From Acetobacter papayae JCM 25143 (GTDB lineage: Bacteria; Pseudomonadota; Alphaproteobacteria; Acetobacterales; Acetobacteraceae), in NCBI RefSeq assembly GCF_000613285.1, contig NZ_BAIN01000021.1, positions 1 to 39,377 of the forward strand: a stretch of DNA of 39,377 nucleotides, given 5' to 3'. Positions 1-39,377 of this stretch are shown piece after piece; within the stretch, counting starts at the first letter, position 1; the number at the start of each line of letters is the position of its first letter. Position numbers and translations under genes: made by a program. The notes under the pieces were generated by a model that was not told where the DNA came from, searched no databases, and was given only the letters and a program-made list of their open reading frames with translations.

Positions 1-1808
1 CGTAGAACGGCGGGGCTGATGGCGGTCTGATCGTAGCTGCTGGTTTTGACGCCGACATGATCCGATCCGTAGTTGGAGCTTTCCACGCGCTGCACGCGCA
101 GGCCGCCCGTTACCTGTATGCGCTTGTCTAGTGCGGAAATCGTGTCTGCAAAAGCGAGGCTTTCCAGAGTGACCGTGCTGGCAATGGGGGCAGAGGCCGG
201 AATGGCAATATTGCCGCCCGAATAATAGGTGCCCAGACCGGAATAGATGTTGATCTTGTCGGGTGAGACCGCGTTGTTGTTGGCGAACTGTCGCCCCAGC
301 ATGTAATCAAGCCGGTTGGCGGAAAACGCGAGTTCCTGCGTAATCGGGCCACTGTCGATCTTGCCGCGCACCCCGACTTCGGCATTGAGGTAGCGCCCAT
401 GCTGGGCAATGCCGACAGGGGTGGAGGCTGTCGCATTGCCTTGTGAATCATTGATGATCATCTGCTGGTAGTAAGCGCCTTTGACCTGATAGTCATGAAC
501 GCCCACGGTGCCGTATGCCGTAAAATTACGGAAAAGATCGACCTCACTGCGGAAAACACCAAAGAAATCCTGCGCGTTCAGGTAGCTCCATGGCAGGTTG
601 AAGTTTCTTTTCACCCGCCCCGCATCTGGCACGGCAATGCCGGTGGCCAGATCATAATATGGCAGAACACCGTTGATATCGCGCACCTGATAGCCAAAAT
701 CGGTGGAAAAGCGCACATGATGCAGGCGCAGGTCTATGCCTGAGGCGACCAGAGCGGTTTTCATGTCGTTGTAGTCAATAGGGCTGGAGCCGGAGCGGAT
801 CATGCCGTTCAGCCGCACGCCAAGCTGTTTCTCCTTGCCAAAGCGCCTGCCCAGATCCGCATGGCCACCAAACTGCGTGTTGGATGTGTAATCCGCTTCG
901 ATTTTGGTGATAGGCTTGTCATGTGCGCGTTTAGGAATGATGTTGACCACACCACCAACACTGCCGCCGGGTGTCATGCCGTTCAGCAGGGCGGCGGGGC
1001 CACGCAGCACTTCAACCCGCTCGGCCAGTTCGGATGTAATGCCGTTAAAAGGCAGCATGCCGTAAATGCCGCCCAGAGCCATATCCTGATTGTCGATATT
1101 GAAACCGCGGATCTGTATACGCTCGACCCCGGCGGTGCCGGTAGCAAAGCCTGCGCGCACGGAAGGGTCGTCCTTCAGGGCATCGCGTATAGTCCTGATC
1201 TGGCGTTTTTCTATAAAGTCTTCAGTATAGATGGTGGTATTAAACGGTGTGTCCATGACATCGCGGTTGCCGAATATGCCAAGCTGCCCGCCGCGTGCGT
1301 TCTGCCCGCCGGGCAGGGTGGCAGGCAGATTGCCTATCATGGCGGAGGAAGGCAGTTCCGAACCGGCAACACGCACGGGGCCAAGCATGATGCTGGTGGC
1401 TGCATTCTGGATAACAATCGTATCCCGTCCGGCATAACGATAGGAAAGACCTGATTGGGAAAGCAGTTTTTGCAAGGCCTCCTGTGCGGACATGGAGCCA
1501 GTAACCGGCGCGGATGTCTTGCCTGCCAGCAGGGCCGGGTCATAGGTGATCTGAATACCGGTTTGCTTGCCATAAGCCGCCAGAGCCTGCCCTAATGGCT
1601 GGGAGGGGATGTCATACGCGTGGGCTGCTGTTTGTGCGGCTTGCACAACGGAGGCGTCTGCCGCTCGGGCGGGCAGTGTATTCAGGCTGGTCAGGGCAAA
1701 AAACAGGCCAGCTGGAATGGCCAGAATAACCGGGCGGTTGAGCCATGCCTGACGCAGGCCGGGTTTTCTTGGGTGGCTCATGATGCGGGGTGCAAGTTCA
1801 GGTTCCAT
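1..1808 (-). CDS. TonB-dependent siderophore receptor, FecA type with signalling domain (3' end outside window)
   Basis: Outer-membrane receptor that imports a ferric siderophore using TonB energy. The minus-strand frame stays open from an ATG at 1808 to the window edge, giving about 602 codons without the end of the barrel. A hydrophobic signal stretch ending near PARAADA is followed by an STN domain (about residues 70-125, starting YDIPSQPLGQALAAY). A plug domain follows (about 165-270), with IQIRGFNI and VEVLRGPAALLNG as recognisable motifs, and then barrel sequence. The STN domain is the part that talks to FecR in FecIRA systems, and fecR and fecI lie directly upstream on the same strand. 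AAGG eight bases before the ATG supports the start. The substrate cannot be told from sequence. No break is seen in this frame. Confidence 0.93.
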   Translation of the reverse strand, partial: MEPELAPRIMSHPRKPGLRQAWLNRPVILAIPAGLFFALTSLNTLPARAADASVVQAAQTAAHAYDIPSQPLGQALAAYGKQTGIQITYDPALLAGKTSAPVTGSMSAQEALQKLLSQSGLSYRYAGRDTIVIQNAATSIMLGPVRVAGSELPSSAMIGNLPATLPGGQNARGGQLGIFGNRDVMDTPFNTTIYTEDFIEKRQIRTIRDALKDDPSVRAGFATGTAGVERIQIRGFNIDNQDMALGGIYGMLPFNGITSELAERVEVLRGPAALLNGMTPGGSVGGVVNIIPKRAHDKPITKIEADYTSNTQFGGHADLGRRFGKEKQLGVRLNGMIRSGSSPIDYNDMKTALVASGIDLRLHHVRFSTDFGYQVRDINGVLPYYDLATGIAVPDAGRVKRNFNLPWSYLNAQDFFGVFRSEVDLFRNFTAYGTVGVHDYQVKGAYYQQMIINDSQGNATASTPVGIAQHGRYLNAEVGVRGKIDSGPITQELAFSANRLDYMLGRQFANNNAVSPDKINIYSGLGTYYSGGNIAIPASAPIASTVTLESLAFADTISALDKRIQVTGGLRVQRVESSNYGSDHVGVKTSSYDQTAISPAVL

Positions 1809-1829
1809 ATGTGTCGCCTTGTCAAACTA

Positions 1830-1844
1830 TGAGAATGAATCGCA
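1830..1844 (-). promoter_or_regulatory. Candidate Fur box upstream of the TonB receptor
   Basis: Read on the minus strand, TGCGATTCATTCTCA matches the 7-1-7 Fur consensus TGATAATNATTATCA at 10 of 14 scored positions. It lies 22 bases upstream of the receptor start, where iron-bound Fur would block transcription. Seen by eye only. Confidence 0.4.
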
Positions 1845-1874
1845 TTTGAAATAGGGACGGGAAGCTGAGGCCTT

Positions 1875-1903
1875 TTTATAGGGTGGATTGTCAAATTATT
1901 TTC
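1875..1903 (-). promoter_or_regulatory. Candidate FecI-type promoter for the TonB receptor
   Basis: On the minus strand GAAAATAATT is followed, 17 bases after GAAAAT, by TATAAA. The GAAAATAATT block resembles the -35 region of the E. coli fecA promoter recognised by FecI. It lies between fecR and the receptor gene, where a FecI-dependent promoter is expected. The -10 match is general. Confidence 0.4.
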
Positions 1904-1952
1904 ATAAAGCAGGATGAGTCAGAAAACCGTGCGGGCATGGCGCCTGAAGCGG

Positions 1953-2987
1953 TCAGGGTTTACGGGGGTGAGCGGCAGCGGTTGCAATCAGCATATGATC
2001 CGCTACTTCGCGCACACGCCCGCCGGATGGCACAACCGCAGCCCTGAGGGCGGCGGGGATGTTGCCCAGATCATACACCCCCCCAACATGCCGGGAGAGA
2101 AGGGCCGGGTTCCAGCTTACGATATAGCCGGAATAATAGCGCCTGAGTGTGTTGGTTACATGCCCGACCGTATCGTTGCTGACAACGAGCATGCCTGTCT
2201 GCCATGAACCAATGGTGTCCGGCACAACGGTTTCGCGCGTTATGCCGCCGGTTGCGCGGTCCACCCGGATTTCTTCTCCCGCTCCCAGCACGAGTTCCTG
2301 CCCTTGTGGGGTATTGGATACGCCCACAAGGCCTTCCTGCACGCTGATCCGCACTTCCGTTGAATCCAGCCCGATATCAAAGCGGGTGCCGATATCACGT
2401 GCCTGCGTGGCTCCGGCCGTAACGCGGAAAGGCCGCTCCGCATTATGCCGAACCTGAAAAAAAGCCTCACCGGCCAGCAGGGTAATGTCACGTGCCTGTG
2501 GGCGATAATGTACGGCTATTGCCGAGCGTGCGCCGAGCGTGACGATGCTGCCATCCGCGAGGGTGATGGTCTGGTTTTTGCCGGTTGAAGTCCTGTAGTC
2601 GGCCTGCAGGGCAATACGGATATCAGGCAGGACAAGTGCTCCCGCCGCACAGAATGCGACGCTAAGAGCGCAGGCCATGGCCGTCCGCCGCACGGTAGCC
2701 GGAGAGGGGGCGCGTGCAAAAGCAGCAGACATGCCAGCGAAAGGGGCAGACTTGTTATGCGTCTTGGCTGAACTGGGGTGAGGGAACAGAACCGGTTCGG
2801 TAGCACCGGACAGTCGCCAGACATGCAGCGCGCGCGCCCAGGCATGGGCATGCGCGGGGGAGCGGGCAAACCAGACGGAAAACTCCCTGCGCAGAGCCGG
2901 GTCATGCGGGTTTTCCGTCAGGTGGATGATCCACAGACTGGCTTCGCTACCCAGCGGGTCGTACGAAGGGGAAGGGTTATCTGTCAT
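1953..2987 (-). CDS. fecR: FecR-family anti-sigma/signal relay protein
   Basis: Inner-membrane regulator that passes the signal from the receptor's STN domain to the FecI sigma factor. The N-terminal cytoplasmic part has the family's Trp-rich pattern (ASLWIIHLTENP, FSVWFARSPAHAHAW). A single membrane segment follows (MACALSVAFCAAGALVL), then the periplasmic FecR domain with ITLADGSIVTLGARSAI and RPFRVTAGATQARDIGTRF. I chose the ATG at 2987 (MTDNPSP); the frame stays open to 3008. It lies between fecI and the receptor gene on the same strand, the usual order. Length, about 344 residues, is normal for the family. Confidence 0.92.
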   Translation of the reverse strand: MTDNPSPSYDPLGSEASLWIIHLTENPHDPALRREFSVWFARSPAHAHAWARALHVWRLSGATEPVLFPHPSSAKTHNKSAPFAGMSAAFARAPSPATVRRTAMACALSVAFCAAGALVLPDIRIALQADYRTSTGKNQTITLADGSIVTLGARSAIAVHYRPQARDITLLAGEAFFQVRHNAERPFRVTAGATQARDIGTRFDIGLDSTEVRISVQEGLVGVSNTPQGQELVLGAGEEIRVDRATGGITRETVVPDTIGSWQTGMLVVSNDTVGHVTNTLRRYYSGYIVSWNPALLSRHVGGVYDLGNIPAALRAAVVPSGGRVREVADHMLIATAAAHPRKP

Positions 2988-3087
2988 AGGCACGGCATGA
3001 CACTCCACGCTCCATCAACCGGGCGGCAGACCAAAAGCGGTCCTATGAAAGAGAGGGGGCGTGCGTGCATTTTTAAAGGCAGTCAGT

Positions 3088-3615
3088 TCAGTTTCTAGGT
3101 TCGGCTTGATCAAGAGCCGCCTGACAGGCTGTCATGGCTTCTGTCACCAGTTGTGCGGCCCGCGCGGTTGAAATATCCAGTGCCACGGCAATTTCGCGCA
3201 GTTTACAGCCGCCGAAGCGCTTCATTTCAAAAGCAAGACGCATGCGTTCAGGCAGGGTGGCCAGCGCGGTTTCGATAATTGCCAGTTCCTCACAGTTGCT
3301 CAGATAGGTTTCGGGTGAACGCGGGTCGCTCAGCAGGTTCTGAATGGCGCTATCCGCTATGTCGGTTTCATTGCGGACACGGCCAAAGCGCAGGAAATCG
3401 ATGGCCAGCCTGCGGATAACCTGCAGCAGATAAGGCACTGGGCTTTGTATTTCTGTGCCTTTTCCATGCACCAGCGAAGCCTTGATAAAGGCATCCTGCA
3501 CGATGTCCTCAGCCCGGGCACGGCAGCCGACAATGCTTGCCGCCACGTCTACAAAATGCAGGCGATGGCTGAGATAGACGTTCAGAATGGGTTCTGAATC
3601 CTTCACCGTGCTCAA
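3088..3615 (-). CDS. fecI: FecI-family ECF sigma factor
   Basis: Extracytoplasmic-function sigma factor that directs RNA polymerase to the receptor gene when the siderophore is bound. Region 2 is visible as AEDIVQDAFIKASL and region 4 as MRLAFEMKRFGGCKLREIAVAL, followed by the helix-turn-helix. The length of 175 residues is typical. The only suitable starts are TTG at 3615 and GTG at 3606; AGGA lies just before the TTG. fecR begins 100 bases downstream. Such genes are usually Fur-controlled, but I found no convincing Fur box upstream of this one. Confidence 0.92.
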   Translation of the reverse strand: MSTVKDSEPILNVYLSHRLHFVDVAASIVGCRARAEDIVQDAFIKASLVHGKGTEIQSPVPYLLQVIRRLAIDFLRFGRVRNETDIADSAIQNLLSDPRSPETYLSNCEELAIIETALATLPERMRLAFEMKRFGGCKLREIAVALDISTARAAQLVTEAMTACQAALDQAEPRN

Positions 3616-3918
3616 GGTCCTGCCGTGGGTAAGGGGTCAAAAAAACATGCCAGACCGGGCTGTGCGGGCTCGCGTGCTTTCGGTGTATTGCGACAGGTTC
3701 TTAACCGCAACTTCTATTCGTTCTGTATTGGTCAGAACGCCACAGTGCGAGCACTTTCAGCCCTCAAATGCAGTCAGAGCATAAAAAAATGCAGGAATGG
3801 CTATAAAAATGCCTCCCTCGTTCGTCCCTTATATTAAGGGCAGTTTTATGCTGCTTCGAGGCCGCTTTTGTGGTGCTGCGAATCGTTGGCTGGAAAGGGG
3901 CGGACAGGCCGCGTCGGT
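3616..3918. other. Intergenic stretch between fecI and the end of sbcC
   Basis: About 300 bases, AT-richer than the flanking genes, which must hold the fecI promoter (minus strand) and the sbcC transcript end. The only structure I see is a short inverted repeat, CCCTT (3826-3830) and AAGGG (3836-3840). The short open frames here show no recognisable protein. Confidence 0.5.
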
Positions 3919-6900
3919 TCAGTCAGTCATGATGCTGAGCGTGCTGCGACCGCTGGCACCGGGTGTAATCTCGACCTTGACGGGAATACGTTCCTTCAGT
4001 TCCTCGACATGGCTGATCACCCCAACCCGGCGGCCTTGTGCGTGCAGATGCTCCAGCACGGCAATGGCCTGCCCTAGGCTGGCGGAGTCCAGTGAGCCGA
4101 AGCTTCATCTATGAACAGGCTTTCAATCCGCACACCATGCCCGCATGACATTTCCGACAGCCCCAGTGCCAGCGACAGGCTGACCAGAAAGCGCTCGCCG
4201 CCAGAAAGATTGTGCAGGCCACGGCTCTGGCCCGCCATGTCGTTGTCTACCACCTCGATCAGCATTGCGCTGTCCGCCGTTTCACCCCCGGCGCGCTGGA
4301 GCGTGTAGCGGGGTTTGAGGTCAGCCAACTTTTCGTTGGCAAAGCCCAGCAGGCGGTCAAGGGTCAGGTTCTGGGCAAAACCGCGCAAGACCTTGCCTTT
4401 GGCATCGCCCAGAAGATCGTTGAGGTCTTCCCAGACTTTGCCTTGCTGTTGGGCCTGTTCCAGATCGGCATGCAGTTTTTCTGTCTGGCTGCGGGCCTCA
4501 TCATCCTGCCGCAGGCGAAACAAGATGTCTTGCACAGTCGTTTTTGCCTGTTCTATCTCGGCTGTCGCAAGCTTTATCGTCTGCTCAAGCGACATCCCTT
4601 CCGGCGTGGGGTCGGTCGGGCGCGTGGTATCGTGCTGGTTCAATAGGTGCTGATGGGTGGCAACAGTTGCCTGCGCCGTGGCTATGGCTGTTTCCAGCGC
4701 GCGTAGGGCGTCGGCTTCAATTGCCAGAGCCGTTGCGCCAAGGTTGTTGGCACGTTCCACATCCGCGATACTCAGTGAGGCCTCTGCTAGACGTTCATCA
4801 AGGCGGCACTGGCTCTCTGTGTATTTTTCTTGCGTGGTTACAACCGCGTGTTCACAATCCTGCTTCTGTGTGCTGGCTTTTGCGGCGAATAGGTTTGCAT
4901 TTTCATGCGCATTGCGGGCGATTTTTTCCTGTGTGCTGGCTGTCTGTATGGTGGTAGCCAGCGTGGTTTCAACGGCCTGCACGGATTGCCCGTCCAGCAG
5001 GGTTGCACGCTCCTGCTCAAGGTTTGAACACTGTGTTTCAGCCAGTTTCAGGGCCTGTTGTGCTGCTTCTAGCTGCTGCTGTGCGGTTTTGTCGGCCTGT
5101 CTGGCCTCAGCCGCCCGCGCACTTAGTTCGGGCAAGGCGGCCTCGTTTGCCCGCAGGCGGGTGTTTTTATCTCGCCACTCGGCTGTTTTGTGCGCCAGCC
5201 ACTGGCCGGGATTGGGCTGGTTTTGCCAGTCCGGTGCAATTCTATCCAGCCTGTTGGCCAGAAAGCGGGTCAGCTCTTCCTGTTTGTGTATGGCGGCTGT
5301 CAGGTCGCTTTGCGTGGTGCTGTGGGCAGTCTGGGCCATGCGCAGGCGTTCAGCGGCGTTGTCTGAGAGCCTGCGCTGTTCCTCATAGCTGATACGGGCC
5401 TGCCGTTCGGCTTTGTCTGCTTCTTCCGCCTTTTCCTGTGCTCGGGCCATGGCCGTTTTTTGCTGGGTCAGGCTGTCCAGTCGGGTGCGGAGGCGGAGGG
5501 TCTGCGCCTCGGTATCGGGGGCTGGTGTTTCACCCTCTGCGCACAGGGCCTGATGCAGGGTGGTAGTGGCCTGTGCGCAGAGGGTTTCGTATTCACTCAG
5601 TTTTTGCTTGAGGCTTTTTTGTTGCTGCTCCAGCCGGGCAAGTGGCAGTTGGGCGGCCTTATCGGCTGCTGTCAGGTCGGTCAGTGTTTGTTCGGTGGTG
5701 CGCAGAGCCTGCTCGGCGGCTGTGGTCTCCGCACGCGCTTGTTCCACGGCCTCATCCAGCACTGTTGTGAGAGAGGCAAGGTGATGTTCCGTAGCTCCGC
5801 AGACAGGGCAGGGCTCTCCCGGTGTCAGTGCTTCGCGCAGCAGGCGTGCCGTGCCATCTGTCGCGGCGGAAAGTCGTGTGGCTGCCTTACGTTTTTCTTC
5901 TGCCCGGAGCCGTTGTTCAGGTAAAGCCTGTTCGGCATTTTCTCTGGCTTGCTGGCGTGTTTGTTGTTCCTGTGTCAGGCGGGCAAGGTCTGCAAGAATG
6001 TTCTTATATTCCTGCCTGCTCTGGTGGAGTAGCGAGAGGTCTTTTTGTAATGATGCATTATCCTGCTCTATTTTTGATAATGCGTTATATTCCGCCTGCA
6101 GTGCGTCACTTTGCTGCGTGGTGGGGGCGCACTCTCTTGCCGCGTGCAGGACTTGGGTGGCCTGCTGAAGAGAGGTTTGAGCGGCTGTGCAGTCCTGCTG
6201 GGCGGTCTTTATGGCCGCCTGCGCAAGGTCCAGTTCTTTTTCCTGTGTTGCCAGAGTGTGTTGCAGGGTCAGGATGCCCTGTTCCAACTCATGGCGGGCG
6301 GTCAGCCTGTCGGTAATATCGTGCTCATCATGCGTGAGCCGTTCAAGGGGCTGATGTTCATTCAGCCATGCTTGCAAATCAGCTTTCAGGTTCGTGGCGT
6401 TGGTGAGTGCTGCTGTGGCCTGTTCGGCCTGCTGGTGTGTGTCTCTGCTTTCAGCTTCGCAGGCAGTATGTTTTTCGCGTGCTGTGGTGTTAGCTTGTCT
6501 GGCGGTTGCCAGTGCTGATCGACCGTGCGGGCGGCTGCCAGTTGGGGGGCCGCTTCTGTCTGCCGTTGCTGGGCCTGTGTCAGGTGGTTTTCGGCCTCGG
6601 TTAGCGTTTGCCGGGCGGCCTGCACAGTGTTGCGGGCAGCTTGTTCCGCTATGCGGGCTTGTTCGACGGCTGTTTTGGCCTCTTCGTGTGTCTGTTTCGC
6701 GGCAAGGCTATTCCGCCAGATTTCGGCCAGAGCAAGGGCCTTCAGGTTACGGGCCAACGCATCGCGGCGGGGGGCGGCATTGTCCTGCTCGATTTTGGCA
6801 GCGGTCAGGGTCTTGTGGGCTTCTTCCAGCCGTGTGGCGTGCTGGATACGGTTTGTGTGCCACTCTTGCTGGGTTTGTAGGTTTTTCAGATGGACTTCAC

Positions 6901-7642
6901 TAGTAGTGAGGCTGTCTTGCGCGGTTTTATGGTGTGCCTCCAACTCCGCACGGGCCGTGGGGGCGAGGCAGCTTTTTGCTGCGATCTGCTGCTCTATGGC
7001 CTGATAGGCTTTTTTGACAGCACTCGCTTTTTCAAAAGCAAGCTGGCCAATACGGGTGTAGAGGGCCGTGCCGGTCAGCTTTTCGAGCAACAGGGCGCGC
7101 TCATCGCCCGGTGCCTTGATAAAAGCCTCGAACTCTCCTTGCGCCAGCACTACGGCGCGGCCGAACTGCTGTGCGTTCAGCCCGATCTGGTTGAGAATAT
7201 ACTCTTTGATTTCCTTCTTTTTGTCTGGCAGCGCCGGATGCGCGTCCAGACAGGTCAGCTCCATTCTGGAAGCCTGAAGGGCCCCATCGGGGCGCTTGCG
7301 TGCGCGTTGTACGTTCCATTGGCTGCGGTAGCTGTGCCCATCACGGCCTACGAATTCGAGTGCGGCATAGCCATCGCCCGTGGCATGGCGCAGGATACCG
7401 CGCGGGTCGCTGGGTGACAGGCCATCCTGTGTGCTTTCACCGCTACGGGGGGCGCTATCAAGGCGGGGCAGGCTGTCGAACAATGCCAGACACATGGCGT
7501 CCAGCAGGGTGGATTTACCCGCGCCCGTTGGCCCGGTTATGGCGAAAATACCTGCATTGGCCAGTGGCCCGTCACGGAAATCGAGCGAGAATTCTCCGGC
7601 AAGGCTGGCAAGGTTCTTGCCATGGATGGACAGGATCCGCAT
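3919..7642 (-). CDS. sbcC: SbcC, ATPase subunit of the SbcCD nuclease (two frame breaks)
   Basis: SMC-like ATPase (Rad50 homologue) that works with SbcD to cut hairpins and protein-blocked DNA ends. The N-terminal part (7642 to about 6505) has Walker A, GPTGAGKSTLLDAM. The middle is a long Gln/Ala/Glu-rich coiled coil with the zinc hook CPVCG. The C-terminal part has the ABC signature LSGGERFLVSLSLALGL and Walker B SLFIDE. Two one-base losses break the frame. Near 6505-6507, one added base joins the halves through HWQTARQANTTAREKH. Near 4102, one added base restores FIDEGFGSLDSASLGQA and moves the stop from 4074 to the TGA at 3919. Repaired length is about 1,240 residues. The start shares one base with the sbcD stop (TGATG). 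Real decay is possible, but see the window-wide pattern of losses. Confidence 0.9.
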
Positions 7643-8903
7643 CAGTTGTTTTCATCCATCTGGCCGCTATCATCCTCGCGCGAGGCGGCCAGAACCAGCT
7701 CGGCAAAGGCGCGGCTCAAGGCATCGCTCGGTGGTTTGTGGTGTTTGTGCTGATGCAGGGCGATAAAGACATCTTTCGCCTGCAGGTCGGCCAGATCCCG
7801 GCCGCGCTCACTCGGGGCGGCGTTCTGCCCACTTTGGGGTGCAACGCGACGGATGCGCGTCAGGCGCACGGGCTTGTCTTCCAAAGCCGCCAGAATACGG
7901 GCCTGCAGGTGTGGCTCAGGGCCATCGACCAGAATGGCAATTTCAATAAAAGGCCGCAGTCTGCGGGGCAGGTCTGGCAGATCAAGTGCTTGTATAGCCT
8001 TTACTGCGTCCGCAAGCGGGAGCGCGCCTTGCTCGGGAATACGCAGGAAAGCCACCGGGCGTGGAATGGGCAGGATATCCAGTATGGTGCCTGTCGGCTC
8101 CAGGATGGCCAGCGTTACGGAGTGGCGATAGGCGCGTTCCGTGGCGGAAAGCGGGAAAGGGGAGCCTGCGTAGCGAATGGGCATGGCGGCGTTGAGCGTT
8201 TGGGGGCGGTGCAGGTGGCCAAGGGCGACATAAGCGGCGCGGGGTCGAACAGGTCGGTGGCAGCGGCTTCCTCCCCCCCGATAACAAGGCGGCGCTCGGA
8301 GAGTTCGGACACCTCGCCCCCTGCTACGTGCAGATGGCCGCTCAGCACCATAGGCAGGTCATGCGCTTTTTGCGCTAGTGCCGTTATGATGCGGGCATAC
8401 AGCCCAGCAAGCCCATCGGCCTCAAGGTCAGAAGGGCGGCAGAAGGGAACAGCAGCCAGCCATGCAGCAGTCATGCCATCAGCGTTTTTCAGGGGGATAC
8501 AGATACGCTCCATATCTGGCGTGCGTTCATGGCGGGGTAGTCCCCCGATGAAATGCACATCTGTATCGACCAGTGCGCCCGGCAGGTCGATCCGCAGCGC
8601 GCTATCATGATTGCCGCCGATGATAATGATCTGTAGTCGCGGCAGGCGCTGGCGGATTTGGGCGATAAACCGGTAGAGCCGTTGCTGTGCGGGCACGGAT
8701 GGATTGGCCACATCGTAGATATCACCCGTGACCAGAAGGGCATCGGCCTGTGTCTGTTCCAGCGTGTCCGACAGCCATGCCAGAAAGGCATCGTGCTCGG
8801 CCTCGCGCGTGTGGCCGAACAGTTCATGGCCCAGATGCCAGTCCGATGTATGCAGCAGCCTGACCGGCTTTACGGGCGCGCCGGGGGGAGTAGGCGTTAT
8901 CAT
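7642..8903 (-). CDS. sbcD: SbcD, nuclease subunit of SbcCD (one frame break)
   Basis: Mre11-type metallophosphoesterase, the nuclease half of SbcCD. Metal-binding motifs appear in order: LLHTSDWHLGH, LLVTGDIYD, IIGGNHDS and VLSGHLHVAGG. The frame breaks near 8235-8240. One added base in the GCGCC stretch restores LFDPAAAYVALGHLHRPQTL, including the last metal-binding GHLH, and links to the downstream part ending at 7642. The ATG at 8903 gives a protein starting MITPTPP; an in-frame ATG at 8948 is an alternative and neither has a strong ribosome site. The open frame continues upstream into antisense of gpt, which is not coding. sbcC follows with a one-base overlap, so the two are translated as a pair. 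Confidence 0.9.
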
Positions 8904-9080
8904 GGGGCGAGGGTGCTGTGCAGCGTCAGGGAAAAAGCCATGTTTCATTATGGAGCAGGCAAATTGGGAAAGACAACACCCAGTCTGGCATGGCCATGCG
9001 TTGGAATATCCCCTCTTTAATGCGTTGCATGATGCCCGATTGCGGAGCATGTCTGTTTCTCTGATGGAACGACACACGAC

Positions 9081-9584
9081 ATGGAAAACGGAATGGCCAC
9101 GCACTACGCAACCGTGACATGGGACCAACTGCACAGGGATGCCCGCACGCTGGCGCGCCAGCTTATGCCGCTCATGCCGTTTAAAGGTGTGGTGGCCATT
9201 ACACGCGGCGGCATGATTCCTGCGGCTATTATTGCCCGTGAACTCGGCTGCCGCGTGATGGAAACCATTTCCGTGGTGTCTTACGATGAGGAACAGCAGG
9301 GAGAGCCCGTGATCGTCAAGCAGCCGGATGCGGCGGGCAATGGCGAAGGTTTTCTGGTGGTAGATGATCTGGTGGATTCCGGTGTGACCGCGCGGCTTGT
9401 GCGCGAACGTCTGCCAAAGGCGGTGTTTGCCTGCCTGTATGCCAAACCCAAGGGGCGCGAGCTGACCGACCATTTCGTGACGGAAGTCTCGCAGGATACA
9501 TGGGTGTTGTTCCCATGGGATACGGCGCCACTTTTCGTGCCACCTCTGGTTGATGGCGGTCGAGATGGTGACACGGCGGCCTAA
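9081..9584 (+). CDS. gpt: Xanthine-guanine phosphoribosyltransferase
   Basis: Purine salvage enzyme that joins xanthine or guanine to PRPP. The PRPP-binding signature FLVVDDLVDSGVTA is clear. VAITRGGMIPAAIIAREL and the C-terminal QDTWVLFPWD, FVPPLVDGG closely follow E. coli Gpt, only slightly shorter than this 167-residue protein. Two starts are possible: ATG 9081 (MENGMATHY) or ATG 9093 (MATHYATVTW). The second fits the family start better and has a GGAAAA stretch upstream. The gene diverges from sbcD, with 177 bases between the two starts. Confidence 0.93.
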   Translation: MENGMATHYATVTWDQLHRDARTLARQLMPLMPFKGVVAITRGGMIPAAIIARELGCRVMETISVVSYDEEQQGEPVIVKQPDAAGNGEGFLVVDDLVDSGVTARLVRERLPKAVFACLYAKPKGRELTDHFVTEVSQDTWVLFPWDTAPLFVPPLVDGGRDGDTAA

Positions 9585-9585
9585 C

Positions 9586-9618
9586 CCGATGTGCTGGCTG
9601 AAATTTTATCGGTTTTTT
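9586..9618 (+). terminator. Possible weak terminator after gpt
   Basis: CCGAT (9586-9590) can pair with ATCGG (9608-9612), which is followed directly by six T. The stem is only five base pairs with a 17-base loop, so this is tentative. Confidence 0.3.
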
Positions 9619-9631
9619 GATGTTACAGCTC

Positions 9632-9660
9632 TTGCCAGCGGGCGGCGGTGCGCTTAGGTT
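9632..9660 (+). promoter_or_regulatory. Candidate sigma-70 promoter for tRNA-Pro
   Basis: TTGCCA (9632-9637) and TAGGTT (9655-9660) are separated by 17 bases and lie 10 bases before the tRNA. The -35 match is good and the -10 poor. Position is the main support. Confidence 0.35.
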
Positions 9661-9670
9661 CTGGCTCGTT

Positions 9671-9745
9671 CGGGGCGTGGCGCAGCCTGGTAGCGCGCGT
9701 GTTTTGGGTACACGAGGCCCCCGGTTCGAGTCCGGGCGCCGACCA
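9671..9745 (+). tRNA. tRNA-Pro(TGG), acceptor stem two bases short
   Basis: The cloverleaf reads: acceptor CGGGGCG, D-stem GCGC/GCGC, anticodon stem CGTGT/ACACG around loop TTTGGGT (anticodon TGG), T-stem CCCGG/CCGGG with TTCGAGT, and encoded ACCA. The 3' acceptor strand should be CGCCCCG but reads CGCCG at 9737-9741, so two C are missing. As written it could not form a normal acceptor stem. Since this tRNA is normally essential, a sequence error in the C run is the likely reason. Confidence 0.9.
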
Positions 9746-9768
9746 CTGCAAAAGCGGGGAGCCCCGAT

Positions 9769-10074
9769 ATGCCAGCTCGTGTTTATAAACAGTCCAAACC
9801 AGCCGGTCAGTCCGGTCTCGCAGGTACGCGCCGCTGGGTTCTCGAATACGGGCAGGGTGCCCCCAGACAGCAGGACAGCCTTATGGGCTGGACAGGCAGC
9901 ACGGATTCCCGCTCCCAGATCAAACTCGCGTTTGACACGCTTGATGAGGCCTTGGCCTACGCCAAGCGCGAACGGATTGACGTTGAGGTCGAAACGCCAG
10001 CCGAGCGTCTGCGGCGGCCCAAGGTTTATGCCGATAACTTCCGTTCTGACCGAATCCAGAACTGGACGCATTGA
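9769..10074 (+). CDS. NADH dehydrogenase (complex I) accessory subunit, NDUFS4-like
   Basis: Small protein of the 'ETC complex I subunit conserved region' family, the alphaproteobacterial counterpart of mitochondrial NDUFS4, which supports complex I assembly or stability. The protein of 101 residues has the family's RRWVLEY block, the Gly-Trp-Thr-Gly-Ser-Thr-Asp segment (GWTGSTDSRSQIKLAF), the DEALAYAKR helix and the end PKVYADNFRSDRIQNWTH. GGGGAG at 9755-9760 is a well-placed ribosome site. It stands alone between two tRNA genes, far from any nuo operon in this window. Confidence 0.9.
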   Translation: MPARVYKQSKPAGQSGLAGTRRWVLEYGQGAPRQQDSLMGWTGSTDSRSQIKLAFDTLDEALAYAKRERIDVEVETPAERLRRPKVYADNFRSDRIQNWTH

Positions 10075-10112
10075 TTTTAAGCGCCTTCGCCTTTATGCGT
10101 GAAAACAACAGG

Positions 10113-10189
10113 GCGCCCTTAGCTCAGTTGGATAGAGCAACAGCCTTCTAAGCTGTGGGTCGCTGGTTCGAATCCAGCAGGGCGCGCCA
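10113..10189 (+). tRNA. tRNA-Arg(TCT)
   Basis: A complete 77-base cloverleaf: acceptor GCGCCCT/AGGGCGC, D-arm GCTC/GAGC, anticodon stem ACAGC/GCTGT around CTTCTAA (anticodon TCT), T-stem GCTGG/CCAGC with TTCGAAT, and encoded GCCA. All stems pair fully, unlike the tRNA-Pro 370 bases upstream. Confidence 0.96.
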
Positions 10190-10443
10190 TATTTTCTTTT
10201 TAAAATTAATGGGTTGTGGCGTTCTGTCTCTCTGTGCAGAGTATGTGGGCGCGCCAAGCTAAGGCTTTGTCCACATTGTTGGGCAGCCTTCACTGGATGT
10301 TTTTGCTTGCCCCAGATAATCCAGCGGTTCGCGTTCCATACCGTCTCGTAAGATTCCTGACGCCATTCTGGTTGCAGCATGATGCCGCTATAGAGGTGTG
10401 CCTGTGTTATGATCTGGAATGCACGGGCGGCAGGGCGCGTGTC
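10190..10443. other. Intergenic stretch after tRNA-Arg, left border of the polysaccharide island
   Basis: No gene supported. Short open frames on both strands lack any recognisable protein sequence, and the longest minus-strand one runs through the tRNA gene. This stretch marks the step from housekeeping genes to the glycan island; I see no direct repeat of the tRNA 3' end that would mark an integration site. Confidence 0.5.
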
Positions 10444-10472
10444 TTGAGGCAGGCCGCCGGTGTGGCTATATT
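10444..10472 (+). promoter_or_regulatory. Candidate sigma-70 promoter of the polysaccharide island
   Basis: TTGAGG (10444-10449) and TATATT (10467-10472) are separated by exactly 17 bases, matching 4 of 6 and 5 of 6 of the consensus. They lie about 64 bases before the first glycosyltransferase gene, giving a plausible short leader. Confidence 0.45.
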
Positions 10473-10535
10473 TTCCGTGAGGCGAAACATATGACTGTGC
10501 TGTTACGGCGAATGGCCTGATTAAGATTGTGATTG

Positions 10536-11612
10536 ATGCGGATTCCAGACACTTCCAAAGTTCCACGTTTGTTGGTCGTGCAGCGGCAGTCCATGACGGA
10601 CGGTCACATGGAATCTCGCACTATAGGTGCCAGATTTGTGCCGTTGCTCACCTATATGCAAAGACACAATCTTCTGGTGTGGGAGCAGCTTTCCGAAACC
10701 GCTATTGATAGCGATTCGCTCAGGCGCTTTGATGCCGTGCTGTTTAACAAGCATGTCTCTAACCAGTCGCTCAGTATCATGAGGTTGGCAAACAAGCTGG
10801 GGCTGCACACGATCTACGATTTAGATGATTGGCTGCTGGATCTGCCGTCGTGGAGTGTGCTCGAAATGAACGCGGGCTTCGTTGACAACGTGTCATCGAT
10901 GATCCGCGAGGCGAGCGTTGCCACGGCCTCCAATCATATTCTGGAGGAGAAGATGCGGCAGCTGCGTCACTCCAGTGTTGTCATTGTCCCTAACGGTTTT
11001 GATCATCAGTCGTTTGATCTGTCGCCGGGGCATTGGCAGGAAAAGACACCGCCTAAAATAATTTTTTCCAATCTGGATGGTGTTAAGCTCATAAATTTCA
11101 GAGCTCAGTTTTTTTTAGGCTTGTCGCAGGTTGTTGAGAAAAACCCTCAGCTGAAAATTGATTTTTGGGGCGATGCTTTTCCCGAAATGCACGATCTTCC
11201 CAATCTTGTTCATCGCGGTAGTCTTGCGAATATTGAATATAAGAAGGCCATTCGGGATGAAGGGTATTTGTTTGGGATTGTTCCTCTAGGTGCGGAAGAA
11301 GATCCGGACACGTTTTTCTTCAACTCATGCAAGTCGGCCATCAAATATGTTGATTATGGGAGCCTAGGGATTCCGGCAATATATTCGGATTGTCCGACAT
11401 ATCGCGGCACCATTTCGCACCGCGTAACCGGTTATATTGCGCAGAATAATGCACAGGCATGGGCGCAGGCGTTTGATGAAATGCTGACCAGTTCCCAATT
11501 GCGCAATACGATACGCAAAAACGCCTTCGAAGATGTGCATAAGCGTTTTACGGTTGAGCATATTTCCAAAATGTTTCTGCGCGCGTTGCCGCAAAATATC
11601 TCGCAAGGTTAA
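10536..11612 (+). CDS. Glycosyltransferase, GT-B fold, first gene of the glycan island
   Basis: Probable sugar transferase for a surface polysaccharide, acting at the cytoplasmic face of the membrane. The N-terminal half has the IYDLDDWLLDLP motif seen in O-antigen-type transferases and VIVPNGFD at the domain boundary. The C-terminal half has the donor-site pattern CKSAIKYVDYGSLGIPAIYSD. The protein of 358 residues is intact. The ATG at 10536 is chosen; a TTG directly before it is the alternative and no strong ribosome site is visible. Base composition is low: 44 of 120 bases at 11041-11160 are G or C by hand count, against about 60% in housekeeping genes here. That suggests transfer. Donor and acceptor sugars are unknown. 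Confidence 0.85.
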   Translation: MRIPDTSKVPRLLVVQRQSMTDGHMESRTIGARFVPLLTYMQRHNLLVWEQLSETAIDSDSLRRFDAVLFNKHVSNQSLSIMRLANKLGLHTIYDLDDWLLDLPSWSVLEMNAGFVDNVSSMIREASVATASNHILEEKMRQLRHSSVVIVPNGFDHQSFDLSPGHWQEKTPPKIIFSNLDGVKLINFRAQFFLGLSQVVEKNPQLKIDFWGDAFPEMHDLPNLVHRGSLANIEYKKAIRDEGYLFGIVPLGAEEDPDTFFFNSCKSAIKYVDYGSLGIPAIYSDCPTYRGTISHRVTGYIAQNNAQAWAQAFDEMLTSSQLRNTIRKNAFEDVHKRFTVEHISKMFLRALPQNISQG

Positions 11613-11620
11613 AGCTGAGC

Positions 11621-12211
11621 ATGGACCTTCTTCTTATCCGCCATGGCCAGTCACATGGGAATGTCGCAGGCTTGTTGAATGCGACAGTGCACGATGAACT
11701 TACGCAGTATGGAATGGAGCAAGCGGGAAGCCTGCGTGGATTGATGCAGCAGCGCGGATTGGCCCCTGATATTGTGTATTCCAGTCCGTGGAAACGGGCT
11801 CTCCAGACCACCGAGATTATTTTTTCTGATCAGAAAAACTGGTCGATTGATGCGAGGCTGGGCGAAACGGATCCCGGAAAATTTGCGTCATGGCGTGCCG
11901 AGGATTTTAAAGTAAAATTCCCTCAATTCGGCGAAAAACTCTCGGATCGCTATAGTGAAGGTGAATCGCATCTGGAACTGGCTGCGCGTTCCATTGACTG
12001 GCTGGAGCAGGAGTTTCTAGCCCGCTTGGATGCCCCCGGTCTTCTGGCGGCTGTTTGCCATGCCGGTCCCATTGCTGTCATTAGCCAGTATTTATTGAAT
12101 ATACCCTTGTCGATGTTTCCGAATGTTCTGGTGCCAAACGCATCGCTGACATTATTTCGAAAAGATAAAAATTCGAGAAAAATCATTCTTGAATATGCTG
12201 GGTTGTCGTAA
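11621..12211 (+). CDS. Histidine phosphatase (phosphoglycerate-mutase-like superfamily)
   Basis: Phosphatase of the two-histidine superfamily. The catalytic LLIRHGQSHGN is at the N-terminus, with ELTQYGMEQAG and IVYSSPWKRALQTTEII following, and the second histidine is in AVCHAGPI. Length, 196 residues, is normal. It starts 8 bases after the glycosyltransferase and shares its low GC, so the two probably arrived and are transcribed together. The substrate is unknown; a sugar phosphate or other phosphorylated glycan intermediate is an inference from position only. Confidence 0.88.
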   Translation: MDLLLIRHGQSHGNVAGLLNATVHDELTQYGMEQAGSLRGLMQQRGLAPDIVYSSPWKRALQTTEIIFSDQKNWSIDARLGETDPGKFASWRAEDFKVKFPQFGEKLSDRYSEGESHLELAARSIDWLEQEFLARLDAPGLLAAVCHAGPIAVISQYLLNIPLSMFPNVLVPNASLTLFRKDKNSRKIILEYAGLS

Positions 12212-12546
12212 AAAATCTGATCAAAATTGACAGTATTCATTGGGTTTTGATGGCAGGTGTGCTTGCAAGATAGATAGTGCCTGATGGCGGTCGGTTGTGT
12301 TGCAATGTGTAAAGCTTGAAGACCGAGGGATATGCTTGATTTTGAGCCTGTTGCATCTTGGATTGTCGGACGATCTGGTGCATGGCATAGTTGCTACCTA
12401 ACGGGGCTCTTGTTTTTGATTTGAGCCTAAAAGGTGTCAGGAAAACACGGTCTTCTTGCGTGGGCGAGGGATACTGGTTAATCGCTTGTTTGCCGTCAGT
12501 CGATGTTTGTCAGCCAGCAACTGCATTTGGGAATGCTATCAGATAC
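12212..12546. other. Intergenic stretch upstream of rfbA
   Basis: About 335 bases without a supported gene. The rfbA frame stays open back to 12391, but that extension has no family similarity. A TTGACA at 12227-12232 lacks a good -10 at the right distance. No clear hairpin found. Confidence 0.5.
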
Positions 12547-13446
12547 ATGCTCAAGTCTAAATACAAAGGCATAATATTGGCAGGTGGACGCGGGACGCGC
12601 CTTTACCCTGCGACCCTTTCCATTAGCAAGCAGTTGCTCCCGGTTTATGACAAGCCGATGGTCTATTACCCGCTGAGCACGCTGATGCTGGCAGGTATTA
12701 CCGAAGTGCTGATCATTTCGACGCCAAGTGCCTTGCCGCTTTATCAGGAGCTGCTCCGCACTGGTGAAGACCTTGGCATGCGGTTTGAATACGCCATTCA
12801 GGCTGAGGCGCGTGGGCTGGCGGAAGCCTTCATTATTGGTGAGCGCTTCATCGGCTCATCCAATGCCGCTCTGGCGCTGGGTGATAATATTTTTTACGGG
12901 ACGGGTGTTGGCGATAGCGTGCGCCGTGCGGGTGAGCGCAGGGAAGGGGCAACGGTTTTTGCCTGCACAGTTAGCGACCCAGAGCGTTATGGTATTGTCG
13001 AGTTCGACGCCGATGACGTTAACCCCGTATCGATTGTGGAAAAGCCCAAGCACCCCAAAAGCAATTATGCCGTAACCGGGCTGTATTTCTACGACAACGA
13101 TGTCATTGAGATTTCCAAGGGTATCAAGCCTTCAGCGCGCGGTGAGCTTGAAATTACGACTGTGAACGAGGTTTACCTACAGGCAGGTAAGCTCAATGTT
13201 GAACGGCTTGGCCGCGGCAATGCGTGGTTTGACACCGGAACCCATGACAGCCTGCTGGAATCCAGCCAGTTCGTGCAGACTATTGAAAAACGGCAGGGCC
13301 AGAAGATCGCGTGTATTGAAGAGATCGCTTGGCGCATGGGCTTTATTGACGATGAGCAGCTAGAGCAACTGGCGCACCCGTTGGTTGCAAGCGGTTATGG
13401 TAAATATCTGCTTGGCCTGCTGCATAATCGGCAGAGTGGTCACTAA
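12547..13446 (+). CDS. rfbA: Glucose-1-phosphate thymidylyltransferase
   Basis: First enzyme of dTDP-L-rhamnose synthesis, making dTDP-glucose from dTTP and glucose 1-phosphate. The nucleotidyltransferase signature [16 protein letters not shown] with [11 protein letters not shown] is at the N-terminus. [42 protein letters not shown] and [14 protein letters not shown] follow RmlA family blocks. ATG 12547 gives 299 residues, the normal length. The three other pathway genes (rfbC, rfbB, rfbD) lie about 8 kb downstream on the same strand. Confidence 0.95.
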
Positions 13447-13486
13447 CTCCGTCTGTTGAGGCCTCTGCCGCTTTCATGATCGCGCT

Positions 13487-13503
13487 GGCCCGGTGAACGG
13501 GCC
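13487..13503 (+). terminator. GC-rich stem-loop after rfbA
   Basis: GGCCCG (13487-13492) and CGGGCC (13498-13503) form a perfect six-pair stem with a GTGAA loop, 40 bases after the rfbA stop. There is no T run, so it could be a weak or factor-dependent terminator or only a structural element. Confidence 0.3.
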
Positions 13504-13551
13504 CGTGCTAGCCTCTGGTGTGGACGCGGCAGTAAAATCATAGGTGTTCGC

Positions 13552-14520
13552 TTGCGACTTCTCCTCACGACCTATCATCAGGCGTTTCTGACCCATGGCG
13601 GCGGCGAGACCGAGCTGCGGCAGTTGGCCGAACTTATCAACGATCTTGGGGTCAGGGCCGATATCTATGGTCCATCGTCAAAGCGGCTGAGCTTTTACGA
13701 TGCGGTGATCCATTTTTCCGCTCATGGCGGGGGGGAGCAGTTGCTGGCCGAGGTCAAGGCTGCGGGAACTCCTGTCATTCTGCTGCCCAATTTCAATTTT
13801 TTTGATCTTCAGCACACCGCGCGTGGGGTTGTGCAGCGGCACCTCGATCTGGCGGATCTGGTTATCCTGCGCACCGAGCAGGAGCGGGCACTGTGCGTTG
13901 AGCATTTTGCCATTGCGCCTGAACGTACTGCCGTGGTGCCTGCGGGCATTTCGGCTGCTTTCGGCAGGCCTGTGGAAGAAAACCTGTTCAAATCAGCCTA
14001 TGGGCTTGAGCAGTTTATCCTGTGGGTTGGGCAGATTGAGGAGGGTAAACAGCAGTTGCGGGCTATTGAGGCCCTGCAGGATGGTGATATCCCTCTGGTG
14101 TTTATCGGCGGCCATCGTGACAAGGCTTATTATGATCGCTGCCGAGCCGCTGCCGGGGAAAATGTGCGCTTTCTGCCCTATGTGCAGCCCAATTCCGAGA
14201 TACTGCGCTCAGCCGTGCAGAGTTGCGATGCCTATATCGAACTGGGGCTCGACTATCCGGGCTTTTCGTCACTGGAGGTGGCTCTGGCGGGGCGGCCTAT
14301 GGTGTTGAACGATCATCCATGGTCGCGTGAAGTGCTGGGTAATGCTCCGGTTTATGTCGAAAACGACACACCGCAGGCAATCCGTGCTGCCATGAAGCAG
14401 GCACTCGCCGGAAAGGGCGCTGGGGAACTGGTCGAGCGCATGAAGGCGCTGCATGTCCAACCCAAACCAACGCAACAGTTGCTCGAACTTGTTGAAGAGC
14501 TGTGTAAGGGCCGCAAGTAG
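13552..14520 (+). CDS. Glycosyltransferase, GT-B fold
   Basis: Probable polysaccharide sugar transferase. The N-terminal THGGGETELRQLAELI is the typical acceptor-side start. VVPAGIS and FILWVGQIEEGKQQLRAIEAL mark the GT4-like second domain, and YPGFSSLEVALAGRPMVLND carries the donor-binding E-x7-E-like region. The protein has 322 residues, a compact GT-B. The best start is TTG 13552 with AGGTG just upstream; GTG 13545 is in the same frame's neighbourhood but reads a different frame. The gene converges with the epimerase on the minus strand, six bases apart. Specificity is unknown. Confidence 0.85.
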   Translation: MRLLLTTYHQAFLTHGGGETELRQLAELINDLGVRADIYGPSSKRLSFYDAVIHFSAHGGGEQLLAEVKAAGTPVILLPNFNFFDLQHTARGVVQRHLDLADLVILRTEQERALCVEHFAIAPERTAVVPAGISAAFGRPVEENLFKSAYGLEQFILWVGQIEEGKQQLRAIEALQDGDIPLVFIGGHRDKAYYDRCRAAAGENVRFLPYVQPNSEILRSAVQSCDAYIELGLDYPGFSSLEVALAGRPMVLNDHPWSREVLGNAPVYVENDTPQAIRAAMKQALAGKGAGELVERMKALHVQPKPTQQLLELVEELCKGRK

Positions 14521-14526
14521 TCTGCC

Positions 14527-15489
14527 TTAACCCAGCGAGGAGAAGGCGCGCTCAGGCCGTTCACGCAGGTCGCTGATCATTCGCCACACGCCTTCGTCCA
14601 GACTTAAGGCTGGGCTCCAGTCGAGATCGGTTTTGGCAGCGGTAATATCTAGCACGCTTACTGGCACATCAAAGGGGCGACCGGGTTTGCGGTCAATGGT
14701 CAGAGCGTGGCCGACATGGCGCTCAACAGAGGTAATGATCTCGTTGACACTGGCCCCTCTGCCGCTCCCGATATTGTAGATCATGCGGGTGCGGAGGTCT
14801 TGTGCCGGGGCTTCTGCCAAGCAGATCAGCCCTGCGGTTACATCGTTAATATGGATGAAATCACGCACAACCAGACCATCGCCCCAGATTTCGATAGGGG
14901 TGCCGGATAAAGCGTGATGAACCACCGTGGTTGCCAGCCCCTGAGGGCGTGCCGGATGCTGGCCTGCGCCGAACGGGTTGGCAACCCGCGCAATGCGCGT
15001 ATCGATACCATAAAGGTCACGGTAGAAATTAAGATAGGTTTCGGCGCTGACTTTGGAGGCCCCATAGGCGGTGATCGGGGCTAGGGGGTGAGTTTCAGGC
15101 ACTGGAATGGTCTGCAGTTTGCCGTAAACTGTTCCGCCAGATGAACTGAAAACCATCCGTCCACCGCCGCTGCGGCGCATGGCTTCCAACAGGCCGATGG
15201 TGGTGCCCAGATTGGCATGCAGGTCGGCCTGCGGGTCAAGATTGGCTGTTTGCGGGATGGTCGTCCAAGCATAATGGTGGACGATATCCGCGCCAGCCAC
15301 GATGGCATCAAAATCAGCAGCGGTGGCTGTAAGCAGATCCAGCGTGAGGCATTCAGGTTGCTCAAGGCCCGGATCTTCACTTTGATAGTGAGAAAGATCG
15401 ACAACACGCACGGTATTGCCATTTGCCAGCAACTGCCGGGCGACATGCCGTCCGAGAAAACCGCTGCCGCCCAGAACAACGTGCCGCAT
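14527..15489 (-). CDS. NAD-dependent epimerase/dehydratase (extended SDR), UDP-glucose 4-epimerase-like
   Basis: Sugar-nucleotide-modifying enzyme of the extended short-chain dehydrogenase family. GGSGFLGRHVA binds NAD, VFSSSGGTVYG holds the catalytic Ser/Thr, and YGASK has the Tyr-x3-Lys pair. RVANPFGAGQHP, VVRDFIHINDV and YNIGSGRG are the usual substrate-side blocks. Length, 320 residues, is normal. Its ATG shares one base with the stop of the upstream transferase (TAATG on the minus strand), so the two are translationally coupled. Exact reaction (4-epimerase or 4,6-dehydratase) cannot be settled by eye. Confidence 0.88.
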   Translation of the reverse strand: MRHVVLGGSGFLGRHVARQLLANGNTVRVVDLSHYQSEDPGLEQPECLTLDLLTATAADFDAIVAGADIVHHYAWTTIPQTANLDPQADLHANLGTTIGLLEAMRRSGGGRMVFSSSGGTVYGKLQTIPVPETHPLAPITAYGASKVSAETYLNFYRDLYGIDTRIARVANPFGAGQHPARPQGLATTVVHHALSGTPIEIWGDGLVVRDFIHINDVTAGLICLAEAPAQDLRTRMIYNIGSGRGASVNEIITSVERHVGHALTIDRKPGRPFDVPVSVLDITAAKTDLDWSPALSLDEGVWRMISDLRERPERAFSSLG

Positions 15490-17711
15490 TAGCGTGAACT
15501 CTCCGCGACATAGGTTGTGGCATAGGTATAACCTGCTTTTCTGACAGCAAAAGTCAGCAGGCGCTCGAGTGTGTGGAGAATGGTGCCGTCAATGGGCAGG
15601 GGTTCGGGGGGGAAGTCATCCCAACCAAGCCCCAGATCAAACATGGGCTGGAGTGCTTCCGGGCGTGCCCAGAACATTGTCCCGATGGGGAAATCGAAGT
15701 GCACCGGCAGCGGGGCTTCAAGGCCCATGCGTGGTGCAAGAACTTCAGCGATTGCCCGGTTCTGATCCCAGCCATTAAGATGTGGGTCTTCGGGGAAGAC
15801 CATCCCCAAGGTTGGGTTTTCAGCAAATGCGCTTACGGCCAGATCCATCATCGGGTATTTGTCTCCGATGAGATGCTGCCAGGCAAATTCGCGCCAGCGT
15901 TCGCCTATGGCCTGATCGACATGGCGGCTACGTTTGCCGTGGACATGACCCACGATATCGTATTGTCCAGCAAGCCGCTGAGGCATGTCTACAAGGAAGG
16001 GGCCAATATCTCGCCCTTTGTTCGGGACGCTCCAGACCTCGGCATTGGTAATGCCTGCGGCAGCAAGGGCGCTGCGAATTTCTTCTTCCTGAGCTGGGCC
16101 TGAAGTGGTGAGGAAGAGATCGGCTTTTCCGGCATTGGCGGCGAGATGGTGCAGAAAATCCGGCACCAGATCAGCATAGTAAAAATGCCCATGGATAGCG
16201 ACACGGGCATTCGTCGGTTTGGTGATGACACCGGGAAACACGACGGGATGGAGCCATGGACCTTCTGGGCGGCCTGCATTCAGAAAATGCGCCAGAGGGT
16301 CTTCGCCTGTTGTTTCGACCTCCGGTGTGTTGAGTGCGTAAATCAGGGGGTTGAAGCCAGGGAAAGGCCTGCGAATGAAAAGCCCCGCATCAGGCTGCGT
16401 GAGCGGGCGCGCCAGACGAGCATTATTCAGGTATTCGACAATGCCGCCTTCAGGGGTTTTGTCCGCGGCCAGTCGCCCGAAATACAGACGGGGCTCGAAC
16501 ACCTCAGCCTGTGTGATTACAGCAAGGTCGGTAGGGATTTGCTCCCGTTCCTGAATGGCCTGCCGCCCTAATGCATCAATGCTTGCGACATAGCTGTCCA
16601 TATCGAACAACGTGGTGGCGTGGCTACGGATGACGCTGGAAAACTGTTCAAGTTTTGCCCGGTCATCAATCAGTTCAGCAATCAGGCGGGCTGCGGCCGT
16701 GCTGTCCATGTAAGGCACAACGAGGTCGCGGGTGGCAGGGTCGGCTGCCAGAATTTCGCCCATGCCGTTGGTGTCGTCGAAGCTGATGATGGGCAGGCCC
16801 TTGAGGGCCGCGTCGATGGCAACATTGGGGAGCGGGTCCAGGCGCGAGCTTAGGAAAAAGACATCCGCACAATCATAGGCGGGATCAAGGTCGCTGACCT
16901 CTCCCAAAAATACGAAATTGTCTGCAAGGCCGGATTTTGCGACCTGCTCCTCTACGGCGAGATGGTAACGCCAGTCTACGGGAATGCTGTCGCCCACCCA
17001 GATAAACCGAAAATCGTCCCGTCCCAGATCGCGCTTGAGTGTTGCCGCGGCCGCGATAAAGGCATCCACCCCTTTGCGATAGGTGATCGTGCCCATGCCA
17101 ACGACTGTGAACCTGTCATCCTTGGGGGGGGCTTTCGCCGGTGCGGAGGCTTCTGCTGTGGAGGAAGGGGGGACGATCGAAGGCCCCTGACGCAGGATGG
17201 TATGATCCCGACCGCGAAGGTAGCTGTATTTGCTACGACACTCGGCAAAAACGATTTCTGCGGGAAAGACCAGCCGCGAGGTTTTGATGAAGAGTGGGTT
17301 GAGCGTGCCAAGGGGTGTGAAGGTCGAGGTAAATTCATGCACGAGGGCAATGACAGGAAGATTCGCTTCCTCCAGTGCTACGGCAAGGTGGCGGGTGGCA
17401 GCACTATTGGCGATGGCATAAAGCGGCCGATAGGTGTCTATAAGCGTTTGGGCGATAGAACGGGTTTCCGGCGCTCCATCCCCCAGAGGTGTGGAGAGTG
17501 TGATCGTGGCTGCGGCGTTTTCGCGGATAGCCTCTTCGATCGGACCGCCTTCGAGCAGAACTGTAATGACATTATACTGGCGGGACATTTTTCTTAAAAT
17601 GTTCCAGCCAAGGATCGGAGCGCCGGTGCGTGAAGCATCGTGCAGCAGCAGCAGGATGTTCTCCTTGCCTGCTTGCAGGGTGTCGGTCGGGCAATCCAGA
17701 ACAATTTTCAC
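15489..17711 (-). CDS. Two-domain glycosyltransferase: GT4 plus RgpF-like rhamnan synthesis domain
   Basis: Large transferase of 740 residues. The first half is GT4-like: LLLLHDASRTGAPILGWNIL, VVGMGTITYRKGVDAFI, and SRLDPLPNVAIDAALKGLPI. Near residues 450-495 one copy of a short repeat appears (FNPLIYALNTPEV ... DPLAHFLNAGRPEG). The C-terminal quarter matches rhamnan synthesis protein F: VAIHGHFYYADLVPDFLHHL, NKGRDIGPFLVDMP, GHVHGKRSRH, FPIGTMFWARPEAL. RgpF-type domains are known from rhamnose-polymer synthesis, and this island makes dTDP-rhamnose. Starts at GTG 17711, overlapping the stop of the small upstream frame (GTGA); that junction may instead be one more lost base. Confidence 0.88.
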   Translation of the reverse strand: MKIVLDCPTDTLQAGKENILLLLHDASRTGAPILGWNILRKMSRQYNVITVLLEGGPIEEAIRENAAATITLSTPLGDGAPETRSIAQTLIDTYRPLYAIANSAATRHLAVALEEANLPVIALVHEFTSTFTPLGTLNPLFIKTSRLVFPAEIVFAECRSKYSYLRGRDHTILRQGPSIVPPSSTAEASAPAKAPPKDDRFTVVGMGTITYRKGVDAFIAAAATLKRDLGRDDFRFIWVGDSIPVDWRYHLAVEEQVAKSGLADNFVFLGEVSDLDPAYDCADVFFLSSRLDPLPNVAIDAALKGLPIISFDDTNGMGEILAADPATRDLVVPYMDSTAAARLIAELIDDRAKLEQFSSVIRSHATTLFDMDSYVASIDALGRQAIQEREQIPTDLAVITQAEVFEPRLYFGRLAADKTPEGGIVEYLNNARLARPLTQPDAGLFIRRPFPGFNPLIYALNTPEVETTGEDPLAHFLNAGRPEGPWLHPVVFPGVITKPTNARVAIHGHFYYADLVPDFLHHLAANAGKADLFLTTSGPAQEEEIRSALAAAGITNAEVWSVPNKGRDIGPFLVDMPQRLAGQYDIVGHVHGKRSRHVDQAIGERWREFAWQHLIGDKYPMMDLAVSAFAENPTLGMVFPEDPHLNGWDQNRAIAEVLAPRMGLEAPLPVHFDFPIGTMFWARPEALQPMFDLGLGWDDFPPEPLPIDGTILHTLERLLTFAVRKAGYTYATTYVAESSR

Positions 17712-18001
17712 TGGAGCGCTACGCGCCCTTCCGCATGACCATAAAGCGCAAAATGCTGCAGGAGCCCTATCGAGGATGTCGCCACATCAGGATAGCGGCT
17801 TGCATAATACTGGGGGTTGAACAGTCTGGAAGGTGCGATCCCCTGCGCTTCACCGACCTGCAGGTAATGTTCCAGCGGTGACAGACCAAGCTTTTTTGCA
17901 TCAGCGGTCAGGGCATAATAATTTTCATCAAAAAACGGGGCAATCTGCGCTTCGTTTTTCAATATTGCCTTTATGGCTGCCGGGGATTTCTTGTTGTGCA
18001 A
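17708..18001 (-). CDS. Small protein of two 'FDP-YY / PL-HYL' repeats, possible N-terminus of the next transferase
   Basis: Frame of up to 97 residues made of two copies of a short motif: FFDENYYALTADAKKLGLSP with LEHYLQVGEAQG, then LFNPQYYASRYPDVA with LLQHFALYGHAEGR. This repeat is familiar as a leader or linker in large bacterial glycosyltransferases, and a third copy lies inside the 740-residue transferase that follows. Starts are TTG 18001 or, with AAGG upstream, TTG 17962. The stop overlaps the next gene's GTG. Either a small coupled gene, or the true N-terminus of the transferase separated by one lost base near 17708-17711. I favour the second given the other breaks, but the overlap is also what coupled genes look like. 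Confidence 0.6.
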   Translation of the reverse strand: MHNKKSPAAIKAILKNEAQIAPFFDENYYALTADAKKLGLSPLEHYLQVGEAQGIAPSRLFNPQYYASRYPDVATSSIGLLQHFALYGHAEGRVALQ

Positions 18002-18170
18002 GGGGAAAAATTACCAATTAAGATTTGCTGAACTGGCGTGGTGGATACCGTTGAAGCCACTGAATGAAAAGCTCAATGGTGTTTTGCTCGGGTGTCCTCA
18101 GTTCTTCGGTTTCCGGCTTACAGTATACGGTCTGTGTTTAAAGGCCAAGAGAGGGTTTTTCTACAAAAGG

Positions 18171-18204
18171 TATAATTTCCGGGGCTCGACGTTGAAACGA
18201 GCCC
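18171..18204 (+). promoter_or_regulatory. TATAAT box followed by a stem-loop upstream of the repeat-bearing transferase
   Basis: A perfect TATAAT at 18171-18176 lacks a good -35. Just after it, GGGCTCG (18182-18188) and CGAGCCC (18198-18204) form a perfect seven-pair stem with a nine-base loop. If the TATAAT is used, the hairpin would sit at the very 5' end of the transcript. The rest of the roughly 305-base gap between the divergent genes (18002-18306) shows no gene. Confidence 0.3.
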
Positions 18205-18306
18205 ATGTTAGCACGATTTTCCAGTTGTGCTTGAGTGTTTATTTGCTGTCACACTGCGTCATTGATCAAAATGGCCTGTGGCGGATGTCAGGGGAATGTG
18301 ACGATA

Positions 18307-21300
18307 ATGCAAAGCCTCGCGGGTAAACTGGCTGAGGCGTACCGTCATAATCAAGAATTTGACTATGATATCCCTCAGGCCCTTATTGCGGTCTGGCTGG
18401 CCTGCGGTCCTGACTTTCAGCTTCTGCACGATATCCAGAGTGACAGAGGGCTGGACAGCCTTGTTTACTGGTGGCTGACTGCAGGGCGCGGTACGTTCGA
18501 GGGTCTTGCCGATGTCATCGACCGTAATCTGGCGGAGCAACTGCACCTTAACCCGATGCGTGGCGGAGCGCGCGATGGTCGGCTGATCGTAACGCCGCTG
18601 CTGCGTCTGGTGCTGCGGCACCGTGCGGATCTGAGCGCTTTTTTCGATGTAAAAACACAGGATGGTCTGTCCGACCTCTGGTGCTGGTGGCTTGAGCATG
18701 GCCAGCATGAATATCTGAAAGCGCCTGAGTGGTTCATGCAGGCCCAGACGGCGCTCCTGCATGAATCCCCTGCGGGGTTAGATGAAATTGCAGCCGGCTT
18801 GCCCCTTACTCCGCTATTGCGGCTGATATGGAAACATAACGCTGATCTTAGGGCCGGAATCTCACTTGATACCCTGCAGGGGAGAGAGAGCCTCTGGCTC
18901 CATTTCCTTACAATTGAAGTGGGAGCACTTTCCCTCCCTTATGCGGGCATGCCGTCCACGCCCAATCTGAAACACCCCAAAATTCCCGACCCGGTGTTGC
19001 TGGTTTACGGCACCCGTGCGGATTTGCGGCGTGTTTTCGATATCAGGAAGCCGGAAGGCGTCGAGGGGCTGCTTCATTGGTGGTTGCAGGGGGGCTGTGT
19101 TTACTCAACGCTTTGGAAGCGCTCTCTGCCGGAACTGACAGGCCTGTTTGACCAGCCGGACGATATCGACAGCGCGCTCATGCCTCTGCTGGTACTGATT
19201 GCACGGCAGCGGCAGGATTTGCATCTGCCTGATCCAGATACGCAGGATGGGCGGGGGCGTTTGCTCAACTGGTGGCTGCTGGATGGCTGGCGGCTGTATC
19301 CGGCAGTGGCCAAAAGAGCCCGGCTGGCGCTGACGGAAGCCCTGCACCTGAACTGGCTGCCCGCCATGGCCCGTGCCGGTCGGCTTGGGCTGACACCGTT
19401 GCAGCGGGTTGTCCTGCAGGCACGGCCTGATGTGGCGAGTGTGGTTGAGGATGGAAGTGACGCAGGCATAAGGCGGGTATGGTGGTGGTGGCTGACTGAG
19501 GGGCAGCGATGCTATCTGGGTGCCCCAGGCTGGCTGTCTGTGGCTCAGGTCCGATGGCTACATTGCTGTGAGGGCATGGATTTCGGGAGCACAGGCGTAA
19601 TCCAGCCGACTTTGCTGATGGATATCGTGACCGACATTGTGCTCGGGCTTTCTCCTGCCGAGGCAGGCTCGGTGCCGGATCTGTGGGCCGCCACTATCCA
19701 GAAGGCGGCAATATTGGGCTTGCCAGATGACGGCATGCCATATTTCAACTCATCGGTGGCATCGGGGTTGAAAACCGGGGCTGCGCAGGGTTTTGAGCCT
19801 CTGTTCGCGGATTATGCCGCGATCATTCACATGGTGCGCGCCGATATCGCGCAGGCCTTCGATCTGACGCAGCCTGATGGCCTGCGTGGGCTCATAGACT
19901 GGTATCTGCAATTTGCCATTCAGGGGTATCCGCATCTGGCTGACCCGCTGGGGGCTGGCCCACGCGCAGCACTTGGTCGGCCTATGCCCGGTAGTCATGC
20001 AGCGCTGGATATCCCCGCTATCGGATGGCTGTTTGCCCTGTCCCGTGCCGCTGGAGATCCGGTTGTGCAGGGGGCGGATGATGCCCCAGCGCAGGAAGCC
20101 TGGTGGAATAGGGCGGGGAAGGCGAAATACCGTACGATTCCGGCTGATGTTCTCGTGCCAGTCGGGGAGAAGTCCGCTCTTGCTCCGCAGGGCGGGGTAG
20201 CCTCGGCAGAGGCGGAGAGCGATCTGGCAATTTCGCTGGTCGGTTACCCGCGTGGGGAGTTCGGGCTGGGAGAAGATATCCGCCTGCTGCGTGCTTCGAT
20301 GCAGAGTGTGGAGATCAATCCCACCGTTGTGCGGGCACCATGGACGATCATAGCGCGACAAGGGGCGGATGAGCCTTCGATAGAGGCGGCTCTGGCCGAG
20401 TTCGGCACCGATGTCATGTTCTATGTCATGCCTGCGTTTGATACGGCCACCTTGCTGGCCAAGGTGGGTGTGCGAGCGTTTTCAGCACGGCGCAGGATAG
20501 GGTTCTGGCAATGGGAACTGGAGCATTTTCCAGAACCCGCCAAGGTCGCCATGGAACTGGTGGACGAAATCTGGTGCCATTCGGAACATTCTGCCCGGGC
20601 CTTCCGCGAGGCTACAGACAAGCCGGTTATCAAGGTGCCGCTACCGGTTGCCGTGCCGGAAGTGTGCTCGGTCGATCGGGCCGAGTTCGATCTCCCGGAT
20701 GACGGATTCGTGGTTTTTACGAGCTTTGACGGGGCCTCCTCGATTTCGCGCAAGAATCCGCTGGGGGCGATTTTGGCGTTCCAGCGTGCCTTTCCTGCCC
20801 ATGAGCATCCGCAGGCCCGGTTGGTTATCAAGGCCATGAATACGCTGCCGGATTCGTTGTGGCATGAATGCCTGCGTAAGGCGGTGATCGATCCCCGTAT
20901 TCTTATTCGCAACGAAGTCATGGATCGCGCCCGTTATTACGAGTTGCTCAAGGCCTGTGATGCGGTGATTTCGCTGCACCGTGCCGAGGGGTTTGGCCGG
21001 TTGATGGCCGAAGCAATGGGGCTGGGCATACCGGTGATCGCCACGGCTTATTCCGGCAATATGGACTTCATGACGGAAGAGAATAGCTGGTTGGTGGGCG
21101 GAGACATGGTTCCGGTCTTTGCTGGTGATTATGCTTTTTATTCAGGGCAGCGCTGGATGGAGCCTGATATTGCCATTGCAGCGCGTGCTTTGCGGGAATG
21201 CGCGGATAATCCTATCATGCGGGCCGCCAAGATTGCCGCGGCCCGTCAAACCATTGCGCAGTACAGTCCTTCCCGGTGTGGAGAAGTTTACAAGACGCTG

Positions 21301-21315
21301 CTGGCAGGAGGGTAG
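18307..21315 (+). CDS. Large glycosyltransferase: array of Trp-rich repeats plus C-terminal GT4 domain
   Basis: Protein of 1,002 residues. The first two thirds are about nine units of a Trp-rich repeat (see the repeat entry). From about residue 640 a GT4-type transferase follows: ISLVGYPRGEFGLGEDIRLL, IGFWQWELEHFPEP, VFTSFDGASSISRKNPLGAI, and the E-x7-E donor site in HRAEGFGRLMAEAMGLGIPV. I place the start at ATG 18307 (MQSLAGKLAEAY); GTG 18298 and an upstream ATG 18235 are in frame, and AGGGG at 18290-18294 sits between ideal distances. It diverges from the minus-strand operon and precedes rfbC. The repeat part has no known function. Probably a polysaccharide transferase; the repeats could bind glycan, membrane or partner enzymes (inference). 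Confidence 0.87.
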   Translation: MQSLAGKLAEAYRHNQEFDYDIPQALIAVWLACGPDFQLLHDIQSDRGLDSLVYWWLTAGRGTFEGLADVIDRNLAEQLHLNPMRGGARDGRLIVTPLLRLVLRHRADLSAFFDVKTQDGLSDLWCWWLEHGQHEYLKAPEWFMQAQTALLHESPAGLDEIAAGLPLTPLLRLIWKHNADLRAGISLDTLQGRESLWLHFLTIEVGALSLPYAGMPSTPNLKHPKIPDPVLLVYGTRADLRRVFDIRKPEGVEGLLHWWLQGGCVYSTLWKRSLPELTGLFDQPDDIDSALMPLLVLIARQRQDLHLPDPDTQDGRGRLLNWWLLDGWRLYPAVAKRARLALTEALHLNWLPAMARAGRLGLTPLQRVVLQARPDVASVVEDGSDAGIRRVWWWWLTEGQRCYLGAPGWLSVAQVRWLHCCEGMDFGSTGVIQPTLLMDIVTDIVLGLSPAEAGSVPDLWAATIQKAAILGLPDDGMPYFNSSVASGLKTGAAQGFEPLFADYAAIIHMVRADIAQAFDLTQPDGLRGLIDWYLQFAIQGYPHLADPLGAGPRAALGRPMPGSHAALDIPAIGWLFALSRAAGDPVVQGADDAPAQEAWWNRAGKAKYRTIPADVLVPVGEKSALAPQGGVASAEAESDLAISLVGYPRGEFGLGEDIRLLRASMQSVEINPTVVRAPWTIIARQGADEPSIEAALAEFGTDVMFYVMPAFDTATLLAKVGVRAFSARRRIGFWQWELEHFPEPAKVAMELVDEIWCHSEHSARAFREATDKPVIKVPLPVAVPEVCSVDRAEFDLPDDGFVVFTSFDGASSISRKNPLGAILAFQRAFPAHEHPQARLVIKAMNTLPDSLWHECLRKAVIDPRILIRNEVMDRARYYELLKACDAVISLHRAEGFGRLMAEAMGLGIPVIATAYSGNMDFMTEENSWLVGGDMVPVFAGDYAFYSGQRWMEPDIAIAARALRECADNPIMRAAKIAAARQTIAQYSPSRCGEVYKTLLAGG
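18385..20130 (+). repeat. Nine-unit protein-level tandem repeat, period about 68 residues, Trp-Trp core
   Basis: Units start at 18385, 18598, 18814, 18994, 19186, 19399, 19612, 19816 and 20023; spacing is 60-72 residues. The shared core is hydrophobic-x3-Arg-x-Asp-Leu, then Phe-Asp, a Gly-Leu/Arg turn, Leu-x2-Trp-Trp-Leu, and Gly-x3-Tyr. Clear examples are RHRADLSAFFDVKTQDGL with LWCWWLEHGQHEY (unit 2), TRADLRRVFDIRKPEGV with LLHWWLQGGCVY (unit 4) and VRADIAQAFDLTQPDGL with LIDWYLQFAIQGY (unit 8). Units 7 and 9 are degenerate. DNA identity between units is low, so the array is old. Confidence 0.8.
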
Positions 21316-21412
21316 GCAAAGCCGCTCAATTGCTCTGGCAGGCGGTTGGTGTTATCGCGGCAGGTAATGCTGCGAACATGCGGTAACGGCGCAATAAGTC
21401 TGGATTTTAAGC

Positions 21413-21964
21413 ATGCAACTGACAGAACTGGCCATTGATGGCGTGTTCGAAATCCTGCCGACACGGCATCAGGATGAGCGCGGCTATTTTGCGGAGACAT
21501 TTCGCAGCGACTGGTTCGCGGCCAATGTTGCCGATGTTCCCTTCGTGCAGGAAAACCAGTCGCTCAGCCGCAGTGTGGGCGTGGTGCGCGGCCTGCATTT
21601 TCAGGCGGCCCCCTTTGCGCAGGGCAAGCTGGTGCGGTGTGTGGCCGGTGCGATTTTCGATGTGGCGGTTGATATCCGCCATGAGTCCCCCAGCTTTGGC
21701 AAATGGGTGGCAACAACCCTGACAGCCGAGAAGGGCAACCAGCTCTGGATTCCTGAAGGCTTTCTGCACGGCTTTTGCACGCTTACGCCCGATACGCAGG
21801 TGTCGTACAAGGTTACGAACTACTACGACAAGGCGAGTGACAAGGGCGTGCTGTGGAACGATCCGCAGATTGGTATCCAGTGGCCCGACATTGCCGATCC
21901 GGCAAGCCTGTCTGCCAAGGATCAGGTGCAGCCAAAACTGGCGGATTTGCCCGCTTATTTCTGA
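21413..21964 (+). CDS. rfbC: dTDP-4-dehydrorhamnose 3,5-epimerase
   Basis: Third enzyme of dTDP-L-rhamnose synthesis. The cupin-fold family blocks are all present: DERGYFAETFR, FVQENQSLSRSVGVVRGLHF with the catalytic His, GKLVRCVAGAIFDVAVDIR, LWIPEGFLHGF, and YKVTNYYDKASDKGVLWND with the catalytic Tyr region. The protein has 183 residues, the normal length, with no break. It opens the rfbC-rfbB-rfbD set, with rfbB 21 bases downstream. Confidence 0.96.
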   Translation: MQLTELAIDGVFEILPTRHQDERGYFAETFRSDWFAANVADVPFVQENQSLSRSVGVVRGLHFQAAPFAQGKLVRCVAGAIFDVAVDIRHESPSFGKWVATTLTAEKGNQLWIPEGFLHGFCTLTPDTQVSYKVTNYYDKASDKGVLWNDPQIGIQWPDIADPASLSAKDQVQPKLADLPAYF

Positions 21965-21985
21965 GTATGGACCGGAGGGGTTGAG

Positions 21986-23056
<1,071 letters not shown>

Positions 23057-23057
<1 letters not shown>

Positions 23058-23943
23058 TGCGGATGGCCGTGACCGGGCGCGCCGGGCAACTGGTAAGCGC
23101 GCTGATTGAACGGGGCGCTGGTCATGGCGTCGAGATCGTGCCTGTCGGCCGCCCCGAACTTGATCTGGCCGATGCAGCCAGCGGCATGGCGGCTCTTGCC
23201 GCAACCCAGCCGGATATTATCGTGTCCGCTGCGGCCTATACTGCGGTGGACAAGGCGGAGAGCGAGCCTGAACTGGCTCGGGCCATTAATGGTGTGGCGC
23301 CGGGTATTGTGGCGCAGTGCGCGGCGCAACTGGGTGTGCCGGTTATTCATATCTCCACGGATTATGTTTTTAACGGCACCAAGCCGACACCTTACGTGGA
23401 AACAGACCCGACTGACCCGCTTGGTGTCTACGGTAGCACCAAGCTGGAAGGGGAGCGTGCGGTTGCGGCGGCCACGCCCGACCATGCGATTTTGCGCACG
23501 GCGTGGGTTTATTCGCCTTTTGGCGGTAATTTCCTCAAAACCATGCTGCGGCTCGCGGGTGATCGTCCGAAATTGCGTGTGGTGGGGGATCAGTTGGTAA
23601 CCCGACATCGGCGGCTGATCTGGCCGATGCGGTGTTGCGCGTAGCCGCTAACCTGCTGGCCGCGCCGGATGATGCCACCCTTCGGGGCATTTTCCACGCC
23701 GTTGGTGCGGGGGAGACCAGTTGGGCGGGGTTCGCGCGTGAAATTTTTGCCGCGTCCAAGGTGCTAGGTGGGGCGTGGGCCGAAGTGACCGATATCCCGG
23801 CGAGCGAGTATCCCACACCCGCCCGCCGCCCGGCGAATTCACGCCTTGTAACGGACAAGCTGGCTGCCCTGCACGGTGTCCGTTTTCCACAATGGCAGGC
23901 CTCGACGGCTGATACGGTGCGGCGTCTGCTCTCTCCGGCCTGA
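23057..23943 (+). CDS. rfbD: dTDP-4-dehydrorhamnose reductase (one frame break)
   Basis: Last enzyme of dTDP-L-rhamnose synthesis, reducing the 4-keto group with NAD(P)H. MRMAVTGRAGQLVSALIERG starts the protein. PDIIVSAAAYTAVDKAESEP, VIHISTDYVFNGTKPTPYVE and PLGVYGSTKLEGE (Tyr-x3-Lys) are typical. Near 23596-23597 one lost G breaks the frame; restoring it gives VVGDQLGNPTSAADLADAVL, the conserved end of the substrate domain, and reading continues to TGA at 23943. Repaired length is about 295 residues. The nucleotide-binding loop reads GRAGQLV, close to the family's G-x-x-G-Q-L/V. Confidence 0.93.
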
Positions 23944-24018
23944 GGGCTGGAGGCGTTCCGGTAGGTGGGGTGCATTTTCGCTCTTGACGGCACCCGCACC
24001 CCACCGCATTGCTTGCCC

Positions 24019-25173
24019 ATGCGAGTAGCTGCCATTCTTCTGGCTGCCGGTACAGGCAGCCGCTATGCCGCCACAACTGGCTCCCCCATTCCCAAGCAGT
24101 ATGTGCTGTTGGCCGGGCGTCCCGTGATCCGTCACGCGGCCGAGGCCCTGTTGCCCCATGTTGCCTGCATTCAGCCGGTTGGTGATACCCTCTCCCTGTC
24201 CGAAGCGCTGGATGGCCTTGCCGTTCTGGCTCCAGTAGCGGGGGGTGAAACCCGTCAGGCCAGTGTCCGTGCCGGGCTGGAGGCGCTTGATCGCCTGCCG
24301 CCTGAGCAGAAACCGGATCTGGTGCTGGTGCATGATGGCGCGCGCCCTTACCTGACACCTGCCCTGATCCGCAACGTAGTGGAGGCTCTGGGCGCTCACC
24401 CCGGTGCCATTCCCGCTGTGCCTGTGGCCGACACCCTCAAGCGTGGCAAGGATGGTGTGATCGATGGTACCGTGTCGCGCGATCATCTTTACCGCGCGCA
24501 GACACCGCAGGGCTTCCGTTTTCCGCTGTTTCTGGAACTGCACCGGGCCAGTGCATCGCTATCCGCCACGGATGATGCGAAACTGCTGGAAGATGCCGGT
24601 TTCAGCGTGGCGCTGGTGCCCGGTGATGACGATAACATCAAGCTGACTTACGAGGATGATCTGGTGCGTCTGGAAAGGCTGATTGGCCCGACACTGCTGC
24701 CGCGCGTGGGGCTCGGATACGATGTGCATGCCTTCGAGGAAGGTCGCCCGCTGATCCTGTGTGGCATTACGGTGCCGCATACGCTGGGGCTGGCTGGTCA
24801 TTCCGATGCCGATGTGGGTATCCACGCCCTGTGCGATGCCATTTACGGCGCGCTGGCGGAAGGGGATATTGGACGGCATTTCCCCCCCAGCCAGAACGAG
24901 TGGAAAGACGCCGATAGTGCGCGCTTTCTGGTGCATGCCGGGCAGCGTATCCGTGAGCGCGGGGGTATGCTGGTCAATGCCGACCTGACCCTGATCTGTG
25001 AACGCCCCAAGATTGGCCCGCATGCGCAGGCCATGCGCGAGCGTCTAGCTGCTCTGCTGGAAGTGGATGTGGAGCGGATTTCGGTCAAGGCCACCACATC
25101 CGAGCGTCTGGGCTTTACCGGGCGTGAGGAAGGGATTGCCTGCGCCGCGACCGTATCCGTGCTCGTACCCTGA
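24019..25173 (+). CDS. ispDF: Bifunctional IspD-IspF enzyme of the MEP isoprenoid pathway
   Basis: Fusion of 2-C-methyl-D-erythritol 4-phosphate cytidylyltransferase and 2-C-methyl-D-erythritol 2,4-cyclodiphosphate synthase, two non-consecutive steps of isoprenoid precursor synthesis. The IspD part (about 1-225) has [41 protein letters not shown] and [10 protein letters not shown]. The IspF part (about 230-384) has [40 protein letters not shown] with the metal-binding Asp/His residues, and [21 protein letters not shown] 24019 starts at the nucleotide-binding loop; the frame is open to 23965 without similarity. The fusion is known in several alphaproteobacteria. The gene is intact and follows rfbD by 75 bases. 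Confidence 0.96.
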
Positions 25174-25180
25174 TCCATTG

Positions 25181-25205
25181 CACTCCCGGTGGAAAACCGG
25201 GGGTG
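25181..25205 (+). terminator. Stem-loop between ispDF and dusB
   Basis: CACTCCCGGT (25181-25190) pairs with ACCGGGGGTG (25196-25205) over ten pairs, one of them G-T, with a GGAAA loop. It starts eight bases after the ispDF stop. No T run follows, so termination would be weak or factor-dependent; an mRNA-stabilising end is also possible. Confidence 0.45.
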
Positions 25206-25216
25206 GATTAAAAGGA

Positions 25217-25245
25217 TTGCGCAGGGTGCACGGGGTGGCTATTTC
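25217..25245 (+). promoter_or_regulatory. Candidate promoter of the dusB-ntr operon
   Basis: TTGCGC (25217-25222) and TATTTC (25240-25245) are 17 bases apart, about 19 bases before the dusB start. Matches are partial (4 of 6 and 3 of 6). The location between a stem-loop and the first gene of a long co-directional run supports it. Confidence 0.3.
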
Positions 25246-25263
25246 TGCCTAATCTGTAGGCAT

Positions 25264-26337
25264 ATGGACATGACCGTGCAACCGCAATCCACACTGCGCC
25301 CGATTGATCTGGGCGGTGTCGTTCTCGATACCCCTGTGATCCTTGCCCCCATGTCGGGGGTGACGGACCTTCCTTTCCGCCGTCTGGCGCGCAGGCTGGG
25401 GGCAGGGCTTGTTGTCTCGGAAATGATTGCCTCCTGGGCCATGGTGCGTGAAAACGACACCACCCTACGCATGGCCGAAGTGGCCGATGCCGGTGGCCCC
25501 AATGCTGTTCAGCTTGCCGGGTGCGACCCGGAGGCCATGGCTGAGGCCGCGCGCATAGCCGTCCGGCGTGGCGCGGACATGATCGACATCAATTTCGGCT
25601 GCCCGGTGCGTAAGGTCGCTGTGGGGCAGATGGCCGGTTCCGCCCTCATGCGTGATGAAATCGGTGCGGCCCGTCTGCTCAAGGCGGTGGTGGAAGCCGT
25701 GCCTGTGCCGGTCACGCTCAAGATGCGTATGGGTTGGGATCACCAGCACCTGAACGCGCCTGTGCTGGCCCGTATTGCGCAGGATGTGGGTATCCGCATG
25801 ATTACGGTGCATGGCCGCACCCGCCAGCAGTTTTATAATGGCATTGCGGACTGGGCATTTGTCAGAACCGTCAAGGACGCGGTGGACCTGCCCGTGATTG
25901 TCAATGGCGATATCCTGACCGTGGCGGATGCGCGCATGGCTCTGAGCCAGTCCGGGGCTGATGGGGTCATGATCGGGCGTGGCTGTTACGGCAGACCGTG
26001 GTTTCTGGCACAGGTGGCGCAGGCTCTATGCCATGGCACGGAGGTGCCTGACCCGGACCTTGAGAGCGAAAAAGCCATTGTGCTGGAGCATTACAGCATG
26101 ATGCAGGAGCATTTCGGCCCAAGGCCGGGCCTGCGTCTGGCGCGCAAACATGTCTCCTGGTATTCCGCCGGATTGCGGGAATCCGCGGCGTTTCGCGCGG
26201 CATTCAACCGTATTGAAACGGTGGATGAGGCAGTCGCGGCCATTACCGCTTTTTACGATACCCAGATCGCCCATGGCGCGGTGCGTGACCCTCGCCAGTC
26301 CCGACACGACAGCGCCGCTCAGGCGGACGCTGCGTGA
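25264..26337 (+). CDS. dusB: tRNA-dihydrouridine synthase (DusB/NifR3)
   Basis: FMN enzyme that reduces uridines in tRNA to dihydrouridine. VILAPMSGVTDLPFRRLARR is the FMN-binding start, DINFGCPVRKVAVGQMAGSA contains the catalytic Cys, and MITVHGRTRQQFYNGIADW, VNGDILTVADA and GADGVMIGRGCYGRPW follow. Length is about 357 residues. ATG 25264 (MDMTVQ) or ATG 25270 (MTVQPQ) is the start; AGG sits better for the second. The end overlaps ntrB by four bases (GTGA). The nifR3-ntrB-ntrC order is the one described in Rhodobacter capsulatus. Confidence 0.95.
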   Translation: MDMTVQPQSTLRPIDLGGVVLDTPVILAPMSGVTDLPFRRLARRLGAGLVVSEMIASWAMVRENDTTLRMAEVADAGGPNAVQLAGCDPEAMAEAARIAVRRGADMIDINFGCPVRKVAVGQMAGSALMRDEIGAARLLKAVVEAVPVPVTLKMRMGWDHQHLNAPVLARIAQDVGIRMITVHGRTRQQFYNGIADWAFVRTVKDAVDLPVIVNGDILTVADARMALSQSGADGVMIGRGCYGRPWFLAQVAQALCHGTEVPDPDLESEKAIVLEHYSMMQEHFGPRPGLRLARKHVSWYSAGLRESAAFRAAFNRIETVDEAVAAITAFYDTQIAHGAVRDPRQSRHDSAAQADAA

Positions 26338-27475
26338 CCCTGCGCAGCGAGAGGGTGGAACAGAGCGGGCCAGCCGGGCCAGGGGCGGAAAGCCTGCTGG
26401 ACTTTCTGCCTGTGCCGTTTCTGGAAATCGGGGCGGATGATGGCGTGCTGGCGGCCAATGTCGCGGCGGAGGAGTTTTTCGCTACATCACGCCAGCAGTT
26501 GATGCATGCGGGCCTGAAAGGGTTGGCCCCGCCAGACCACCCGGTTTTTGTGCTGCTTGAACACCTGCGCCAGCGCGGTGGTAGCGTGACCGAGCATGGG
26601 GTGGCGTTCAGCTCGGCGCGGTTTCACCATGATAACGTGAGTGTTCAGGCTGCGGATGTGCCTGATCACCCCGGTATTATCCTGCTGACATTCCATGTCA
26701 CGGCGGCCCCGCGTGCGCTGGACCAGCAAATGGCACATCGCTCGGCGGCGCGCAGTGTTTCGGGCATGGCGGCCATGCTGGCGCATGAAATCCGCAACCC
26801 GCTTTCCGGAATCAAGGGAGCGGCGCAACTGCTGGAACAGGCTGTGACAGCCGGAGACCGCGAACTGGCAACGCTGATCTGTGAAGAGGTTGACCGGATC
26901 GATGCGCTGGTGGAGCGCATGGGTATGTTTGGCGAGGCCCAGCTTAACCTACGGCCTTTCAATATCCACCGGATTCTGGAACATGTCCGCCTGCTGGCCA
27001 TGAACGGCTTTGCGCGCGGTTTGCAGATTCTCGAGCGTTATGATCCGTCATTGCCTCCTGTGTGGGGCGACCGCGACCAGCTTGTGCAGGTTCTGATCAA
27101 TCTGGTGAAAAACGCCGCCGAAGCCATGCGCGAAAGTGGGAGGGAAGGGCAGATCAGCCTGATTACCCGCTACCGCCCCGGTATTCGTGTGGCGGTTCCG
27201 GGTACGGATGAATGGCGGCACCTGCCACTGGTAGTGACGGTGCGTGATACAGGGCCGGGCATTGATGATACGGTCAGGCCACATCTGTTCGAACCGTTTA
27301 TTTCCACCAAGCCAATGGCCGTGGGCTGGGCCTTGCGCTGGTGGGCAAGATCATGGATGACCACGGCGGCGCCATTGATGTTGAAAGCCGCCCGGGGCGC
27401 ACAGAAATCAGCCTGTATCTGCCTGTAGCACAGGAAACGCAGGCCGAAGGCGGACAGGAGACCGCCCAGCCATGA
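26334..27475 (+). CDS. ntrB: Nitrogen-regulation sensor kinase NtrB (one frame break)
   Basis: Cytoplasmic histidine kinase/phosphatase that controls NtrC according to nitrogen state, usually through PII. A PAS-like domain (about residues 20-110) is followed by the H-box [20 protein letters not shown] with phosphoacceptor His151. The ATP-binding domain shows [15 protein letters not shown] (N-box) and [10 protein letters not shown] (G1). The frame breaks near 27314: adding one A restores [20 protein letters not shown] (G2 box) and the end [20 protein letters not shown], with TGA at 27473-27475. Without it the G2 box is lost. GTG start 26334 overlaps dusB, and the repaired stop overlaps the ntrC ATG (ATGA). 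Confidence 0.93.
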
Positions 27476-28925
27476 CGCCACCGCCCACCATTCTTGTTGC
27501 TGATGATGACCGCTCCATCCGTACCGTGCTGGGGCAGGCACTGGGGCGCGCGGGCTATCAGGTGCGTAGCACGCCGTATGCCTCCACCTTGTGGCAGTGG
27601 GTGGAAGAAGGCGAGGGCGATCTGGTCATTACCGATGTGATCATGCCCGATGGCAGCGGGCTCGACCTTATTCCGCGCATCAAGCAGGTGCGGCCTGACC
27701 TGCGGATTATCGTCATGAGCGCGCAGTCCACCTTGACCACGGCGGTCAAGGCCACCCAGCGTGGCGCGTTTGAATATCTGGCCAAACCGTTTGACCTCAA
27801 GGCGCTGCTGGCGGTTGTCGCACGCGCCTTACGGCCTCGGCCCCCGATGCGGAAAAAGACAGCCCTGATGGCCTGCCGGAAGAACGGCTGGCACTGATCG
27901 GGCAGTCCGTGGTCATGCAGGGGATTTATCGTAGCATCGCTCGCCTGACGACATCGGACCTGACGGTCATGATCTCGGGGGAAAGTGGTACCGGCAAGGA
28001 GCTGGTGGCCCGTGCGCTGCATGAATATGGCCGCAGGCGTAACGGCCCGTTTGTAGCGGTCAATATGGCGGCCTTGCCGCGCGAGCAGATTGAAAGCGAA
28101 CTGTTCGGCTTCGAACGTACGGGGGCACAGGGGCGTATGCCGGGCCGCTTCGAGCAGGCCACAGGCGGTACGCTGTTTCTCGACGAAATCGGGGATATGC
28201 CGCAGGAAGCCCAGACCCGTCTGCTGCGCGTTCTGCAGGAAGGCGAGTTTACTACGGTGGGTGGTAACCAGCCCCTGCGGGCAGATGTGCGGATTGTCGC
28301 GGCTACGCATCGTGACCTGCGGCAGGCCATTCAGGCCGGGACTTTTCGCGAGGACCTGTATTACCGCCTGAACGTGGTGCCTTTACGCCTGCCGCCCCTG
28401 CGCGAGAGGGTGGAGGATATTCCCCTGCTGGCGCGGCACTTCCTCAACCAGTGCCGCGAGGAAGATGGACGCCTGCGCCAGATAGACGAGGCCGCCCTGA
28501 CCAGCCTTCAGGCATGGCGCTGGCCGGGCAATGTGCGCGAACTCGAAAACCTGATCCGCCGTGTGGTGGCGCTGCATTCGCAGGAGACGATCACCCGTGA
28601 ACTGATCGAGGCTGAACTGTTCGATACAGCTTCGGTCGGTGTGGTCTGGCATGAGGGAGAGAGCGGCGAAGACGCCGGAGAGCCCCTGTCAGAGGCCGTC
28701 TCACGCCATATCGCGCGCTATCTGGCCGCGGGCCGCGAAGGCACGCCCCTGCACGATCTGCATGCACAGCTTGTGGCCGAGGTGGAGCGCCCGCTTATTC
28801 AGATGACGCTGGTGGAAACACGCGGCAACCAGATCAAGGCTGCGGCCATGCTGGGCCTGAACCGCAATACATTGCGCAAGAAAATTCGTGAACTGGATAT
28901 TCCGGTCGTGCGGGGTGCAGGGTGA
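27472..28925 (+). CDS. ntrC: Nitrogen-regulation response regulator NtrC, lacking GAF of GAFTGA (one frame break)
   Basis: Transcription activator phosphorylated by NtrB. The receiver domain has VADDDRS, phospho-Asp55 in [11 protein letters not shown], and Lys105 in LAKPF. One lost base near 27826-27830 breaks the linker; adding it gives [14 protein letters not shown] and joins the AAA+ domain. That domain has Walker A GESGTGKE and Walker [13 protein letters not shown]. Between ELFG and GRFEQA the usual His-Glu-Lys-Gly-Ala-Phe-Thr-Gly-Ala loop reads [11 protein letters not shown], three residues shorter, with Gly-Ala-Phe absent. The C-terminal Fis-type helix-turn-helix is [20 protein letters not shown]. 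The loop gap is in frame, unlike the frame break. ntrY starts inside its stop. Confidence 0.93.
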
Positions 28926-31171
28926 GTGCAGGCATAAAGCCGGGCTTGTTTACCAAGGCCCGCGTACGCTGGCTTCTGCGCGCGCTGGAGCGGCGCAGTG
29001 TGGCCATAACGTTGGCCACACTCGCGCTGTGTCTGGGTTTTGCAACCTTTGTCGTGCTGTCGGCAGGCATGTCGTTCGGGCGTTATGCGCTGATCGAACC
29101 TTTGGTGCTGTTTCTGAACGGTCTTGTGCTGCTCCTGCTTGTGCTGGCGCTCGTTATCAGAGTCTGGCCCATGCTGGTTGAACACCGCAAGGGGCTGGTT
29201 GGCGCCCGGCTACATGTGCGGCTGGTGACGCTGTTTGGCATTGTGGCGGTGGCGCCCACGCTGGTTGTGGGCGTGTTCGCAACTCTGTTTTTTCATTTTG
29301 GTATCCAGATATGGTTTTCCGACCGGGTGAATACCGCGCTCAACGAGGCGCTGGAGGCATCACGCGGGTATCTGACCGAACATAACGCCAATATCCGTAC
29401 CGATGCGTTTTCCATGGCCAGCTACATCATGGGGGCACAGAACGAACTGTCCGCCAGTGGCATGGACCTGTTTCAGGACCATGAGGCCCTGAGCCAGATG
29501 CTCGACAGTCAGGCCACCATGCGCGGGCTGACCGAGGCGCTGGTCTATGACCCCATTACCAACAAGGTGGTGGCGGCGGGCGGGCTGATGAGCCGTACGG
29601 GTAATTTCCTTCAGGAACTGCCACCGCCTGCTGCCACGGTCATGGCCCGTTCGAATGATGTGGCCATTCTGGACTCGCCAGACGAGCGGACCGTGCGCGC
29701 GGTGGTGGAACTGTCCCAGACCCCCGCTCTCATGCTTGTGATCACGCGTCTGGTAGACCCCGGTATTCTCGAGCACATGCACCGCACGGAAAATGTGGTG
29801 GCGGATTACCGGCACCTGAACAGCAATAAGGCGAAGATCCAGCTTACCTTCGTCATGATTTTCGTGTTGGTGGCCCTGCTAGTTCTGGTGGCGGCGGTGC
29901 TGATCGGTCTGGCGCTGGCCAACCAGATCGCCCGGCCGCTGGGGCTGCTGAGTGTTGCGGCACGGCGTGTCAGCGAGGGTGATCTGGATGTGCATGTGCC
30001 AGACATCAAGCGTGATGACGAAGTGGCCACCCTCTCACGCGCCTTTAACAGCATGACGGAGGAACTCTCCAGCCAGCGCACGGAACTGATGGCGGCGTAC
30101 AGCCAGATCAATGAGCGCCGTCGCTTTACCGAGGCTGTGCTGTCTGGCGTTTCCGCCGGGGTGATCGGGCTTGATGCGGAGCAGCGTATCGAACTGCCCA
30201 ACCGGGCGGCCAGTGTGCTGCTCCAGACCAGCCTGCTGGATGCTACGGGCGAGTTGCTGGCACAACGTGTGCCGGAATTCGCCAGCCTGCTCATGGCCGC
30301 CCGTGCAACGCCTGATCAGGTGCTGACACAGGAAGTCCAGACAGGCCCGGTTACGAGCCAGCGCACGCTGCTGGTGCGTATCGGGGCGGAATTGCGCGGC
30401 AGTGAGGTCGCGGGTTATGTGATGACCTTTGACGACATAACAGCCTTGCAGCAGGCTCAGCGCAAAGCCGCATGGGCAGATGTGGCGCGGCGTATCGCCC
30501 ATGAGATCAAGAATCCGCTTACCCCCATCCAGCTTGCTGCGGAGCGGCTGAAGCGTCGTTTTCTGAAGGAAATCACCTCCGACCCCGAAACCTTTGTCCA
30601 GTGCGCAGATACGATCGTGCGGCAGGTGGGGGATATTGGGCGCATGGTTGATGAGTTTTCGGCCTTTGCGCGCATGCCCCAGCCGGTTATGAAGGATGAG
30701 GTTCTCTCGCGTATCGTGCGCGAGGTGCTGGTGCTCCAGCGGAATGCTCACCCGGAAATTCATTATCATTTCGAGGTTGAGGGTGAAGGGCCGATTGTGC
30801 GGTGCGACAGAAGGCTGATCAGTCAGGCGCTGATCAATCTTTTGCAGAACGCGGCAGATGCCATTGGCATGGTCAGTCGCGCTGAGGGTCAACCAGAGGT
30901 GAAAGGGGAGGTCATGCTCCGCATCACACAGGATGACCATACCATCGCGCTGAGCGTGGCGGATAACGGCGTGGGTCTACCAGCCGATGACCGGCACCGG
31001 CTGACGGAACCTTACGTGACGCATAAGGTCAAGGGCACCGGATTGGGATTGGCTATTGTGAAAAAAATCATGGAAGATCATGGTGGAACCCTACGTCTGG
31101 ACGATCGGGCGGAAGAAAGGGGAACCATGGCGATTCTGATTTTGCCGGTAAAGGACGATCATGGCGCATGA
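28922..31171 (+). CDS. ntrY: Membrane sensor histidine kinase NtrY
   Basis: Membrane-bound kinase of the NtrYX system, linked in other alphaproteobacteria to nitrogen, redox or envelope control. Three hydrophobic segments lie near residues 24-130 (including [20 protein letters not shown] and [16 protein letters not shown]). An extracytoplasmic sensor region follows, then a fourth segment near 310-340 ([20 protein letters not shown]). HAMP, PAS, the H-box [20 protein letters not shown] and the ATPase boxes DNGVGLP and [13 protein letters not shown] complete it. The 749-residue frame is intact. It starts with GTG 28922 overlapping the ntrC stop and ends 11 bases inside ntrX. Confidence 0.95.
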
Positions 31172-32550
31172 AATCCTGATTGTTGACGATGAACCTGATA
31201 TCAGGCTGCTGATAGAAGGCATTCTGAGCGACGAGGGATACGAGACACGGGCGGCTGATGGCGCCGAGGCGGCTCTCGCGGCGTTTCGGGTGCGTAGACC
31301 GGCCCTTGTCATTCTGGATGTCTGGCTACAGGGCTCAGGCATGGACGGTCTGGAAATTCTTCAGGCCCTGAAGGCGGAGGAACCCTCCGTGCCTGTGGTC
31401 ATGATTTCGGGCCATGGCACGATTGAAACCGCCGTCGCGGCGCTGCATCACGGCGCATATGATTTTATCGAAAAGCCGTTTCAGGCTGATCGCCTGCTTG
31501 TGGTGGTGCGGCGTGCGCTCGAGGCCTCGCGTCTGGCGCGCGAGAATGAGGAGCTGCGCCTGCGTGCGGGACAGGACATGGAGCTGTTCGGCTCCAGTGC
31601 GCAGATATCCGCCATCCGCAATCAGGTCGACAAGGTCGCGCCTACGGCTCTCGCGTCCTGATCAGCGGTGGGCCGGGTACGGGCAAGGAAGTGGCTGCCC
31701 GCACGCTGCATGCGCGCTCACGCCGGCAGATGGCCCGTTTGTGGCCCTCAACTGCGCCATTCTGGCTCCCAACCGTTTTGAGGAAGAACTGTTCGGGATC
31801 GAAGGCGGGCCGGATGGGGCCGGGCGGCGCACTGGTGTGCTGGAACGTGCGCATGGTGGCACCCTGCTGCTGGATGAAGTGGCCGACATGCCCATGGAAA
31901 CGCAGGGCAAGATCGTACGCGCCCTGCAGGACCAGACCTTCGAGCGGCTGGGGGGAGATACGCGGGTGAAGGTCGATATCCGCGTGCTAGCCACCACCAA
32001 CCGCGACCTTCAGGCCGAGATCATGGCCGGGCGGTTCCGTGAGGATCTGTACTACCGGCTGGCTGTGGTGCCGTTGCGCATGCCTGCGCTCAAGGAGCGG
32101 CGTGACGATATTCCGGGGCTTGCGGCCCTGTTCCTGCGCCGTGCCGCCGAAATGGCGGGCCTGCCCGCACGTGAACTCTCGGCGGATGCGGTGGCCGTAT
32201 TGCAGGCCTATGACTGGCCGGGCAACGTGCGCGAACTGCGTAACCTTATGGAACGGGTGCTGATTATGCAGCCCGGTGGCAGCAATGAGCCCATTCGGGC
32301 CGAAATGCTGCCCTCCACCGTGGGCGAAAGTGCTCCAGCCCTGCTGAAGTTCGATGCCTCGACCGATGTCATGAGCCTGCCCCTGCGCGATGCCCGTGAC
32401 CTGTTTGAAACCCAGTATCTGCAAGCTCAGCTTTTGCGTTTTGGCGGCAATATCAGCCGCACCGCACTGTTTGTGGGGATGGAACGCAGTGCTTTGCATC
32501 GTAAACTCAAGCAGCTTGGTGTAACATCAGAGGAACGAAGTGCTGGCTGA
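31161..32550 (+). CDS. ntrX: Response regulator NtrX (two frame breaks), no GAFTGA loop
   Basis: Partner regulator of NtrY. The receiver has LIVDDEPDIRLL, phospho-Asp53 in LVILDVWLQG and Lys105 in FIEKPF. One lost base near 31647 and another near 31726 break the AAA+ start. Restoring both gives VAPTGSRVLISGGPGTGKEV (Walker A), then ARSRRADGPFVALNCAILAP. Walker B is GGTLLLDEVADM. Between ELFG and the Walker B region the sequence is IEGGPDGAGRRTGVLERAH, without a GAFTGA loop. Loop loss is known for NtrX of several alphaproteobacteria. A Fis-type end (RFGGNISRTALFVGMERSAL) is present. Repaired length is about 463 residues. Confidence 0.92.
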
Positions 32551-32627
32551 TGCGTCAGACATGAAAAGGGTCATACGCGACCACGGCGCATGGCAGAACA
32601 ATAAAGAGAATGAGTAGGGTTCACACT

Positions 32628-32912
32628 GTGGAAAAAGAGAGTGTCCAGAATGTACAGGAAGCGTTTCTAAACCAGATTCGCCGCTCCCGTGCGGCGGTGA
32701 CCGTATTTTTGGTCAATGGCGTCAAGCTGCAGGGGTTTATCACCTGGTTTGACGATCAGGTCATGTTGCTGCGTCGGGATGATCAGACCCAGCTTATTTA
32801 CAAGCACGCCATAAGCACAGTGATGCCCAGTATCGCCGTCAATCTTTCCGACAATGCAGGGGCTGCTTCGCCAGCCGACAGGGAAACCGGTCTTGGCGAC
32901 GAGTTTATCTGA
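32628..32912 (+). CDS. hfq: RNA chaperone Hfq
   Basis: Ring-forming Sm-like protein that helps small RNAs pair with mRNAs. [18 protein letters not shown] opens the protein, [19 protein letters not shown] is Sm1 and [13 protein letters not shown] is Sm2. The short C-terminal tail is acidic. I prefer GTG 32628, which gives the family's usual N-terminus and has AGGG eight bases upstream; ATG 32610 adds six residues. Length is then about 94. It follows ntrX by 77 bases and overlaps hflX, matching the common alphaproteobacterial order. Confidence 0.94.
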
Positions 32913-34365
32913 ACAGAAAAAAGTCGTCGCCACGCGCGCGGCTGTTATCCTGCCGTGGGAGCGCGCGGCACATGGGCAGGACGTACGCGCTGCCGAAGCC
33001 CGGCTGGAAGAAGCCGTGGGGCTTACCGCTTCCATCGGCCTGATTATTGTCCGCAAGGCCGTTGTGTTGCTGCGTATGCGCCGCTCCGCAACCTTGCTGG
33101 GCAAAGGGCAGGTGGATGCGCTGGCAGTCGCAGTCAAGGCCGATCGGGTTGACGTGGTTGTGGTAGATTCCCGCCTGACACCCGCTCAGCAGCGTAACCT
33201 TGAAACGGAACTGGGCTGCAAGGTCATAGACCGTACGGGCCTTATTCTCGATATCTTCGGTGCCCGTGCCGCCACGCGTGAAGGTACGTTGCAGGTTGAG
33301 CTTGCGCATCTGGAATACCAGCGCTCGCGCCTTGTAAGGCTGTGGACACATCTTGAACGCCAGCGCGGCGGGTTTGGCTTCCTCGGTGGCCCCGGTGAAA
33401 CCCAGATCGAAGCCGATCGCCGCATGATCAGCGAGCGGATTGTCAGGCTCAAGAAGGATCTGGAACAGGTGCGCCGTACCCGTGGGCTGCATCGTCAGGC
33501 CCGTAAGCGGGTTCCGTTTCCGGTTGTGGCGCTGGTTGGCTATACCAATGCGGGCAAGTCCACCCTGTTCAACGCCCTGACAGGGGCGACCGTCTATGCG
33601 CAGGATCAGCTTTTTGCAACGCTCGACCCCACCATGCGGGCCATTACCCTGCCATCCGGGCGGCAGGTAATCCTGTCCGATACGGTGGGGTTTATCAGCG
33701 AACTGCCGACTGAACTGATTGCCGCTTTCCGTGCAACGCTTGAAGAGGTGGCAGAGGCCGACATCATCTTGCATGTGCGCGATGTGGCCCACCCCGATAG
33801 TGCTGCGCAGAAAAAGGATGTGCTGGGTGTGTTGCAGGGCATGGCCCGTGACAACATGCTGGAGCCAGATTGGTCTGGCCGTGTTGTTGAAGTGCTGAAC
33901 AAGGTCGACCTGCTGGGTGGGGCGGATGCCCTGCCCGGTACGGATGATACTGTGGCGATTTCAGCCATAACCGGCGATGGGCTGGGCAACCTGCTGGCGC
34001 GGATTGATGAGCGTATCACCACCGGCATGGAAATGGTGCGCTACCGGCTGGCCCTGTCAGATGGCGCGGCTTCGGCCTGGCTTTATCAGCACGGCGAGGT
34101 CTTGCACCGTGCTGATGAGGAAGAACAGACCGATATTACCGTGCGCCTTGCCGCCGAAGACCGCGCGCGGTTTGAACGCCAGTTCACGCATGTAACGGCC
34201 ATTCTGGCTGATGTGATTCCCTTCCCCCAACCGGGGGAGGGGGTCAGTCAAATTCGGCCGGACGGTTCGGGTCAGCCCGGTGGGCAAAAAGCAGATCTAT
34301 TTCGTGCGGGAGTATGCGGCCGGTTGAAAGGTCAGCTGGTATTGCGCTTCTCTCGAAAAAACTGA
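32893..34365 (+). CDS. hflX: Ribosome-associated GTPase HflX
   Basis: GTPase that binds the 50S subunit and rescues stalled or stress-damaged ribosomes. The N-terminal HflX domain is followed by [19 protein letters not shown]. GTPase motifs are GYTNAGKST (G1), SDTVGF (G3) and NKVDLL (G4). The start is unclear: TTG 32893 is my choice; an ATG at 32854 is in frame but lies deep in hfq. The C-terminus runs about 50 residues past the region where family similarity fades (after [11 protein letters not shown]). Its last 122 bases are antisense to the NUDIX gene, so the true stop may have been lost through a base error near the C and G runs at 34219-34243. Confidence 0.92.
34219..34242. terminator. 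Stem-loop between convergent hflX and NUDIX genes
   Basis: CCCTTCCCCC (34219-34228) pairs with GGGGGAGGGG (34233-34242) over ten pairs, one a G-T, with an AACC loop. It begins two bases beyond the NUDIX stop on the minus strand and lies inside the long hflX frame. No T run on either side. Could end both convergent transcripts. Confidence 0.4.
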
Positions 34366-34876
34366 CAGCACTGGTCTCCACACTGGTTCTGGCCTCACCC
34401 CCGATAACATCGGCAGTGAAAAACAGCTTGGTAATGGAAAATGGTTCCGGCGGGGTATGGCCCTGATGGTCACGGTCGAACGCCATGGCCAGCTTGGTAA
34501 TCCGCACGATATAACCAGTTTCTTCCAGAACCTCCTTGGCGGCGTTTTCAGCCGGGGTCAGGTTCACGTCAGCCCAGCCACCCGGCAGGGTCCAGCGATC
34601 CTCATCCAGCACTTCTCGCACCATCAGGAGCCGGTTCTGCTCATCAAAAGCGGCCACGCGCACCTCTAGCTTGGGGGTGGCGTAACCGCTTTGCTGGCGG
34701 AACAGGTTTTCTATAACGGTGCTATCGGCCCGGCTTTCGGTCGCCATAATCTGCGCAGCCAGTGTCTGAAGCTGCTCATAGCGTTCGCGGTCGAACGGGT
34801 CCTTGACGTAATGCAGGCCGGTTTGGGCAATGGCCTGTATTTCCCGTGCCCAGATCAGCCAGTCAGGGTTTGCCAT
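34244..34876 (-). CDS. NUDIX hydrolase with N-terminal NUDIX-associated domain
   Basis: Probable hydrolase of a nucleoside diphosphate compound such as ADP-ribose. The first 60 residues (WAREIQAIAQTGLHYVKDPF, RYEQLQTLAAQIM) match the domain that precedes some NUDIX enzymes. The NUDIX box is present as PGGWADVNLTPAENAAKEVL followed by EETGY. Compared with the consensus G-x5-E-x7-R-E-U-x-E-E-x-G-U, the first Glu is Leu and the Arg is Lys; the metal-binding E-x2-E-E part is kept. The protein has 210 residues. It is convergent with hflX and lies downstream of clpB on the same strand, separated by a terminator. Confidence 0.9.
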   Translation of the reverse strand: MANPDWLIWAREIQAIAQTGLHYVKDPFDRERYEQLQTLAAQIMATESRADSTVIENLFRQQSGYATPKLEVRVAAFDEQNRLLMVREVLDEDRWTLPGGWADVNLTPAENAAKEVLEETGYIVRITKLAMAFDRDHQGHTPPEPFSITKLFFTADVIGGEARTSVETSAVSFFERSAIPADLSTGRILPHEIDLLFAHRADPNRPAEFD

Positions 34877-34902
34877 GGCGTGTTCTCCCGTATGCGTGTC
34901 AC

Positions 34903-34932
34903 AAAAAACGGGAAGGCCTTAGCCCTCCCGTT
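34903..34932 (-). terminator. Rho-independent terminator of clpB
   Basis: AACGGGA (34907-34913) pairs with TCCCGTT (34926-34932), with GGC/GCC extending the stem inside one mismatch around a CTTA loop. On the minus strand the stem is followed by TTTTTT (34903-34908). It lies 40 bases past the clpB stop. Confidence 0.75.
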
Positions 34933-34971
34933 TCTGTTTTATGTCAAAAACACCCCATCAGACAGACGGGT

Positions 34972-37589
34972 TTAGAGACTGGCATCCGCGGTCTCGGCCG
35001 TGGTTGTACCGTTTATCAGCAGACCATCGCCATTGGCAGAGACGGTTACGGTCTCTCCATCGTGGATACGGCCTTCAAGCAGCAGTTCCGCCAACTGGTT
35101 CTGCAGGTTGCGCTGGATAACCCTCTTGAGCGGGCGTGCGCCATAAACCGGGTCGTAGCCTTCATTAGCCAGCCACGAATCCGCCAGCGGATCCAGCGTG
35201 AGGGTGATCTTGCGGTCATCCAGCAGTTTTTGCAGGCGCTTGATCTGGATATCCACGATCTGGCTCATGTCGGCTTTCTGCAGCCGTGCGAACAGGATAA
35301 TTTCATCCAGACGGTTGAGGAACTCAGGGCGGAAGTGTTCGCGCACTACCTTCATTACCTGTGCCTGCACCATATCGGTTGTTTCGCCATCGGGCTGATT
35401 AGCCAGATATTCCGAACCGAGGTTGCTGGTCAGGATAATGAGCGTATTGCGGAAATCCACCGTCCGGCCCTGACCATCCGTCAGCCTGCCATCGTCAAGC
35501 ACCTGTAGAAGAATGTTGAAGACATCCTCATGGGCTTTTTCAACTTCATCAAACAGGATTACCTGATAGGGCCTGCGCCGCACGGCTTCGGTCAGCACAC
35601 CGCCTTCCTCATACCCCACATAACCGGGAGGGGCGCCAATCAGGCGGGCCACGGCGTGCTTTTCCATGAACTCGCTCATGTCGATACGCAGCAGGGCCTT
35701 GTCATCATCAAACAGGAAGCGGGCCAGAGCCTTGGTCAGCTCGGTTTTGCCAACACCCGTCGGGCCAAGGAACAGGAAGGAGCCAATCGGGCGATTGGGG
35801 TCCTGCAGGCCCGCACGTGCACGGCGCACCGCATTGGCCACGGCCTTGAGTGCGGGTTCCTGCCCGACAACGGAGCGACGCAGTTCGTCTTCCATGCGCA
35901 GCAGTTTGGCGCGTTCACCTTCGAGCATGCGGTCAACCGGAACACCGGTCCAGCGCGAGACTACGGCGGCAACCCCCTGATCCGTTACGGCTTCTGACAC
36001 CAGATCGTTCTGCTTGGCGGATTCTTCTTCCGTCTTGCGGGTCTGGGCAATCTGGCTTTCCAGATTGGGGATGACGCCATACATCAGCTCGGAGGCACGG
36101 CCCAGATCACCCCGGCGCTGGGCCACTTCCACATCAGAACGGGCCTGATCAAGCTGCTCCTGCAACTTCTGGGTAGCGTGCACGCGGTCTTTTTCCGCAT
36201 GCCAGGCAGCACTGAGCGTATCGGATTTTTCTTCCAGTTCCGCCAGCTCGACTTCCACCGCCTCCAGCCTGTCCTTGCTGGCGGTGTCATCTTCCTTGCG
36301 GAGGGCTTCACGCTCGATCTTGAGCTGGATGATCCGGCGGTCGAGTTCGTCCAGTTCCTCCGGCTTGCTGTCGATCTGCATACGCAGGCGGCTGGCTGCC
36401 TCGTCAATCAGATCAATGGCTTTATCAGGCAGGAAACGGTCGGTGATGTAACGGTTGGACAGCGTGGCCGCAGCCACCAGTGCACCGTCGGTAATCCGCA
36501 CGCCATGGTGCAGTTCGTATTTTTCCTTGATGCCACGCAGGATCGAAATTGTGTCCGCAACACTGGGTTCGCCCACGAAAACCGGCTGGAAACGCCGGGC
36601 GAGAGCGGCATCTTTTTCGATGTATTTGCGGTATTCATCCAGCGTGGTCGCGCCAATGCAGTGCAGCGTGCCGCGTGCCAGTTCGGGCTTGATCAGGTTG
36701 GAGGCGTCCATCGCGCCATCTGTCCGGCCTGCGCCAACCAGCGTGTGCATTTCATCAATAAAGAGAATGACCTGCCCTTCGGCGGATTCAATCTCTTTCA
36801 GCACGGCTTTTAGACGTTCTTCGAACTCACCGCGATATTTCGCACCCGCCACCAGCGCGCCCATATCGAGCGAGAGCAGCTTTTTGTTCCGCAGGCTTCG
36901 GGCACATCGCCATTGACGATACGCTGGGCCAGTCCTTCCACAATGGCGGTCTTGCCCACGCCCGGCTCACCGATCAGGACGGGATTGTTCTTGCTGCGCC
37001 GTGCCAGAACCTGAATGGCCCGGCGAATTTCCTCATCACGCCCGATAACCGGATCAAGCTTGCCCGCCTGTGCGACTTCCGTGACATCACGGGCATATTT
37101 CTTGAGCGCGTCGAAATTGGCTTCCGCCCCTTCGCTGGTGACGGTACGGCCCTTGCGAATGGTGGTGATGGCTTTTTCCAGCGCTTCTACGGAAGCACCG
37201 TTGTTTTTCAGTGCGTTGCCAGCCGCCGTGTCGGAGGCTGCGAGCGCTGCCAGCAGGCGGTCCTGTGCTACAAAGCTGTCCCCCGCTTTTTGCGCACTCT
37301 GCTCGGCAAAGTCGAGCGCACGCACAAGGTCAGGGGTTGCCGCAGGCTGTCCAGCGCCACCGCCCTGTACCTTGGGTAGCTTGGCCAGCGCCTGCTCGGT
37401 TGCAGCCTTGACGGCTTCGGGGGTGCCGCCCGCGGCACGGATCAGTGAGGATGCAGCCCCTTCGGGGTCATCCAGCATGGCTTTGAGCAGGTGCTCGGGT
37501 GTGAGTTGCTGATTGAAGTCACGCAGAGCGATCGTTTGCGCTGCCTGAAGAAAACCGCGTGAACGTTCGGTAAATTTTGCAATATCCAT
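34972..37589 (-). CDS. clpB: ClpB disaggregase (one frame break)
   Basis: Hsp100 chaperone that, with DnaK, pulls proteins out of aggregates. The N-domain ([35 protein letters not shown]) is followed by AAA1 with Walker [10 protein letters not shown] and Walker [16 protein letters not shown] coiled-coil middle domain comes next, then AAA2 with GPTGVGKTE and [15 protein letters not shown]. One lost base near 36894 splits the frame between 259- and 630-residue parts; restoring it gives [20 protein letters not shown]. Repaired length is about 872. GAGGG before the ATG is a good ribosome site. CTTGAA on the minus strand (37646-37651) could be a heat-shock -35, but no clear matching -10 follows. 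Confidence 0.95.
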
Positions 37590-37758
37590 AATAGCCCTCT
37601 TGTCCCTTTGAATGAGGCGACCGAAGGCCCTGCTGCCGTCCCTAGTTCAAGGCAACGGGTCAGGGTCTTTTGTTTCTTTTCATAAGATTGGAAGGCCATG
37701 GCGGACAGTCAAGGGGGCAGCAGGCATGCAGGCTGGGGCCGATGCAAATAACCCCTGT

Positions 37759-37797
37759 AAAAAGAAAAAGGGCGGAACCTTGTGCAAGGTTCCGCCC
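37759..37797 (-). terminator. Strong Rho-independent terminator of sodB
   Basis: GGGCGGAACCTTG (37770-37782) and CAAGGTTCCGCCC (37785-37797) form a perfect 13-pair stem. On the minus strand it is followed by TTTTTCTTTTT (37759-37769). It lies 26 bases past the sodB stop. Confidence 0.9.
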
Positions 37798-37822
37798 CGT
37801 TTCGCGTTGCTGTCAGCGCGGC

Positions 37823-38431
37823 TTACGCGGCGTTGAGCTGTGCTTCCGCAAATTCGTAGTTCGCCAGCTTGTCGAGGAAGTTGGTGATGTAGTCAGGACG
37901 ACGGTTGCGGAAGTCGATGTAGTAGGAGTGTTCCCACACATCGGCGGTCAGCAGCGCGGTGCCCTGGCCTTCGGCCAGCGGGTTGGTGCCGTTGGGGGTC
38001 TTGGCGATGGCCAGCTTGCCGTCCTTGCCCAGAACCAGCCAGGCCCAGCCTGAACCGAACTGCGAAATGGCGGCCTTGCGGAACTCGTCCTTGAAGGTGT
38101 CGATGCTGCCGAAATCAGCCGTGATCTTGGCTCCCAGCTTTTCGGGCATGGCGCCACCCGTGGCGGACAGGCTGTTCCAGAAGAAGGAGTGGTTCCAATG
38201 CTGGCCAGCATTGTTGAACAGGCCGGTCAGGTCAGCCTTGCCATGCGCGGCGAGGATGATGTCTTCCAGAGACTTGCCAGCCAGTTCCGGCTTGCCTTCC
38301 AGCAGGGTGTTCAGCGTGGTGACATAAGCCTGATGGTGCTTGCCATGATGGAACTCAAGCGTTTCCTGGCACATGCCGCGCGCGGCAAGAGCATTGGTGG
38401 TGTAGGGAAGGGATGGCAGTTCGAAAGCCAT
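37823..38431 (-). CDS. sodB: Superoxide dismutase, iron-type
   Basis: Converts superoxide to hydrogen peroxide and oxygen in the cytoplasm. Metal ligands are visible in LEFHHGKHHQAYV (His28), HWNHSFFWNSL (second His) and the D-x-W-E-H signature DVWEHSYYIDF (Asp and third His). FNNAGQHWNH places the active-site Gln as in iron-type enzymes, although cambialistic use cannot be excluded. ATG 38431 gives 202 residues, the family norm, with GGAG six bases upstream; the frame is open to 38503 without similarity. It is transcribed alone, with its own terminator, towards clpB. Confidence 0.95.
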   Translation of the reverse strand: MAFELPSLPYTTNALAARGMCQETLEFHHGKHHQAYVTTLNTLLEGKPELAGKSLEDIILAAHGKADLTGLFNNAGQHWNHSFFWNSLSATGGAMPEKLGAKITADFGSIDTFKDEFRKAAISQFGSGWAWLVLGKDGKLAIAKTPNGTNPLAEGQGTALLTADVWEHSYYIDFRNRRPDYITNFLDKLANYEFAEAQLNAA

Positions 38432-38481
38432 GGTCAACTCCGTATCAAGTGCAGGGCGTGAGGGGGCGCCTGATCCGGCAA

Positions 38482-38510
38482 CAGCTATGGGCACATGCGC
38501 CATGCGTCAA
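38482..38510 (-). promoter_or_regulatory. Candidate promoter of sodB
   Basis: On the minus strand TTGACG (38505-38510) is followed after 17 bases by TAGCTG (38482-38487), about 50 bases upstream of the start codon. The -35 is 5 of 6, the -10 weak. Confidence 0.3.
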
Positions 38511-38698
38511 GGGAACGCTCCATGACAAAGGCGCGTGCAGGAGCTTTACCGGGTTCAGGCGCAGGGAATACGCCCTGCTGGTGGGGGCTTGTGGTCAGGC
38601 ATTCCGTCAGGAATGCTGTGGCGGTATTACGCATGAAAAAGGATCGCGTTGCAACCCGGCAGGACGCGGCCCACGCATTTGGGATTACGGAAAACATC

Positions 38699-39355
38699 AT
38701 GACGGCACCCATACAGGCAGCGGATACGGCGTCCATCATGGGCATGGCGGGCAGTGATCCGGACAGGATGCTGTGTGCGGCTTTCATGCCGCCGCCCGCA
38801 CGTGAACTGGCATGCACCCTGCTGGCTTTCCATAACGAACTCTTGCGTGCACTCCAGCCCGCACGCTCCAGTGCGGTTGCGGGTCCGCTGGCGGGCATGG
38901 TGCGGCTGCAATGGTGGCGTGAGGTAATGGAAGGCATCCGCCCGCCAGAACATGGCCTTGCCCCTGTGCTGCTTCAGGCCGTGGCGGATAAGCGTCTCAG
39001 CCGGGAAACAGTGCTCAGGCTCGTGCAGTCAGTGGAAATGGAGCTCGACAGGCAGGCCAGTCCGGACAGCGTGGCAACACCTGAGACATGGGAGCAGATG
39101 CTGCGTGATGGCGCAGGGGCACTGGGCGTGGGCATGGGCGAAATTCTGGGTGTTGGGGAAGCCGAAAGCCTGCTGGCGCTGGAATGGTGCGGCATGGCCT
39201 ATGGCGCAGGGGCTATGCTGCGGCACTGGAGCGTGCTGGAAGGCAGTGGGCGTTTTTTGTTCCCCGGTGCGTTGTCAGTGTTGCATCAGGCAGGCAGTGC
39301 ATGGGCCGCACAGGCCGAAGCATTCCGGCGGCAGGCGGGGGGGCGGGGGGCTTGA
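38699..39355 (+). CDS. Squalene/phytoene-synthase-like protein, probably cut short by a base error in a G run
   Basis: Member of the squalene/phytoene synthase fold family. GMVRLQWWREVMEGIRPP is the clearest block, with SVEMELDRQA and LRDGAGALGVGMGEILG later. I do not see the Asp-rich D-x3-D motifs needed for prenyl-diphosphate condensation, so it may be an NDUFAF6-like family member (linked in mitochondria to complex I assembly) instead of a true synthase. ATG 38699 (MTAPIQAAD) starts the similar part; the frame is open to 38495. The stop at 39353-39355 follows a G-rich run (39338-39353). One frame over, the sequence reads GGLDWRLAALA to the window edge, a natural continuation, so the gene probably runs off the window. 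Confidence 0.72.
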   Translation: MTAPIQAADTASIMGMAGSDPDRMLCAAFMPPPARELACTLLAFHNELLRALQPARSSAVAGPLAGMVRLQWWREVMEGIRPPEHGLAPVLLQAVADKRLSRETVLRLVQSVEMELDRQASPDSVATPETWEQMLRDGAGALGVGMGEILGVGEAESLLALEWCGMAYGAGAMLRHWSVLEGSGRFLFPGALSVLHQAGSAWAAQAEAFRRQAGGRGA

Positions 39356-39377
39356 CTGGCGTCTGGCAGCTTTGGCC

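Follow-up and report, generated by a model that had tools for sequence, protein, structure and literature searches.

The window, the whole 39,377-nucleotide stretch of Acetobacter papayae JCM 25143 DNA analysed here, encodes a 1002-residue protein (18307..21315, forward strand) whose first two thirds are an array of Trp-containing units and whose last third is a GT4 glycosyltransferase, as delimited by its open reading frame and Pfam matches. By sequence comparison, this array is real, and it represents a helical repeat module of glycosyltransferases that is uncatalogued and fairly widely distributed. We put at about one half the probability that the alpha-helical array acts as a glycosyltransferase scaffold or spacer, a function suggested by domain context and by analogy with known systems. 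The novelty is in the family and its arrangement, and the role is likely of a known kind. How separate glycosyltransferases join into a machine for one defined polysaccharide is poorly understood, and here a glycosyltransferase predicted to build a surface polysaccharide carries a kind of repeat absent from the protein-family libraries searched. A description of the family would serve proteins now annotated just as "glycosyltransferase", and its natural variants with 3, 5, 6 and 7 units let one ask whether repeat number or repeat surface determines partners, acceptor or chain length.

Repeat Units and Modelled Fold

When residues 1-640 were compared with themselves, 6 of 370 lags scored higher than the best of 200 shuffles, which reached 47, and the top lags were 267, 274, 72 and 131. 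The units were located with a profile built from relatives only (165 rows, duplicate loci included, no window rows), although the profile used to collect those rows had itself drawn some of its seeds from the window. The relatives-only profile recognized seven window units at 25.1-58.0 bits, compared with 9.1 bits for the best domain in 500 shuffles. Both results bear out the regular array that a preliminary description had proposed. All units lie on the forward strand. Unit 1 (aa 18-72, 18358..18522, 52.8 bits) is the position-conserved first unit, its six best matches being the first units of relatives, and is followed by unit 2 (aa 91-142, 18577..18732, 58.0 bits), unit 3 (aa 164-198, 18796..18900, 31.3 bits), unit 4 (aa 230-263, 18994..19095, 34.6 bits), unit 5 (aa 291-335, 19177..19311, 25.1 bits), unit 6 (aa 359-409, 19381..19533, 32.4 bits) and unit 7 (aa 504-547, 19816..19947, 29.2 bits). 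Units 3 and 6, absent from the seeds, were still found by the seed profile at 19.0 and 21.9 bits, respectively. The preliminary description had counted about nine units, and seven are clear, unit 7 being its eighth. Its ninth is a marginal Trp half-unit (aa 591-611, 20077..20139) that gave 1.8 bits in the whole protein and 6.1 bits when the stretch was searched alone, and residues 407-500 have no detectable unit similarity (-4.3 bits with the relatives-only profile). Core starts set by the seed profile (22, 95, 166, 226, 291, 362 and 502) are 73, 71, 60, 65, 71 and 140 residues apart, in agreement with the spacing proposed earlier up to the missing unit, which leaves the gap of 140. As scored by these profiles, the array is real and consists of seven clear units, one marginal half-unit and one position without similarity. 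At the DNA level the window lacks any repeat as long as a unit (nothing reached 40 nt; one 21-nt match had period 11), so the array is old.

The core motif was as first described in a comparison of 119 units from 37 ORFs, which included the window and dropped most duplicate loci (L010 and L053, whose units are identical, were both kept). Trp occupies W40 in 117 of 118 units and G45, five residues further on, is Gly in 105 of 117, while D21 is Asp in 100 of 119 and R19 is Arg in 92 of 119, making R-x-D-L a strong motif. The near-invariance of the conserved Trp suggests a role in the core. The glycan-binding aromatic face proposed earlier was not upheld, since a Trp that is nearly invariant across units and proteins looks like a core residue. 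The same residue bears on a related possibility, namely that the array binds acceptor or product, gripping the growing glycan or its lipid carrier and so setting the acceptor specificity or processivity of GT4. The units are indeed aromatic-rich, with 27 Trp in the first 600 residues, and polymer binding by the CpsD TPR domain is left open in the discussion of a published study (PMC11666461), but with the conserved Trp invariant in the manner of a core residue we consider such a module rather unlikely.

An AlphaFold2 model based on 24 sequences (mean pLDDT 70.9) predicts units 1 and 2, at a pLDDT of about 90, to consist of a short helix, a second short helix past the R-x-D-L kink, a loop, a long helix that bears the Trp pair and, last, a linker helix. 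Because confidence drops below 50 in six stretches (aa 164-178, 184-224, 261-288, 419-500, 546-592 and 602-637), the model does not establish a regular solenoid along the entire array; of the helical solenoid envisaged earlier, the helical character of the units stands, confidently in units 1 and 2 only. Trp-rich helices could also lie at a membrane interface, and the array might attach a soluble GT4 to the inner membrane, the site of the lipid-linked acceptor, in a protein that has no standout transmembrane segment to do so instead (highest 19-residue hydropathy mean 1.52). However, the window array is acidic, with a net charge of -19 over 600 residues, and of 68 arrays, counting duplicates, 48 carry a net negative charge, which disfavours binding to acidic lipids and makes membrane attachment very unlikely.

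Search for a Known Family

No model in Pfam or NCBIfam matched the window array at E values up to 1. When 20 array stretches were searched separately, Pfam returned scattered weak matches to 7 families (best E 0.025), with DUF6409 weakly matched in 3 of the 20, and PHROGs returned 10 families, each in at most one of the 20 (best E 0.0017). The earlier statement that the repeat cannot be assigned to a named family is thus supported by the lack of a convincing match in Pfam-A, NCBIfam and PHROGs. In a profile search of the PDB, DRC1 matched at E 0.0058 across 78 columns; this match and four weaker ones we read as chance. No description of the Trp-unit repeat was found in the open-access literature by title or abstract opening.

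A plain protein search found relatives in none of 99 other genomes (48 from the genus, 11 from the family and 40 from the class). A later scan with the unit profile detected units in at least 21 other genomes of the family, all belonging to other genera.

Distribution and Domain Order

Relatives were collected from one genome per species using peptides conserved in GT4, a search biased towards GT4 that yielded 33 loci, several of them near-duplicates. Units precede GT4 in 32 of the 33, and L041, cut by a contig end, shows GT4 only. These loci come from bacteria such as Rhizobium, Aurantimonas, Azospirillum, Halomonas, Geobacter and Acidobacteriota. Scans of genomes based on the unit profile lack the GT4 bias, and they found units in at least 22 of 249 genomes of the window's family (its own included), at least 8 of 385 of the class (its own included) and at least 7 of 398 of the phylum (its own and two already in the class list included), amounting to at least 32 other genomes for the three scans together.

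In the loci of 32 other genomes we counted 37 unit-bearing ORFs, which are related by kinship rather than independent and include ORFs cut by a contig end or lying in overlapping frames (e.g., L111, L119 and L133). All 37 carry a transferase domain. Nineteen have the architecture GT-A-units-GT4, eight have units-GT4 and ten have GT-A-units; no other order occurs among the 37, GT-A being always N-terminal and GT4 always C-terminal of the units. The name GT-A is ours, and seven of the 37 ORFs supplied its profile. None of eight GT-A members tested has a Pfam match, and against the PDB a profile of these members gave LgtC twice and a GT8 protein with weak E values of 0.32-0.45, the best alignment running through the YLDPDI stretch. 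This GT-A-like family, with YLDPDI and HFSG motifs, is present at L082, L083, L085, L088, L094, L118, L127 and L131.

Between GT-A and GT4, the 19 fused ORFs have 1-6 copies of the unit, and the window protein has 7. Overall the copy number ranges from 1 to 7, with a single unit in 14 of the 37 ORFs, a number that speaks against the acceptor-binding module considered above. The fused ORFs (19 of 37), together with GT-A and GT4 as an adjacent split pair at L089, form what is, judging from gene structure, a Rosetta-stone pattern. Two longer GT4 proteins on Rhodobacterales plasmids (L096 and L100) have one very weak unit each, at 10.6 and 14.5 bits, which may be distant forms of the Trp-unit repeat.

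A scaffold or spacer role is probable because the units sit beside or between transferase domains in other bacteria, and the scaffolding role raised in the preliminary description thereby gains indirect support from the domain context of all 37 ORFs. In the relatives, the array lies between GT-A and GT4 in one chain, or at the C-terminal end of one and the N-terminal end of the other. In the window, it may act in trans to position GT4 against partner transferases from the same dTDP-rhamnose island, and may match GT4 to the acceptor or partners of that island. Since no second unit-bearing protein was seen in the window's genome (18 of 45 candidates scored, assembly 87% complete), the partner cannot be a second such array, unless the array self-associates or one was missed. 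The partners would be another kind of protein, the array itself or a protein absent from the 87% complete assembly.

Divergence of the Array and the GT4 Domain

In a GT4 tree of 38 rows, the window protein groups with Aurantimonas (95/90), and the two sit inside a Rhizobiaceae/Aurantimonadaceae set in which arrays have 3-6 units. Copy number differs among close kin, and 3, 5, 6 and 7 units occur on GT4 domains that are 68-98% identical. Recent tandem duplication was found in L032 (300 nt at 89%), L040 (201 nt at 89%) and L028 (122 nt at 84%), and none was found in the window array DNA.

Two loci, L031 (strain NBRC 13257, 3 units) and L032 (strain 17-2069-2c, 5 units), are both labelled Rhizobium rhizogenes, each standing for a species in the genome collection used. 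Their GT4 domains are 91% identical at the amino acid level and 89% at the DNA level, whereas their arrays are 30% and 42% identical, respectively, over 280 aligned columns, with best unit-versus-unit pairs at 42-47% identity. Continuous DNA homology starts at position 8883 of L031 (aa 341, the start of the GT4 domain) and runs about 8 kb downstream, with gaps, at 89-91%; upstream of GT4, similarity is present in one glycosyltransferase gene only. Because the first approximately 55 residues of GT4 are 68-76% identical and the remainder 88-100%, the exchange point may fall inside GT4, and the junction may be merely where the last shared homology lies. With the array diverged and GT4 conserved between these loci, the array appears to go with the variable island and not with most of its own GT4. 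An array that differs between islands while GT4 stays is also what would be expected of the specificity part of an acceptor-binding enzyme.

The array diverged 1.8-7.6 times more than GT4 in 15 of 15 chosen pairs, which were hand-picked, are not mutually independent and in 10 cases have unequal copy number; pairs with equal copy number agree in direction, e.g., L042/L045 with 48% identity in the array versus 88% in GT4. A plain spacer under weak constraint, flexible or rigid, would likewise diverge faster than GT4, its sequence and copy number drifting without functional meaning, and copy number does vary among close kin. However, 117 of 118 units retain W40, the first unit shows conservation by position and none of the 37 ORFs breaks the order of the units with respect to GT-A and GT4, so we judge a weakly constrained spacer of this kind to be decidedly unlikely. 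The role of a scaffold or spacer that joins transferases and fits them to the product of the island suits the constant position of the array, its fused and split versions and its exchange with the island.

The Polysaccharide Island

The GT4 domain (aa 641-1002, 20227..21315, forward strand) is delimited by Pfam, the AlphaFold2 model and a GT4 profile (552 bits). The window protein has four Pfam matches, all to GT4-type glycosyltransferase models, and two of them, PF00534 (36.1 bits, cut-off 26.4) and PF13692 (33.6 bits, cut-off 27), lie above the curated cut-off within aa 815-931. By this match to Pfam glycosyl transferases group 1, the C-terminal part is a GT4 member. The gene is set in a polysaccharide island with dTDP-rhamnose genes, of which rmlA (12391-13446) and rmlC (21413-21964) score above the NCBIfam cut-off and an rmlD ORF scores just below it. 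An rmlB-like gene at 21986-22950 on the forward strand is found in two overlapping frames (21986-22588 and 22522-22950), and because each frame matches a different part of the same models, either the gene is broken or the assembly contains a frameshift. The left part of the island has a GC content of 0.49-0.51 at 10501-13500, compared with 0.56-0.63 in the other 1500-base blocks.

Two products of the island are candidate partners of the array protein. The first, identified by Pfam, BLAST and gene neighbourhood, is a GT4-type glycosyltransferase (13552..14520, forward strand); in 13 of 33 loci, BLAST finds a relative with 28-69% identity close to the array gene. The second, supported by Pfam, a repeat profile and locus comparison, is a GT4 and RgpF protein (15489..17711, reverse strand) that carries one unit of another repeat, for which we use the working name FDP-YY/HYL (HYL for short); in L031 and L033, too, this gene and the array gene are divergent. 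In both loci, relatives of the 13552 glycosyltransferase, an epimerase and the RgpF protein with HYL lie beside the array GT4 with order and orientation kept, and rmlA is further out on the opposite strand. A divergent 97-residue ORF (17708..18001, reverse strand) holds two HYL units, a possibly related repeat. The RgpF-type gene at 15489-18001 (reverse strand) is split into this ORF and one of 740 residues, overlapping at 17708-17711; its counterpart in L031 and L033 is one ORF of 832 or 866 residues that opens with HYL units and matches RgpF by BLAST. At L037, L038, L040 and L047 (4 of 33 loci), the array GT4 is followed, in this sequence, by genes resembling the 13552 glycosyltransferase, the 11621 ORF, which is phosphoglycerate-mutase/phosphatase-like with scores below every cut-off, and the 10533 glycosyltransferase.

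A Neighbouring Repeat

The HYL repeat is 38 residues long and is carried by the divergent genes at 15489-18001. HYL proteins occurred within the fetched stretch in 8 of 33, 5 of 23 and 0 of 10 loci in three locus sets, and HYL repeats are common generally (95 plasmid records). The preliminary description proposed that the two repeats may share a fold. The HYL profile matched nine ORFs at E 1e-4, the window array ORF not among them, and hhalign with 49 HYL units gave a short in-register match at a probability of 15.6% (score 14.67; 0 of 250 shuffles as high), a first look with 32 HYL units having been weaker (score 13.0; 1 of 200 shuffles higher). Two collinear blocks, PDVAASG/PDLQAAF and LSYGAAE/LTHGRAE, are among the top pairs of sequence windows. 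Since 65 of 1000 shuffles reach the single-window score, the link rests on both blocks jointly, and 5 and 2 of 1000 column shuffles attain their joint score, a statistic chosen after seeing the blocks. Of the shared fold, what stands is a weak, suggestive collinear relation, against the missing profile match and the low hhalign probability, and a common core of the two repeats is likely but unproven.

The HYL repeat resembles the Trp-unit array in the two collinear blocks and in forming tandem arrays in glycan enzymes, but differs in length (38 versus about 68 residues), in lacking an invariant Trp and by 8 residues between the two blocks. At L094 (Azospirillum sp. B510 plasmid pAB510f), one ORF at 5194-8970, cut by the end of the stretch, has 31 HYL matches and adjoins a fused GT-A-unit-GT4 gene and rfbC/rfbB/rfbD. 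One may speculate that arrays of Trp units and of HYL units branched from a single helical repeat fold and serve as an exchangeable assembly code for bacterial glycosyltransferases, in which copy number and surface sequence choose the transferases that join a machine and the array swaps with the island while GT4 stays constant, an idea that we hold to be unlikely.

Comparison with Known Systems

Chain terminators of the WbdD type are reported to use a coiled coil as a molecular ruler (PMC11231755), which is like the array in being a long non-catalytic spacer within a polysaccharide-assembly complex. Unlike the WbdD coiled coil, the array is modelled as many short helices, much of it at low confidence, and no terminator domain was recognised by Pfam in the window protein.

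The TPR has a period of one 34-residue helix-turn-helix. The Trp-unit array departs from this with a spacing of 60-73 residues and with three to four helices per unit of about 68 residues in the model (confident for units 1-2), and no Pfam TPR model matched the window protein or the 20 array stretches at E values up to 1. The window protein's Pfam matches likewise contain no TagF-like domain. In architecture, however, the TagF-like capsule polymerases Cps3D, Cps7D and Cps1B resemble the array protein, having helical repeats with a variable number of helices fused to transferase domains. The TPR domains of Cps3D and Cps7D are reported to differ in helix number and oligomeric state and to be needed for elongation (PMC11666461), whereas that of Cps1B is reported to mediate oligomerisation and not to be needed for activity (PMC5974469); oligomerisation is thus reported for both Cps3D and Cps1B (PMC11666461, PMC5974469). 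By analogy with these enzymes, our best reading is that the array, though not a TPR by sequence, would work in the manner of the TPR domain that TagF-like capsule polymerases carry.
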